A DNA stretch of 44,269 nt from Deltaproteobacteria bacterium (lineage in GTDB: Bacteria; Desulfobacterota; BSN033; UBA1163), in assembly GCA_016875255.1 (NCBI GenBank), contig VGRU01000005.1:1-44269 (forward strand), read 5' to 3'. Below the pieces are notes generated by a model. It was given only the letters and a program-made list of their open reading frames with translations. It was not told where the DNA came from and searched no databases. Positions 1 to 44,269 of the stretch are shown piece after piece (the first letter of the stretch is position 1; every line of letters starts with the position of its first letter). Made by a program: the position numbers and the translations under genes.

Positions 1-120
1 TTTCAGGTTCCTGGCGATGAGGTTAAGCAGGTGCTCAACCCTCTCTTCTTCCCACGATTCCAGGTAGATGATGGGATACCGCGATCTGATGAGGAGTTCC
101 AATTCCTGAACAGGGTCCAT
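1..120 (-). CDS. N-terminus of a Ycf46-like AAA+ ATPase (partial, runs off left edge)
   Basis: The reverse strand opens with an ATG at 120 and reads 40 codons to the window edge. The peptide starts MDPVQELELLIRSRYP and continues IIYLESWEEERVEHLL. That opening (ELELLIRxRYPIIYxxSWEEERVE) is typical of the helical N-terminal region of Ycf46-like AAA+ ATPases, cytoplasmic proteins of poorly known role. The ATP-binding core would lie outside the window. No earlier in-frame start exists, because a TGA occurs at 166-168 in the same frame. No strong Shine-Dalgarno is visible. The family assignment rests on this short stretch only. Confidence 0.6.
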   Translation of the reverse strand, partial: MDPVQELELLIRSRYPIIYLESWEEERVEHLLNLIARNLK

Positions 121-286
121 TGGGTCGCTCGCTTTTAAGAAGCTTAATCGTCTGCCGAATGGGTGTCAAGAGAAATTTGATTTCTGACCAAGGAGGCTTC
201 CGCCCTGCCTTCGCCAAAGCGACTGCGCGCAGGCAGGTATAAGATTTTCTACAACATCCCTACCCGGTCGCCGGTGATTTGACACG

Positions 287-527
287 GAAGGTGTGAAAAA
301 ATTGGCGCATGGTGCCTCCGCCCCCAGGGTTGTGGGTCTTGTCCAAGCTTTAGGACGCGGGGCATGAGATGTTATGGGTAACCTTTGTTCTCAGGAAGAG
401 AGCTGTGATACACGGGTTTAGGCAACGTAGTTAAATATTAGAGGTTCCGCCCTAAAGCTTTTTCAATCCCCACAACCCTGTGGGCGGGAACAAGGATGAT
501 ACTCAAAATGTATTTTTTCACACCTTC
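287..527. repeat. Foldback element with 16-bp perfect inverted ends in a gene-free stretch
   Basis: The stretch 121-551 has no convincing gene. It contains an inverted repeat: GAAGGTGTGAAAAAAT at 287-302 matches the complement of 512-527 exactly. Further in, both arms share a CAGGGTTGTGGG block followed by an AAGCTTTAGG block. The whole is about 241 bp and resembles an old non-autonomous transposable element. No clear target duplication flanks it, so its identity as a mobile element is inferred. Confidence 0.5.
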
Positions 528-551
528 TGAGACATTACGATATTTTGTGAG

Positions 552-596
552 TTGACATATCAACGGAGTGATAGTATTATTATACCAAAAAGGTAT
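552..596 (+). promoter_or_regulatory. Promoter and probable autoregulatory operator of the toxin-antitoxin pair
   Basis: TTGACA at 552-557 and TATTAT at 575-580 are separated by 17 bp, a near-consensus sigma-70 promoter. A perfect inverted repeat, ATACC-AAAAA-GGTAT, lies at 582-596 over the expected transcription start, just before the GGAGGT ribosome site (598-603). Ribbon-helix-helix antitoxins usually bind such palindromes to repress their own operon. That this one does so is inferred. Confidence 0.7.
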
Positions 597-608
597 CGGA
601 GGTATGTT

Positions 609-827
609 ATGCCCGCTTTGTTGATAAAAGATGTGCCCCGTGAAGTCCATGAGTGGTTAAAGCATGAAGCGGAAAGAAACCGTCGTTCCATGACTCAACA
701 GGCGATCGTGATTTTTGAGGAGAGGATGCGGCGATTTCACCCGGTGAGGTTTCCGGCTCCGATGCAGACCCGGACGGTCTTGACGGCGGAATTTATCGAT
801 CAGGCTAAACGCGAAGGTCGTCTATGA
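609..827 (+). CDS. FitA/VapB-type ribbon-helix-helix antitoxin
   Basis: A 72-residue protein beginning MPALLIKDVPREVHEWLK. The N-terminal half has the FitA-like ribbon-helix-helix pattern: a short beta strand (ALLIKDVP), then helices covering HEWLKHEAERNRRSMTQQA. The C-terminal tail should wrap the partner toxin. The start at 609 is chosen because GGAGGT sits at 598-603; the longer reading from 552 would begin inside the -35 box. The stop overlaps the start of the PIN gene by 4 bp (ATGA), so the two are translationally coupled. It should neutralise the toxin and repress the operon through the palindrome at 582-596. Confidence 0.8.
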   Translation: MPALLIKDVPREVHEWLKHEAERNRRSMTQQAIVIFEERMRRFHPVRFPAPMQTRTVLTAEFIDQAKREGRL

Positions 828-1276
828 TTGTTGTGGACTCGAACATCGTCGCGACGCGAAACCTGACAAGCTCTCTGACCTCTAAGTCCGAGCAGGTTGA
901 GGAAAAGGATCCCGTATGGATTGTGCCTGTCCTATGGCGCTACGAGTTCCAGAACATCCTGGCCAGCGCAATCAGAGCGAAACAAATCAAGCCGGAACAA
1001 GCTTTGGATATATGGGAAAAGGTTTCGAAGATCCTGGTTGAGAACGAATGCGAGCCTTCTGCGTCCAAAGTGATCGACCTCGTTGCACAATATGGAATCA
1101 CCGCCTATGACGGGCAGTTTATCGCGTTAGCCCTGGAGATGGGAATCCCATGTGTGACCGAGGACCGAGAACTGCAGGAAAAGTTTCCGGGTATTGCGAT
1201 TTCTATGGATGGCTTTCTAAAGCCCCAATCTACCCATGTTGTTCGAGAAGTGAGAGAGAGATATAGTAAGACCTAA
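824..1276 (+). CDS. PIN-domain toxin (VapC/FitB type), C-terminus rewritten by a MITE
   Basis: A 150-residue PIN-domain protein, expected to be a magnesium-dependent RNase of a type II toxin-antitoxin system. The acidic active-site set is visible: D5 (VVDSN), E41 (WRYEFQN), D96 (AYDGQFIALA) and D114 (TEDREL). It overlaps the antitoxin by 4 bp. The final Thr codon and the TAA stop come from the first bases of the MITE starting at 1272. Removing the element and one target duplication would let the frame run on for a few codons (K-R-K-A) to a TGA at 1512-1514. The catalytic core is untouched, so the toxin is probably functional. Confidence 0.85.
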   Translation: MIVVDSNIVATRNLTSSLTSKSEQVEEKDPVWIVPVLWRYEFQNILASAIRAKQIKPEQALDIWEKVSKILVENECEPSASKVIDLVAQYGITAYDGQFIALALEMGIPCVTEDRELQEKFPGIAISMDGFLKPQSTHVVREVRERYSKT

Positions 1277-1498
1277 ATTGAGCGATTCACCCTGTCTCAC
1301 AAGGGAGGTAGGGATGCCTTAAACCCTTTTAGAATGCGATATGTTGAAAGTTTGGGCAGTTGACCATAAGCTTTCACCAAACAGGTGATCATTGAACTAT
1401 CCCCATGGTTGATTCAACCCATCAAAGGTGATCGCTCTAAAAGGCTTTTCGGCCTCCCCACCCCCCTTGTGAAGGGTGAAAAAATCGCTCAATTTAGG
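1272..1498 (+). mobile_element. MITE, copy 1 of 3 (227 bp)
   Basis: The ends are perfect 15-bp inverted repeats (CCTAAATTGAGCGAT and its complement) within longer imperfect arms. The element is flanked by a perfect 5-bp direct repeat, TAAGA (1267-1271 and 1499-1503), as expected from transposition. It has no coding capacity. The other copies are at 11860-12086 (inverted relative to this one) and 36974-37201. It must be moved in trans by an unseen transposase. Confidence 0.9.
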
Positions 1499-1543
1499 TA
1501 AGAGAAAGGCTTGATCATTCATTTCGGACTGAGGTGGAGAATT

Positions 1544-2422
1544 TTGAAAAAAATTATATTAATGCTCATCATCCTGTCCTGCTTTACCTTCATCTTCTAC
1601 CGGTTAGGCGATGCCCAGGAGGATAAGATCGTCCGGGTCGCTATCGAAACTGCACGGGCCCATATGCGCATCCCGAGGGAAATGGAAGTCAGGTTTGTCG
1701 AGAAGAAGAAAAGTCCACTGCCGGGTTTTTACTCCGTGAAGATAATGGTTCTGGCTCCGGACAGGGAGATGCCCGTGATCGTCTATGTGGATGAGGCCGG
1801 TGAGAAGGTCATCCTGGGCGCTCTCATCATCAAAGGCGAAAATGTTGCTCTCAAGGAAGCCGGAGAGGCAAAACCCCGGAAATTTGATATGGGTCAATTT
1901 GAGGTCGAAAAATCCGCCATCCGGGGGAATCCGGGAGCAAAGGTTACGATCATCGAATTTTCAAATTTCCGGTGTTCATACTGCCAACTCTCATGGGCGA
2001 AGATGGAAAAGATGCTGGAAAACCATCCCCAGATGATCCGGTATGTCTTTAAACACTTTCCCCTTAAATCCCTTCATGGATCATTTGAACTCTCCGAGAT
2101 TGCGGCCTCAGCCCAGGTTCTGAGCGATGAAGCCTTCTGGATGATCCACGACTTTTTCTTCTCCCCTGAAGGGCAGGTCATTGTCAGAGAGGATGTGAGT
2201 GTTGTCATCAGAAAGGTTGAAGAGATTCTGAAAGAGAAAGGTTTTGATGTGAGAGGTTTTAAGTCAGCGCTCGAAACGGGAAAGGGACGAAAGAAGGTCA
2301 TGGAGGACATGGCTGTCGGAAATAAGATCCCTGTGATGGGAACGCCTACCCTGATTGTCAATGGCGATTTTATCAGCGGAGAGTTCAACGATCAGGCGCT
2401 GGAACGGTATCTGAGAAAGTAG
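1544..2422 (+). CDS. Exported DsbA-family thiol oxidoreductase
   Basis: A 292-residue protein with an N-terminal hydrophobic segment (LKKIILMLIILSCFTFIFY) acting as signal or anchor, an uncharacterised N-terminal region to about residue 120, and a C-terminal DsbA-like thioredoxin fold. The active site is C144-S-Y-C147, and the cis-proline loop is MGTPTLIVNG (P268). The likely role is disulfide formation or isomerisation in the periplasm. The TTG at 1544 is preferred because GAGGTGGAG lies at 1531-1539; an upstream TTG at 1511 adds 11 residues but has no good ribosome site. The gene begins 46 bp after MITE copy 1, so the insertion may have separated it from an older promoter. Confidence 0.8.
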   Translation: MKKIILMLIILSCFTFIFYRLGDAQEDKIVRVAIETARAHMRIPREMEVRFVEKKKSPLPGFYSVKIMVLAPDREMPVIVYVDEAGEKVILGALIIKGENVALKEAGEAKPRKFDMGQFEVEKSAIRGNPGAKVTIIEFSNFRCSYCQLSWAKMEKMLENHPQMIRYVFKHFPLKSLHGSFELSEIAASAQVLSDEAFWMIHDFFFSPEGQVIVREDVSVVIRKVEEILKEKGFDVRGFKSALETGKGRKKVMEDMAVGNKIPVMGTPTLIVNGDFISGEFNDQALERYLRK

Positions 2423-2689
2423 AAACAAATCCCCCATTTTCGGTCTTTCTATAAATAATTACAATCAGTTAGGACTGCCTAATCATTAAGCAAAATGACC
2501 TGGGCCGTTACTGTCAAGAAGGGGAGCATCTTATTCCACAACCATTCCACAGAGATTGTGGATTTCGAAAAAAAACTTTTGAAAATATTTTTTTAATCCG
2601 AAAGATCTGCTGTGATAGGCATGCAATTTGCCCGTTTTAGAAATACATGTGTTCTCTCAATAAAGATCGATGGAGAGAGGTGAAGATCG

Positions 2690-2785
2690 ATGGATGTTAA
2701 AAATATTTATGGACGATTTGTCTGGTTTGACAATCAGGTAAAGGCAAAAAAATATCCTAACACCACTCCCTGCGGAGACATTTGA
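2690..2785 (+). pseudogene. Remnant of a WYL-type transcriptional regulator N-terminus
   Basis: The stretch 2423-2841 has no intact gene. A 31-codon ORF with a good ribosome site (GAGAGGTGAAG) reads MDVKNIYGRFVWFDNQVKAK then KYPNTTPCGDI and stops. The pattern (RFVWFDNQVKAKKYPN) resembles the start of the winged-helix domain of WYL regulators (WFDxxVKxxxYPNxxxLAExF). After PNTT, a shift to the next frame gives SLRRHLNF, roughly matching the expected continuation, and then similarity ends. I read it as a frameshifted, deleted gene. A genuine micro-protein cannot be ruled out. Confidence 0.35.
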
Positions 2786-2841
2786 ACTTTCGAGAGGATG
2801 TTGAAAATCTACTGAATGGATATGTTATAATTCGATACAGG

Positions 2842-3732
2842 ATGGGCAAAAAACTCGATCGGCGCAGTTTTTTAAAGAAATCCGCAGTCCTTGTCACAAC
2901 CCTGACCGCTTCGTCCTTCCACGGCGGGTCATTATTTGCTCAGGAACGTCCGGATATTGCGGTGGTCGAGGGTGAAAACCCTGCGGCCCAGGTTCGCATG
3001 GCGGTTCAATCCCTCGGAAGCATCACCTCTTTTGTCCGGCGGGGGGATAAGGTTGTCATTCTGCCAAATGCAGAATGGCGTTATCCCGGAGCTGTCGTGA
3101 ACCCTGCCATCGGTATTGAAGTCGCCCGCCTCTGTTCAGAGGCAGGGGCGGCCTCGATAACGATTACGACGAACTACGGAATCGGCCGATGGGGACCTGC
3201 GGTCGGAAGAGAACTTGAGGACATAGGAGCAAAATTCAAGACCCCTGTCCATCCGAAGGACTACATCACTGTTCCTGTACCCGCCCCAAGAGTTAGAAAG
3301 GAAGTCACCCTCCTGAAAGAGGCTCTGGAACACGATGTCCTGATCGACATCCCTGTCTTTAAGGATCACTACGGCACCCGCATCAGCGGAAGCATCAAAA
3401 ACCTCATGGGATTTAACTGGGATAGCATTTCGTTCCACCAGGGAGGGGCCTTTCTCCACCAGGCAATTGCTGACCTGGCCTCCGTCATCCGTCCCCATCT
3501 CTGCGTGGTCGATGCAACAACGATTCTCACGGAGAACGGGCCGGGCGGTCCTGGAAGAGTCAGCCGGCCTAAGAAGGTTTATGCCGGAACGGACATGGTT
3601 GCCCTCGATGCGATCTGTTGTTCATTGCTCAACCTGAAGCCTTCCGATGTCCCTCACATCATGCACCTGAACGCCTCCGGAAAAGGGCAGGCCGATCTAT
3701 CCAAAAAACGAATCATCAAGGTCAAACTGTAA
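2842..3732 (+). CDS. Tat-exported DUF362 protein
   Basis: A 296-residue protein beginning with a twin-arginine signal (DRRSFLKKSAVLVTTLTASS), so it is probably exported folded, possibly with a cofactor. The rest matches DUF362, a family of unknown biochemical function often associated with iron-sulfur proteins: typical stretches are ILPNAEWRYPGAVVNPAIG and DVLIDIPVFKDH. No 4Fe-4S motif is present here. The start at 2842 is chosen because the Tat motif then sits at residues 6-12; a TTG at 2782 would add 20 residues from degenerate sequence. The ribosome site is weak. A possible promoter (TTGAAA 2801, TATAAT 2826) has a long 19-bp spacer. Confidence 0.75.
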   Translation: MGKKLDRRSFLKKSAVLVTTLTASSFHGGSLFAQERPDIAVVEGENPAAQVRMAVQSLGSITSFVRRGDKVVILPNAEWRYPGAVVNPAIGIEVARLCSEAGAASITITTNYGIGRWGPAVGRELEDIGAKFKTPVHPKDYITVPVPAPRVRKEVTLLKEALEHDVLIDIPVFKDHYGTRISGSIKNLMGFNWDSISFHQGGAFLHQAIADLASVIRPHLCVVDATTILTENGPGGPGRVSRPKKVYAGTDMVALDAICCSLLNLKPSDVPHIMHLNASGKGQADLSKKRIIKVKL

Positions 3733-4158
3733 ACCCCGACAGAAGAAGCAGAGCTTTGCCCCCTCCTCACTTTTCCCCCTAACTTATTATTCCCTTTGAA
3801 CTTCTCCTATAGATGCGATCGCATTTATAAGAGAAGTTGTTGTTTGGGGCGGTTGACTGAATTTTTCAGTCAAAAACTTTGGGTTATACACGGTTTCCAC
3901 TTCTCACCATTTTCCTTATTGTCCTCTTAATCCTTAGAAACATTTTTAAAACATAGGACACTTCCTGGGGGAGGTGATATTTTAGAGTGTAGAAGGTGGA
4001 ATGCGGAAAGAGGTCTTTCGAAGAAGGTTCAGGGTTTAACTCTTCCGGTGGAAGGATAATGGTAAGAGAGAGATATTGAGTGGGAAAAAAGAAGAACTGA
4101 ATGGAACGCATTGTTTAATCGTGGTATAGTTACTCGAACGAAGGACCTTTAGGAGAAG
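3733..4158. other. Gene-free interval before addB
   Basis: No credible ORF is seen on either strand. A perfect 9-bp inverted repeat with a 3-nt loop (TTGACTGAA / TTCAGTCAA, 3853-3873) could be an operator or a weak hairpin, but it is not followed by a T-tract on either strand. A ribosome site (TTTAGGAGAAG) ends just before the ATG at 4159. Confidence 0.5.
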
Positions 4159-6840
4159 ATGGCAGCGATTTCTGATCAGACATTTTCATCAGCCCTCGAA
4201 TTTGAGCAGGCATTGGTTGAGGCCGCTTTTAGAGGAGAACTTGTCCTCACAGCGACTTCACGCCTTTCGCGAAGATTGTTGCATGGTTTCCGGTTGGCAA
4301 GGATCAAGAAAGAAGAAGAGGGATGGAAGACCCCGGCCATCTTTGGTTTTAATCGTTGGGTCAAAATGGCTTATGAATCGCTATGGGAACCTTTTCAGCC
4401 TCTCTCGAGGTTGGCAGGGCTTCGCCTGTGGGATGAGGCGATGCAAGGAGTGAAATGGATGGAGGGGCTGAGGCCAGGGCCCTTTCTTTATCTCGAACTT
4501 CAGAATTCTTTCGACCTGTTGATGCGTTCCGGGCAACCCCTTGTGGGTTCTCCAAGCGGGCACATGCTTGCCGACTGGAGGCGGGAGGTTTTTGGACATT
4601 TTCTGGACCTCCTTCAGAAGAATCGGTATATCCCCTGGGGAAATATTTTGAAAAGGGTAGGGGGGGCCCTGGCAGAGGGAAGGATCAGCCTTCCTGAAAA
4701 TATCATCCTGACCGGATTTAACGAGTTTTCGCCCATGGAAGAAAGTCTCGTCAAATTACTATCTGAAAGGTCGAAAGTCGATCTTTACCGCGCCTCAAAG
4801 AGTGCTGACGAAAACGTAAGGGTTCGCGTCTACGCCACTCCGGAGCAGGAGTGTCAATCCGTCTGCGCTGAAGTGATCAAGTGCTGGAACAGTAACCGGA
4901 GGCGGCTCGGAGTGGTCTTTCTCGATCCCGATTATTTAAAACTCCTCAAGCAATCCCTTGAAGAGCTGACAGACCGAGAAGAGAGGCCCCCTGATGCCCT
5001 TCGTTACAACCTGACTGGAGGGACGGAACTTTTAGAACATCCCCTTTTTCAGGCAGCCCTGTTACCTCTGCGTTTACCAGATGAGCCTCAGCCGAATGGA
5101 CTTTTATCCTCCCTCCTCTTTTCGCCATATGTTGGGAGAATCAAGCAGGGTCAGGACCTGGCGGTCAGATCCACAATCTGGGGTCAAAACAATTCGGAGA
5201 CATTGGGAGATCTTCTTTTCCGCCTGAGCCATATCGGTTGTCCGGTTCAGCCTCTTCGAAACCTCTTCTTTTATAAGAAAGAACCGCTGAGGGTTTGGCT
5301 TGAGGAGCTGGAGAATCTGTGGAAGAACCTCGGTTTCCCCCTATTGAGGTGTGAGACGGATACTTTAGCAAAAGAACATCTTTTGATGATTGTCGAAAAC
5401 TTGAAAAGTGAAACCGGACATCTGGAGATGGGCAGAAAGGATGTACTGGCATGGTTGAATGCAGCCTCCCGGGGAATTGAGGTCGTTGAGAAAACTCCTG
5501 AGACCGCCGGCATTCAGATTCTTAATCTCGTGGAATCGAGGGGTTTGGCCTTTGACCGAGTCTGGGTGGTGGGAGTTCACGGCCGCGCCCTGCCAAAGAT
5601 GACGGGTGATCTGCCTTTCCTTGATCCAAATGAACTTCGTAAAATCGAAGAAGGCACTGCCGAAGGGCAATGGGAGGCGGGCCGACGAAACCTCTCTTGC
5701 CTCCTGGCCTCCGCCCCTGATGTGGCGTTTAGCCGTGCGGCCTCCAGAGGAGAAGACTTTCCCTACCTTCCTTGCCCATTGATCCCGGATGAGTCCTCTC
5801 AAGAAGGTTCTCAATATACGGTCGATCTGTGGAAGAGGCCTCCCATGGAGTGGCTGAGGGCTCGCTGGCTCAGGGAAGGATTGAAGGGACGGGAAAGCAT
5901 TTCAAGAGAATCAAAAGAAAGAGTTTCCGAATATGTGAATTTCCAATTGACAGGGCAGATGAGAGTGACCCAATTTGAAGATCTACTCCTTTGCCCTTTT
6001 AAATTTTTTGCTGGGCATCTGCTGGCCCTGGAGCCCCTTGAAGAACTAAAGATCGGGATCGATCCCGGAGAGAGGGGAGAGGTCATCCACAAAATCCTGA
6101 GGGAATTCACCCGGGGATTGTCAAAAGCTGCGCCTGATTGGCCGGACGAAAAAGGCAAGGCCCTCGAATTTTTGGAGAAGACCGTTGACGCGATCCTGGG
6201 CGACAAGATAAAAGATCCTTTCTGGATGGTGGAGCGTTTGAGACTTCTGGGAAACGATCAATTTCCAGGCCTGCTTAAAACCTGGCTCGATGTAGAAAAG
6301 GAAAGGGCCCTTGCAGGTTGGCGCTTTGAAGCCGCTGAAGAGTCTTTCGAGGGACTCCCAATCGGAGAGACGGGAATTTCCTTGAGGGGCCGACTTGACC
6401 GGATCGATAGCCACCCGGAAAAGGGAAAAGCCCTCTGGGATTATAAAACAGGCGACCCGCCAAACAGTAAGGAAGTGACTGAATGGATGGTCAGGCCCCA
6501 GTTACCCGCTTATCTCCTTGCCATTAAAAAAGGGCTCCTGTCTCGGATCGGTGGTTGGAAGGGTGGGACTGAGGCGGGTTACATCAGCCTGAAGAGGGTT
6601 TCGGAGGTGAAAGTGCGGGGGCTGGAGAAAGTGGACTGGGACAATTTTTTAGAAAAATGGATCGAAGAGGTGAGTAAAAGACTTGAAGGGCCTTTGAAGG
6701 GGATTTACAGTCCGGATCCCTTGCCGCCGCCTTCTACGCCGCAAAACGAGGGTGGTTGTAAGCATTGTCCTTTCCCAAACATTTGTGGCCTTGATGAGCA
6801 GAGAGAGGAAGAAGGCGACCCTTCATGGCAAGAGGAGTAG
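4159..6840 (+). CDS. addB: AddB-like nuclease subunit (PD-(D/E)XK, 4Fe-4S)
   Basis: An 893-residue protein, large and divergent like AddB/RexB, which lack a working helicase core but carry a C-terminal nuclease. The nuclease region includes a QFEDLLLCPFKFF entry motif, RGEVIHKILREF, LRGRLDRID and WDYKTGDP (the D...xYK active-site core), then PQLPAYLLAI. Four cysteines that would hold the AddB 4Fe-4S cluster are present: C612 (LLCPF), then C867, C870 and C876 near the C-terminus. With the helicase gene 9 bp downstream it should form an end-processing enzyme for recombinational repair of double-strand breaks. It is shorter than typical AddB (about 1,100 residues). Confidence 0.85.
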   Translation: MAAISDQTFSSALEFEQALVEAAFRGELVLTATSRLSRRLLHGFRLARIKKEEEGWKTPAIFGFNRWVKMAYESLWEPFQPLSRLAGLRLWDEAMQGVKWMEGLRPGPFLYLELQNSFDLLMRSGQPLVGSPSGHMLADWRREVFGHFLDLLQKNRYIPWGNILKRVGGALAEGRISLPENIILTGFNEFSPMEESLVKLLSERSKVDLYRASKSADENVRVRVYATPEQECQSVCAEVIKCWNSNRRRLGVVFLDPDYLKLLKQSLEELTDREERPPDALRYNLTGGTELLEHPLFQAALLPLRLPDEPQPNGLLSSLLFSPYVGRIKQGQDLAVRSTIWGQNNSETLGDLLFRLSHIGCPVQPLRNLFFYKKEPLRVWLEELENLWKNLGFPLLRCETDTLAKEHLLMIVENLKSETGHLEMGRKDVLAWLNAASRGIEVVEKTPETAGIQILNLVESRGLAFDRVWVVGVHGRALPKMTGDLPFLDPNELRKIEEGTAEGQWEAGRRNLSCLLASAPDVAFSRAASRGEDFPYLPCPLIPDESSQEGSQYTVDLWKRPPMEWLRARWLREGLKGRESISRESKERVSEYVNFQLTGQMRVTQFEDLLLCPFKFFAGHLLALEPLEELKIGIDPGERGEVIHKILREFTRGLSKAAPDWPDEKGKALEFLEKTVDAILGDKIKDPFWMVERLRLLGNDQFPGLLKTWLDVEKERALAGWRFEAAEESFEGLPIGETGISLRGRLDRIDSHPEKGKALWDYKTGDPPNSKEVTEWMVRPQLPAYLLAIKKGLLSRIGGWKGGTEAGYISLKRVSEVKVRGLEKVDWDNFLEKWIEEVSKRLEGPLKGIYSPDPLPPPSTPQNEGGCKHCPFPNICGLDEQREEEGDPSWQEE

Positions 6841-6849
6841 ATCATTATT

Positions 6850-9800
6850 ATGGTCCTTTCACCGTCTGATCAAAAAATTCGGGAAGAGGCTCTTCATCCC
6901 GGAGAGAGTTTCATTGTGGAGGCTCCTGCCGGGTCCGGTAAAACAGATCTCCTCATTGCCCGCTATTTAGCTCTTCTTTCAAAGGTCTCTCATCCCCGTC
7001 AGATCCTTGCTGTCACCTATACGCGAAAAGCAGCGGTTGAAATGAAAAACCGGGTTGTCCAGAAACTCAATCAGGTGAGGAAGTCAAAGAAGAATATTTC
7101 CGGGGCTCCCTGGGAAGAGCTTCTCCTGTCCCTGGCCAGAAAAGCCCTCAAAAAACATCATACACATCCTGCGACCCTGTTTCATCCCGAATCCCTGCAG
7201 GTCGGGACCTTCCATAGCTTCTGCGCCTCTTTGTCGAGGGGGTGGCCTGTTGAATCGGAGATCCCACCCGGTGTGGACCTTTTGGACGACATTGACCAGG
7301 AGGCCCTGCTTCAAAGGGCGGTTGACCAATACATAAAGAGTATCCTGTCAGAGAATGGTTCAAAGGAGGAGAGGGATGCCTATATCAACCGCCTGGCGGG
7401 AGTCAACAACTATCCCGATGCTCTTTCAAGGCAGATTGTGGAGTTGTTGGGAAGGCGGGATAGGCTGAAGGATTTTCCAATTTTCTCTTCAGGAGAAAGA
7501 GCTCAGGAGAGCTTAAGATCAGAGCTGAATCGCCGGCTTGAAGGTTATGCAGGCCATTTCCTGGACCGATTGAATCAAAACTTCATTCAATTTCAAAAAG
7601 AGTGGTTATGCCTCAAAGAGGCTTTGAGAGAGGGAGGGGTGCCATTTGGTGAATCTTTTCCCTCGTCTGTTCCTCGCCAAACACTCGACGAGATTTCTAA
7701 ATGGAAGAGAGGTTCCGAGGTCTTTCTCACGAAATCAAAAACCCTTCGGAAAAGAGTATCGACTGTTGATGGATTCCCAAAGGATTTTAAAAACCACCCC
7801 CTGGCAACATTTATTCTTCAACTGCCAAAAGATTTGGCAACACTTTTAGGGTTTGTGAAAGATTGGCCGGACCCTGAAGAAGACAGTCTGGGATTAGAAG
7901 CGCTGACGGACATACTGATCCTTGCAGGGGGGGCGATGAGAAGGCTTCAGGATCTCATTCGCACCCAGGGGATGGATTACCTGGAGCTTGAGATGGCTGC
8001 CCTCAGGGCCTTGAATCATGCGGAACGGCCGAGTGAGAGCCTCATCTTTCAACATGAACATCTCAAACACATCCTGATTGATGAGGCCCAGGACATGAAC
8101 GACATCCAGGTCGAGATCCTGGGCAGATTGACAGAAGGGTGGGAATCCGGAGATGGGCGAACCGTTTTTGTCGTGGGCGATCCCAAACAGTCCATTTATC
8201 GTTTCCGGCGGGCAGAGGTGGGTCTATTTTATGAATTGAAGGGGAAAGGTTTGCCACGTAACAGTGAGATGCCTCTTCCTCTCCAGCCACTTTCTCTGGA
8301 GACAAACTTCAGGTCGAGGCCGCACCTTATCCATTTTGCGAACAGGCTGTTTGCAAAGGTGATGGCCTCCCCGCGAAAAGAATACAACGAAGTTCAATTT
8401 TCTTCATCCCAGCCGGCAAGAGAGAAATCCGCTCAATCGATTCCGACGAGAGCGGCTATTTTCTATGATGAGAAGGATTCTAAAGATGGGAACTTTTCTC
8501 CACTTGAGAGAGAGGCTCGATGGGTCGCAGCGGAAGTGGCCAGGCTTTATAGAGAAAGGCCTGAAGAGACGATTGCCATTCTCATCCCTGCGCGCACCCA
8601 TCTTCCCGTCTTTGTCAGGGCCTTTATGAAACTTGACGTTCCACTCCGCCTCTTAGAGGGGGAATCGATGAATCGAAGGCCCGAGGTGCATCACCTTTTG
8701 AATCTTTTTACAGCAATGGTTAGGCCATATGATGATGTGGCCTGGGCAGGCGCGGTGAGAGCCCCATGGTTTAGGATTTCAAACGAGATCCTTTTAGCTT
8801 TCAAGGATGTCATAGGATTCTGGTCCGAAAGGATACTTTCTAAAAAGATTGCCTCTTCCGAGTTGACAAGATTTTGTGAGGCGGTTGCTGAGGCCCAGAA
8901 GATGTTTGGCAGAGAATCTTACAGGTCAACGCTCTCAAGGTTGTGGGAGGATTTGGATGGCCCCTGCGAAACGGCAGCTCTTTATGGTGCGGCCGGGGTT
9001 TCGAATGCGAGGGCCTTTTTCGATCTGCTCGATCTCTGTTCGGGGATGCCAGGAGAGGAAGCCCTTCTTCAGCTTCATCGACTCCTTGAAAAAGCCTACA
9101 CACCGCCTGATCCGAGAGGGGCTTTTTCAAAGGTTTCCATGATGACGATTCACAAGGCCAAAGGACTGGAATTTGACCATGTTTTTGCAGTCCATTTAGA
9201 CTACAATCCGCTTGGTGGGGGCCGGGGCGAGCAACCTGCCTATCGAATGGAACGGTTACCCGGAGAAGAGAAGCATTTTCTCGTTGCGGCAACGGCTGAC
9301 CGGAGAACCGGCCTCGATAGTCTTGGTTCTTATCTCTTGAAGGATCTGAGTCAACAGCGCACTCTTGCCGAGGCCAGAAGGCTCTTCTATGTGGCGGCGA
9401 CCCGCGCAAAAGAGAGCCTGACACTGAGCGGGAGGGGCAACCCCCATAAAAATGGGGACGAAGATGAGTTTAAAACACCCCTCTCTTCATTGATGAAAAT
9501 GATGAAAACCGACGAAGATGATTTCAAGTTGTTCGAAAACCCACTGCCATGCCTATCGATAGGGGTTGAACTAAACAAACCTGTTTCAGACCGGATGGTT
9601 CCGCCTTTTGACCCGGAACCCTTACCCTACCAGGTCACCAGCCCTTCCAGGATTGAAGATGAAACCTCGCAGGCAACCGAACCTGGAGCAGAAGAGGAGG
9701 AAGGATATGCGCGGGCGAGAGGAGTGGTGATCCACCGGATATTGGAAACCCTTGTCCGGGAACAACCCTGTCCGGAATCGGAGGCCATTGCCGCAGCCCT

Positions 9801-10215
9801 TGCAAGAGAAGGAATTCCCCTGAAGGAAACCGTGGGCATGGCCCATCAGGTCCTAAAAGAAGCGTTCAATGCCTGGGAATCTCCGGTTTTTCTTTCCTTG
9901 CTCAAATCGGCTAGGGAGGTTCACGTTGAATGGGCTATCGAAGATTTTGACGGCAAACGGACGGTTCGTGTGGGACGTTTTGATCTGCTTCTGAGGATGG
10001 AAGACAGGTGGTTATTGGTGGATTATAAAACCGGCAGGCCCGAAAAAGATGTAGAGGGTTGGATTCAAGAACAGTTAGACCGCTATCGCCCTCAACTCAA
10101 CGCTTACACCCAGATGGTCGCAAGGACGCTCAATCTTCCTGAAGAAAAGATTCGATGGGCTATCCTTTTTACAGCCCTTCCCCGTTTAGTGCGACAGGAT
10201 GAGAAAATTTTATGA
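6850..10215 (+). CDS. addA: AddA-like UvrD-family helicase-nuclease
   Basis: A 1,121-residue superfamily 1 helicase. The motifs appear in order: Walker A EAPAGSGKT (residues 24-32), TYTRKAAVEM, Walker B DEAQDMN, VGDPKQSIYRFR, LETNFRSRP, MTIHKAKGLEFD and RLFYVAATRAKE. A C-terminal PD-(D/E)XK nuclease follows (GVVIHRILE, VGRFDLLLR, LLVDYKTGRP, QLNAYTQM). This is the AddA architecture. Translation starts 9 bp after addB, with AGAGGAG overlapping the end of addB, so the two are an operon. It should unwind and cut broken DNA ends to load RecA. Length is close to the usual 1,150-1,250. Confidence 0.93.
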   Translation: MVLSPSDQKIREEALHPGESFIVEAPAGSGKTDLLIARYLALLSKVSHPRQILAVTYTRKAAVEMKNRVVQKLNQVRKSKKNISGAPWEELLLSLARKALKKHHTHPATLFHPESLQVGTFHSFCASLSRGWPVESEIPPGVDLLDDIDQEALLQRAVDQYIKSILSENGSKEERDAYINRLAGVNNYPDALSRQIVELLGRRDRLKDFPIFSSGERAQESLRSELNRRLEGYAGHFLDRLNQNFIQFQKEWLCLKEALREGGVPFGESFPSSVPRQTLDEISKWKRGSEVFLTKSKTLRKRVSTVDGFPKDFKNHPLATFILQLPKDLATLLGFVKDWPDPEEDSLGLEALTDILILAGGAMRRLQDLIRTQGMDYLELEMAALRALNHAERPSESLIFQHEHLKHILIDEAQDMNDIQVEILGRLTEGWESGDGRTVFVVGDPKQSIYRFRRAEVGLFYELKGKGLPRNSEMPLPLQPLSLETNFRSRPHLIHFANRLFAKVMASPRKEYNEVQFSSSQPAREKSAQSIPTRAAIFYDEKDSKDGNFSPLEREARWVAAEVARLYRERPEETIAILIPARTHLPVFVRAFMKLDVPLRLLEGESMNRRPEVHHLLNLFTAMVRPYDDVAWAGAVRAPWFRISNEILLAFKDVIGFWSERILSKKIASSELTRFCEAVAEAQKMFGRESYRSTLSRLWEDLDGPCETAALYGAAGVSNARAFFDLLDLCSGMPGEEALLQLHRLLEKAYTPPDPRGAFSKVSMMTIHKAKGLEFDHVFAVHLDYNPLGGGRGEQPAYRMERLPGEEKHFLVAATADRRTGLDSLGSYLLKDLSQQRTLAEARRLFYVAATRAKESLTLSGRGNPHKNGDEDEFKTPLSSLMKMMKTDEDDFKLFENPLPCLSIGVELNKPVSDRMVPPFDPEPLPYQVTSPSRIEDETSQATEPGAEEEEGYARARGVVIHRILETLVREQPCPESEAIAAALAREGIPLKETVGMAHQVLKEAFNAWESPVFLSLLKSAREVHVEWAIEDFDGKRTVRVGRFDLLLRMEDRWLLVDYKTGRPEKDVEGWIQEQLDRYRPQLNAYTQMVARTLNLPEEKIRWAILFTALPRLVRQDEKIL

Positions 10216-10372
10216 TCCGGTTTAACCCTCAAGGCCATCTTTGGCGGCCCTCCCAAAGAGGTCATCCTCTTCTTTCTCCACCTGATGGAACCCATTTCAA
10301 TAATGAGGTAAAATGAAAGGCAGGGGAAAATAATGACATCTGAACAGGTTGTTGCCCAAACCTACCATTTGC

Positions 10373-10452
10373 CCTTCGACAGGCTCAGGGCGAACGGTGA
10401 TATGTTGAAACCATTTAACTTTTCCGCTCATGCTGAGCTTGTCGAAGCATGA
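10373..10452. repeat. REP-like hairpin repeat between addA and the TS-like gene
   Basis: The gap 10216-10520 holds no convincing gene. It contains CCTTCGACAGGCTCAGGG near 10373 facing CTGAGCTTGTCGAAGC near 10433, giving a stem of about 14 bp around a 40-nt interior. The interior resembles part of the interval 17047-17240, so the two are diverged copies of one dispersed repeat. Similar TCGACAGGCTCAG/CTGAGCTTGTCGA repeats occur between genes in many bacteria. Confidence 0.7.
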
Positions 10453-10520
10453 AGTCGATTTCGGCAACAGCCCGTGAAGATGTGACCCTCTGCGGCAAAT
10501 TTTGATATGAGGAGTTTGAG

Positions 10521-11417
10521 ATGAAAGCATCAGGAAATATTCCCACATTGTCCATCAATGCAGAGTGTCTGCCGGAGGCATGGGAGAAGGCGGTCTTAGC
10601 CGTCTGGGATGATGGATTGGATATCAAAACGCAGTATGACAAGGCGGAGGATGCGCCGAGCAAAGATGCCACCGTCATCGTTACCGTTTATCACCCCTTT
10701 GCCGAACCTCGGATTCATAAGAATTATCCAGGGGGCCCTGTTGAGCTGGAGGTCTATCGACAGGAGGTGGTGGATGGGATCCATGACCACTGGATCGACC
10801 CGGCGGCAGGGAAGTGGACCTATACCTATCATGAGAGGCTTTTTGCCTATTGTCCGGTTTACGGACTGCGGGATCCAGAAGGCGCCAAGAAGCCCTTTGC
10901 GCCAGTGGATCAGGTTGAATACATCATCGATTCGCTGTCAAAAGTGGAGTACACCCGGCGGGCGCAAGCCATCGCATGGATGCCGACGGCAGATATTTAT
11001 ACGGAAGACCCTCCCTGTCTGCAACGGATATGGTGCAGGCTGGTGGCCGATGAAGCGGGTAAATTGGCGCTGAACATGAACGCACATTGGCGCAGCAGAG
11101 ATTTGTACAAGGCATGGTTTATGAACGTTTATGCGCTGACGGATCTGCAGCGGGTGATTGCCGAACGGATATCGAGAAGAATAGGCAAGCCGGTCAGCGT
11201 GGGGCGGTATGTGGATATCAGCGATTCGCTGCATCTTTACGGCAGATATTTTGAAGAGGTCAAAATAGAGGTTGAAAAGATGCGCGACGGTCTGTTTAAT
11301 AATCGAGCCTGGGAGACCACTCACCCGGCCTTCGAGATGATGACCCAGGAGGCGCGTGCGAATTTAGCCAGAGATCCGGACTGGTATGCCAAAGGAACCA
11401 AGAGAGACGATGAATGA
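10521..11417 (+). CDS. Thymidylate-synthase-like protein
   Basis: A 298-residue protein whose C-terminal half follows the thymidylate synthase pattern: a catalytic-Cys segment EDPPCLQRIW (C166), a phosphate-binding HWRSRDLYKA (R191, R193, D194), the helix FMNVYALTDLQ, and DISDSLHLYG in place of the usual nucleotide-binding DxHxY motif. The N-terminal 110 residues look unlike ThyA and include HPFAEPRIHKNYPGGP, resembling the divergent archaeal-type family. It could methylate dUMP or act as a hydroxymethylase on another pyrimidine nucleotide. The ATG at 10521 has an ATGAGGAG ribosome site. It is flanked by repeats on both sides, so it probably stands alone. Confidence 0.65.
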   Translation: MKASGNIPTLSINAECLPEAWEKAVLAVWDDGLDIKTQYDKAEDAPSKDATVIVTVYHPFAEPRIHKNYPGGPVELEVYRQEVVDGIHDHWIDPAAGKWTYTYHERLFAYCPVYGLRDPEGAKKPFAPVDQVEYIIDSLSKVEYTRRAQAIAWMPTADIYTEDPPCLQRIWCRLVADEAGKLALNMNAHWRSRDLYKAWFMNVYALTDLQRVIAERISRRIGKPVSVGRYVDISDSLHLYGRYFEEVKIEVEKMRDGLFNNRAWETTHPAFEMMTQEARANLARDPDWYAKGTKRDDE

Positions 11418-11529
11418 GATAGAACAAGATCGAGGGCGCTCTGACCCTGAAACTTGCGGATGGGAAGTCGTCGTGAATTGAAAAAATGGAACAGTTAGCA
11501 AAGGGATAACGCATTAAAGTAAACCCCGT

Positions 11530-11754
11530 TGTTGCATAAAAATTGTATAAAAAGGGAGGTGGGTATGCCGGGCGGACACGGGAAACCGCAGTTTCCCAAG
11601 CCTTTACAGCGGCACCTTTAAATGGTTGGCTACTAAATTTTCAAGCATACCCCAAAGGTCACCTGAGGTGACATCGAATGTTCCCCATAAAATATAGAAA
11701 CGATCCGCAATTGTAAAGGATTGGAAGCATGCCCACCTTCCTTTTTTTGCAACA
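11530..11754. repeat. Foldback element, about 225 bp, in the gap before tex
   Basis: The stretch 11418-12116 holds no intact gene. In its first part TGTTGCATAAAAA...GGGAGGTGGGTATGC (11530-11568) faces GCATGCCCACCTTCC...TTTTTGCAACA (11727-11754). The arms are imperfect inverted repeats of about 27-38 nt. An inner palindrome GGTCACCTGAGGTGAC is also present. No target duplication is visible. It resembles a decayed non-autonomous element of a different family from the adjacent MITE. Confidence 0.45.
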
Positions 11755-11859
11755 TTGAGGTAAAGAGCCGAAGATCAATCCTTTTCGTATCACCTTTCAG
11801 CCCCATTTTGCTTTCCGCGACCCAAACCTTTAAATCTCTCCTTAAATGTATTACTTTAA

Positions 11860-12086
11860 CCTAAATTGAGCGATCTTTTCATCCCTCACAAGGGGGGCAG
11901 GAAGGCCGAAAAGCCTTTTAGAGCGATCACCTTTGATGGGTTGAATCAACCATGAGGCCTGTCCAATCATCACCCGTTGGGTGAAAGTTCGAGGCCCATT
12001 CCCTAAATTTATAACGTATCGCATTCTAAAAGGGTTTGAGGCATCTCTGCCCCCCTTGTGAGATAGGATGAATCGCTCAATTTAGG
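11860..12086 (-). mobile_element. MITE, copy 2 of 3 (227 bp, inverted)
   Basis: Same element as at 1272-1498 but in reverse orientation. The perfect 15-bp terminal repeats are CCTAAATTGAGCGAT and its complement. The flanking 5-bp duplication TTTAA is perfect (11855-11859 and 12087-12091). It lies 30 bp upstream of tex and so could alter tex transcription. It shares the inner CACAAGGGGGG and GCCTTTTAGAGCGATCACC blocks with the other copies. Confidence 0.9.
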
Positions 12087-12116
12087 TTTAAAAAAACTTA
12101 ACCTGATGAGGAAGTC

Positions 12117-14405
12117 ATGAACGAGATGCATGTCGGACGGGTTGCCGTCGAGCTTTCTATTGGGGAGGAGCAGGTGGGGGCGGTTGCCCGACTTCTTGAA
12201 GAGGGAGCCACCATTCCTTTTATCGCCCGTTATCGAAAGGAGGCAACGCAGTCACTGGATGAAGTGGCCATCACCGCCATCCGGGACCGGCTTGAAAAGC
12301 TGTCTGATCTGGACAGCCGCAGGGAGGCCATTTTCCGATCTCTCGAAGAGAGAGGGTTATTGACCGAGGAGCTTAAAGCAAAGATCGATGGAGCGGAGAC
12401 GATGACTGTCCTGGAAGATATTTACCTCCCCTTCCGGCCCAAGCGCAGAACGCGCGCCACCATCGCAAGGGAGAAGGGGCTTGAGCCATTGGCACAGCGT
12501 CTTTTTGCGCAGGACGGCATTGACCCTGTGAACCAGGATCCTTTCGGCGAAGCCCTGGCTTTCGTTGATGGGGAAAAAGGAGTCGACTCTGTGGAAGAAG
12601 CGCTTTCAGGGGCAAGGGACATCATTGCGGAATGGATCAGTGAAGATGCAACCGCGCGGGGCAACATGAGGGATTTCCTCCTCCAGAAGGCCCGGTTCAG
12701 ATCAAAGGTCATCGCAGGGAAAGAGAAGGAAGGGATCAAGTACAGGGACTACTTTGAATGGGAAGAACCCGTTCATACAGCGCCCTCCCATCGTATTCTT
12801 GCCATGAGGCGCGGAGAGAAGGAGGAAGTCCTGACGCTTCGCGTTGTTCCGCCCGAGCAAGAAGCGATTGCGATATTGGAATCTATTTTTATCAAAGGCA
12901 GTGGCCCGGCCTCCGATCAGGTGCGGCAAGCCCTTGAGGATGGTTATCAACGCCTTCTTCTTTCTTCGATGGAGACAGAGATCCGGGTCCATACAAAGAA
13001 GCGGGCCGATGAAGAGGCCATCCGTGTTTTTGCAGAAAACCTCCGCCAACTCATACTGGCGCCGCCGCTGGGCCAGAAAAACGTGCTTGCCATTGACCCC
13101 GGCTTCCGAACAGGATGTAAAGTCGTCTGTCTTGATCGGCAGGGAAAGCTCCTTCATACGGATACGATCTTCCCGCACCAATCTGAAAAAGAGGCTGATG
13201 AGGCAGCGAAAACGGTCACGGAGCTATGCGACCGGTTTGAGGTTGAAGCCATTGCCGTTGGGAATGGAACCGCGGGAAGGGAAACAGAGACCTTTGTGAA
13301 AAGGCTCGGCCTTCCCAGGCACATTTCCGTCATGATGGTTAATGAGAGCGGGGCATCCGTCTATTCTGCATCCGATGTGGCGCGGGAGGAGTTTCCGGAC
13401 CACGATGTCACCGTGAGGGGATCGGTCTCTATCGGAAGACGACTGATGGATCCTCTTGCAGAGCTCGTCAAGATCGATCCGAAGTCAATCGGAGTCGGCC
13501 AATATCAGCACGATGTCGACCAGCCTGCGCTGAAGAGGGGCCTTGATGATGTGGTGATGAGCTGCGTGAACGCCGTTGGAGTGGAGGTAAATACGGCGAG
13601 CAAAGAACTCCTCACTTATGTTTCTGGATTGGGGCCACAACTTGCCAAAGCGATGATTAAATATCGTAATGAACATGGGCCCTTCGGCTCAAGGGAAGAA
13701 TTGAAAAAGGTTCCTCGCCTGGGTCCAAAGGCATTCGAACAGGCCGCCGGGTTGCTCAGGATAAGGGGTGCAAAAAACCCGTTGGACGGAAGCGCTGTCC
13801 ACCCTGAGAGCTATTTCATTGTTGAGGCCATGGCACGGGACCTGAGTTGCTCGGTAAGCGACCTGATCAAGGATGAGGATCTTCGGAAAAAGATTGACTT
13901 AAAGAATTATCTAACCGAGTCAGTGGGCCTGCCGACACTCAATGATATTTTGAATGAGCTTGCCAAGCCCGGACGCGATCCCAGAGAGTCCTTTGAGACC
14001 TTTGCCTTTACCGAAGGGGTTGACAAGATGGAGGACCTTAAACCGGGGATGAGGCTTCCGGGGATTGTCACAAACATCACGGCTTTCGGCGCGTTTGTCG
14101 ATATCGGCGTTCATCAAGACGGCCTGATTCATGTGAGCGAGCTTTCTAACCGCTTTGTTAAGAATCCAAGCGAGGTGGTGAAGGTCCATCAGAGGGTGAT
14201 GGTGACGGTGCTCAATGTGGAGATTGAGCGAAAGCGGATTTCCCTTTCGATGCGAAGCGGTCCTTCGCAGACTGTTCAAACGCATGAAGCAAGTGCGGGT
14301 GTGACAAGAGAAAAAAAGGGGGAAAGAAGAGAACCCGTTCGTAAGGGAATGGCTCAGAAACAGCTTTTCAATAACCCCTTTGCAGATGCGTTAAAAGACC
14401 GTTAG
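12117..14405 (+). CDS. tex: Tex family RNA-binding transcription accessory protein
   Basis: A 762-residue protein with the full Tex layout: N-terminal helical region (GATIPFIARYRKEATQSLDE), RNase H-like YqgF domain from about residue 320 (NVLAIDPGFRTGCKV), helix-hairpin-helix region from about 500 (YVSGLGPQLAKAMIKYR), and a C-terminal S1 RNA-binding domain near 640-710 (GIVTNITAFGAFVDIGVHQDG). Tex proteins are conserved cytoplasmic nucleic-acid-binding factors linked to transcription and RNA turnover. The length is normal. The start has a GATGAGGAAG ribosome site. MITE copy 2 lies immediately upstream, and no sigma-70 promoter is obvious between the element and the gene. Confidence 0.95.
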   Translation: MNEMHVGRVAVELSIGEEQVGAVARLLEEGATIPFIARYRKEATQSLDEVAITAIRDRLEKLSDLDSRREAIFRSLEERGLLTEELKAKIDGAETMTVLEDIYLPFRPKRRTRATIAREKGLEPLAQRLFAQDGIDPVNQDPFGEALAFVDGEKGVDSVEEALSGARDIIAEWISEDATARGNMRDFLLQKARFRSKVIAGKEKEGIKYRDYFEWEEPVHTAPSHRILAMRRGEKEEVLTLRVVPPEQEAIAILESIFIKGSGPASDQVRQALEDGYQRLLLSSMETEIRVHTKKRADEEAIRVFAENLRQLILAPPLGQKNVLAIDPGFRTGCKVVCLDRQGKLLHTDTIFPHQSEKEADEAAKTVTELCDRFEVEAIAVGNGTAGRETETFVKRLGLPRHISVMMVNESGASVYSASDVAREEFPDHDVTVRGSVSIGRRLMDPLAELVKIDPKSIGVGQYQHDVDQPALKRGLDDVVMSCVNAVGVEVNTASKELLTYVSGLGPQLAKAMIKYRNEHGPFGSREELKKVPRLGPKAFEQAAGLLRIRGAKNPLDGSAVHPESYFIVEAMARDLSCSVSDLIKDEDLRKKIDLKNYLTESVGLPTLNDILNELAKPGRDPRESFETFAFTEGVDKMEDLKPGMRLPGIVTNITAFGAFVDIGVHQDGLIHVSELSNRFVKNPSEVVKVHQRVMVTVLNVEIERKRISLSMRSGPSQTVQTHEASAGVTREKKGERREPVRKGMAQKQLFNNPFADALKDR

Positions 14406-14482
14406 CATCTCGATTGAACCCTGTTGGAAGGGAAGACACCTTGGGGCTTTCTGGTTTTATTCAGACTTCTTCATCGATCCGG

Positions 14483-14510
14483 TTGACAATCAGATGAATC
14501 TATGTATAAC
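14483..14510 (+). promoter_or_regulatory. Sigma-70-type promoter for the small gene at 14618
   Basis: TTGACA at 14483-14488 and TATAAC at 14505-14510, 16 bp apart, with TG just before the -10. It would give a 5' leader of about 100 nt that includes the hairpin at 14560-14599. Confidence 0.55.
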
Positions 14511-14559
14511 CTGAAAAGTGTCAACCCTTAGGAACGAATCCCAATTTCTTGAAAGGAGT

Positions 14560-14599
14560 AATGCCTCACTGAAGCGTGGGGAAGGGAGAGTGAGGCATT
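14560..14599 (+). promoter_or_regulatory. Leader hairpin just upstream of the 14618 gene
   Basis: AATGCCTCAC at 14560-14569 is exactly complementary to GTGAGGCATT at 14590-14599, giving a 10-bp stem with a 20-nt purine-rich loop. It ends 18 nt before the start codon and precedes the putative ribosome site (AAAGGACG), so it may affect translation. A protein-binding operator is an equal possibility. Confidence 0.45.
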
Positions 14600-14617
14600 C
14601 CTAAAAGGACGAAAGCG

Positions 14618-14947
14618 ATGAACCTGATTGAAGAGATAAAAGAAACGTTGAACATGGAAGTTAGACCGAACTCACAGGGGTCCGAATATCTGGAGGCGGT
14701 CATTAACCAGAAGGACCTTGAATCGCTTCTTTCTTTATTGACAAAAGATTTAGGCCCGGCAGCCAAGGAATCCGGGAAAGAAGCAAACCTGCCCGAAGAT
14801 ATACAGAAAATGGTTGATATTTTGGGTGGTTTGAGAAAGGAGCAAACTTTTTTCTACAGGCAAGATGGTAATAAGGTGATCTACGCGGCTCTTTGGCCCT
14901 GGGAGTCCAATCCCGACAAGATCACGTTAAAGTGCGGCGTAAGTTAA
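14618..14947 (+). CDS. Small protein of unknown function
   Basis: A 109-residue acidic, soluble protein I do not recognise. It opens MNLIEEIKETLNMEV, has a helical middle (KDLESLLSLLTKDLGPAAK, then LPEDIQKMVDILGG) and a strand-rich end (TFFYRQDGNKVIYAALWPW). There is no signal peptide, membrane segment or cysteine pair, apart from one Cys near the end (KCGVS). It has its own likely promoter (14483-14510) and a leader hairpin. The stop is 29 bp before the pseudouridine synthase start, so the two may be cotranscribed. Codon use looks like that of its neighbours, which favours a real gene. Confidence 0.65.
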   Translation: MNLIEEIKETLNMEVRPNSQGSEYLEAVINQKDLESLLSLLTKDLGPAAKESGKEANLPEDIQKMVDILGGLRKEQTFFYRQDGNKVIYAALWPWESNPDKITLKCGVS

Positions 14948-14976
14948 CCGGGGGATGGGGCACAAGATAGAAGAGT

Positions 14977-15714
14977 ATGCTTAAGAAAAAACATTCGACC
15001 AGCAAACATCTGCCAAGAGGGTTAGAAATACTCTACGAAGATAGAGATATCTTGGCGGTAGATAAGCCTGCGGGGCTATTGACGGTGGGGACGGAGACTA
15101 ATAAATTCAAGACGGCTTACTGCATTCTAACCGATTATGTACGCAAAGGCTGTCTAAAGTCGCGAAACCGAATTTTCATTGTTCATAGGCTGGACCAGTG
15201 GACATCCGGCGTGCTGATATTCGCAAAAAGGGAAGAAGTTAAGTACCATTTGCAAACTCAGTGGAAAGACACGGAAAAGAAATATATTGCAGTGGTTTAT
15301 GGTCAGTTAGTCCCAAAAGAGGGAAGGATTACCTCATACCTGTCTGAGAACAAGGCTTATGTCGTCTATTCCACAACGGATGTCACAAAAGGCAAACTGG
15401 CGCATACTGCTTATAAGGTGCTTAAAGAGACCAAGCAGTTTAGTCTGCTGGAGATTAATCTTTTGACCGGCAGGAAGAATCAGATACGTGTCCATATGGC
15501 TGATAAAGGTCATCCGATCGTAGGCGATCGCAAATATGGTAAAATCAAGGATGGGTACAGGCGTTTAGCGCTTCATTCCAAATCGATTTCCTTCAAACAC
15601 CCCACCAGCGGCGAGCAGATGACTTTTGAAACCCAAGTGCCAGATTATTTTAATAAGCTGATAGTAAACCGGGAGTCAGGTCTTGCAAACATGCATTTAA
15701 TACAAACGCATTAA
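14977..15714 (+). CDS. RluA-family RNA pseudouridine synthase
   Basis: A 245-residue enzyme that should isomerise uridine to pseudouridine in rRNA or tRNA. Visible motifs are DILAVDKPAGLLTV, the catalytic HRLDQWTSGVLIFAK (D73), KKYIAVVYG, and GRKNQIRVHMADKGHPIVGD. It lacks the N-terminal S4 domain of larger RluA/C/D members, and the target site cannot be told from sequence. The last codons (LIQTH) and the TAA stop are encoded by the dispersed repeat that begins at 15698, so the natural C-terminus has probably been replaced by repeat sequence. The catalytic domain is complete. Confidence 0.88.
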   Translation: MLKKKHSTSKHLPRGLEILYEDRDILAVDKPAGLLTVGTETNKFKTAYCILTDYVRKGCLKSRNRIFIVHRLDQWTSGVLIFAKREEVKYHLQTQWKDTEKKYIAVVYGQLVPKEGRITSYLSENKAYVVYSTTDVTKGKLAHTAYKVLKETKQFSLLEINLLTGRKNQIRVHMADKGHPIVGDRKYGKIKDGYRRLALHSKSISFKHPTSGEQMTFETQVPDYFNKLIVNRESGLANMHLIQTH

Positions 15715-15785
15715 ATATTTTGTAGGGCAACCCTTTAGGGTTGCTTAAAGCAAGGCTTAAGCCTTGCCCTACAAGTTAAATTATT
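15698..15785. repeat. Palindromic dispersed repeat, copy A (88 bp)
   Basis: Nearly identical over 88 bp to 27995-28082. The outer inverted repeat TGTAGGGCAA/TTGCCCTACA encloses two inner hairpins (AACCCTTTAGGGTT and GCAAGGCTTAAGCCTTGC), so the repeat folds into a three-way cruciform. It supplies the 3' end of the pseudouridine synthase gene. An IS200-type element follows directly and may have inserted in the repeat's right flank. Confidence 0.85.
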
Positions 15786-15810
15786 TATAAAAAATACCTG
15801 TTGAATACCG

Positions 15811-16319
15811 CCCAGCTCTGCTGGGGTGATGAAAACAGGTTCGCGAAGCGATAAAACATGCTATAAGTACTGCATGAACTCGGTAAAAAGAACAAGCCAT
15901 GCAGTCTACGATTTGAAATATCATCTGGTATGGGTTCCCAAATACCGTAAGATGATTTTGCAGGGGAGTTTGGCCAAAAGGATCAGAGAAGTTTTTACGG
16001 AGATAGCCGAGAAGTATGAGTTTGATATAGATACGATGGAAGTGAAAGAGGATCATGTTCATTTGTTTTTGTCAGCGCCTCCGCGATATTCTCCGGCTGG
16101 GGTAGTACAAATCATAAAGAGTATATCAGCTAAAGTGGTGTTTAAGGAATTTCCTGAGATAAAGAAACAGCTTTGGGGAGGAGAGTTTTGGAGCGATGGG
16201 TATTTTGTTCGGTCTGTTGGAGACAAAGTAACCTCAGAAGTCATACGTCGATACATAAAGTATCAGCACCAAGAGCAGTTGAGTTTTGATTTTTAATGCC
16301 CCGCAGCTCTGCTGCGGGG
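15811..16319 (+). mobile_element. IS200-type insertion sequence
   Basis: A single-gene IS200/IS605-family element. The tnpA gene is bracketed by two hairpins with the same TCT loop: CCCAGC-TCT-GCTGGG at the left (15811-15825) and CCCCGCAGC-TCT-GCTGCGGGG at the right (16299-16319). Elements of this family have end hairpins, no terminal inverted repeats and no target duplication. The true cleavage sites lie a little outside the given limits and cannot be fixed from one copy. No TnpB gene is present. Confidence 0.8.
15874..16296 (+). CDS. tnpA: IS200/IS605 TnpA transposase (Y1 HUH)
   Basis: A 140-residue single-strand DNA transposase. The HUH motif is H61-V-H63 (EDHVHLFLSAPP) and the probable nucleophile is Y127 (VIRRYIKYQ). 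The start MNSVKRTSHAVYDLKYHLVW is the usual TnpA opening, so the ATG at 15874 is preferred; starts at 15826-15829 would add about 16 residues overlapping the left-end hairpin. The ORF is intact, so the element may be active or recently so. The right-end hairpin begins 3 bp after the stop. Confidence 0.9.
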   Translation: MNSVKRTSHAVYDLKYHLVWVPKYRKMILQGSLAKRIREVFTEIAEKYEFDIDTMEVKEDHVHLFLSAPPRYSPAGVVQIIKSISAKVVFKEFPEIKKQLWGGEFWSDGYFVRSVGDKVTSEVIRRYIKYQHQEQLSFDF

Positions 16320-16407
16320 TTCTTTACTGCGCTTGCATTAGTATAGAGAGCAGTTGTCATCCATGAAAAAGTTGGCCCTGTCGAGTGAGGCCGAAAAGGA
16401 GAAACAT

Positions 16408-17031
16408 ATGAATGAGCCGGTGATTCTGGAGATATTCTCCGATTATGTTTGACCCTGGTGTTATTTCAGTACCGTGCGTATTGAGCAATTGCGAAAGAAT
16501 TATGACATCGAAGTTCGTTGGGCGGCTTTTCCTCTTCATCCCGAGACGCCTGTGGAGGGACTCACTCTTGAAGAACTTTTTGCCGGACAACTCAAAGACA
16601 TTAAGAAGATCATGACCCGGTTGAAGCAAGTGGCGGGTGAATTAGGTTTGCCTATGGGTGAGCGAAAAAAGACTTACAATAGCCGTCTTGCTCAGGAATT
16701 GGCAAAGTGGGCAGAATCGAAGGGAAGGGGAGACGAATTCCACGAAGCTGTCTTTCGAGGCTATTTTGTGGAGGGTAAGAATATAGGCAAGGTTAACGAA
16801 ATAGTCGATTTGGCAAAATCGATAGGCCTTTCAGACAAGGAGGCACGATCTGTTCTTGAATTGAGAACCTTTAAGGAGGCAGTGGATTCCGACTGGTCTC
16901 GTTCACGCGCCCTTGGAATCACAGGAGTCCCGACCTTTTGGGTCGATTGCCATTCGGCCGTTGGATTCCAACCTTACGAAGATCTGGAACAATTCCTAAT
17001 AAACCTCGGCGCTAAAAAACGTAATCATTGA
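16408..17031 (+). CDS. FrnE/DsbA-like oxidoreductase with in-frame UGA (probable selenoprotein)
   Basis: Reading from the ATG at 16408, with AAGGAG at 16395-16400, gives MNEPVILEIFSDYV, then TGA at 16450-16452, then PWCYFSTVRIEQL and an open frame to 17031 (207 residues). FrnE-type DsbA-family proteins have DYVCPWCYF here, so the TGA occupies exactly the first active-site cysteine and gives U15-P-W-C18 if read as selenocysteine. The thioredoxin fold continues to the cis-Pro motif GVPTFWVD and is undamaged, which argues against a pseudogene. A candidate SECIS hairpin follows the UGA. Gene callers would truncate it to the GTG at 16474. No signal peptide is seen, so it is probably cytoplasmic. 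An in-frame ATG at 16363 could add 15 residues. Confidence 0.82.
16465..16485 (+). promoter_or_regulatory. Candidate bacterial SECIS element
   Basis: TTCAGTAC (16465-16472) pairs with GTATTGAG (16478-16485), including two G-U pairs, closing a 5-nt loop CGTGC with G at the second position. The apical loop begins 20 nt after the in-frame UGA. Position, and a G among the first two loop bases, match the bacterial SECIS pattern bound by SelB. The hairpin lies inside the coding sequence, as in bacterial selenoprotein genes. Confidence 0.6.
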
Positions 17032-17046
17032 AAGGAATTTATCAGC

Positions 17047-17240
17047 TTGCCCTTCGCCAGTCTCCCTCCTTCGCCAGGGCTTCGGAGGACGGGCAGGGCG
17101 AGCGGGGATGTGTTGAAATCATGTAATTTTTCCAGTCATGCTGATTCCCTCCTTAGCCTTAGCTCCGGACATTCGGGAAAAACCGAATGCCCTGAGGCTC
17201 TCGAAGGGTGACCCGTTCGCTCAGGAAGGGAAGAAGTTGC
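17047..17240. repeat. REP-like mosaic repeat
   Basis: This gene-free spacer has a GCCCTTCGCC start, a middle block (GGATGTGTTGAAATCATG, then TTTTTCCAGTCATGCTGA) matching the interior of 10373-10452, an inner hairpin CATTCGG-GAAAAA-CCGAATG, and an end GAGGCTCTCGAAGGGTG also seen near 40603. It is a diverged, interrupted copy of the same dispersed repeat family. Confidence 0.6.
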
Positions 17241-17305
17241 ATTTGAACCTACTTCTTCGTTTATTTTGGAAAAAGAGGCTGCTGAATTCAGGGGGATAAA
17301 ACTAC

Positions 17306-18229
17306 GTGAATTTTATTTCCATTCGTTTTCAACCGTTTTTAAAGTTTCTTATTTTTATACCGGTTCTCCTGTTATTGACGGGTAAGCCTGTTTCTGCTGA
17401 AAATCATTTCCGGGTCGAATCTATTCCGAGAGGGGTCAAGCAGGGGGAAGTATGCCTCATCAGCATATTCGGACCGCCATCACTTAAGTCCATCTACGTG
17501 GAGTTTCAAGGAGCAAAATTTCCCTTAGCCTTCAGCGAGCAGAATGGCACCTACGAGGGCCTCATTGGGATTGATATGGACACTCGACCTGCCACATATG
17601 AGATGAAGATTGTTACGACAGATAGAGGGAGCGGTATTCATTTGAGTAACTTTTCATTGAAGGTGGAGGAGGTCGACTTCGGGATCCAGAAACTTTCGCT
17701 CCCATCCGCCATGGTGGATTTGGATAGGAAAACTTTGGAACGAGTCAATAAAGAGGCAGGACAGCTAAAATCCTTGTTTCGGGTCTTTCGGGATGAAAGA
17801 CTATGGGCAGGTGCTTTTATACGCCCGGTAGAGGGGGAACGTTCTACGGCATTTGGATTGAGGCGTATTATTAATGGGAAACGTCAAACCCCCCATACAG
17901 GCGTTGATTTTCGGGCAGTGGAGGGAACCCCCGTATGGGCCTGTAATAGCGGTATGGTTGTCCTGGTTGGGGAACTCTTCTTCTCTGGAAAATCGGTCAT
18001 TCTCGATCATGGATGGGGTTTCTACTCGATGTATTTCCATCTTTCAGAAGCACTGGTCAAGGAGGAGGATAGAGTCGACAAGGGAGCCATACTGGGTCGG
18101 GTCGGATCCACCGGAAGATCCACAGGACCTCACCTTCATTGGGGAATTAGAATGAATGGGGCACGGGTTGATCCGATTTCCCTTCTAAATATAAAGAGTC
18201 AGATTCCGGGTTCAGGCTTGACAAAATGA
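17306..18229 (+). CDS. Secreted M23-family metallopeptidase
   Basis: A 307-residue protein with a cleavable signal peptide (about 31 residues, ending KPVSA), a beta-rich N-terminal region (about 35-150) and a C-terminal M23 domain. The zinc ligands are visible: H197 and D201 (HTGVDFRA), and H276 and H278 (GPHLHWGIR). M23 enzymes cut peptidoglycan cross-bridges in the periplasm and take part in wall growth or division. The GTG start at 17306 has a GGGGG ribosome site at 17290-17294. The ligand set is complete, so it should be catalytic rather than an EnvC/NlpD-type activator. A YtfJ-like gene follows after 65 bp. Confidence 0.9.
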   Translation: MNFISIRFQPFLKFLIFIPVLLLLTGKPVSAENHFRVESIPRGVKQGEVCLISIFGPPSLKSIYVEFQGAKFPLAFSEQNGTYEGLIGIDMDTRPATYEMKIVTTDRGSGIHLSNFSLKVEEVDFGIQKLSLPSAMVDLDRKTLERVNKEAGQLKSLFRVFRDERLWAGAFIRPVEGERSTAFGLRRIINGKRQTPHTGVDFRAVEGTPVWACNSGMVVLVGELFFSGKSVILDHGWGFYSMYFHLSEALVKEEDRVDKGAILGRVGSTGRSTGPHLHWGIRMNGARVDPISLLNIKSQIPGSGLTK

Positions 18230-18294
18230 GAGATGGAGCCGCATGACCATCGGATCCAGAAACACGTCGCTATCAAAAGTTGAGGAGGTGTAGG

Positions 18295-18825
18295 ATGAAG
18301 CATCTCTTGACAGGGTTCATCTTTTTTTTGGCCGTCTTTCTTTTCCATCAAACTGCCGAAGCGATTGAACTCGGCGAAGTTCCTCCCAGAGTAGAGTTAA
18401 GAGAAAAACTGGGAGGACGGTTGGATGGAACACCCTGGAGCAGTGAAGAGTTACAGGGGAAGGTCCATGTCGTTTTTTACGTCGATCCTGATGAAAAAGA
18501 TACGAACAATGAGGCCAGCGATGCTCTGAATCGGGAGAAATTTCCCGGCGACAAATTTCAATCGGTTGGGGTCATTAACATGGCAGCCACGTGGATGCCC
18601 AATTTTGCTATTTCTTCATCCATTAAAGATAAACAGAAGCATTATCCCAAAACCACTTATGTGCGGGATTATAAAAAAACGCTGGTGAATGCCTGGAAGA
18701 TTGCCGACGACAGCAGTAATATTCTCGCCTTTGATAAAAACGGAAAATTGATCTTCAGAAAAGACGGCAAGCTCACCGCGGAAGAGATCCAGGCGCTCAT
18801 CAAGGTCATTCGTGATTATCTATAG
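18295..18825 (+). CDS. YtfJ-family periplasmic protein
   Basis: A 176-residue exported protein with a signal peptide (MKHLLTGFIFFLAVFLF to AEA) and a thioredoxin-like fold of the YtfJ type: VHVVFYVDPDEKDTNN, GVINMAATWMPNF, TTYVRDYKKTLVNAW and FDKNGKLIFRKDGKL. It has no CxxC, so it is unlikely to be a thiol oxidoreductase. The function of YtfJ proteins is not established. The ATG at 18295 is supported by GGAGGT 8 bp upstream; a start at 18280 would add five unlikely residues. It follows the M23 peptidase in the same direction and may share its transcript. Confidence 0.8.
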   Translation: MKHLLTGFIFFLAVFLFHQTAEAIELGEVPPRVELREKLGGRLDGTPWSSEELQGKVHVVFYVDPDEKDTNNEASDALNREKFPGDKFQSVGVINMAATWMPNFAISSSIKDKQKHYPKTTYVRDYKKTLVNAWKIADDSSNILAFDKNGKLIFRKDGKLTAEEIQALIKVIRDYL

Positions 18826-18957
18826 CCTTGATTGTTTTCCAGAATGTAGTGACGTCCGTCACTGGTAAGCATAAAAGGGGTGATTTTGTGGAAGACCGTC
18901 AGGTTCGGATTGGCCTTCAGATTTATCTCTCTCTGGTGGTTATCATTATCTTTTTGT

Positions 18958-20982
18958 TTACCGGGAATGGGAAGGGGCGGGTTTCACGTCCACGGTATTG
19001 TCGTAGAAGGTGGATCCCTGGGCCTGGTCTGTTAATCGCTGGGAGGTGAGGGCATTGACGGAACGGGGGCCAGGAGAATGTTCAAGCCACCAGATCCCTT
19101 CTGCCACCACCACACCCTGAGGAACCTCATCGGTAACCCGTAGAACAAAAGAGACCTCACCCAACGAATTGAAGGCAATCACAGGCTCTCCCTCCATTAG
19201 GCCTCTTGCTTCCGCATCAGCAGGGTTCATCTTAAGGAGCACGCCTCGCTCTTTTTTCCTGAGGTCGCCCCGTTCTCGAAAAGAGGAGTTTAATGCGTAA
19301 AAGCTTGGGGCTGCCATCAAATAGAAGGGCTCATTGCCGCCATAAGGGGGTATGTAGAGAGGAAGGGGATGAGGCTGCTTTGGGTTGAGAATTTCGACTT
19401 TTCCGGAAGGAGTTCTGAATCTGGTCCGTGCATCCGATGGAATAGGGATTTCGACCGCCTTTCCGGCTGTAAAAGCTTTCTGGTCAATACCGTTTCTCAT
19501 TGGAGCGGGAAGGGAAAGAAGATGGTCGATGAGTTCATCTGCAGTTTGGCGGAAGAAAGGTTCGTCGAATCCCATCGCCTCTGCAAGAAGGCTGAAGACT
19601 TCCCAGTTCGGTTTGCTCTCTCCGACAGGAGGGATGACCGCTTTTGCGCGCTGGATGCAGTATGTGCCGTAGGACCGATAAAGGTCACTCTGCTCCAGAG
19701 AAGAGGTGGCAGGGATCACAATGTCCGCATAACGGGCCGTATCCGTGAGAAACCTCTCGTGAACCACCGTGAAGAGATCGTCTCTTGCGAGGCCCTTTAA
19801 CACCTGATTCTGATCCGGAGCAACTGCTGCAGGGTTGGAGCTATAGACATAGAGGCTTTGAATGGAAGGGTCCTTGATCTCATTTAGGGCCCAACCGATC
19901 CGGTTCATGTTAATAATGCGGGTCTTCCCCTTCATGAAGTCTTCCCGAAAGACCTGATCCATAGCAAAGGCTTCTGCTGTACTGGTGCCTGTTAAACATC
20001 CAGCCCCCTTTATTCCGTAGGCTCCAACAAGAGCAGGCAGGCAGACAATCGTGCGAATGGTCATCGCACCGTTTCCATACCGGGATAGACCGCTCCCCAG
20101 ACGGATGAAGGGTTTTTTTGCCCTGCCATAGGTTTTAGCCATGGATCCGAGAGTCTCTGTAGAGAGACCTGTCAAAGCGCTTACTTTTTCGGGCGGGAAG
20201 TCCGGAAGGATTTTCTCATTCAATTCTTTGAAGCCCTGGACATTCGAGGCTAAGAAATCATTGTCGATGAGGTCATTTTTGACCAGAAGATGCATCAAGC
20301 CCAGGGCGAGTGCGCCATCACTCCCCGGCCGGACGATATAGGTTTGATCCACCACAGAAGAGGTAAGGGTCTTATAGGTGTCGATCAGCCAGACCGGCGC
20401 GCCTTTTTTTCGTGCTATTTTCACGCCGTGAAGAAAGTGAATATTGGTTGCAACGGCATTGATCCCCCATAAGATGACCAGATCGCTCTCTGCAACCTCA
20501 TCAGGATGAGGAGCAGGAGTCTCTCCCATGACCGCTTTCCAGCCTGCTTCCTTGGCAGGGGAACAGATGGTGCGTTCGAGGCGGGAGGCCCCCAGACGAT
20601 AGAAGAAGGGATGTCCTGCGTTTCTCTGAATTAACCCCATGGTTCCAGCATAGGAATAGGGCAGGATGGCTTCTGTTCCGAATTGTTTTGTGATAGCATT
20701 CCAGCGGTCAACAATCCGGCGGATGGCTTCTTCCCAGGAGATGGGTTGAAATTGTCCTGAACCTTTTTCTCCTGCACGGATGAGGGGCTGGGTAAGGCGG
20801 AGGGGGGAGTGGACGGTGTTCTGATAGCGATTCATTTTAGGGCAGAGGGTGGACCTTGTAAAAGGATGCTCAGGATCGCCCGAAACTTTGATTGCCCTTC
20901 CATCAGACACCTCCACGAGAAGGCCACACGCATCCGGGCAATCATAAGGACAGACCGATCGCTTGATCTTAAGGGTCAACAT
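18958..20982 (-). CDS. Cytoplasmic molybdopterin oxidoreductase (DMSO reductase superfamily)
   Basis: A 674-residue catalytic subunit of the molybdenum/tungsten bis-MGD family. The N-terminus carries a 4Fe-4S motif (C11, C15, C19, C47: CPYDCPDACG ... TLCPKM). C140 (ERTICSPAKEAG) is the likely metal ligand region, and typical MGD-binding segments follow (VILWGINAVATNIHFLHGV, YVYSSNPAAVAPDQN). A C-terminal molydopterin-dinucleotide-binding domain includes FYLMAAPSFYALNSSF. There is no Tat signal, so it should be cytoplasmic. No electron-transfer or membrane subunit lies nearby. The substrate (formate, polysulfide, thiosulfate or other) cannot be told from sequence. The spacer upstream consists of short repeats. 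Confidence 0.88.
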   Translation of the reverse strand: MLTLKIKRSVCPYDCPDACGLLVEVSDGRAIKVSGDPEHPFTRSTLCPKMNRYQNTVHSPLRLTQPLIRAGEKGSGQFQPISWEEAIRRIVDRWNAITKQFGTEAILPYSYAGTMGLIQRNAGHPFFYRLGASRLERTICSPAKEAGWKAVMGETPAPHPDEVAESDLVILWGINAVATNIHFLHGVKIARKKGAPVWLIDTYKTLTSSVVDQTYIVRPGSDGALALGLMHLLVKNDLIDNDFLASNVQGFKELNEKILPDFPPEKVSALTGLSTETLGSMAKTYGRAKKPFIRLGSGLSRYGNGAMTIRTIVCLPALVGAYGIKGAGCLTGTSTAEAFAMDQVFREDFMKGKTRIINMNRIGWALNEIKDPSIQSLYVYSSNPAAVAPDQNQVLKGLARDDLFTVVHERFLTDTARYADIVIPATSSLEQSDLYRSYGTYCIQRAKAVIPPVGESKPNWEVFSLLAEAMGFDEPFFRQTADELIDHLLSLPAPMRNGIDQKAFTAGKAVEIPIPSDARTRFRTPSGKVEILNPKQPHPLPLYIPPYGGNEPFYLMAAPSFYALNSSFRERGDLRKKERGVLLKMNPADAEARGLMEGEPVIAFNSLGEVSFVLRVTDEVPQGVVVAEGIWWLEHSPGPRSVNALTSQRLTDQAQGSTFYDNTVDVKPAPSHSR

Positions 20983-21002
20983 GGATTATTCCTGAACAAG
21001 CT

Positions 21003-21150
21003 CATTCGGTTATCAGGACATCAGGTTATCAGGTTGTAGATATCAGGACATCAGGGTATCAGGTTTAAAAATCCCTTTTTTTGTTTTCCTGATATTCTAG
21101 TATTCTGGTCTCCTGCCCCCTGATTTCCTGGTAACCTGATTCCCTATTAA
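21003..21150. repeat. ATCAGG-word repeat array with inverted half
   Basis: The spacer between the molybdoenzyme and fabH consists of repeated words on the plus strand (ATCAGGACATCAGG, ATCAGGTT) followed by the complementary orientation (TTCCTGATATTCTAG, CTGATTTCCTGG). The second half is a reverse-complement copy of 26967-27024. It can fold on itself. No coding sequence. Confidence 0.75.
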
Positions 21151-21229
21151 CGAACATTCTAACTTTATTGCTTCGAATTTATTATTCTCACAAAGGCACA
21201 TAACCTTGCCATTGGGGAGTAGGATGTCT

Positions 21230-22228
21230 CTATAACCTAACCAGGTTTGCGGCATAGGTCAGGCCTGCTCCGAAGCCTACCAAGATGACGAGGTCTCCTT
21301 TTCTGAGCTTTCCCGTACGGAGGGATATATCCAGCGCAAGCGGGATGGAAGCGCAGGAGTTATTCCCGTACTGTTCAATCGTCATAATCATTTTATTCTT
21401 TGCTTCACCCTCGGGAAGCTCCAGACGCGATTCGAGTTCCTCGGCAGCGGCCATGATAATCCGGGCATTGGCCTGATGAGGGACGATTTTGGTCACCTGT
21501 TCAAAGAGAGCGCGGAGTTCGTTTTTCCCGGCTGCTCCGGAAGGGTCGAGGACACGAAAACAGCTTTCAACCATCACCCTTTTGGCAAAGGTGTAAACCT
21601 TTCTTCCCTCCATCCAGATATATCCATTTCCAGCGCCGTCCTTTTTGGAAAGAATGAGTAGGTTGCGGGCTTTGGCATTTCCCCCGAGATGAGAACGAAT
21701 GATTCCTTCGCTCGTGGATTGCCTCAGGATGAGAGCGCCAGCGCCATCTCCGAAGAGAACGCACGTGTTTCGGTCCTGATAGTCGGTGATGGCTGAAAGT
21801 TTGTCCGTTCCGATTACCGCCACCGTCCTGTATTGTCCGGACTTAATGGACATCTCTGCGACCGAAAGAGCATAATTGAATCCGGTGCATCCCGCCTGAA
21901 CATCGAGGAAAGGCAGATCTTTACGAAGACCCAGCAGATTTGCAATATAGCCTGATGCGGAGGGCCATACCGGTTCGGTGGTGTTGGTGCCCACGACCAG
22001 AAATTCAATCTCTTCACGTCGGATTCCTGAATTTTCGATGGCCCGTTCGAGCGCTATCACGGCCATGGTCACATTGGTCTCTTCCTCGCCGGCAATCCTC
22101 CGCTCCCTGATGCCCGTTCTTTCCACGATCCATTTGTCACTGGTATCCACCATCTCTCTTAGATGGTGGTTTGTAAGAATACGTTCAGGGACATATGACC
22201 CCGTACCCATGATGCTGACATGAACCAT
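21230..22228 (-). CDS. fabH: Beta-ketoacyl-ACP synthase III
   Basis: A 332-residue KAS III that should condense acetyl-CoA (or another acyl-CoA) with malonyl-ACP to start fatty acid synthesis. The catalytic triad is visible: C114 (VQAGCTGFNYAL), H251 (IVPHQANARI) and N289 (EQYGNNSCASIP). The opening MVHVSIMGTGSYVPERILTN is typical. The ATG at 22228 is chosen because GGAG lies 8-11 bp upstream; a TTG at 22243 is less likely. The gene is 62 bp downstream of tRNA-Met on the same strand with no terminator seen between, so the tRNA and fabH may be cotranscribed. It stands apart from other fatty-acid genes and could serve another ketide product. Confidence 0.93.
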   Translation of the reverse strand: MVHVSIMGTGSYVPERILTNHHLREMVDTSDKWIVERTGIRERRIAGEEETNVTMAVIALERAIENSGIRREEIEFLVVGTNTTEPVWPSASGYIANLLGLRKDLPFLDVQAGCTGFNYALSVAEMSIKSGQYRTVAVIGTDKLSAITDYQDRNTCVLFGDGAGALILRQSTSEGIIRSHLGGNAKARNLLILSKKDGAGNGYIWMEGRKVYTFAKRVMVESCFRVLDPSGAAGKNELRALFEQVTKIVPHQANARIIMAAAEELESRLELPEGEAKNKMIMTIEQYGNNSCASIPLALDISLRTGKLRKGDLVILVGFGAGLTYAANLVRL

Positions 22229-22290
22229 CAGAAGCTCCTGCAAGAATGGAAATGGAGAAATCCCAAAAGGGTAAGGTCTTGTAAAATGAT

Positions 22291-22367
22291 TGGTGGCGGT
22301 GCAGGGATTTGAACCCCGGACACTGCGGATATGAGCCGCATGCTCTGACCGACTGAGCTACACCGCC
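22291..22367 (-). tRNA. tRNA-Met (CAT anticodon), CCA encoded
   Basis: A 77-nt cloverleaf. The acceptor stem GGCGGTG pairs with CACCGCC followed by encoded CCA. The D arm is GCTCAGTCGGTCAGAGC, the anticodon stem TGCGG/CCGCA encloses loop CTCATAT, and the T arm is CGGGG-TTCAAAT-CCCTG with one mismatch. The body closely resembles elongator tRNA-Met of other bacteria (GGCGGTGTAGCTCAG). A CAT anticodon could also be the lysidine-modified tRNA-Ile2; tilS lies 2.6 kb away, but the acceptor sequence favours Met. Confidence 0.95.
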
Positions 22368-22379
22368 AGTCAAAACAAA

Positions 22380-22407
22380 ATTTTACTCAATCCTCGTCAA
22401 TTGTCAA
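22380..22407 (-). promoter_or_regulatory. Promoter of tRNA-Met (and possibly fabH)
   Basis: On the minus strand TTGACA (22407-22402) and TAAAAT (22385-22380) are 16 bp apart. The -10 lies about 12 bp before the tRNA 5' end, a normal distance. Confidence 0.7.
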
Positions 22408-22486
22408 TACCTTGAATAATTTGATTTGATTTTATCTCTATTCTTTTTGATAATAGGTGTAAATCCAAGAAGGTCGAGGAGAGATC

Positions 22487-23710
22487 ATGCGAATTGCTTA
22501 TTTTGACTGTTTTTCCGGGGCGAGCGGGGATATGATCCTGGGCGCCATGATCGATGCGGGGCTGAGTCCAGGAGGGTTGAGAGAGGAGCTGAAAAAGCTC
22601 CGGCTTCGAAATGTTTCTCTTAAGGTTAAGAAAGTCCTGAGGGGAGGAATTTCCGCCACCCAGGCGATTGTGGGAGGAAAGGATGAGAAAAGACACTCCC
22701 GGAGCCTGAAGGAGATTTTTCAGATCATTGACCGGAGCCGTTTGGAGGATGATCTAAAAGAGAAAAGCAGGGAGGTTTTTCGAAGGATTGCCTCCGTAGA
22801 GGCGAAGATTCACCGGAGACAAGCCGAGGAAATCCATTTTCATGAGATCGGGGGACTCGACTCTGTCATCGATATCGTCGGAGCGGTTTGGGGATTTCGG
22901 CAACTGGAGATTGATAAACTTTATGTATCGAAAATCAATGTTGGCGCGGGGTTTGTCAGATGTGAGCACGGCATCCTCCCTGTCCCAGCTCCAGCCACCC
23001 TTTCCCTGATGAAAGGGAAGCCCATCTATTCTTCCGGCGTGGAGGCCGAACTTCTAACCCCTACGGGCGCGGCGCTGTTGACCTCCTTGGGGTCTGAATT
23101 CGGCAAGATGCCCGGGATGAAGGTGGAGAAAATCGGTTACGGAGCGGGCAGAAGTGACCTTCCCCATCCGAACCTTCTCAGACTGATTATCGGAGAAGAA
23201 GAACCGATTGCCGGAAAAGAGAAGGTGATGGTCGTTGAAACGAACATCGACGATATGAACCCCCAGTTCTATGACTATGTGATGGAGAGGCTTCTCGGCA
23301 TGGAAGTGCAGGAAGTCTTTCTTACGCCCATTCTGATGAAGAAGAACAGACCGGCAACCCTTCTCACGGTCATCTGCACCGGGGAGAAACTTTCCCCGGT
23401 CATTGATTTTCTGATCAAAGAGACGACCACGCTCGGTTTAAGATGGCGGGAGGAGGAGAGAAGTTGTGCAGAAAGAGAAATCCTCCCCCTACAAACAAGA
23501 TACGGAAAGATTCGTTTCAAGCTGGCCCGGTGGGAGGGAAAGGGTGTCAACCTCTCTCCGGAATATGACGATTGTAAAAGACTGGCATTAAGCCATAGGG
23601 TCTCCATCAAAGAGGTTTTCGAGGAGGCAAAGAAAGCGGGGATGATATTTCGTGAAGGTCGATATAAAAATCAAAAGCCCAGCCGCAGGAAAAACCGGGA
23701 CTCCACCTGA
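22487..23710 (+). CDS. larC: LarC, nickel-pincer cofactor nickel insertase
   Basis: A 407-residue DUF111/LarC protein, which inserts nickel into the pyridinium-3,5-bisthiocarboxylic acid mononucleotide to finish the nickel-pincer cofactor of lactate racemase and related epimerases. Typical segments are MRIAYFDCFSGASGDMILGA, EEIHFHEIGGLDSVIDIVG, GILPVPAPATLSLMKGKP, AELLTPTGAALL and ETNIDDMNPQFYDYVMERL. It is one continuous frame, unlike the larC1/larC2 frameshifted arrangement of Lactiplantibacillus. GAGGAGAG precedes the ATG at 22487. larE lies 8 kb downstream; neither larA nor larB is in the window. Confidence 0.93.
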   Translation: MRIAYFDCFSGASGDMILGAMIDAGLSPGGLREELKKLRLRNVSLKVKKVLRGGISATQAIVGGKDEKRHSRSLKEIFQIIDRSRLEDDLKEKSREVFRRIASVEAKIHRRQAEEIHFHEIGGLDSVIDIVGAVWGFRQLEIDKLYVSKINVGAGFVRCEHGILPVPAPATLSLMKGKPIYSSGVEAELLTPTGAALLTSLGSEFGKMPGMKVEKIGYGAGRSDLPHPNLLRLIIGEEEPIAGKEKVMVVETNIDDMNPQFYDYVMERLLGMEVQEVFLTPILMKKNRPATLLTVICTGEKLSPVIDFLIKETTTLGLRWREEERSCAEREILPLQTRYGKIRFKLARWEGKGVNLSPEYDDCKRLALSHRVSIKEVFEEAKKAGMIFREGRYKNQKPSRRKNRDST

Positions 23711-23765
23711 TTCCTTGAAAATCAGGCCATCCAATATTATATTTAAAGTGAGGGAGGGAGCGAAG

Positions 23766-24311
23766 ATGAAAAAAACATCCTATTTTTTAACACTGTTGGC
23801 GTTGGTCGTTCTGATGGTTCCGTCTCTGGTTTGGTCAGAGAGCAAGCGCAAAGGAAATCCCCCTGTGATTACAAACTCTTTCGCTGTGGAGAAAGGGTAT
23901 TACGGATATGCCTGGAAGATCTATATTGAAGCAGAAGACCCAGACGGAGATATGTCAAGAATTGCGACCGTGGTTCATCAAACAGGGTATGGCCATTACC
24001 CAACCGATTGGATTATGCTGAAATCTCCCTATCGAAAACATTTGAAGGGATATGTCCAATGGAATACGTATAGCAGGAGGACGGCCTATCTGAGAGAATG
24101 GACAAATATCACTCTGACGATAACCATCTTTGATAAGGCGGGCCACGAGAGCAATGAAGTTGTTTTTCCTTTTGAATTCGTCTCAGGAGCCCCTCAAAAA
24201 ATCAACCCCCCTGCTCCTTTTAATGAAGAGGGATTGCCGAAACTGGGTAACATCCACATCGATCTCTTCGAGCCTACCCTGATGGGGGCAGATGTACAGC
24301 GGGATCTATAA
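23766..24311 (+). CDS. Secreted protein of unknown function
   Basis: A 181-residue exported protein with a clear signal peptide (MKKTSYFLTLLALVVLMVPS, then LVWSES). The mature part looks like a single beta-sandwich: PPVITNSFAVEKGYYGYAWKI leads into AEDPDGDMSRIATV, a cadherin- or PKD-like calcium-binding turn, and TNITLTITIFDKAGHESNEVVF resembles an Ig-like final strand pair. The C-terminal tail is proline-rich. I recognise no named family. The ATG at 23766 is supported by GGGAGGGAGCG and by the signal peptide; longer in-frame readings overlap larC. It may be cotranscribed with larC, 55 bp upstream. Confidence 0.75.
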   Translation: MKKTSYFLTLLALVVLMVPSLVWSESKRKGNPPVITNSFAVEKGYYGYAWKIYIEAEDPDGDMSRIATVVHQTGYGHYPTDWIMLKSPYRKHLKGYVQWNTYSRRTAYLREWTNITLTITIFDKAGHESNEVVFPFEFVSGAPQKINPPAPFNEEGLPKLGNIHIDLFEPTLMGADVQRDL

Positions 24312-24462
24312 ACCTCTTTTTTTAACAGATCCTCCGGAGATGCTTCCACTTTTCTATAGGCTCAAATTCCGAGGGCTTTTTGTTTTTTCTTGCTTTTCTC
24401 ACTGCAGGATGGTAAACATTTTCCATATCCACAAATAATACACATAATCAAGGAGGGAAGCT

Positions 24463-24927
24463 ATGAGACAGGCGATTTTTAAAAGAAGGGGCGTATATTT
24501 TTTGTTTGCACTTCTTCTCTTCAGTCTGGTTTATGCGGGATGTCGATCAACCGTCAGGGAGAGAAGAGAAGAACCGGCGAAAAGGGAAAGCGAGACTGTA
24601 AGTAAATATTACCATTTTGAGGATGTCCGTGTTCCGAGAGAATTAAATTATAAGCAGAGCAAATCTTTTGTCTATGAGACTCCCGGTTTTAAAACAGGGG
24701 TCCTGCTCTTCACCAAATGGAGACTCGATGTGGAGTCCCTGATCGATTTCTTCAACTATCATATGGAGAAGGACAACTGGAAATTAGTGAACAGTTTTAA
24801 GGGGAAGGAATCCATCCTCTTTTTTTCAAAACCCGACAAGACCTGCACGATCAAAATCAGCGATAATTGGTATAGCATGACAGAAATAGAGATCCGGGTT
24901 GGCCCTCTGGGAGAGAAGAAGTTGTGA
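24463..24927 (+). CDS. Putative lipoprotein of unknown function
   Basis: A 154-residue protein with an N-terminal hydrophobic segment ending LVYAGCRST. C27 is a plausible lipidated cysteine, although the -3 residue is Tyr rather than Leu. The mature region is a compact alpha/beta domain (VPRELNYKQSKSFVYETPGF, GVLLFTKWRLDVESLIDFF, KDNWKLVNSFKGKESILFF) of a kind seen in small deltaproteobacterial lipoproteins without a known role. It has a strong AAGGAGGG ribosome site. tilS begins 9 bp after the stop, so the two are probably cotranscribed. Confidence 0.7.
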   Translation: MRQAIFKRRGVYFLFALLLFSLVYAGCRSTVRERREEPAKRESETVSKYYHFEDVRVPRELNYKQSKSFVYETPGFKTGVLLFTKWRLDVESLIDFFNYHMEKDNWKLVNSFKGKESILFFSKPDKTCTIKISDNWYSMTEIEIRVGPLGEKKL

Positions 24928-24936
24928 GAATTTTCC

Positions 24937-26325
24937 ATGCTGTTCGAACAAGTCAGAAGGACCATTGATCACTACCATCTGCTGGAGAGAGGCGACCGGG
25001 TGATCGTGGGTGTTTCAGCCGGGGTTGATTCAATGGTCCTCCTTCATATCTTAAGCGCTCTTCGTCAGGAATTTTCACTTTCGCTCATCATCGCTCACCT
25101 CAACCATGGCTTACGGCCCGTGGAATCGGAAAAAGAAGCCGAACTCGCTCAGAAGGAGTCTATCCGGCATGGCCTCCCTTTGGACTATGAACGGTTCAAT
25201 GTGAAGGAGTTCAAGGAGTCAGGGGGCTTCTCGTTACAGGATGCGGCGCGAAGAGTCCGTTTCCGATTCTTTCATGATCTCCTCAAAAAATATGGCGGAG
25301 GTAAAATCGCCCTGGGACACAATGCCGATGATCAGGCAGAAACCATCCTTTTAAGACTGCTCAGAGGATCCGGCTTAAAAGGCCTTAAAGGGATGCTCCC
25401 CATCCGGCAGGGAAGAATCATCCGGCCCCTTCTTGAAGTCTGGAGAGAAGAGATTGAATGTTTTGCCCGCGAAAACTCCATTTCCTATCTAACCGACTCA
25501 TCCAATTTGAAGGGTGACTATCTCCGAAACCGGCTTCGCCTTAAACTCATCCCACTCATCGAGCAGGATTATCAATCCGGTTTCCGGCGGGCAATCCTCA
25601 AAACCTCCGCCTTTCTCAGGGATGAGAATGACTTTATTGAAAAGGAGGCTGAGAAAGCCTATCGGGAAATCGCACATGAAGAGGGAGGAGAACTCGTTTT
25701 TAAATTCTCAGCGTATCAGTATTTCCATAAAGCCATCCAATGGAGGATTATTCAAAAGGCATTGGAAAGGATGGATGGCGGGGCGACGATGGACGAGGGC
25801 GAATGGTCGGATGTTAATTTGGTCTATAGAAAGCTCAAGCAGCCTCCGGCATGCTTTCTCTTAGAATTATCCCATGGGTTCTGCGTTGAGAAGCGATATG
25901 ATAAGGTTCTGTTGAGGAAGGGAAGGATAAAAACAATCCCGCCTTTTGAAGTGGAACTCCGGATTCCCGGACGAACTTATATCAAAGAGATTGAAAAAGA
26001 AGTAGTGGTGGAGGAGAGAGATTGGGACAGGTCTAAACCGATTGATGAATCCCGGAATGTCGCTCTCCTCGATTATGAACGGATCCATCTTCCGTTGAGG
26101 ATGAGGAATTTCATGCCCGGCGACCGGTTCCAGCCCATGGGAGCAGAAGGAACTCAGAAGTTGAAGGAATTTTTCATCGATCATAAAATCCCCAGATTTG
26201 AGAGGCCGGGCATCCCCCTTCTCATATCTGGGGAGGCGATCGCCTGGATTGTGGGATATCGGATCGATGAACGATTCAAGGTAACTTCAGAAACGAAAAG
26301 AATCTTAAGAGTAGAAATCATTTAA
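24937..26325 (+). CDS. tilS: tRNA(Ile)-lysidine synthase
   Basis: A 462-residue TilS, which uses ATP to attach lysine to C34 of the CAU-anticodon tRNA-Ile so that it reads AUA. The N-terminal PP-loop is VGVSAGVDSMVLLH (residues 25-36; the usual SGGxDS is here S-A-G-V-D-S), followed by AHLNHGLRPVESEKE, KIALGHNADDQAETILLRLLRG and YLTDSSNLKGDYLRNRLR. The C-terminal TilS_C domain (MRNFMPGDRFQPMGAEGTQKL to KVTSETKRIL) recognises the tRNA. Length is normal for the two-domain form. The start follows the lipoprotein gene by 9 bp. Confidence 0.93.
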   Translation: MLFEQVRRTIDHYHLLERGDRVIVGVSAGVDSMVLLHILSALRQEFSLSLIIAHLNHGLRPVESEKEAELAQKESIRHGLPLDYERFNVKEFKESGGFSLQDAARRVRFRFFHDLLKKYGGGKIALGHNADDQAETILLRLLRGSGLKGLKGMLPIRQGRIIRPLLEVWREEIECFARENSISYLTDSSNLKGDYLRNRLRLKLIPLIEQDYQSGFRRAILKTSAFLRDENDFIEKEAEKAYREIAHEEGGELVFKFSAYQYFHKAIQWRIIQKALERMDGGATMDEGEWSDVNLVYRKLKQPPACFLLELSHGFCVEKRYDKVLLRKGRIKTIPPFEVELRIPGRTYIKEIEKEVVVEERDWDRSKPIDESRNVALLDYERIHLPLRMRNFMPGDRFQPMGAEGTQKLKEFFIDHKIPRFERPGIPLLISGEAIAWIVGYRIDERFKVTSETKRILRVEII

Positions 26326-26420
26326 GGAATGAGCCCTTGATAACCCCCACCTCCTTATCGTTATCCTTCTCGTAAGAAGATTTTAAAAAGAATCTTTTTC
26401 AAAAAATTCCCGGCATCCTC

Positions 26421-26449
26421 TTGACAATGTGAGATTGGATAAGTTAGTA
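26421..26449 (+). promoter_or_regulatory. Promoter of the first Rrf2 gene
   Basis: TTGACA at 26421-26426 with TTAGTA at 26444-26449, spacer 17 bp. The -35 is perfect and the -10 is weak, as expected of a regulated promoter. The AT-rich 39 bp between it and the start codon could hold an Rrf2 operator, but no clear palindrome is visible. Confidence 0.5.
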
Positions 26450-26488
26450 AAAATTAATTCCTATAGATAAAGTATGAATTTATAACCT

Positions 26489-26932
26489 ATGAGAATTTCA
26501 ACTAAAATTAGATATGGAGCTAGGGCGATGCTTGAGCTTGCCTCCCGTTACGGGGAAGGGCCGGTTGATTTAAAAGAGATCGCAAAAAAAGAAGATATCT
26601 CTTTGAAGTATCTCGAGCAGGTGATCATTCCGCTCAGGACAGCCGGTCTTGTGAAATCGATCCGTGGCTCAAAGGGAGGATATTCTTTGGCCAGACCACC
26701 CTCGGAGATCTGTCTCAATGATCTGGTGGAAGTTCTGGATGGCCCCATTGATTTGATCGAATGCTTGAAAGATCCGAAAGGCTGCAGTAAAGCCCCTTTT
26801 TGTGTGACCCGGGATATCTGGAAGGAAGCTTCTGATGCGATCAATAAGATATTCCGTTCCGTCACCTTTGAGGAGATGGTGAATCGAAAGAGGGAGAAAG
26901 AGGGGAAAGCCTCAGCGATGTACCAGATATAG
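26489..26932 (+). CDS. Rrf2-family Fe-S transcription regulator (sulfur module 1)
   Basis: A 147-residue winged-helix regulator. The N-terminus (MRISTKIRYGARAMLELASR) and the wing (SIRGSKGGYSLARPPSEI) are typical of Rrf2. Three cysteines with IscR-like spacing, C92, C99 and C105 (IECLKDPKGCSKAPFC), could ligate a 2Fe-2S cluster. It is therefore IscR/RsrR-like rather than a CymR type, which lacks the cysteines. It sits directly ahead of cysK, DUF39 and the thiolation genes, so it probably senses Fe-S or cysteine status and controls them, itself included. The ribosome site is weak. Confidence 0.85.
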   Translation: MRISTKIRYGARAMLELASRYGEGPVDLKEIAKKEDISLKYLEQVIIPLRTAGLVKSIRGSKGGYSLARPPSEICLNDLVEVLDGPIDLIECLKDPKGCSKAPFCVTRDIWKEASDAINKIFRSVTFEEMVNRKREKEGKASAMYQI

Positions 26933-26966
26933 ATTCTAAGTTCGAAGCTCGAATTGGATCCTGATA

Positions 26967-27024
26967 GGGAATCGGGTGACCAGGAAATCAGGTAGCAGGG
27001 TACCAGGATATTAGAATATCAGGA
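26967..27024. repeat. ATCAGG-word repeat (second copy)
   Basis: TAGGGAATCGGGTGACCAGG, then AAATCAGGTAGCAGGGTACC, then AGGATATTAGAATATCAGG. This is a plus-strand copy of the complement of roughly 21090-21150, with scattered differences. It lies between the Rrf2 gene and cysK. Confidence 0.75.
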
Positions 27025-27056
27025 AAAAAGAAGATAAGATTTCTTGGAGTGACGTT

Positions 27057-27989
27057 ATGACTAAGATAGCAAAATCCATTTGCGAATTGGTGGGTCGCAC
27101 CCCTCTGTTGAGATTGAACCGGATGGCTGAAGGATGCCAGGGAGAAGTGGTTGCTAAACTGGAGTCGTTCAATCCATGCGGCAGCATCAAGGACCGTATC
27201 GGTGTGTCGATGATTGATGCGGCAGAGAGAGCCGGACTCATCCGGAAGGATACGATCATTTTAGAGCCCACCAGCGGGAATACGGGCATTGCTCTTGCCT
27301 TTGTCTGCGCCTCAAGAGGATATCCATTGGTTTTGACGATGCCAGACTCGATGTCAGAAGAAAGGGTCCGTCTCCTCAAGATGTTCGGAGCTGAGGTCAT
27401 CCTGACCTCCGGCAATGAGGGAATGACCGGAGCGGTGAAGAAGGCAGAGGAGATGGTGCGGACAGATCCCCGATATTTTATTCCCCAACAATTCAGGAAT
27501 CCTGCTAATCCGGAGATCCATAAGAAGACCACCGCCCTTGAGATATGGGAAGATACGGATGGAAAGGTCGAGATTCTTGTGGCAGGCGTTGGAACAGGCG
27601 GCACCATCACCGGCATTTCGGAAGTCATTAAAAAGAAGAAACCGGAATTGAAAAGCATTGCAGTCGAGCCGGGAAACTCTCCAGTGCTTTCTGGAGGAAA
27701 GCCTGGACCACACAAGATACAGGGGATAGGGGCGGGTTTTATCCCGGAAGTCTTCCGGATGGATTTGGTTGATGAGGTCATCAGGGTATCGAATGAGAAC
27801 GCAGTCCTATTCACCAAAAGATTGGCCCAGGAAGAAGGTTTGCTTGCCGGGATTTCATCCGGCGCCGCGGCCTGGGCGGCGATAGAGGTGGCGAAAAGGA
27901 AGGAAAACAGGGGAAAGATGATCGTTGTCATCCTTCCTGATACCGGCGAGCGGTATCTCAGCGCCGGTCTGTTGAATGAACTGAAATAA
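27057..27989 (+). CDS. cysK: Cysteine synthase (O-acetylserine sulfhydrylase)
   Basis: A 310-residue PLP enzyme that makes cysteine from O-acetylserine and sulfide. The PLP lysine is K45 ([11 protein letters not shown]), the phosphate and substrate loops are [13 protein letters not shown] and [10 protein letters not shown], and the C-terminal PDTGERYLS is characteristic. Length and motifs fit CysK rather than cystathionine beta-synthase, since there is no CBS domain. It is the first enzyme gene after the Rrf2 regulator and precedes the homocysteine genes, so the module covers both cysteine and homocysteine formation from sulfide. A repeat begins 6 bp after its stop. Confidence 0.95.
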
Positions 27990-27994
27990 GTTAT

Positions 27995-28082
27995 TAATAC
28001 AGACGCATTAAATATTTTGTAGGGCAACCCTTTAGGGTTGCTTAAAGCAAGGCTTAAGCCTTGCCCTACAAGTTAAATTATT
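27995..28082. repeat. Palindromic dispersed repeat, copy B (88 bp)
   Basis: Uninterrupted copy of the repeat at 15698-15785, same orientation, starting 6 bp after the cysK stop. The flank after it (CGCGATTGCATT) resembles the sequence right of the IS200 element near copy A (GCGCTTGCATT), suggesting that the full repeat is about 105 bp and that copy A was split by the element. Confidence 0.85.
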
Positions 28083-28095
28083 AATCGCGATTGCA

Positions 28096-28262
28096 TTCGT
28101 TCGGAGTTCGTAGTTCGGAGTGAAACCCCAAAAGGCATCAATCTCCGAACTCCGAACTGAATTACTCCGAACTGACCGGAGGTAAGATATGTTATGGATC
28201 ATGTGTCACCCCGTGAGGGGAACCTAAGAAAAAAACAATGAACGATGAACAATGAACAATAA
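28096..28262. repeat. Word-repeat spacer (TCGGAGTTCG and AATGAAC arrays)
   Basis: Two low-complexity blocks: TTCGGAGTTCGTAGTTCGGAG with its complement CTCCGAACTCCGAACTG (28099-28172), which can form a hairpin, and AACAATGAACGATGAACAAT (about 28235-28262). No gene. The DUF39 ribosome site (CGGAGGG) follows. Confidence 0.65.
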
Positions 28263-28287
28263 ACTTTGAATAACGGAGGGATTACAG

Positions 28288-29502
28288 ATGGCGAAGACCA
28301 TTGAAGAGATAAATGAGAAGATCAGGAGAGGAAAGGCGGTTGTTCTGACGGCTGAGGAGATCATCGATTACGCCGCTGAAAAGGGAGTCAAGAAGGCGGC
28401 GCAGGAAGTGGATGTTGTCACCACAGGGACATTCGGCCCGATGTGTTCCTCAGGGGCTTATTTCAACGTGGGGCATTCGAAACCGAGGATTAAACTGGGA
28501 GGGGGGAAGACCTACCTCAACGATATTCCGGTTTATACGGGTCTGGCCGCCGTTGATTTTTTCCTGGGAGCGACAGCCATGCCTGAAGATGACCCCAGAA
28601 ATAAGATCTACCCGGGAAAGTTTTCTTACGGCGGGGCCCATGTCATTGAAGAGTTGGTCGCCGGAAAAGATGTCCGGCTCACTGCAACCGCTTATGGAAC
28701 GGATTGTTATCCGAGAAAATCGCTGGAAACCTACATCTCTCTAAAAGAGATGAATGAGGCTGTGTTGTTCGATGTGAGGAATGCCTATCAGAATTATAAC
28801 GTCGCTGTGAACCTCTCAGACCGGGTGATCTATACTTATATGGGAGTGCTCCAGCCTAAATTGGCAAATGCCAATTACTGCAATGCAGGCCAGCTAAGTC
28901 CTCTTCTCAATGACCCCTATTACAAAACGATCGGTATCGGCACCCGGATCTTTCTTGGGGGAGGGGTCGGATATGTCGTCGGAAGCGGCACGCAGCATAA
29001 TCCCAATGTGGCAAGGACGGAAAAAGGGGTTCCCAAGATGACTTCGGGAACACTTTCCGTGAAAGGAGACCTCAAGATGATGAGCCCGAAATGGCTCAGA
29101 GGAACTTCTTACACTGGCTACGGCGTTACGCTCACCGTGGGGATCGGGGTTCCGATTCCGATCCTGGATGAAGAGATCTTGAAATTTACGATGATTAAAG
29201 ATGAGGAGATCTTGGCTCAGGTGGTGGATTACAGCGATGCCTATCCCCAATTCATCCCGGGAAGTTTGGGAGAGGTCAACTACAAACAACTGAAGAGCGG
29301 AAAGATAACCGTTCAGGGCAAGGACGTCCCCACTTCCGGGCTTTCCAGCTACGTTAAGGCCGGAGAGATTGCCCGGATCCTGAAAGAGTGGATCGAGGCA
29401 GGAAAGTTCTTCCTGACCCAGCCGGTCGAACTCCTCCCTTCGGTCGATTCAGGGATTGCCTTCAAGTCCTTAAAAGAGAGACCTATCAAAAAACATCATT
29501 GA
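28288..29502 (+). CDS. DUF39 homocysteine biosynthesis protein (aspartate-semialdehyde sulfurtransferase)
   Basis: A 404-residue DUF39 protein. In methanogens this family, with a NIL-ferredoxin partner, converts aspartate semialdehyde and sulfide into homocysteine, bypassing O-acylhomoserine. Conserved segments are DVVTTGTFGPMCSSGAYFN (C53), TATAYGTDCYPRK (C140), NANYCNAGQLSPLLNDPYY, and IFLGGGVGYVVGSGTQHNP, a glycine-rich loop. C53 and C140 are the likely sulfur-handling cysteines. It starts with a CGGAGGG ribosome site, and its partner follows at 29779. The repeat-rich spacers on both sides suggest that the genes may have separate transcripts. Confidence 0.88.
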   Translation: MAKTIEEINEKIRRGKAVVLTAEEIIDYAAEKGVKKAAQEVDVVTTGTFGPMCSSGAYFNVGHSKPRIKLGGGKTYLNDIPVYTGLAAVDFFLGATAMPEDDPRNKIYPGKFSYGGAHVIEELVAGKDVRLTATAYGTDCYPRKSLETYISLKEMNEAVLFDVRNAYQNYNVAVNLSDRVIYTYMGVLQPKLANANYCNAGQLSPLLNDPYYKTIGIGTRIFLGGGVGYVVGSGTQHNPNVARTEKGVPKMTSGTLSVKGDLKMMSPKWLRGTSYTGYGVTLTVGIGVPIPILDEEILKFTMIKDEEILAQVVDYSDAYPQFIPGSLGEVNYKQLKSGKITVQGKDVPTSGLSSYVKAGEIARILKEWIEAGKFFLTQPVELLPSVDSGIAFKSLKERPIKKHH

Positions 29503-29618
29503 AAATTGCAAATTGTAAATTTTCTCAGGAGTTCTCATTTTGAATTTTGCATTGCTGTATCACTTTAGCATTTTGAAAAAAAGAGTTTTACGAGTTAATT
29601 GACCAAAAGATTCATTAT

Positions 29619-29700
29619 AAAATCCCCCTTAATCCCCCTTTTCCAAAGGGGGAAACCCTTATCGCCTCCCTTTGGCAAAGGGAGGTCGGGAGGGATTTTA
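29619..29700. repeat. C/G-run palindromic repeat
   Basis: AATCCCCCTTAATCCCCCTT is followed by TTCCAAAGGGGGAAA and then CTCCCTTTGGCAAAGGGAGG. The ends AAAATCCC/GGGATTTT are inverted. This type of dispersed intergenic hairpin is found in many bacterial genomes; a related one is at 30197-30243. Confidence 0.75.
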
Positions 29701-29778
29701 CAAAGATTTTCAAACCGCTAAAGTGTTACGAATTGTTAAATTTACACTTTGCATTGTTTTTTTAGAGAGGAGGTCGCC

Positions 29779-30186
29779 ATGCAGAAGAAACGCGTTGTTT
29801 TTAATTATCCATCCCATCTTGTGGATCAACCTGTGATCTCAAAATTGGTGAAGGATTATGATCTTACGGTAAATATTTTAAGGGCACGAATTACCCCCAA
29901 GGAAGAAGGAAGGCTGGTTCTTGAAATGGAGGGGAAAAGGTCGGCTCTTGAGGCCGGGCTCAACTATATGAAAGAGATTGGAGTTGATGTCCAGCCATTA
30001 GCCCAGGATGTAAAATGGTACGAGGATCGTTGCACCCATTGTACGGCTTGCATTTCCGTCTGTCACCCGAAGGCATTGGATGTCGATCGGAAGACGATGG
30101 AGGTTTCCTTTAAACGTGATAAGTGTATTGCGTGTGAACTCTGTATTCCTGTCTGTCCCTATCAGGCCATGGAGATTTTGTTTTAA
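29779..30186 (+). CDS. NIL-domain 2[4Fe-4S] ferredoxin, partner of DUF39
   Basis: A 135-residue fusion of an N-terminal NIL domain (about 1-75: VVFNYPSHLVDQPVISKLVK to NYMKEIGVDVQPL) and a C-terminal two-cluster ferredoxin with CTHCTACISVCHP and CIACELCIPVCP. In methanogens this protein works with DUF39 in homocysteine synthesis, probably carrying electrons or sulfur. The ATG at 29779 has AGGAGGT 6 bp upstream; the longer reading from 29749 is unlikely. The NIL domain also occurs fused to a MoaD-like domain in the second sulfur module (42737-43252), linking the two modules. Confidence 0.9.
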   Translation: MQKKRVVFNYPSHLVDQPVISKLVKDYDLTVNILRARITPKEEGRLVLEMEGKRSALEAGLNYMKEIGVDVQPLAQDVKWYEDRCTHCTACISVCHPKALDVDRKTMEVSFKRDKCIACELCIPVCPYQAMEILF

Positions 30187-30196
30187 AAGTAAGGAT

Positions 30197-30243
30197 AACC
30201 CCCCTTTACCCCCCTTTCGCAAAGGGGGGGATGGGGGGATTTG
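30197..30243. repeat. C/G-run hairpin between NIL-ferredoxin and mnmA
   Basis: CCCCCCTTT-CGC-AAAGGGGGG stem with a short loop, flanked by a second run pair (AACCCCCC and GGGGGGATT). Same family as 29619-29700. It may also weaken read-through, although no T-tract follows. Confidence 0.7.
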
Positions 30244-30271
30244 GTTTTGGGCATACAAAGCGAGGAGTTTT

Positions 30272-31354
30272 TTGAAGAAAAGAGTGGTGGTGGCGATGAG
30301 CGGCGGAGTCGATTCGAGCACGGCGGCCTGGCTTCTCAAGGAGAAGGGCTACGAAGTGATCGGGGCGACGATGTGCATCGGGACGCCGGACCGAAACGAA
30401 ACAGGATCAAACCGGTGTTGCGGCTTTTCGGATATGGAGGATGCGAGGCGTGTTGCACTCCAACTGGGCATCCCCTTTTATGTCTTTCAGTTCAAAGAGG
30501 AGTTTGAAAGAGAGGTCATCGACTATTTCTGCGAGGAATACCAGAAGGGAAGAACCCCCAATCCCTGTATCCTCTGCAATGAAAAGTTGAAGTTCGGATC
30601 GTTTTTGAAGAGGGCGATGGACATGGGGGCCGATTATGTGGCCACGGGTCATTATGCACGGCTCGAAGTTGATGAGGAAAACGGCCAGTATCTTTTGAAA
30701 AAAGGGACCGATCGGAGAAAAGACCAGTCCTATGTCCTATTCTCCCTCCGGCAGGATCAACTCCGACATACCCTTTTCCCACTCGGAGAGCTTCAGAAGG
30801 AAGAAGTGAGAAAGATGGCATTTGAGACAGGCCTTCGCGTCCACGACAAACCTGAGAGTCAGGAGGTCTGTTTTATTCCCGAGACCTCTTATCACTCTTT
30901 TTTGTCCGAGAGGCTAAAAGAGACGATCACAGCCGGTCCCATCCTTGACAGGGAGGGAAATGTCCTCGGAAGGCATAAAGGGATCCCGTTCTACACGATC
31001 GGACAGAGAAGAGGGCTCCGTCTTGCAAAGGGAAGGCCTCTCTATGTGATCGGAATAGACAGGGAGAAGAATGCCATCCTTGTGGGAGAGGAGGGGGAAG
31101 TCTACGGAAATAGTTTTATTGCTCATTCCCTCAACTGGATTCGACCTCAGGATACGGCCTTCCCAATTTCTTGCAAGGTGAAGATACGGTACAACCACCC
31201 GGGTGCAGAGGCCGTCCTCTCTTCTACAGGAGAGAATGCAGTGGAAGTGAATCTCAAGATTCCACAGAAGGCCATCACTCCCGGACAGGCCGCTGTGTTT
31301 TATGAAGGAGATACTGTCCTCGGAGGAGGGTGGATCAAAGAAGTAATCAATTAA
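30272..31354 (+). CDS. mnmA: tRNA 2-thiouridylase MnmA
   Basis: A 360-residue enzyme that thiolates U34 of Lys, Glu and Gln tRNAs. The PP-loop is VVAMSGGVDSSTAAWLL (residues 6-22), and the catalytic cysteines are C99 (RTPNPCILCN) and C200 (DKPESQEVCF), matching positions 102 and 199 of E. coli MnmA. The TTG at 30272 is chosen because CGAGGAG lies at 30261-30267; longer readings run into the hairpin repeat. It needs sulfur from a cysteine desulfurase or another persulfide donor, consistent with its place in a sulfur module. Confidence 0.95.
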   Translation: MKKRVVVAMSGGVDSSTAAWLLKEKGYEVIGATMCIGTPDRNETGSNRCCGFSDMEDARRVALQLGIPFYVFQFKEEFEREVIDYFCEEYQKGRTPNPCILCNEKLKFGSFLKRAMDMGADYVATGHYARLEVDEENGQYLLKKGTDRRKDQSYVLFSLRQDQLRHTLFPLGELQKEEVRKMAFETGLRVHDKPESQEVCFIPETSYHSFLSERLKETITAGPILDREGNVLGRHKGIPFYTIGQRRGLRLAKGRPLYVIGIDREKNAILVGEEGEVYGNSFIAHSLNWIRPQDTAFPISCKVKIRYNHPGAEAVLSSTGENAVEVNLKIPQKAITPGQAAVFYEGDTVLGGGWIKEVIN

Positions 31355-31438
31355 CAATGAACATTTGTCAATTAGCAATTAGCAATGGAAGATAGAACAA
31401 AAGAGGTTCGGAGTTCGGCCTCCGGCTCGGAGAGAGTG

Positions 31439-32251
31439 ATGATCTCGGAGTTAAAGAACAAAATTGAAAAACTAAAAGAAATCTTCCAATCCATGGGGAA
31501 AGTGGTGGTGGCTTTTTCCGGGGGGGTGGATAGCACCTTTCTCCTGAAAATAGCCAGAGATACCCTTGGCGCAGAAAATGTCCTTGCGGTGACCGCACTC
31601 TCTCCTCTCTATCCCGAGAGGGAGTTGAGAGGAGCCAAGAAGATGGCTGAAGAGATGGGAGTGAAGCATCTCTTGATCGAGTCGAATGAGTTGGAAATCG
31701 AGGGGTTCTCAAAGAACCCGCCTGATCGTTGTTACTTCTGCAAAAGGGAGCTCTTCGGAGAGCTGAAAAAACTGGCTGACCGGGAGAGCGCCTCTCTTGT
31801 TGTGGAAGGCTCCACAATGGATGATGAGCAAGATTACAGGCCCGGCAAGAAAGCAGTCAGAGAACTTGGAATACGAAGCCCTCTTATTGAGGCATCCTTC
31901 ACAAAAGCCGATGTGAGGGAAGCTTCGAAGACGCTAGGGCTTCCGACCTGGAATAAGCCGTCGTTCGCCTGCCTTGCCTCTCGCTTTCCCTACCGGGAGG
32001 AGATTACAGAAGACGGGTTGAGGATGGTCGATGAGGCAGAGGGGTTTTTGATCGGATTGGGGTTTAAACAGGTCCGGGTCCGTCACTATAAAGACCTTGC
32101 GAGGATCGAGATCTATAAGGAAGAGATCGAAAGGTTACTGGACGGCACAATCAGAGAGAAAGTGGTCGAACACCTGAAGAAGATCGGTTACCAGTACATC
32201 ACCCTGGACCTTCAGGGATTCCGTTCGGGTTCAATGAATGAGGTTTTGTGA
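31439..32251 (+). CDS. larE: LarE, ATP-dependent sulfur transferase for the nickel-pincer cofactor
   Basis: A 270-residue PP-loop protein: VVVAFSGGVDSTFLLKIAR (residues 21-39), DRCYFCKREL and KPSFACLASRFPYREEIT. LarE converts the carboxylates of the LarB product to thiocarboxylates, using either its own cysteine sulfur or a Fe-S cluster. C178 (FACLASR) is at the sacrificial cysteine position, and an additional C98/C101 pair is present. The ATG at 31439 is preferred over 31385, which lies in low-complexity word-repeat DNA (GTTCGGAGTTCGGCCTCCGG). The stop overlaps the next start (TGATG). larC is at 22487. Confidence 0.9.
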   Translation: MISELKNKIEKLKEIFQSMGKVVVAFSGGVDSTFLLKIARDTLGAENVLAVTALSPLYPERELRGAKKMAEEMGVKHLLIESNELEIEGFSKNPPDRCYFCKRELFGELKKLADRESASLVVEGSTMDDEQDYRPGKKAVRELGIRSPLIEASFTKADVREASKTLGLPTWNKPSFACLASRFPYREEITEDGLRMVDEAEGFLIGLGFKQVRVRHYKDLARIEIYKEEIERLLDGTIREKVVEHLKKIGYQYITLDLQGFRSGSMNEVL

Positions 32252-33255
32252 TGAAGGCGATTGCCCTCCTCTCCGGAGGTCTTGACAGCACGCTTGCCGC
32301 CAGACTGGTTCTTGACCAGGGGATTGAGCTGGAGGCCCTCAATTTTATGACGGTCTTCTGCACCTGCACCAACCGGGGAGCGACCTGCCTGGCTTCTCAG
32401 AAGGCAGTGGAGACACTGGGCATTTCCCTTAAGGTCTTCAATGTCTCCGAAGAATATCTCAATGTCATAAGAAATCCGAAGCACGGATACGGAAGCAACA
32501 TGAATCCCTGCATCGATTGCCGGATCTTCATGCTGAAGAAGGCAAAGGCTTATATGGAGGAATCGGGCGCTGCATTTGTTGTGACGGGTGAGGTTCTGGG
32601 GCAGAGGCCCATGTCTCAGAGAAGGGATGCGATGCGATTGATCGAGAAGGAGGCTGGACTGGAGGGGTTAATTCTACGCCCCCTCTCAGCTCAATTCCTT
32701 CCCATTACCCTTCCGGAGAAAGAAGGCTGGATTGATCGTGATAAACTGTTAAATATTCAGGGCCGGTCAAGAAAGCCGCAGATCAGGTTGGCCGAGCAGT
32801 TTAATATCCGCGACTATCCCTGTCCGGCAGGAGGGTGCCTTCTCACTGATCCGGGCTTTGCTTTAAGGTTGAAGGATCTGATGGCCCATAACCTTGATTT
32901 TTCATTGAACGATGCCCATCTTTTAAAAGTAGGGAGACATTTTCGCATATCCCCTCAGGTCAAACTGGTGGTCGGGAGGAATGAGGAGGATAATCAGAAG
33001 ATCGAAACTTTTTCTCAGGCAGGAGATGTCCTCTTGAAGACAGTCGGCTATCCCGGCCCTGTTTCTCTTCTGAGGGGAGAAGCCGATGGAACGGAGATGG
33101 AGAGGGCGGCCTCCATTACAGCCCGCTACAGCAAGGCCAAGGGGATAGAGAAGGGAGAAGTCCAGTACCGGAAGGTGGGGAGAGAGGAAGAAAAGTCGAT
33201 CTTTGTGTCTCCCCTTTCTGAAGCAGAGATTCAAAAAGGGATGATCTCTGAATAA
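32251..33255 (+). CDS. Cys-rich PP-loop sulfurtransferase-like protein (MnmA/ThiI-related)
   Basis: A 334-residue ATP-pyrophosphatase-type protein with IALLSGGLDSTLAARL (residues 5-20). It has three cysteine groups: C37, C39 and C46 (VFCTCTNRGATC); C87 and C90 (NPCIDCRIFML); and C191 and C196 (DYPCPAGGCLLTD). The C-terminal about 120 residues resemble the DUF814/NFACT-R type RNA-binding module. Relatives are loosely called tRNA methyltransferase or ThiI; the cysteine set suggests a Fe-S-dependent tRNA thiolase or sulfide carrier, but the substrate is unknown. The start codon overlaps the larE stop, so the two are coupled, and GAGG precedes it. Confidence 0.8.
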   Translation: MKAIALLSGGLDSTLAARLVLDQGIELEALNFMTVFCTCTNRGATCLASQKAVETLGISLKVFNVSEEYLNVIRNPKHGYGSNMNPCIDCRIFMLKKAKAYMEESGAAFVVTGEVLGQRPMSQRRDAMRLIEKEAGLEGLILRPLSAQFLPITLPEKEGWIDRDKLLNIQGRSRKPQIRLAEQFNIRDYPCPAGGCLLTDPGFALRLKDLMAHNLDFSLNDAHLLKVGRHFRISPQVKLVVGRNEEDNQKIETFSQAGDVLLKTVGYPGPVSLLRGEADGTEMERAASITARYSKAKGIEKGEVQYRKVGREEEKSIFVSPLSEAEIQKGMISE

Positions 33256-33291
33256 AATTGTCTACGGATAGGGGGGAGAAAGAGGATCAAG

Positions 33292-34227
33292 ATGAACGAG
33301 GTGTCAGGAATCCATAGCAATAGGCCATGTCCCAGCTGTGATGCAAGGAATGAGCAGCAGAATGTCTATTGTGTCCATTGCGGCCAGCCTCTGCCAATAG
33401 GAAGAAGAAGGGTTAAGGCTTGGATGGTCCTATCCGTATTGATCGGACTTACCCATATAGGTGTCGCAGGGTACTTCATCACCGGCGGCTTTAAATCGAA
33501 ACCAGTGGGCAGAGTTAACGGAGAGGAGATCACCCGGAAAGAGTTTTCAAGCAGGCTCGATCGGGCCAAAAGGCTCTATGAGTTCCGTTTCGGAAAGGAT
33601 TTCTTCAAGGGGGCGGCGGGGGATGAGAACTTAATCCGATTGAAGGCCCAGCTTCTCGAGGAGGTCGTCACGGAGAAACTCCTTCTTCAGGAAGCGAAGA
33701 ACGGCGGCTATGCCAACGCTCCTGAAAAAGAGATCGAGGAGCAGATAGGGGCGATCAAGCAGAGGCATGGATTATCAGAAGCAGATTTCAAAAGCAAACT
33801 GGGAGTCGGACTTCTCGAGTTCAAGGAAGAGCTGAAAAAGGATTGGTTGATTTCGCAGTTCGTTGAAAAGGCTGTTCTGAAAGGCAGTCAGGACAACAGG
33901 GAACAGATCTTTCAGGAATGGCTTGCGGCAGTCAAAAGCAGGGGCAAGATCGAAACCTATGAGAAGTTCGATATCCCTCCTCCGATTCAGGCGGTCTGTT
34001 GTCCCGGTGGAGGATGCGCAGGAGGAGAACAAGTGAGAGCTCTCGATCCGAAGATCGAGAAGGAGGCTACCTTAAAGGCCCTGCAATATTACCAGGAGAA
34101 GACCAGGAGAAGCGGCGCCTCTGCGAGGGCGATCAACTTCGGATGCCACATCCAGGTTGATATCATCGAAGAAGGAAAAGTCGTGCTCTCTCTCACATAT
34201 GAGCGGGGAGAGGTGAAAGAGATTTAA
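33292..34227 (+). CDS. Zinc-ribbon, membrane-anchored SurA-N-like protein
   Basis: A 311-residue protein: an N-terminal zinc ribbon (CPSC ... CVHCG, residues about 13-35), one membrane helix (about 43-64), then a SurA N-terminal-like helical domain (VGRVNGEEITRKEFSSRLDRA, LLEEVVTEKLLLQEA). No PPIase parvulin domain follows. The C-terminal part has a striking VCCPGGGCAGGEQ cluster and one further Cys (NFGCHIQ), so it may bind a metal or sulfur. It precedes a DUF2318 gene by 18 bp and an ABC transporter, probably as one operon. It is perhaps a chaperone or metal-delivery partner for that system; the function is inferred only from context. Confidence 0.65.
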   Translation: MNEVSGIHSNRPCPSCDARNEQQNVYCVHCGQPLPIGRRRVKAWMVLSVLIGLTHIGVAGYFITGGFKSKPVGRVNGEEITRKEFSSRLDRAKRLYEFRFGKDFFKGAAGDENLIRLKAQLLEEVVTEKLLLQEAKNGGYANAPEKEIEEQIGAIKQRHGLSEADFKSKLGVGLLEFKEELKKDWLISQFVEKAVLKGSQDNREQIFQEWLAAVKSRGKIETYEKFDIPPPIQAVCCPGGGCAGGEQVRALDPKIEKEATLKALQYYQEKTRRSGASARAINFGCHIQVDIIEEGKVVLSLTYERGEVKEI

Positions 34228-34245
34228 AAAAAGGAGGATCACTCT

Positions 34246-34902
34246 ATGAAAGCATGTCCAAAATGTCGGGCAGAGAATGAGGAGACCAACCGGTTCTGTA
34301 AGAAGTGCGGGATCGATCTTTCGGGTTCTTCGTTCCAAGATAAAAAGGAGAAGGTATTGGGAGGGAAGAAGGGGGGGCCTTCATGGTCGATCATCCTTTT
34401 AATCGTCGTCGCCATCGCTCTCGGAGGGGCTGCCTACTGGATTGTTCAGGGAAACAGTAATGCAAATCCTAAGGTTTCCACTCAACCGAAGGTGAGCGGG
34501 AAGGTCGATTACACCGGCCAGACGATCCGGATGGCCGATGTTCAGGCCAAGGTGGAGAATGGGAAGATTGTCATTCCTGTCCATGTGGTAAAAGAGAATA
34601 AGTTCGTTCGATTCGAATATGAGGGCAAGGGGCTTAACATACCTCTTTACGCTTATCTTACGATGGCGGGAAGGGTGGTCACGGGGATCAGCATGTGCGA
34701 ACCATGCAAATCCACTCGCTTTCGCATTCAGGACCGGAAACTGGTCTGCAACGCCTGTGATACCGAATGGCATTTAGAGACGCATAAAGGAATCAAGGGC
34801 GGCTGTATGAATTACCCTCCGGAAATCATCCCCAGCGTTATAGAGAAGGATTCGATCGTCATCGATGAAAAGGTGGTTTTGAATTGGAAGCCGAGGGTTT
34901 GA
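34246..34902 (+). CDS. DUF2318 membrane protein with zinc ribbon
   Basis: A 218-residue protein with an N-terminal zinc ribbon (CPKCRAENEETNRFCKKCG), one membrane helix (about 46-66) and a DUF2318 domain. The latter carries the family's metal-binding pattern MCEPCKSTRFRI ... LVCNACDTEWHLETHKG ... GGCMNYPPE. DUF2318 proteins occur with p19/FTR1 iron uptake and MacB-like permeases, as in Campylobacter Cj1658-1663. Here the permease and ATPase are next, but no p19 or FTR1 gene is present. It should be periplasm-facing and redox- or metal-active. The ribosome site is AAAGGAGG. Confidence 0.82.
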   Translation: MKACPKCRAENEETNRFCKKCGIDLSGSSFQDKKEKVLGGKKGGPSWSIILLIVVAIALGGAAYWIVQGNSNANPKVSTQPKVSGKVDYTGQTIRMADVQAKVENGKIVIPVHVVKENKFVRFEYEGKGLNIPLYAYLTMAGRVVTGISMCEPCKSTRFRIQDRKLVCNACDTEWHLETHKGIKGGCMNYPPEIIPSVIEKDSIVIDEKVVLNWKPRV

Positions 34903-34997
34903 AGATAAATGTCAAATTCCAAAGTTCAAAGTTCAAATGAAATCAAAATAACACAAATAACAAAGGGGAAATTTGTAGCTCAATTTTGGTGATATCC

Positions 34998-36158
34998 ATG
35001 CGACTTAAGGACATCTCGATCAACAATCTTAAGAGGCGAAAAGGCAAAGTTTTCTTCCTGATTCTTGGGCTCACCATTGGCATTACGACGGTGATTTCTC
35101 TGATTTCCATTTCGCGGTTGATGAACGAGGATATTGCCAATAAACTGGACGAATTCGGAGCCAATATCCTCATCCTTCCCCGCTCGGACGATCTCTCCCT
35201 CTCCTATGGGGGAATGAGCATCGGAGGGGTGTCCCTGGATGCCCGCACACTGAATGATTCCGATGTTCCGAAGATCCGGGAGATTGAGGTACGGGAGAAT
35301 ATCAGCAGTGTTTCGCCAAAATTTGTCGGAGTGGTGGAGATCGAAGGGAAGAAGATTCCTCTGATGGGCGTTCAGTTTCAGGAGGAGGGGCGGCTGAAGA
35401 AGTGGTGGAAGATCCATGGAGCCCTTCCTAAAAATAGGGATGAGGCGCTTCTCGGAAATGAGGTGGCTGTAAGACTCTTTAAGAGCACGAACGACCACTT
35501 AACGATCAACGGAAGAAAAGTCAGAATTTCAGGGATCCTTGAAGAGACAGGCTCTCAGGACGACTTTCTCATCTACGCCGATCTGAGTTTTGTCCAGGAA
35601 GCTCTGAATAAACCAAAGGCGGTGAGCCTGATTGAAGTCTCCGCTTATTGCAACACCTGCCCGATCGAGGAGATCGTGGATCAGATTTCGAAGAAGTTGC
35701 CCCATGCCAAGGTGACCGCCATCAAACAGACGCTCGAGACCAAGATGGAGGCGCTGGATCATTTCAGGAAGTTCTCCATAGGGATATCGGCCATCGTTCT
35801 TCTCATCGGAGCGCTGATCGTCTTTACCAATATGATGGCCTCGGTCAATGAACGGAAGAGGGAGATCGGGATTTTCAGGGCGATCGGATTTAGAAAGTCC
35901 CATATCATGAGGATCATCTTTTTGGAGGCCTTGATTGTGGGATTGATCGCAGGAGTGACAGGATATCTCCTCGGTCTTGGGATCTCCCATTTTATCGGGC
36001 CGATGGTCCTTGGAATGAAGAGCGTGAGATGGGTGATCGACCCGTCTTTAGCCATCGGGGCAATCTTTCTTTCAACGCTGATCGGAGTTTTATCGAGCGT
36101 CTATCCGGCGCTTCATGCTTCGAAGATGGACCCCACAGAGGCATTGAGAGCGCTGTAA
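34998..36158 (+). CDS. FtsX/MacB-type ABC transporter permease
   Basis: A 386-residue permease with one N-terminal membrane helix (FFLILGLTIGITTVISLIS), a large periplasmic MacB-like domain with a C-x2-C pair (AYCNTCPIEEI) and three C-terminal helices (from about 260) including ERKREIGIFRAIGFRKSHI, the FtsX signature. It ends with the usual LHASKMDPTEALRAL. Such permeases work with LolD-type ATPases as mechanotransmitters rather than classical pores. The ATG at 34998 is chosen because GGTGA lies just upstream. It pairs with the ATPase at 36299 and probably acts on, or is loaded by, the DUF2318 protein. Confidence 0.88.
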   Translation: MRLKDISINNLKRRKGKVFFLILGLTIGITTVISLISISRLMNEDIANKLDEFGANILILPRSDDLSLSYGGMSIGGVSLDARTLNDSDVPKIREIEVRENISSVSPKFVGVVEIEGKKIPLMGVQFQEEGRLKKWWKIHGALPKNRDEALLGNEVAVRLFKSTNDHLTINGRKVRISGILEETGSQDDFLIYADLSFVQEALNKPKAVSLIEVSAYCNTCPIEEIVDQISKKLPHAKVTAIKQTLETKMEALDHFRKFSIGISAIVLLIGALIVFTNMMASVNERKREIGIFRAIGFRKSHIMRIIFLEALIVGLIAGVTGYLLGLGISHFIGPMVLGMKSVRWVIDPSLAIGAIFLSTLIGVLSSVYPALHASKMDPTEALRAL

Positions 36159-36298
36159 AAGGATGGAGGCTGGAGGAGCGTCCCCTTCCAGGGACTTGAG
36201 GCTGAAGGCAAAAGAGATTCTGCCTCAAACCCACCTGCCGGGAGGCAGGGGAGGTGATCCTCAAACCTCAAGTGAAACGATCCTCAAACGGTTTTATA

Positions 36299-36970
36299 AT
36301 GAGCCTGATTGAGATTAAAACTCTTTTCAAAACCTATGAGAGCGGAGAAGAGAAGGTATGCGCTCTGGTCGATGTGGGCCTTCGTATCGGGAGGGGAGAA
36401 TTTATCTCTGTGATGGGCCCCTCCGGTTCGGGGAAATCGACCCTCCTCACCATTCTCGGCGGGCTCAACCATCCCACGGCCGGTGAGGTCGTTGTCGATG
36501 ATATTTCAATCTATCAACTTCCCCTGGAGAGGTTGGCCGATTTCAGAAGGGAGTATCTTGGGTTCATCTTTCAATCCTTCCAATTGATTCCTTACCTGAC
36601 CGTGATTGAGAATGTGATGCTTCCGCTCTCCATTACGGAGAGATCGAATCGTGAACAGGGCAGGATGGCCGGAGAGATATTAGAGAGAACCGGTTTGAAG
36701 GGGAAGGAGAGGAGGCTTCCGGATCAACTCTCCGGAGGAGAACAGGAGCGGGTAGCGATTGCGAGGGCTCTGGTCAATGCGCCGCCCATTCTTCTTGCGG
36801 ATGAGCCGACCGGAAACCTTGACACCCGGACCGGAAAAGAGATCATGGAGTTGTTCAAATCCCTGAACGCAGAGGGTCAGACGATCATCATGGTAACCCA
36901 TAACCCGGAAAATGCCGTTTTTTCTTCGAGGACGATCTCTCTTCGAGATGGCCGGGTGGATGGAAATTAA
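36299..36970 (+). CDS. LolD/MacB-type ABC transporter ATPase
   Basis: A 223-residue ATPase with Walker [11 protein letters not shown]-loop [18 protein letters not shown], signature [15 protein letters not shown], Walker [13 protein letters not shown] and the H-loop VTHNP. It energises the permease encoded upstream. The start [19 protein letters not shown] is usual for the family; a GTG at 36254 would add 15 residues and has a better ribosome site (GGGGAG), so the start is uncertain. The stop overlaps the 5-bp target duplication of MITE copy 3, which begins 4 bp later. Confidence 0.92.
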
Positions 36971-36973
36971 GGA

Positions 36974-37201
36974 CCTAAATTGAGCGATTCATCCTATCTC
37001 ACAAGGGGGGACAGAGATGCCTCAACCCCTTTTAGAATGCGATACGTTATAAATTTAGGGAATGGGCCTCGAACTTTCACCCAACGGGTGATGATTGGGC
37101 AGGCCTCATGGTTGATTCAACTCATCAAAGGTGATCGCTCTAAAAGGCTTTTCGGCCTCCCTGCCCCCCTTGTGAGGGATGAAAAGATCGCTCAATTTAG
37201 G
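36974..37201 (+). mobile_element. MITE, copy 3 of 3 (228 bp)
   Basis: Same orientation as copy 1. The perfect 15-bp ends (CCTAAATTGAGCGAT and complement) are flanked by the perfect target duplication AAGGA (36969-36973 and 37202-37206). It sits exactly between the stop codons of two convergent genes (36970 and 37208), where its long inverted arms could act as a two-way transcription terminator. Confidence 0.9.
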
Positions 37202-37207
37202 AAGGAT

Positions 37208-37846
37208 TTAAAATACGTATTCGATCAAACCTGAAATTCTCAACCTTTCCACATCTTCGGGACGATCCACATCCCATTGCTGAGGAAGTTCCCGCCAGTC
37301 CAATCTCGATTGGCGAAGCCGCTCCCTTGTCTCTTCTAAGACAGACCCCGTTCCCCAGGAAATTCCCTCAAAGAGCGCTGGTTCATATTGACGAAGGCCG
37401 ATGAGAACATAACCTCCATCTTCAGCCGGAGCAATAACCACAGGGGACTCCTGTTCTAATGCTTTTCCTGCCTCTTTTAAATCGTCTGAAGTGAGAGAAG
37501 GGCAATCCGTGCCGATTAGAAGAGCCATCGGAACTCTTTTCAATATTTCATTAAAGGCGTGTGCCATCCGTCTGCCGAGATCGCCTTCTGTCTGTTGATG
37601 GAGCTCGATTCGAAACTTTTCAGCGCATCGAAGAAAGAAGGGGTGCTCTTTCGAGGGCGAACACCAGAGTTCAACAGAACCCGCTTTTGATCCAACGGCG
37701 ATATTCAGTGTATGCAAAACAAGTTTTTGGTAAAGGGTTGTTGCGGATTCAACATCCATAGAGGAAAGCAAACGGGTCTTTACCTCTCCCGGGATGGGCG
37801 CCTTTGCAAAGACAATAATGCGACAATTCGTTAAATTCGATGTCAT
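37208..37846 (-). CDS. TIGR04282-type glycosyltransferase (arsenosugar cluster)
   Basis: A 212-residue GT-A-fold protein of the DUF2064/TIGR04282 family: RIIVFAKAPIPGEVKTRLL at the N-terminus (nucleotide-sugar site), MALLIGTDCPSLTSDDL with the metal-binding D, and APAEDGGYVLIGL. NCBI names these arsenosugar biosynthesis glycosyltransferases because they lie beside arsS, as here. It ends just past MITE copy 3 and begins 5 bp after the stop of the next gene upstream on the minus strand, so it is the last gene of a four-gene minus-strand operon. Confidence 0.88.
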   Translation of the reverse strand: MTSNLTNCRIIVFAKAPIPGEVKTRLLSSMDVESATTLYQKLVLHTLNIAVGSKAGSVELWCSPSKEHPFFLRCAEKFRIELHQQTEGDLGRRMAHAFNEILKRVPMALLIGTDCPSLTSDDLKEAGKALEQESPVVIAPAEDGGYVLIGLRQYEPALFEGISWGTGSVLEETRERLRQSRLDWRELPQQWDVDRPEDVERLRISGLIEYVF

Positions 37847-37851
37847 TTGTG

Positions 37852-38541
37852 TTATTCGAGTGTTGGATAATAAAACTTTGCCAGTCGTTTCGGGTTAACT
37901 TTAAAAAAATAGGCAAGCCTCAGGAACCACATGAGAAGGATGGTGCGGAGGAGTCCTTTCTCTTCCCAGCGGCGGCTGGAGGTAAGAACGGGTTGATAGA
38001 GACAGAGGGGTCGGTCGTATTTCTTTAAAATCTTGCACAAGGCGACATCTTCCATCAAATTGATCTCCGGGAAACCACCGATCGCCTCAAAGAGTTCTCG
38101 TTTGACAAAGATAGCCTGATCTCCCGTGGCGATGCGCGAAAGCCGGGACCGCCAGTTCATCAGGATCTCAATGATGCGGAGCAGGGGGTGTTTTCCTGAG
38201 AGTTTCACATCGAAACGGCCCCATCTGCTCCCCATACTCTTCATCCCTTCGATGATTAACCGGTCAGCCCTTGCGGGCAGGAAGGTGTCGCCATGTAGAA
38301 AGAGAAGGATTTCATGGCTCGCCGATTTCGCTCCGTCATTCATCTGGCGGCTCCGGCCCCGTGACTTCTGAATGATCTTGTCCGCGTAAGGCTTTGAAAG
38401 AGTGATGGTATTGTCATGGCTTCCGCCATCGACGACAATCACCTCATGGCCTGCCTCCCGAAGGGGCTGAAGGGCGATGAGGGTTTGCGCAATCGCCGAT
38501 GCTTCATTCAAAACCGGAAGGATGATGGATATCTTCGTCAT
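37852..38541 (-). CDS. TIGR04283-type family 2 glycosyltransferase (arsenosugar cluster)
   Basis: A 229-residue family 2 glycosyltransferase: ISIILPVLNEASAIAQTL, EVIVVDGGSHDNTI, a membrane-proximal GRSRQMNDGAKSASHEILLF and LHGDT as the DxD-like metal site, then GDQAIFVKRELFEAIGGFPE. The C-terminus (LLMWFLRLAYFF) is hydrophobic and may contact the membrane. This is the TIGR04283 type that accompanies ArsS. It is 5 bp from the TIGR04282 gene. Its upstream spacer (38542-38618) is made of GACTAT-like words, which may separate it from arsS transcriptionally. Confidence 0.9.
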   Translation of the reverse strand: MTKISIILPVLNEASAIAQTLIALQPLREAGHEVIVVDGGSHDNTITLSKPYADKIIQKSRGRSRQMNDGAKSASHEILLFLHGDTFLPARADRLIIEGMKSMGSRWGRFDVKLSGKHPLLRIIEILMNWRSRLSRIATGDQAIFVKRELFEAIGGFPEINLMEDVALCKILKKYDRPLCLYQPVLTSSRRWEEKGLLRTILLMWFLRLAYFFKVNPKRLAKFYYPTLE

Positions 38542-38618
38542 TTTAAATCAGTCGGATAATCATTCGTCTAATCGTTTTATAGTTGACTATATGACGATGT
38601 GACTATCAGACGATTAGA

Positions 38619-39569
38619 CTATTGAGTCATTGGACTACTCAAAACTCCTGTGCAACTGGATCCCTGGCCTGCGGTGCAGCCGTAACAGTGGTCCAGGAGC
38701 GGGATGGGGTTTCCCTTCAGATCAATCCCCTTCAATTCGGAGAGATGGACCCGCGACCTTCCTTCCAACAGGAGGGGAAGGCCGAGCGCCTGATTGAAAT
38801 CGCAATCATAGACATAACCCTGATAGTCCACGCTGATAAGCCTCCGGCACATCACGGATTCGAGATTCCCGTCCTGATGCGCCCCCTGGAGAAGATTCAT
38901 ATACCTTAAACGCTCGCCCCTCGCCGTCAATAGTGTTTCAAAACGATGGACGGGCATATTGGTGATGGTATAGAGATGGTTGAAGACAATGCCATACCGG
39001 TCTCCCAGTTCTCTCCTGTAATCCTCTTCCAAGAGGGTTTGGGGAGAAGGAAGAAAAGAACCCAGCGGATTATAGACCAAATTGAGGGGGAGTCCCGAAT
39101 CTTTTTGGCCATAACCCAGCTGATTGAGCTTTCTTAAGGCACGGAGACTGGCCTCGAAAACGCCATTGCCCCGTTGACGGTCAACATTCTCTTTCAGGTA
39201 ACAGGGCAGGGAGGCGATGATCTCCACCTTCTGATCGGCGAGAAATTCTTCCAATCCCTCCATTCCGGATTCCTCGAAGACGGTAAGATTACAGCGATCA
39301 ATGACATGGATGCCCATCGCGCGGGCAGAACGGATGAGGCGTCTGAAGTGAGGGTTTAGTTCCGGAGCACCACCGGTTAGATCGAGGTGACGGAGATTCG
39401 ATGAGGCAAGGAAAGCAATCACCTGATCGATGGTGGTGCGATCCATCATCTCCATCCTTTCAGGACCGGCATTGACATGGCAGTGGATGCACCTCTGATT
39501 ACACCGGTAGCCAAGGTTCGCCTGTAAAATTTCAAGACAGGTTCGTCTGATCACTGGGAAACCGGTCAT
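38619..39569 (-). CDS. arsS: ArsS-type radical SAM protein
   Basis: A 316-residue radical SAM enzyme with the CxxxCxxC cluster C23, C27, C30 (LGYRCNQRCIHCHVNAGP), LRHLDLTGGAPELNPHF, and a C-terminal cysteine region (VYDCDFNQALG, HCYGCTAGQGSSCTG) for an auxiliary cluster. This matches ArsS, proposed to build the 5'-deoxyribosyl arsenic skeleton of arsenosugars from a methylated arsenical and SAM. The usual methyltransferase ArsM is not in the window. It starts 1 bp after the stop of the membrane-protein gene upstream, so the two are cotranscribed. It could also act on another thiol or oxyanion substrate. Confidence 0.9.
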   Translation of the reverse strand: MTGFPVIRRTCLEILQANLGYRCNQRCIHCHVNAGPERMEMMDRTTIDQVIAFLASSNLRHLDLTGGAPELNPHFRRLIRSARAMGIHVIDRCNLTVFEESGMEGLEEFLADQKVEIIASLPCYLKENVDRQRGNGVFEASLRALRKLNQLGYGQKDSGLPLNLVYNPLGSFLPSPQTLLEEDYRRELGDRYGIVFNHLYTITNMPVHRFETLLTARGERLRYMNLLQGAHQDGNLESVMCRRLISVDYQGYVYDCDFNQALGLPLLLEGRSRVHLSELKGIDLKGNPIPLLDHCYGCTAGQGSSCTGVLSSPMTQ

Positions 39570-39570
39570 C

Positions 39571-40296
39571 TCAAATCTCCTTCTCTTTTTTGATCGATCG
39601 AAACTTTTTCACAAAGATGGGAATGAGAGCAAAAATGCCAAGCAGGATCAGAGCGCTCAGGGTTTTAAATGAAAGGAGTTGATCGGGTGACTCAATCCGG
39701 CCGAGGGATTGGCCGAGATTGGCAAAGACGAAAGCGCCCGGGATAATGCCGATGGCTGTGGCCAGCACATAGGTCTGGGCTTTGATGGGGGTGAAAGCTG
39801 TGGCCAGATTGATCAACCAGAACGGAAAGAGAGGAACGAGCCTTAAAAAGAGAAGGTAGTTGAAATCATTTCTGTGAAATTCTGACATCAGTTTCTTAGC
39901 CGTCGTCCCCATTCGCCGGGAGACAACCTCGGCAAATACATAGCGTGCGGCAAGAAAGGCAAGGGTGGCGCCCAGGGTCGCTGAGAAGAGGATAATGGCT
40001 GTTCCAACCCACAAACCAAAAAGAAACCCTATCGTAAGGGACAGAATAGTTGCAACAGGAAGGCTTAAGGCTGTTGAGGCCGTATAAACGGCCATGGCTC
40101 CAAAGAGGATTGACGAATAATGATTGAGGGTGTAGGCCATCAACCTGTCTCGATTGGCCTTGAGCGCTGAGAAATTTAAGTGCTGGTCACCGCCTAAAAA
40201 GAAGAAGGCGGAAAACCCTCCGACAAAGATCAGGAGAATGAGGATCTTCTTCCACGAGATGGAAGGCCTGGATTGGTCTTGGGGAACTCGAGACAT
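39571..40296 (-). CDS. TVP38/TMEM64 (DedA-like) membrane protein
   Basis: A 241-residue inner-membrane protein with about six hydrophobic helices (KILILLIFVGGFSAFFFLG, SILFGAMAVYTASTALSLPV, ILSLTIGFLFGLWVGTAIIL, and others). The family re-entrant segment is recognisable as LFLRLVPLFPFWLINLATAF. The role of TVP38 proteins is not firmly known; lipid or small-molecule transport is suggested for DedA relatives. It is the first gene of the minus-strand cluster with arsS and the two glycosyltransferases, an arrangement seen with other arsenosugar-type loci, so it may move an intermediate. Confidence 0.88.
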   Translation of the reverse strand: MSRVPQDQSRPSISWKKILILLIFVGGFSAFFFLGGDQHLNFSALKANRDRLMAYTLNHYSSILFGAMAVYTASTALSLPVATILSLTIGFLFGLWVGTAIILFSATLGATLAFLAARYVFAEVVSRRMGTTAKKLMSEFHRNDFNYLLFLRLVPLFPFWLINLATAFTPIKAQTYVLATAIGIIPGAFVFANLGQSLGRIESPDQLLSFKTLSALILLGIFALIPIFVKKFRSIKKEKEI

Positions 40297-40707
40297 ATGA
40301 TTGAATATTAATTGGACATGGTTACAAATTTCAAGCCATTCATTATAATCACCCCCGTTCCGCTAATGGAGGCCTATGGATATACCTTGCAGTTGCAAAA
40401 ACGGCCACGGGTAAACCGCTCTTCAAGGTTTCTGACGGCGATTAAGTTGACATGTTAAGGGAAACGGTAGACCTCACCTAAGGTGAACTCCGGCAAGGAC
40501 TTGGGATGTGTGTGCTTATTCGCTAAAAGGTTCGCCCGTCAGGAGTTTTAAAATAGCGGGCTTTCCGGTTCTTTTATGTCTAATGCTATACCGATCACCC
40601 TGAGGCTTTCGAAGGGTGAAAGGTCTTGAAACCTGTTCTGTATAATTCTTTCCAAATGGATGTAATTAAAGGTTTATGAGATATTTAAAAAATTTCTAAA
40701 AAATATC
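40297..40707. other. Gene-free divergent spacer with REP-like hairpin
   Basis: No credible gene is seen. It holds short degenerate matches to coding sequence without a start, and the hairpin CACCCTGAGGCTTTCGAAGG with GTG (40596-40620), related to the repeats at 10373 and 17047. It separates the minus-strand arsS cluster from the plus-strand second Rrf2 gene and must contain the promoter of the TVP38 gene, which I could not identify. Confidence 0.5.
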
Positions 40708-40736
40708 TTGACAAATACAATAAAGAAATATATATT
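40708..40736 (+). promoter_or_regulatory. Promoter of the second Rrf2 gene
   Basis: TTGACA at 40708-40713 and TATATT at 40731-40736, spacer 17 bp, in very AT-rich DNA. The start codon is 26 bp further on, and AGGGGA lies between. An Rrf2 operator overlapping the -10 is likely but no clear symmetrical site is visible. Confidence 0.7.
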
Positions 40737-40762
40737 GAAAGTAACATTATTCAGGGGACAAC

Positions 40763-41227
40763 ATGAGATTATCTACACAGAGTCGTTATGGAGTAAGGGC
40801 AATTTTTGATATTGCTTATCATTCCGAGGGGTTAGACACGCAGGTTAAAGACATTTCAAGACGGGAGGGAATCTCTCCGAGGTATATAGAACAAATATTT
40901 CAGAAGTTAAAAAAGGGAGGAATCATTGGCAGCAAGAGGGGTCCATCAGGAGGTTACTTCTTAAATAAGAAGCCTGAGGAAATTACCGTCGGAGAGATTG
41001 TTCGAATTACCGAAGGGGGTATCAACCCCGTGCTTTGCGTCAGCCCTGAGGATTCAAGCAAACCCTGTGAGAAGTCAGGAGAATGTGTCACGCAGGTTGT
41101 CTGGAATGAAGCAGGAAGTAAGCTCAGAGAATATTTTGATTCGATAACGATCAGGGATCTCTGCAAGATGGCCAAAGAGATGGGATTAAAGAAAGAGTTA
41201 GATAAAAGATTTATGTACTATATCTGA
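40763..41227 (+). CDS. Rrf2-family Fe-S transcription regulator (sulfur module 2)
   Basis: A 154-residue Rrf2 protein: MRLSTQSRYGVRAIFDIAYH, PRYIEQIFQKLKKGGIIGSK, RGPSGGYFLNKKPEEITVGE. Cysteines C92, C102 and C108 (PVLCVSPEDSSKPCEKSGEC) are spaced C-x9-C-x5-C, longer in the first gap than C-x6-C in the paralogue at 26489, so the two may hold different clusters or sense different signals. It has a near-consensus promoter and lies ahead of the leader-controlled threonine-synthase-like operon, its likely target. Confidence 0.87.
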   Translation: MRLSTQSRYGVRAIFDIAYHSEGLDTQVKDISRREGISPRYIEQIFQKLKKGGIIGSKRGPSGGYFLNKKPEEITVGEIVRITEGGINPVLCVSPEDSSKPCEKSGECVTQVVWNEAGSKLREYFDSITIRDLCKMAKEMGLKKELDKRFMYYI

Positions 41228-41246
41228 AAATTTTTTAATTTTAATC

Positions 41247-41275
41247 TTGACATAATTTATAAACTATAGTATTAT
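41247..41275 (+). promoter_or_regulatory. Promoter of the attenuator-controlled operon
   Basis: TTGACA at 41247-41252 and TATTAT at 41270-41275, spacer exactly 17 bp. The predicted start near 41282 gives a leader of about 170 nt that contains the small ORF (41297-41344) and the terminator (41344-41384) before the first structural gene at 41451. Confidence 0.75.
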
Positions 41276-41296
41276 TCTTTGCAAAAAGAGGAAAAA

Positions 41297-41344
41297 ATGG
41301 GAAATATTTTGTTTTATCAGATAGTTAATAATATGATAATGTAA
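41297..41344 (+). CDS. Putative 15-residue leader peptide
   Basis: ATG at 41297 with AGAGG at 41287-41291 opens a 15-codon ORF, MGNILFYQIVNNMIM, whose TAA overlaps the first base of the terminator stem. Three Met and three Ile codons are present, with Met-Ile-Met as the last three. This is the layout of amino-acid-operon leader peptides, where ribosome stalling on scarce charged tRNA prevents terminator formation. Methionine (or isoleucine) would be the sensed amino acid, which fits an operon for sulfur amino acid synthesis. Translation is not proven; the ORF is short and AT-rich. Confidence 0.55.
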   Translation: MGNILFYQIVNNMIM

Positions 41345-41384
41345 AGGGGGATAAGGACGAGTATGCCTGATTCCCCTTATTTTT
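41344..41384 (+). terminator. Intrinsic terminator in the leader (attenuator)
   Basis: AAGGGGGATAAGG (41344-41356) pairs with CCTGATTCCCCTT (41366-41378) through 12 of 13 positions, one of them a G-U, around a 9-nt loop, followed by ATTTTT. It sits between the promoter and the gene at 41451, so it must regulate read-through or end a small RNA. An alternative pairing of GGGA (41299-41302) and ATCAG (41316-41320) in the leader ORF with CTGATTCCC of the stem's right arm could be an antiterminator. Confidence 0.75.
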
Positions 41385-41450
41385 AAAAATATACTTGATA
41401 AAAATAATAAGCTATAAATTAAATTTAATACGAAAATAAAAGGTGAGAAT

Positions 41451-42719
41451 ATGAGTTATATAAAAGGTTTAAAATGCAGGGAATGCAAAAGGGAGTATTC
41501 GATCAAGCCAGTTCATGTTTGTGAATTCTGCTTTGGTCCCTTAGAAGTTGTTTACGATTATGAAGAGATCAAAAAGAGTGTGACACGTGCGAAGATTGAG
41601 GGAGGGCCAAAGACGATGTGGCGGTATAGAGAGCTTCTGCCTTTGGATTCTGATCCCACCGTGGGAAGAAATGTTGGTTTTACTCCGCTCATAAAAGCAG
41701 AGAGACTGGCAAAAGTCTTAGGCGTGAAAGAGCTCTACCTGAAGAATGATGCGGTCAATCATCCCACCCTCTCGTTTAAGGACAGGGTGGTCTCTGTTGC
41801 GGTTTCGAAAGCCAAAGAGTTTGGATTCGAGGTTATCTCCTGCGCTTCGACGGGAAATCTTGCCAACTCAGTGGCTGCCCTGGCTGCAGAGGGGGGTCTG
41901 GAGAGTTTCATCTTTGTTCCTCATGATCTGGAAAAGGGGAAGATCCTGGGGACATTGATCTACGGGACGCACCTGATCGGAATCACAGGAAGCTATGATG
42001 AGGTCAACCGGCTCTGCAGTGAGATCGCGGAGAATTACAGATGGGCCTTTGTCAACATCAATCTTCGTCCCTTTTATGCGGAGGGGTCGAAGACCTTCGG
42101 ATATGAGATTGCAGAACAGATGGGATGGAGGACGCCCCGGCATGTGGTTGTCCCGATGGCCGGAGGGTCGCTCATCACAAAGATATGGAAAGGGTTCAAA
42201 GAGCTGGAAGGGATCGGCCTGCTTGATGGAGTCGATAGCAAAATCTATGGGGCTCAGGCATCAGGGTCGAATCCCATTGTGGCCGCTTTTAAAGAAGGGA
42301 TCGACTGGATTAAGCCCCAGCGGCCTAAAACCATTGCCAAGTCCCTGGCCATCGGGAACCCTGCGGATGGTTTTTATTCGCTGAAAACGATACGGGAGTC
42401 GGGAGGGTCGGCAGAGGATGTGTCGGATGAGGAGATCGTGGAAGCCATGAAACTCCTGGCCCGGACAGAAGGAATCTTCACAGAGACAGCCGGCGGAGTA
42501 ACGGTCGGAGTGACGAAGAAGTTGATCGATCAAGGGATCATTCCAAGAGATGAATCCATTCTCATCTCAATCACAGGCAATGGCCTGAAGACTCAGGAAG
42601 CGATTCAGGATAGGGTTGGCCGGCCCCTGATTATTGAGGCGAAGTTCTCGGAGTTTGAGAAGATCGTAACTCCGAATCAGAGGAAGTATCGAGAATCAAT
42701 CGTTCAGGCAACGATTTAA
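41451..42719 (+). CDS. Threonine-synthase-like PLP enzyme
   Basis: A 422-residue fold-type II PLP enzyme. An N-terminal zinc ribbon (C9, C12, C24, C27) precedes the catalytic domain with the PLP lysine K110 (NHPTLSFKDRVVS), CASTGNLANSVAA and PMAGGSLITK. This is the ThrC pattern, which converts O-phosphohomoserine to threonine. Its context differs: it leads an operon with a sulfur-carrier protein and an E1 enzyme, and it is preceded by an attenuator with Met codons. By analogy with CysM/CysO and the Wolinella HcyS systems, it may instead use a protein thiocarboxylate to make homocysteine from an activated homoserine. Both readings fit the sequence. Confidence 0.85.
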   Translation: MSYIKGLKCRECKREYSIKPVHVCEFCFGPLEVVYDYEEIKKSVTRAKIEGGPKTMWRYRELLPLDSDPTVGRNVGFTPLIKAERLAKVLGVKELYLKNDAVNHPTLSFKDRVVSVAVSKAKEFGFEVISCASTGNLANSVAALAAEGGLESFIFVPHDLEKGKILGTLIYGTHLIGITGSYDEVNRLCSEIAENYRWAFVNINLRPFYAEGSKTFGYEIAEQMGWRTPRHVVVPMAGGSLITKIWKGFKELEGIGLLDGVDSKIYGAQASGSNPIVAAFKEGIDWIKPQRPKTIAKSLAIGNPADGFYSLKTIRESGGSAEDVSDEEIVEAMKLLARTEGIFTETAGGVTVGVTKKLIDQGIIPRDESILISITGNGLKTQEAIQDRVGRPLIIEAKFSEFEKIVTPNQRKYRESIVQATI

Positions 42720-42736
42720 GATTGGAGGATGAAAAG

Positions 42737-43252
42737 ATGAACATTCGAGTCAGAATACCGACGCCGCTTAAAAAGCTGGCCGGAGAACAGGATATCGTTT
42801 TAGCAAATGGGAATACGGTTGGAGAGGTGATCCAGTGGCTGACTGAAACCTATCCGGGGCTGAAGGAAAGGCTCAAGGATGAACAGGGAGAGGTGAGGCG
42901 ATTCATCAATATCTATGTGAACGATGAAGATATCCGGTTTGTCCAAAACCTCGAAACCCCTGTAAAAAACGGGGATCAGATCTCAATTATTCCAGCCATT
43001 GCCGGAGGCTCATCGCTGAAGAGGAGGGTGACCCTTACCTTTCCTCCGGAGAAGGTCAAAGAACCGGTGATCTATAATATCGGCCACCGCTTTAAAATCG
43101 TCACCAACATTCGGAGCGCCAATGTTACAGAGAACGTAGGCTGGGTCACCCTGGAGATCGATGGAGAAGAGGGAGAATACCTGAAGGCCATCGGTTACCT
43201 GAAGGAGATCGGTGTAAAGGTGGAGCCGGTAGAGAAGGATGTTATTGTATAA
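42737..43252 (+). CDS. MoaD/ThiS-like sulfur carrier fused to a NIL domain
   Basis: A 171-residue protein. Residues 1-91 form a ubiquitin-like MoaD/ThiS domain (VRIPTPLKKLAGEQDIVLAN, TVGEVIQWLTETYPGLKERL, GDQISIIPAIAGG) ending in the diglycine G90-G91 that in free carriers is adenylated and thiocarboxylated. Here the chain continues (SSLKRRVTLTFPPEKV) into a NIL domain to residue 171. It must therefore be cut after G91 to act as a classical carrier, or work differently. The NIL domain matches that of the DUF39 partner at 29779. Start ATG 42737 with GGAGG upstream, 17 bp after the PLP enzyme. Confidence 0.85.
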   Translation: MNIRVRIPTPLKKLAGEQDIVLANGNTVGEVIQWLTETYPGLKERLKDEQGEVRRFINIYVNDEDIRFVQNLETPVKNGDQISIIPAIAGGSSLKRRVTLTFPPEKVKEPVIYNIGHRFKIVTNIRSANVTENVGWVTLEIDGEEGEYLKAIGYLKEIGVKVEPVEKDVIV

Positions 43253-43329
43253 ATTTCGGATTGCGGATTTCGGATTTCGGATCGGACAATCAACAATTCT
43301 TCTCTGAAATAGGGATATAGGAGAATGAT

Positions 43330-44269
43330 ATGGGAGAGAACATTAAGAAAATATTCTGGAAAGTGGCTGGGCCGCTTCTCCGAAGAGCTTTAAAAGAGAA
43401 ACATAAGGACGTCTCTGAAATATCGATTCAGGAAGTAAACCGCCTTGTTAAAAGGGGAGAGAGCATGGTTCTTCTCGATGTCAGGGAAAAAGAGGAATTG
43501 GCTCTGGGTTATCTTAAGGACTCTGTTTTCATTCCCCGGGCCAGCCTGCCGGAGAAAGCAGAGACCCTGCTTCCCGATAAAGACGCTCCCCTTGTTGTCT
43601 ACTGTGCGGCAGGAGTCCGGTCCATCCTGGCAGCCAAGACTTTGAGAGAGATGGGCTATCAACATGTTTCTTCAATGAGAGAAGGCATTGAGGGGTGGAA
43701 AAAAGCAGGATATGAAGTGGCAAGCAATACAGGATTAACTACTGAACAACTTACCCGATACAGCCGCCATATCCTTCTGCAGGAGGTTGGAGCTGAAGGG
43801 CAGGCCAAGCTCCTGAAAGCGAAAGTCCTTCTGGTTGGCGCAGGAGGCCTGGGCTGTCCGATAGGCCTCTATTTAGCGGCGGCAGGAGTGGGAACACTGG
43901 GAATCATCGATGATGATCGTGTGGATCTGACCAATCTCCAGAGGCAGATCCTGCATCGCACTTCTGATGTGGGAAGGCCAAAGGTCGAATCGGCAAAAGA
44001 GGCGATTGCAAGGATCAATCCCGATGTAAAGGTCATCACCTATGCGGAGCGCCTCACTTCAGAAAATGCGATTAAGATATTTGAGAATTACGATATCATT
44101 GTGGACGGATCGGATAACTTTCCGACGAAATACCTGGTCAACGATGCGGCCTTCTTTACTGGAAAGCCATTTGTCTTTGGGGGTGTATTTCAGTTTGAAG
44201 GACAGGCGAGCGTCTTTGCCCCAAAAGAGGGAGGCCCCTGTTTGCGGTGCCTCTTTCCCGAGCCCCCTC
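43330..44269 (+). CDS. Rhodanese-E1 (ThiF/MoeB) fusion, partial at right edge
   Basis: From the ATG at 43330 (AGGAG upstream) the frame stays open to the window end, 313 codons. A rhodanese domain comes first (about 30-130): ISIQEVNRLVKRG, MVLLDVREKEELALGY, and the persulfide cysteine in VVYCAAGVRS. An E1-like ThiF/MoeB domain follows from about 140: LTRYSRHILLQEVG, the nucleotide site VLLVGAGGLGCPIGLYLAAAGVG, DDRVDLTNLQRQILH, DGSDNFPTKYLVND, and the first zinc pair CLRC. It should adenylate the diglycine end of the carrier and supply sulfur from its rhodanese. MoeZ-type relatives have the rhodanese at the C-terminus; here the order is reversed. The catalytic-loop end lies outside the window. 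Confidence 0.9.
   Translation, partial: MGENIKKIFWKVAGPLLRRALKEKHKDVSEISIQEVNRLVKRGESMVLLDVREKEELALGYLKDSVFIPRASLPEKAETLLPDKDAPLVVYCAAGVRSILAAKTLREMGYQHVSSMREGIEGWKKAGYEVASNTGLTTEQLTRYSRHILLQEVGAEGQAKLLKAKVLLVGAGGLGCPIGLYLAAAGVGTLGIIDDDRVDLTNLQRQILHRTSDVGRPKVESAKEAIARINPDVKVITYAERLTSENAIKIFENYDIIVDGSDNFPTKYLVNDAAFFTGKPFVFGGVFQFEGQASVFAPKEGGPCLRCLFPEPP

Follow-up and report, generated by a model that had tools for sequence, protein, structure and literature searches.

The UGA codon at positions 16450–16452 of the window (the whole stretch of DNA that was analysed, 44 269 nt from a Deltaproteobacteria bacterium) is almost certainly read as selenocysteine (Sec) in a FrnE-like redox protein. Judged from the codons of relatives and from a conserved RNA hairpin, Sec is the most likely meaning of this UGA. 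The features of the gene were located as follows.

16397..16401, + strand: Shine–Dalgarno sequence AGGAG, 6 nt before the ATG at 16408 (identical in the related loci L047 and L048).
16408..17028, + strand: Sec-containing FrnE/DsbA-like protein of 207 residues (PF01323 and structure matches), with the stop codon TGA at 17029–17031.
16450..16452, + strand: UGA codon assigned to Sec15, first residue of U-P-W-C (codon pattern in homologues).
16459..16461, + strand: Cys18, second active-site residue (Cys in 35/35 aligned proteins).
16466..16484, + strand: predicted bacterial SECIS hairpin, 7-bp stem 16466–16472/16478–16484 and loop CGUGC at 16473–16477 (pairing, covariation and codon constraint).
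16474..16476, + strand: GTG, the start used by standard ORF calling (GTG in a minority of TGA relatives).
16930..16932, + strand: Pro175 of the VPT loop (Pro in 35/35 aligned proteins).

The frame was read from the ATG at 16408 to the TGA at 17029–17031, and the TGA at 16450–16452 was its sole internal stop. This codon stood at residue 15 in the motif DYV-U-PWCYF (active site U15-P-W-C18). The sequence-only reading had placed the TGA on the first active-site cysteine of a frame intact on both sides, and this was confirmed. Besides Sec15, the only cysteines were Cys18 and the unconserved Cys181. The window was also scanned for other TGA read-through frames; 24 candidates were of sufficient size, five of them had a Cys within three residues and one of these five was the gene with the TGA at 16450. 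The differences from the nearest genome (G001) were clustered at residues 178–183 (16939–16956; WVDCHS in the window, LVNHRT in G001), and Cys181 of this cluster was absent from the other 34 aligned proteins.

The Pfam DSBA model (PF01323) matched the protein with 122.3 bits (cut-off 25.6) and Thioredoxin_4 matched more weakly. No NCBIfam model claimed the protein. The sole NCBIfam match at E <= 0.001 was to NF041057, the Rcas_1661-family thioredoxin-like (seleno)lipoprotein, at residues 110–197 with 33.7 bits, far below the cut-off of 190, and the protein is not a member of that family. The closest solved structure by sequence was Deinococcus FrnE (E = 7.9e-24), followed by SCO1869. An AlphaFold2 model was made from 35 sequences with Cys replacing Sec (mean pLDDT 96.0). 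Residue 15 was placed directly before helix 16–31 and the N-terminus (MNEPVILEIFSDYV) led straight into the first strand (inspected by eye for a signal peptide). Positions 15, 18 and 175 were C/U, C and P, respectively, in 35/35 aligned proteins. Pro175 is presumably the equivalent of the thioredoxin-fold cis-proline. The best PDB matches found with Foldseek were the Deinococcus FrnE entries (TMq 0.83–0.87, 29–30% identity); DsbM, kappa-class GST and HCCA isomerases were listed below them (TMq 0.68–0.75). The earlier assignment to FrnE/DsbA-like proteins therefore holds, no solved structure being closer than FrnE in either sequence or fold.

The FrnE of Deinococcus radiodurans (DR_0659; PDB 5cnw, 5co3, 5coh, 5cp1 and 5xwh) was among the closest known systems. 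Its first active-site residue is Cys, whereas that of the window protein is Sec; the site types are otherwise alike, U-P-W-C falling within the CP(W/F)C of Deinococcus FrnE (PMC8945050). The C-terminal CXXXXC of the D. radiodurans protein (residues 239–244) is missing from the window protein; it is also missing from FrnE of D. maricopensis and Streptomyces roseofulvus according to the same source (PMC8945050). Streptomyces coelicolor SCO1869 (PDB 3gl5) has a DsbA-family fold (TMq 0.86, 28% identity), and its entry is named as a probable DsbA oxidoreductase, not as a selenoprotein. The product of the window gene is a FrnE-like (DsbA-family) thiol-disulfide oxidoreductase, probably cytoplasmic. 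A net role as disulfide reductase is moderately favoured; D. radiodurans FrnE has been proposed as a cytoplasmic disulfide reductase (PMC8945050). The fold suggests that Sec15, which heads the first helix, would attack a disulfide or another oxidized substrate. Cys18 would then resolve the intermediate as a Sec15–Cys18 selenenylsulfide beside Pro175, and thioredoxin or a low-molecular-weight thiol would re-reduce it. Because the C-terminal CXXXXC is missing, the electron donor would act directly on the selenenylsulfide.

The selenoprotein might instead have a glutathione-linked role, like DsbM, kappa-class GST or HCCA isomerases, or serve disulfide oxidation or isomerization and not general reduction. 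The presence of these three groups in the Foldseek list points that way, as does the isomerase activity reported besides the reductase activity for D. radiodurans FrnE (PMC8945050). Such a role is possible but rather unlikely, FrnE ranking first by both fold and sequence and the C/U-P-W-C site lying within the FrnE pattern (PMC8945050). Reduction by a FrnE-like enzyme is the preferred role.

ORF calling with table 11 yielded only GTG 16474–17031 (185 aa), so the active site was lost, as had been foreseen for standard gene calling. The databases imply that this 185-residue protein is the functional product and that the TGA-containing part is untranslated: among the best 120 of 7661 protein database hits, 117 started after residue 15, three showed W at this residue and none showed C. 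The short product is very improbable, and the GTG start was rejected on codon 23, on the positions of Shine–Dalgarno-like stretches and on upstream protein conservation. Codon 23 was GTG in only 11 of 39 TGA sequences (the window and 38 TGA loci). In 33/39 sequences, an in-frame start lay upstream of the TGA with a Shine–Dalgarno-like stretch of at least 4 nt in front of it; codon 23 had such a stretch in 0/39. Conservation at the protein level extended to the residues before the TGA (F10 and D12 in 39/39 TGA sequences, Y13 in 38/39). On the structural model, a protein begun at the GTG would be left without the first strand, part of the first helix and the two residues of the active site. The long reading from 16408 was kept; the earlier claim that the ribosome site fits this start alone agrees with the AGGAG found 6 nt upstream.

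The codon at residue 15 was read in homologues. The phylum scan covered 395 genomes, and the protein was found in 66 of them at 67 places (E <= 1e-30). For the locus scan of named genome records, DYVCPWCY was one of the search patterns; it gave 122 loci, of which the best 80 were kept. All 67 phylum places and these 80 loci were read at the codon level. The first set contained 110 loci (42 TGA, including four duplicates, and 68 TGT/TGC). The second set contained 37 loci, 35 of which reach residue 15 (29 TGA and six TGT/TGC); L150 and L161 were left out, residue 15 being outside their range. The codon in the 145 covering locus records (141 without the four duplicate records, which are from the same genome and all TGA) was TGA in 71, TGT in 39, TGC in 35 and any other in none; the counts of TGA and Cys are not frequencies, because the DYVCPWCY pattern and the choice of the best 80 of 122 loci over-sample Cys forms. 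The alignment proposed in the sequence-only reading, with Cys or U expected at residue 15, thus gave TGA or TGT/TGC in 145/145 records, and chance is excluded since no record had another codon. The TGA was carried by two subfamilies, UPWC (that of the window) and UPFC/UPYC at about 31–38% identity (L152, L154, L158–L160 and L162–L166).

An in-frame TGA within a gene is often a pseudogene stop or a sequencing error. Here a degraded stop or an error is hardly credible and is already refuted by the codon pattern, the same TGA being present in 71 of the 145 records from many assemblies. Only two further in-frame stops were found across the aligned range of these records, both at the very end (L067 and L107), besides a TAA in the copy of G284 that was also listed by the phylum scan with its own aligned range. 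Downstream of the TGA, synonymous changes exceeded nonsynonymous changes in 15/15 pairs of six close copies. Equally remote is a UGA that encodes tryptophan or some other standard amino acid, for which the three W entries among the best 120 database proteins could speak, and which was rejected: homologues have TGA, TGT or TGC at residue 15 and never TGG, TGA terminates the 16408 gene and further genes of the window, the C-x-x-C site needs a Cys analogue, and G001 carries Sec genes. The W entries probably stem from gene calling with UGA as W. By eye, one of them (P0014) was closely like L022, whose codon is TGA. Sec is the reading retained for the UGA at 16450.

The loop CGUGC of the hairpin lies 20 nt after the TGA, and 13 nt separate the stem from that codon. 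The G is at the second loop position, in agreement with the apical-loop G and the 20-nt spacing reported earlier. Published SECIS criteria are a loop of 3–9 nt, a stem of 4–16 bp, a G at loop position 1 or 2, a distance of 16–37 nt from the UGA and a minimum free energy (MFE) at or below −7.5 (PMC13188914). The window hairpin agrees with these values as given there, with a 5-nt loop, a 7-bp stem, G second, a distance of 20 nt and an MFE of −7.6 kcal/mol (51 nt), which is just inside the limit (PMC13188914). Single-sequence folding energy was dropped as SECIS evidence (z = 0.00; 96 of 200 shuffles were as good). On this one sequence the fold gains no stability over shuffles, and the argument for the hairpin is a comparative one, not a thermodynamic one.

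The chance of the same codon given the same amino acid was calculated for the 39 TGA sequences. It was 0.42 gene-wide, 0.75 in the 12 codons after the TGA and 0.41 in the next 12 codons, and the highest 12-codon stretch started at codon 15. No such constraint was seen in 68 Cys sequences (0.46 gene-wide, 0.43 after residue 15, then 0.48). RNAalifold, run on the 39 sequences, found six of the seven stem pairs unprompted. The pair missing was the middle one; among 38 distinct sequences, 14 cannot form it. Stem cells were paired at 93.2% with a covariation score of 0.143 (39 sequences); each value was reached by 0/500 shuffles, and slid stem controls were 19–53% paired. Two of five pair measures did not stand out against shuffles: the three pairs changed on both sides (matched by 26/500) and the number of further pair types (matched by 410/500).

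Pairs were then counted at fixed positions in 67 TGA loci (38 inside the pair-counting alignment and 29 outside) and 74 Cys loci. At least six of the seven pairs were present in 65/67 TGA loci vs 2/74 Cys loci (Fisher P about 4e-35, which is optimistic because the loci are related). The TGA loci with fewer than six pairs were L046 (four) and L142 (five), and the Cys loci with at least six were L077 and L117. All ten UPFC/UPYC TGA loci had six or seven pairs in the same register with a different sequence. A covariance model built from the 39 sequences gave 79.3 bits for the window, 24.2–79.8 bits for held-out TGA loci and up to 48.5 bits for Cys loci. It was dropped as a TGA/Cys classifier on account of these overlapping ranges, as it captures coding sequence as well as pairs. 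The search for a bacterial SECIS at the TGA, another check named beforehand, therefore returned a bacterial-type hairpin with covariation, paired in 65/67 TGA loci.

The presence of Sec genes was checked in the nearest genome, G001, whose protein is 97% identical with the same TGA and which shares 38% of the sampled 31-letter words of the window. All were present: selB (368 bits), selA (627 bits), tRNA-Sec (76.5 bits) and selD, which carries one TGA of its own. Among named hits the best was L047 (Deltaproteobacteria MAG CROMO_BS_46_3). It was identical to the G001 locus across the compared stretch, and in the blocks aligned around the gene its DNA was 97.4–98.7% identical to the window. From a relative this close around the gene, we infer that the organism of the window would carry selA–selD. 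The only tRNA found in the 44-kb window was tRNA-Met.

Of the 66 matched genomes, 64 entered the selB scan; G016 and G152 were excluded, as residue 15 is outside their matches. At the thresholds used, selB was found in 55/58 TGA genomes and 5/6 Cys genomes, the TGA genomes without it being G027, G128 and G210. Nine genomes were also searched for selA, selD and tRNA-Sec. G027 and G128 had selA and tRNA-Sec; selD was not found in G004 and G128, and tRNA-Sec was not found in G010 at E <= 1e-9. This stricter tRNA-Sec search was relied on because the version at E <= 0.001 was positive in 14/14 controls (3/14 for the repeat at E <= 1e-9). None of selA, selB, selD and tRNA-Sec was found in the Cys genome G052 or in G210, which is marked 100% complete. 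In the G210 copy (contig 37, L133/L168), the codon for residue 15 is TGA and the hairpin is present. Since all three congeners of G210 have selB, assembly loss and recent gene loss are both possible there. In G470 (contig 26), a copy with one in-frame TGA (at any position) was found and selB was not detected in the genome. As selB was present in 20/21 relatives over the cut-off, its co-occurrence inside the phylum discriminates little and was dropped as evidence. The 80 named loci gave 49 named genomes (four were already covered in the phylum scan and 27 Cys loci were left out), in which selB was found in 8/8 TGA vs 8/41 Cys carriers (P about 3e-5).

Sec insertion at the TGA, as first proposed, is thus supported by the codon alternation, the constrained hairpin and the Sec genes of G001. 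By the known mechanism of Sec insertion in bacteria, SelB carrying Sec-tRNA would bind the hairpin and deliver Sec at the UGA at 16450, and the terminal UGA at 17029 would end translation.

The gene was described beforehand as an unannotated selenoprotein. This is true of the gene model only, because the family has been known since 2005, when DsbA-like UxxC selenoproteins (COG2761, nine sequences) were reported from the Sargasso Sea (PMC1088965). DsbA-like selenoproteins also appear in later bacterial surveys (PMC1794560; PMC5029168); they were counted in 41 organisms in 2016 (PMC5029168) and are 'predicted with high confidence' in a 2026 list (PMC13188914). The DsbA-like selenoprotein form 1, as described there, has PF01323, UxxC with Sec first and a SECIS directly after the UGA. 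Both protein features (PF01323 and U15-P-W-C18) were found in the window gene, as was the hairpin. By that description, no essential difference was found, UPWC being the form of the subfamily of the window, and the window gene is a member of this family. In the DsbA-like selenoproteins of Ciona and amphioxus, Sec likewise replaces the first Cys of CXXC, and the Ciona intestinalis gene is likewise misannotated past its Sec codon (PMC2874816). Their SECIS is of the eukaryotic 3′-UTR type, whereas the window hairpin directly follows the UGA.

With residue 15 masked, 141 proteins (74 with Cys and 67 with Sec, the window protein among the latter) were placed on a quick tree. At least nine state changes were counted, six of them forced by well-supported branches, and the Cys forms of the phylum were scattered among Sec forms. 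The direction of change is unproven, because the tree has 48 open forks among 138 inner branches and the count is unrooted. L077 (Geobacteraceae, Cys, selB present) retained the loop CGTGC with six of the seven pairs, which is what a fossil SECIS would look like. L117 (Cys) also had six pairs, with an unlike loop. In a 2006 survey, no Sec-to-Cys event and one Cys-to-Sec event were given for four DsbA-like selenoproteins, as its columns read (PMC1794560). The present set, on its unrooted tree, suggests Sec-to-Cys events as well; repeated switching between Sec and Cys, as it appears from these sequences, is an addition to prior knowledge. More tentatively, Sec may be the standing state of the FrnE-like clade and Cys derived, Sec replacing CXXXXC as the feature that enables regeneration. 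In favour of this doubtful reading are UPWC and UPFC/UPYC, which both keep Sec with a same-register hairpin, the at least nine changes on the tree and the Cys copy L077 with its SECIS-like hairpin. L087, from a gammaproteobacterial MAG (Granulosicoccaceae; 47% protein identity, selB present), has the TGA and the exact stem-loop of the window. It sits amid Cys relatives, by horizontal transfer or retained Sec.

The neighbouring genes of the window were also annotated. An IS200/IS605-type transposase (15826–16296; NF033573, 160.9 bits) lies directly upstream of the selenoprotein gene and is followed by a GC-rich hairpin (16298–16319). No match to this transposase was found in the 3 kb upstream of the gene in L047. 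Alignment with L047 begins again 42 nt upstream of the start codon; by eye, the L047 DNA at that place seems to encode a segment resembling GIY-YIG. A second DsbA/thioredoxin-like protein is encoded at 1511–2422 (Thioredoxin_4, 72.5 bits); its N-terminal part is weakly DsbC_N-like, below the model cut-off. Sulfur-transfer and cofactor genes were found between 22487 and 43252 (LarC, LarE, HcyBio for homocysteine biosynthesis, NIL-ferredoxin, ThiI-like and a ThiS-NIL fusion). An ArsS-family radical SAM protein (38619–39569; TIGR04167, arsenosugar biosynthesis (seleno)protein, 441.3 bits) is the second selenoprotein family of the window, in its Cys form. Its codon at 38652–38654 is TGC (Cys), at the position taken for the Sec of the family (GxxU; PMC13188914).

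The gene is a real but unremarkable case of a selenoprotein family already described, and automatic annotation shortens it; the known picture of selenoprotein biology as such is confirmed. New here are the repeated Sec/Cys switching suggested by the tree and the finding that 117 of the best 120 listed database proteins begin after the active site. The missing active site is restored to the gene. The signature of hairpin and codon constraint is well resolved and might be used as a rule for annotation. With Sec and Cys forms mixed on its tree, the family is well suited to testing why bacteria keep or lose selenium.
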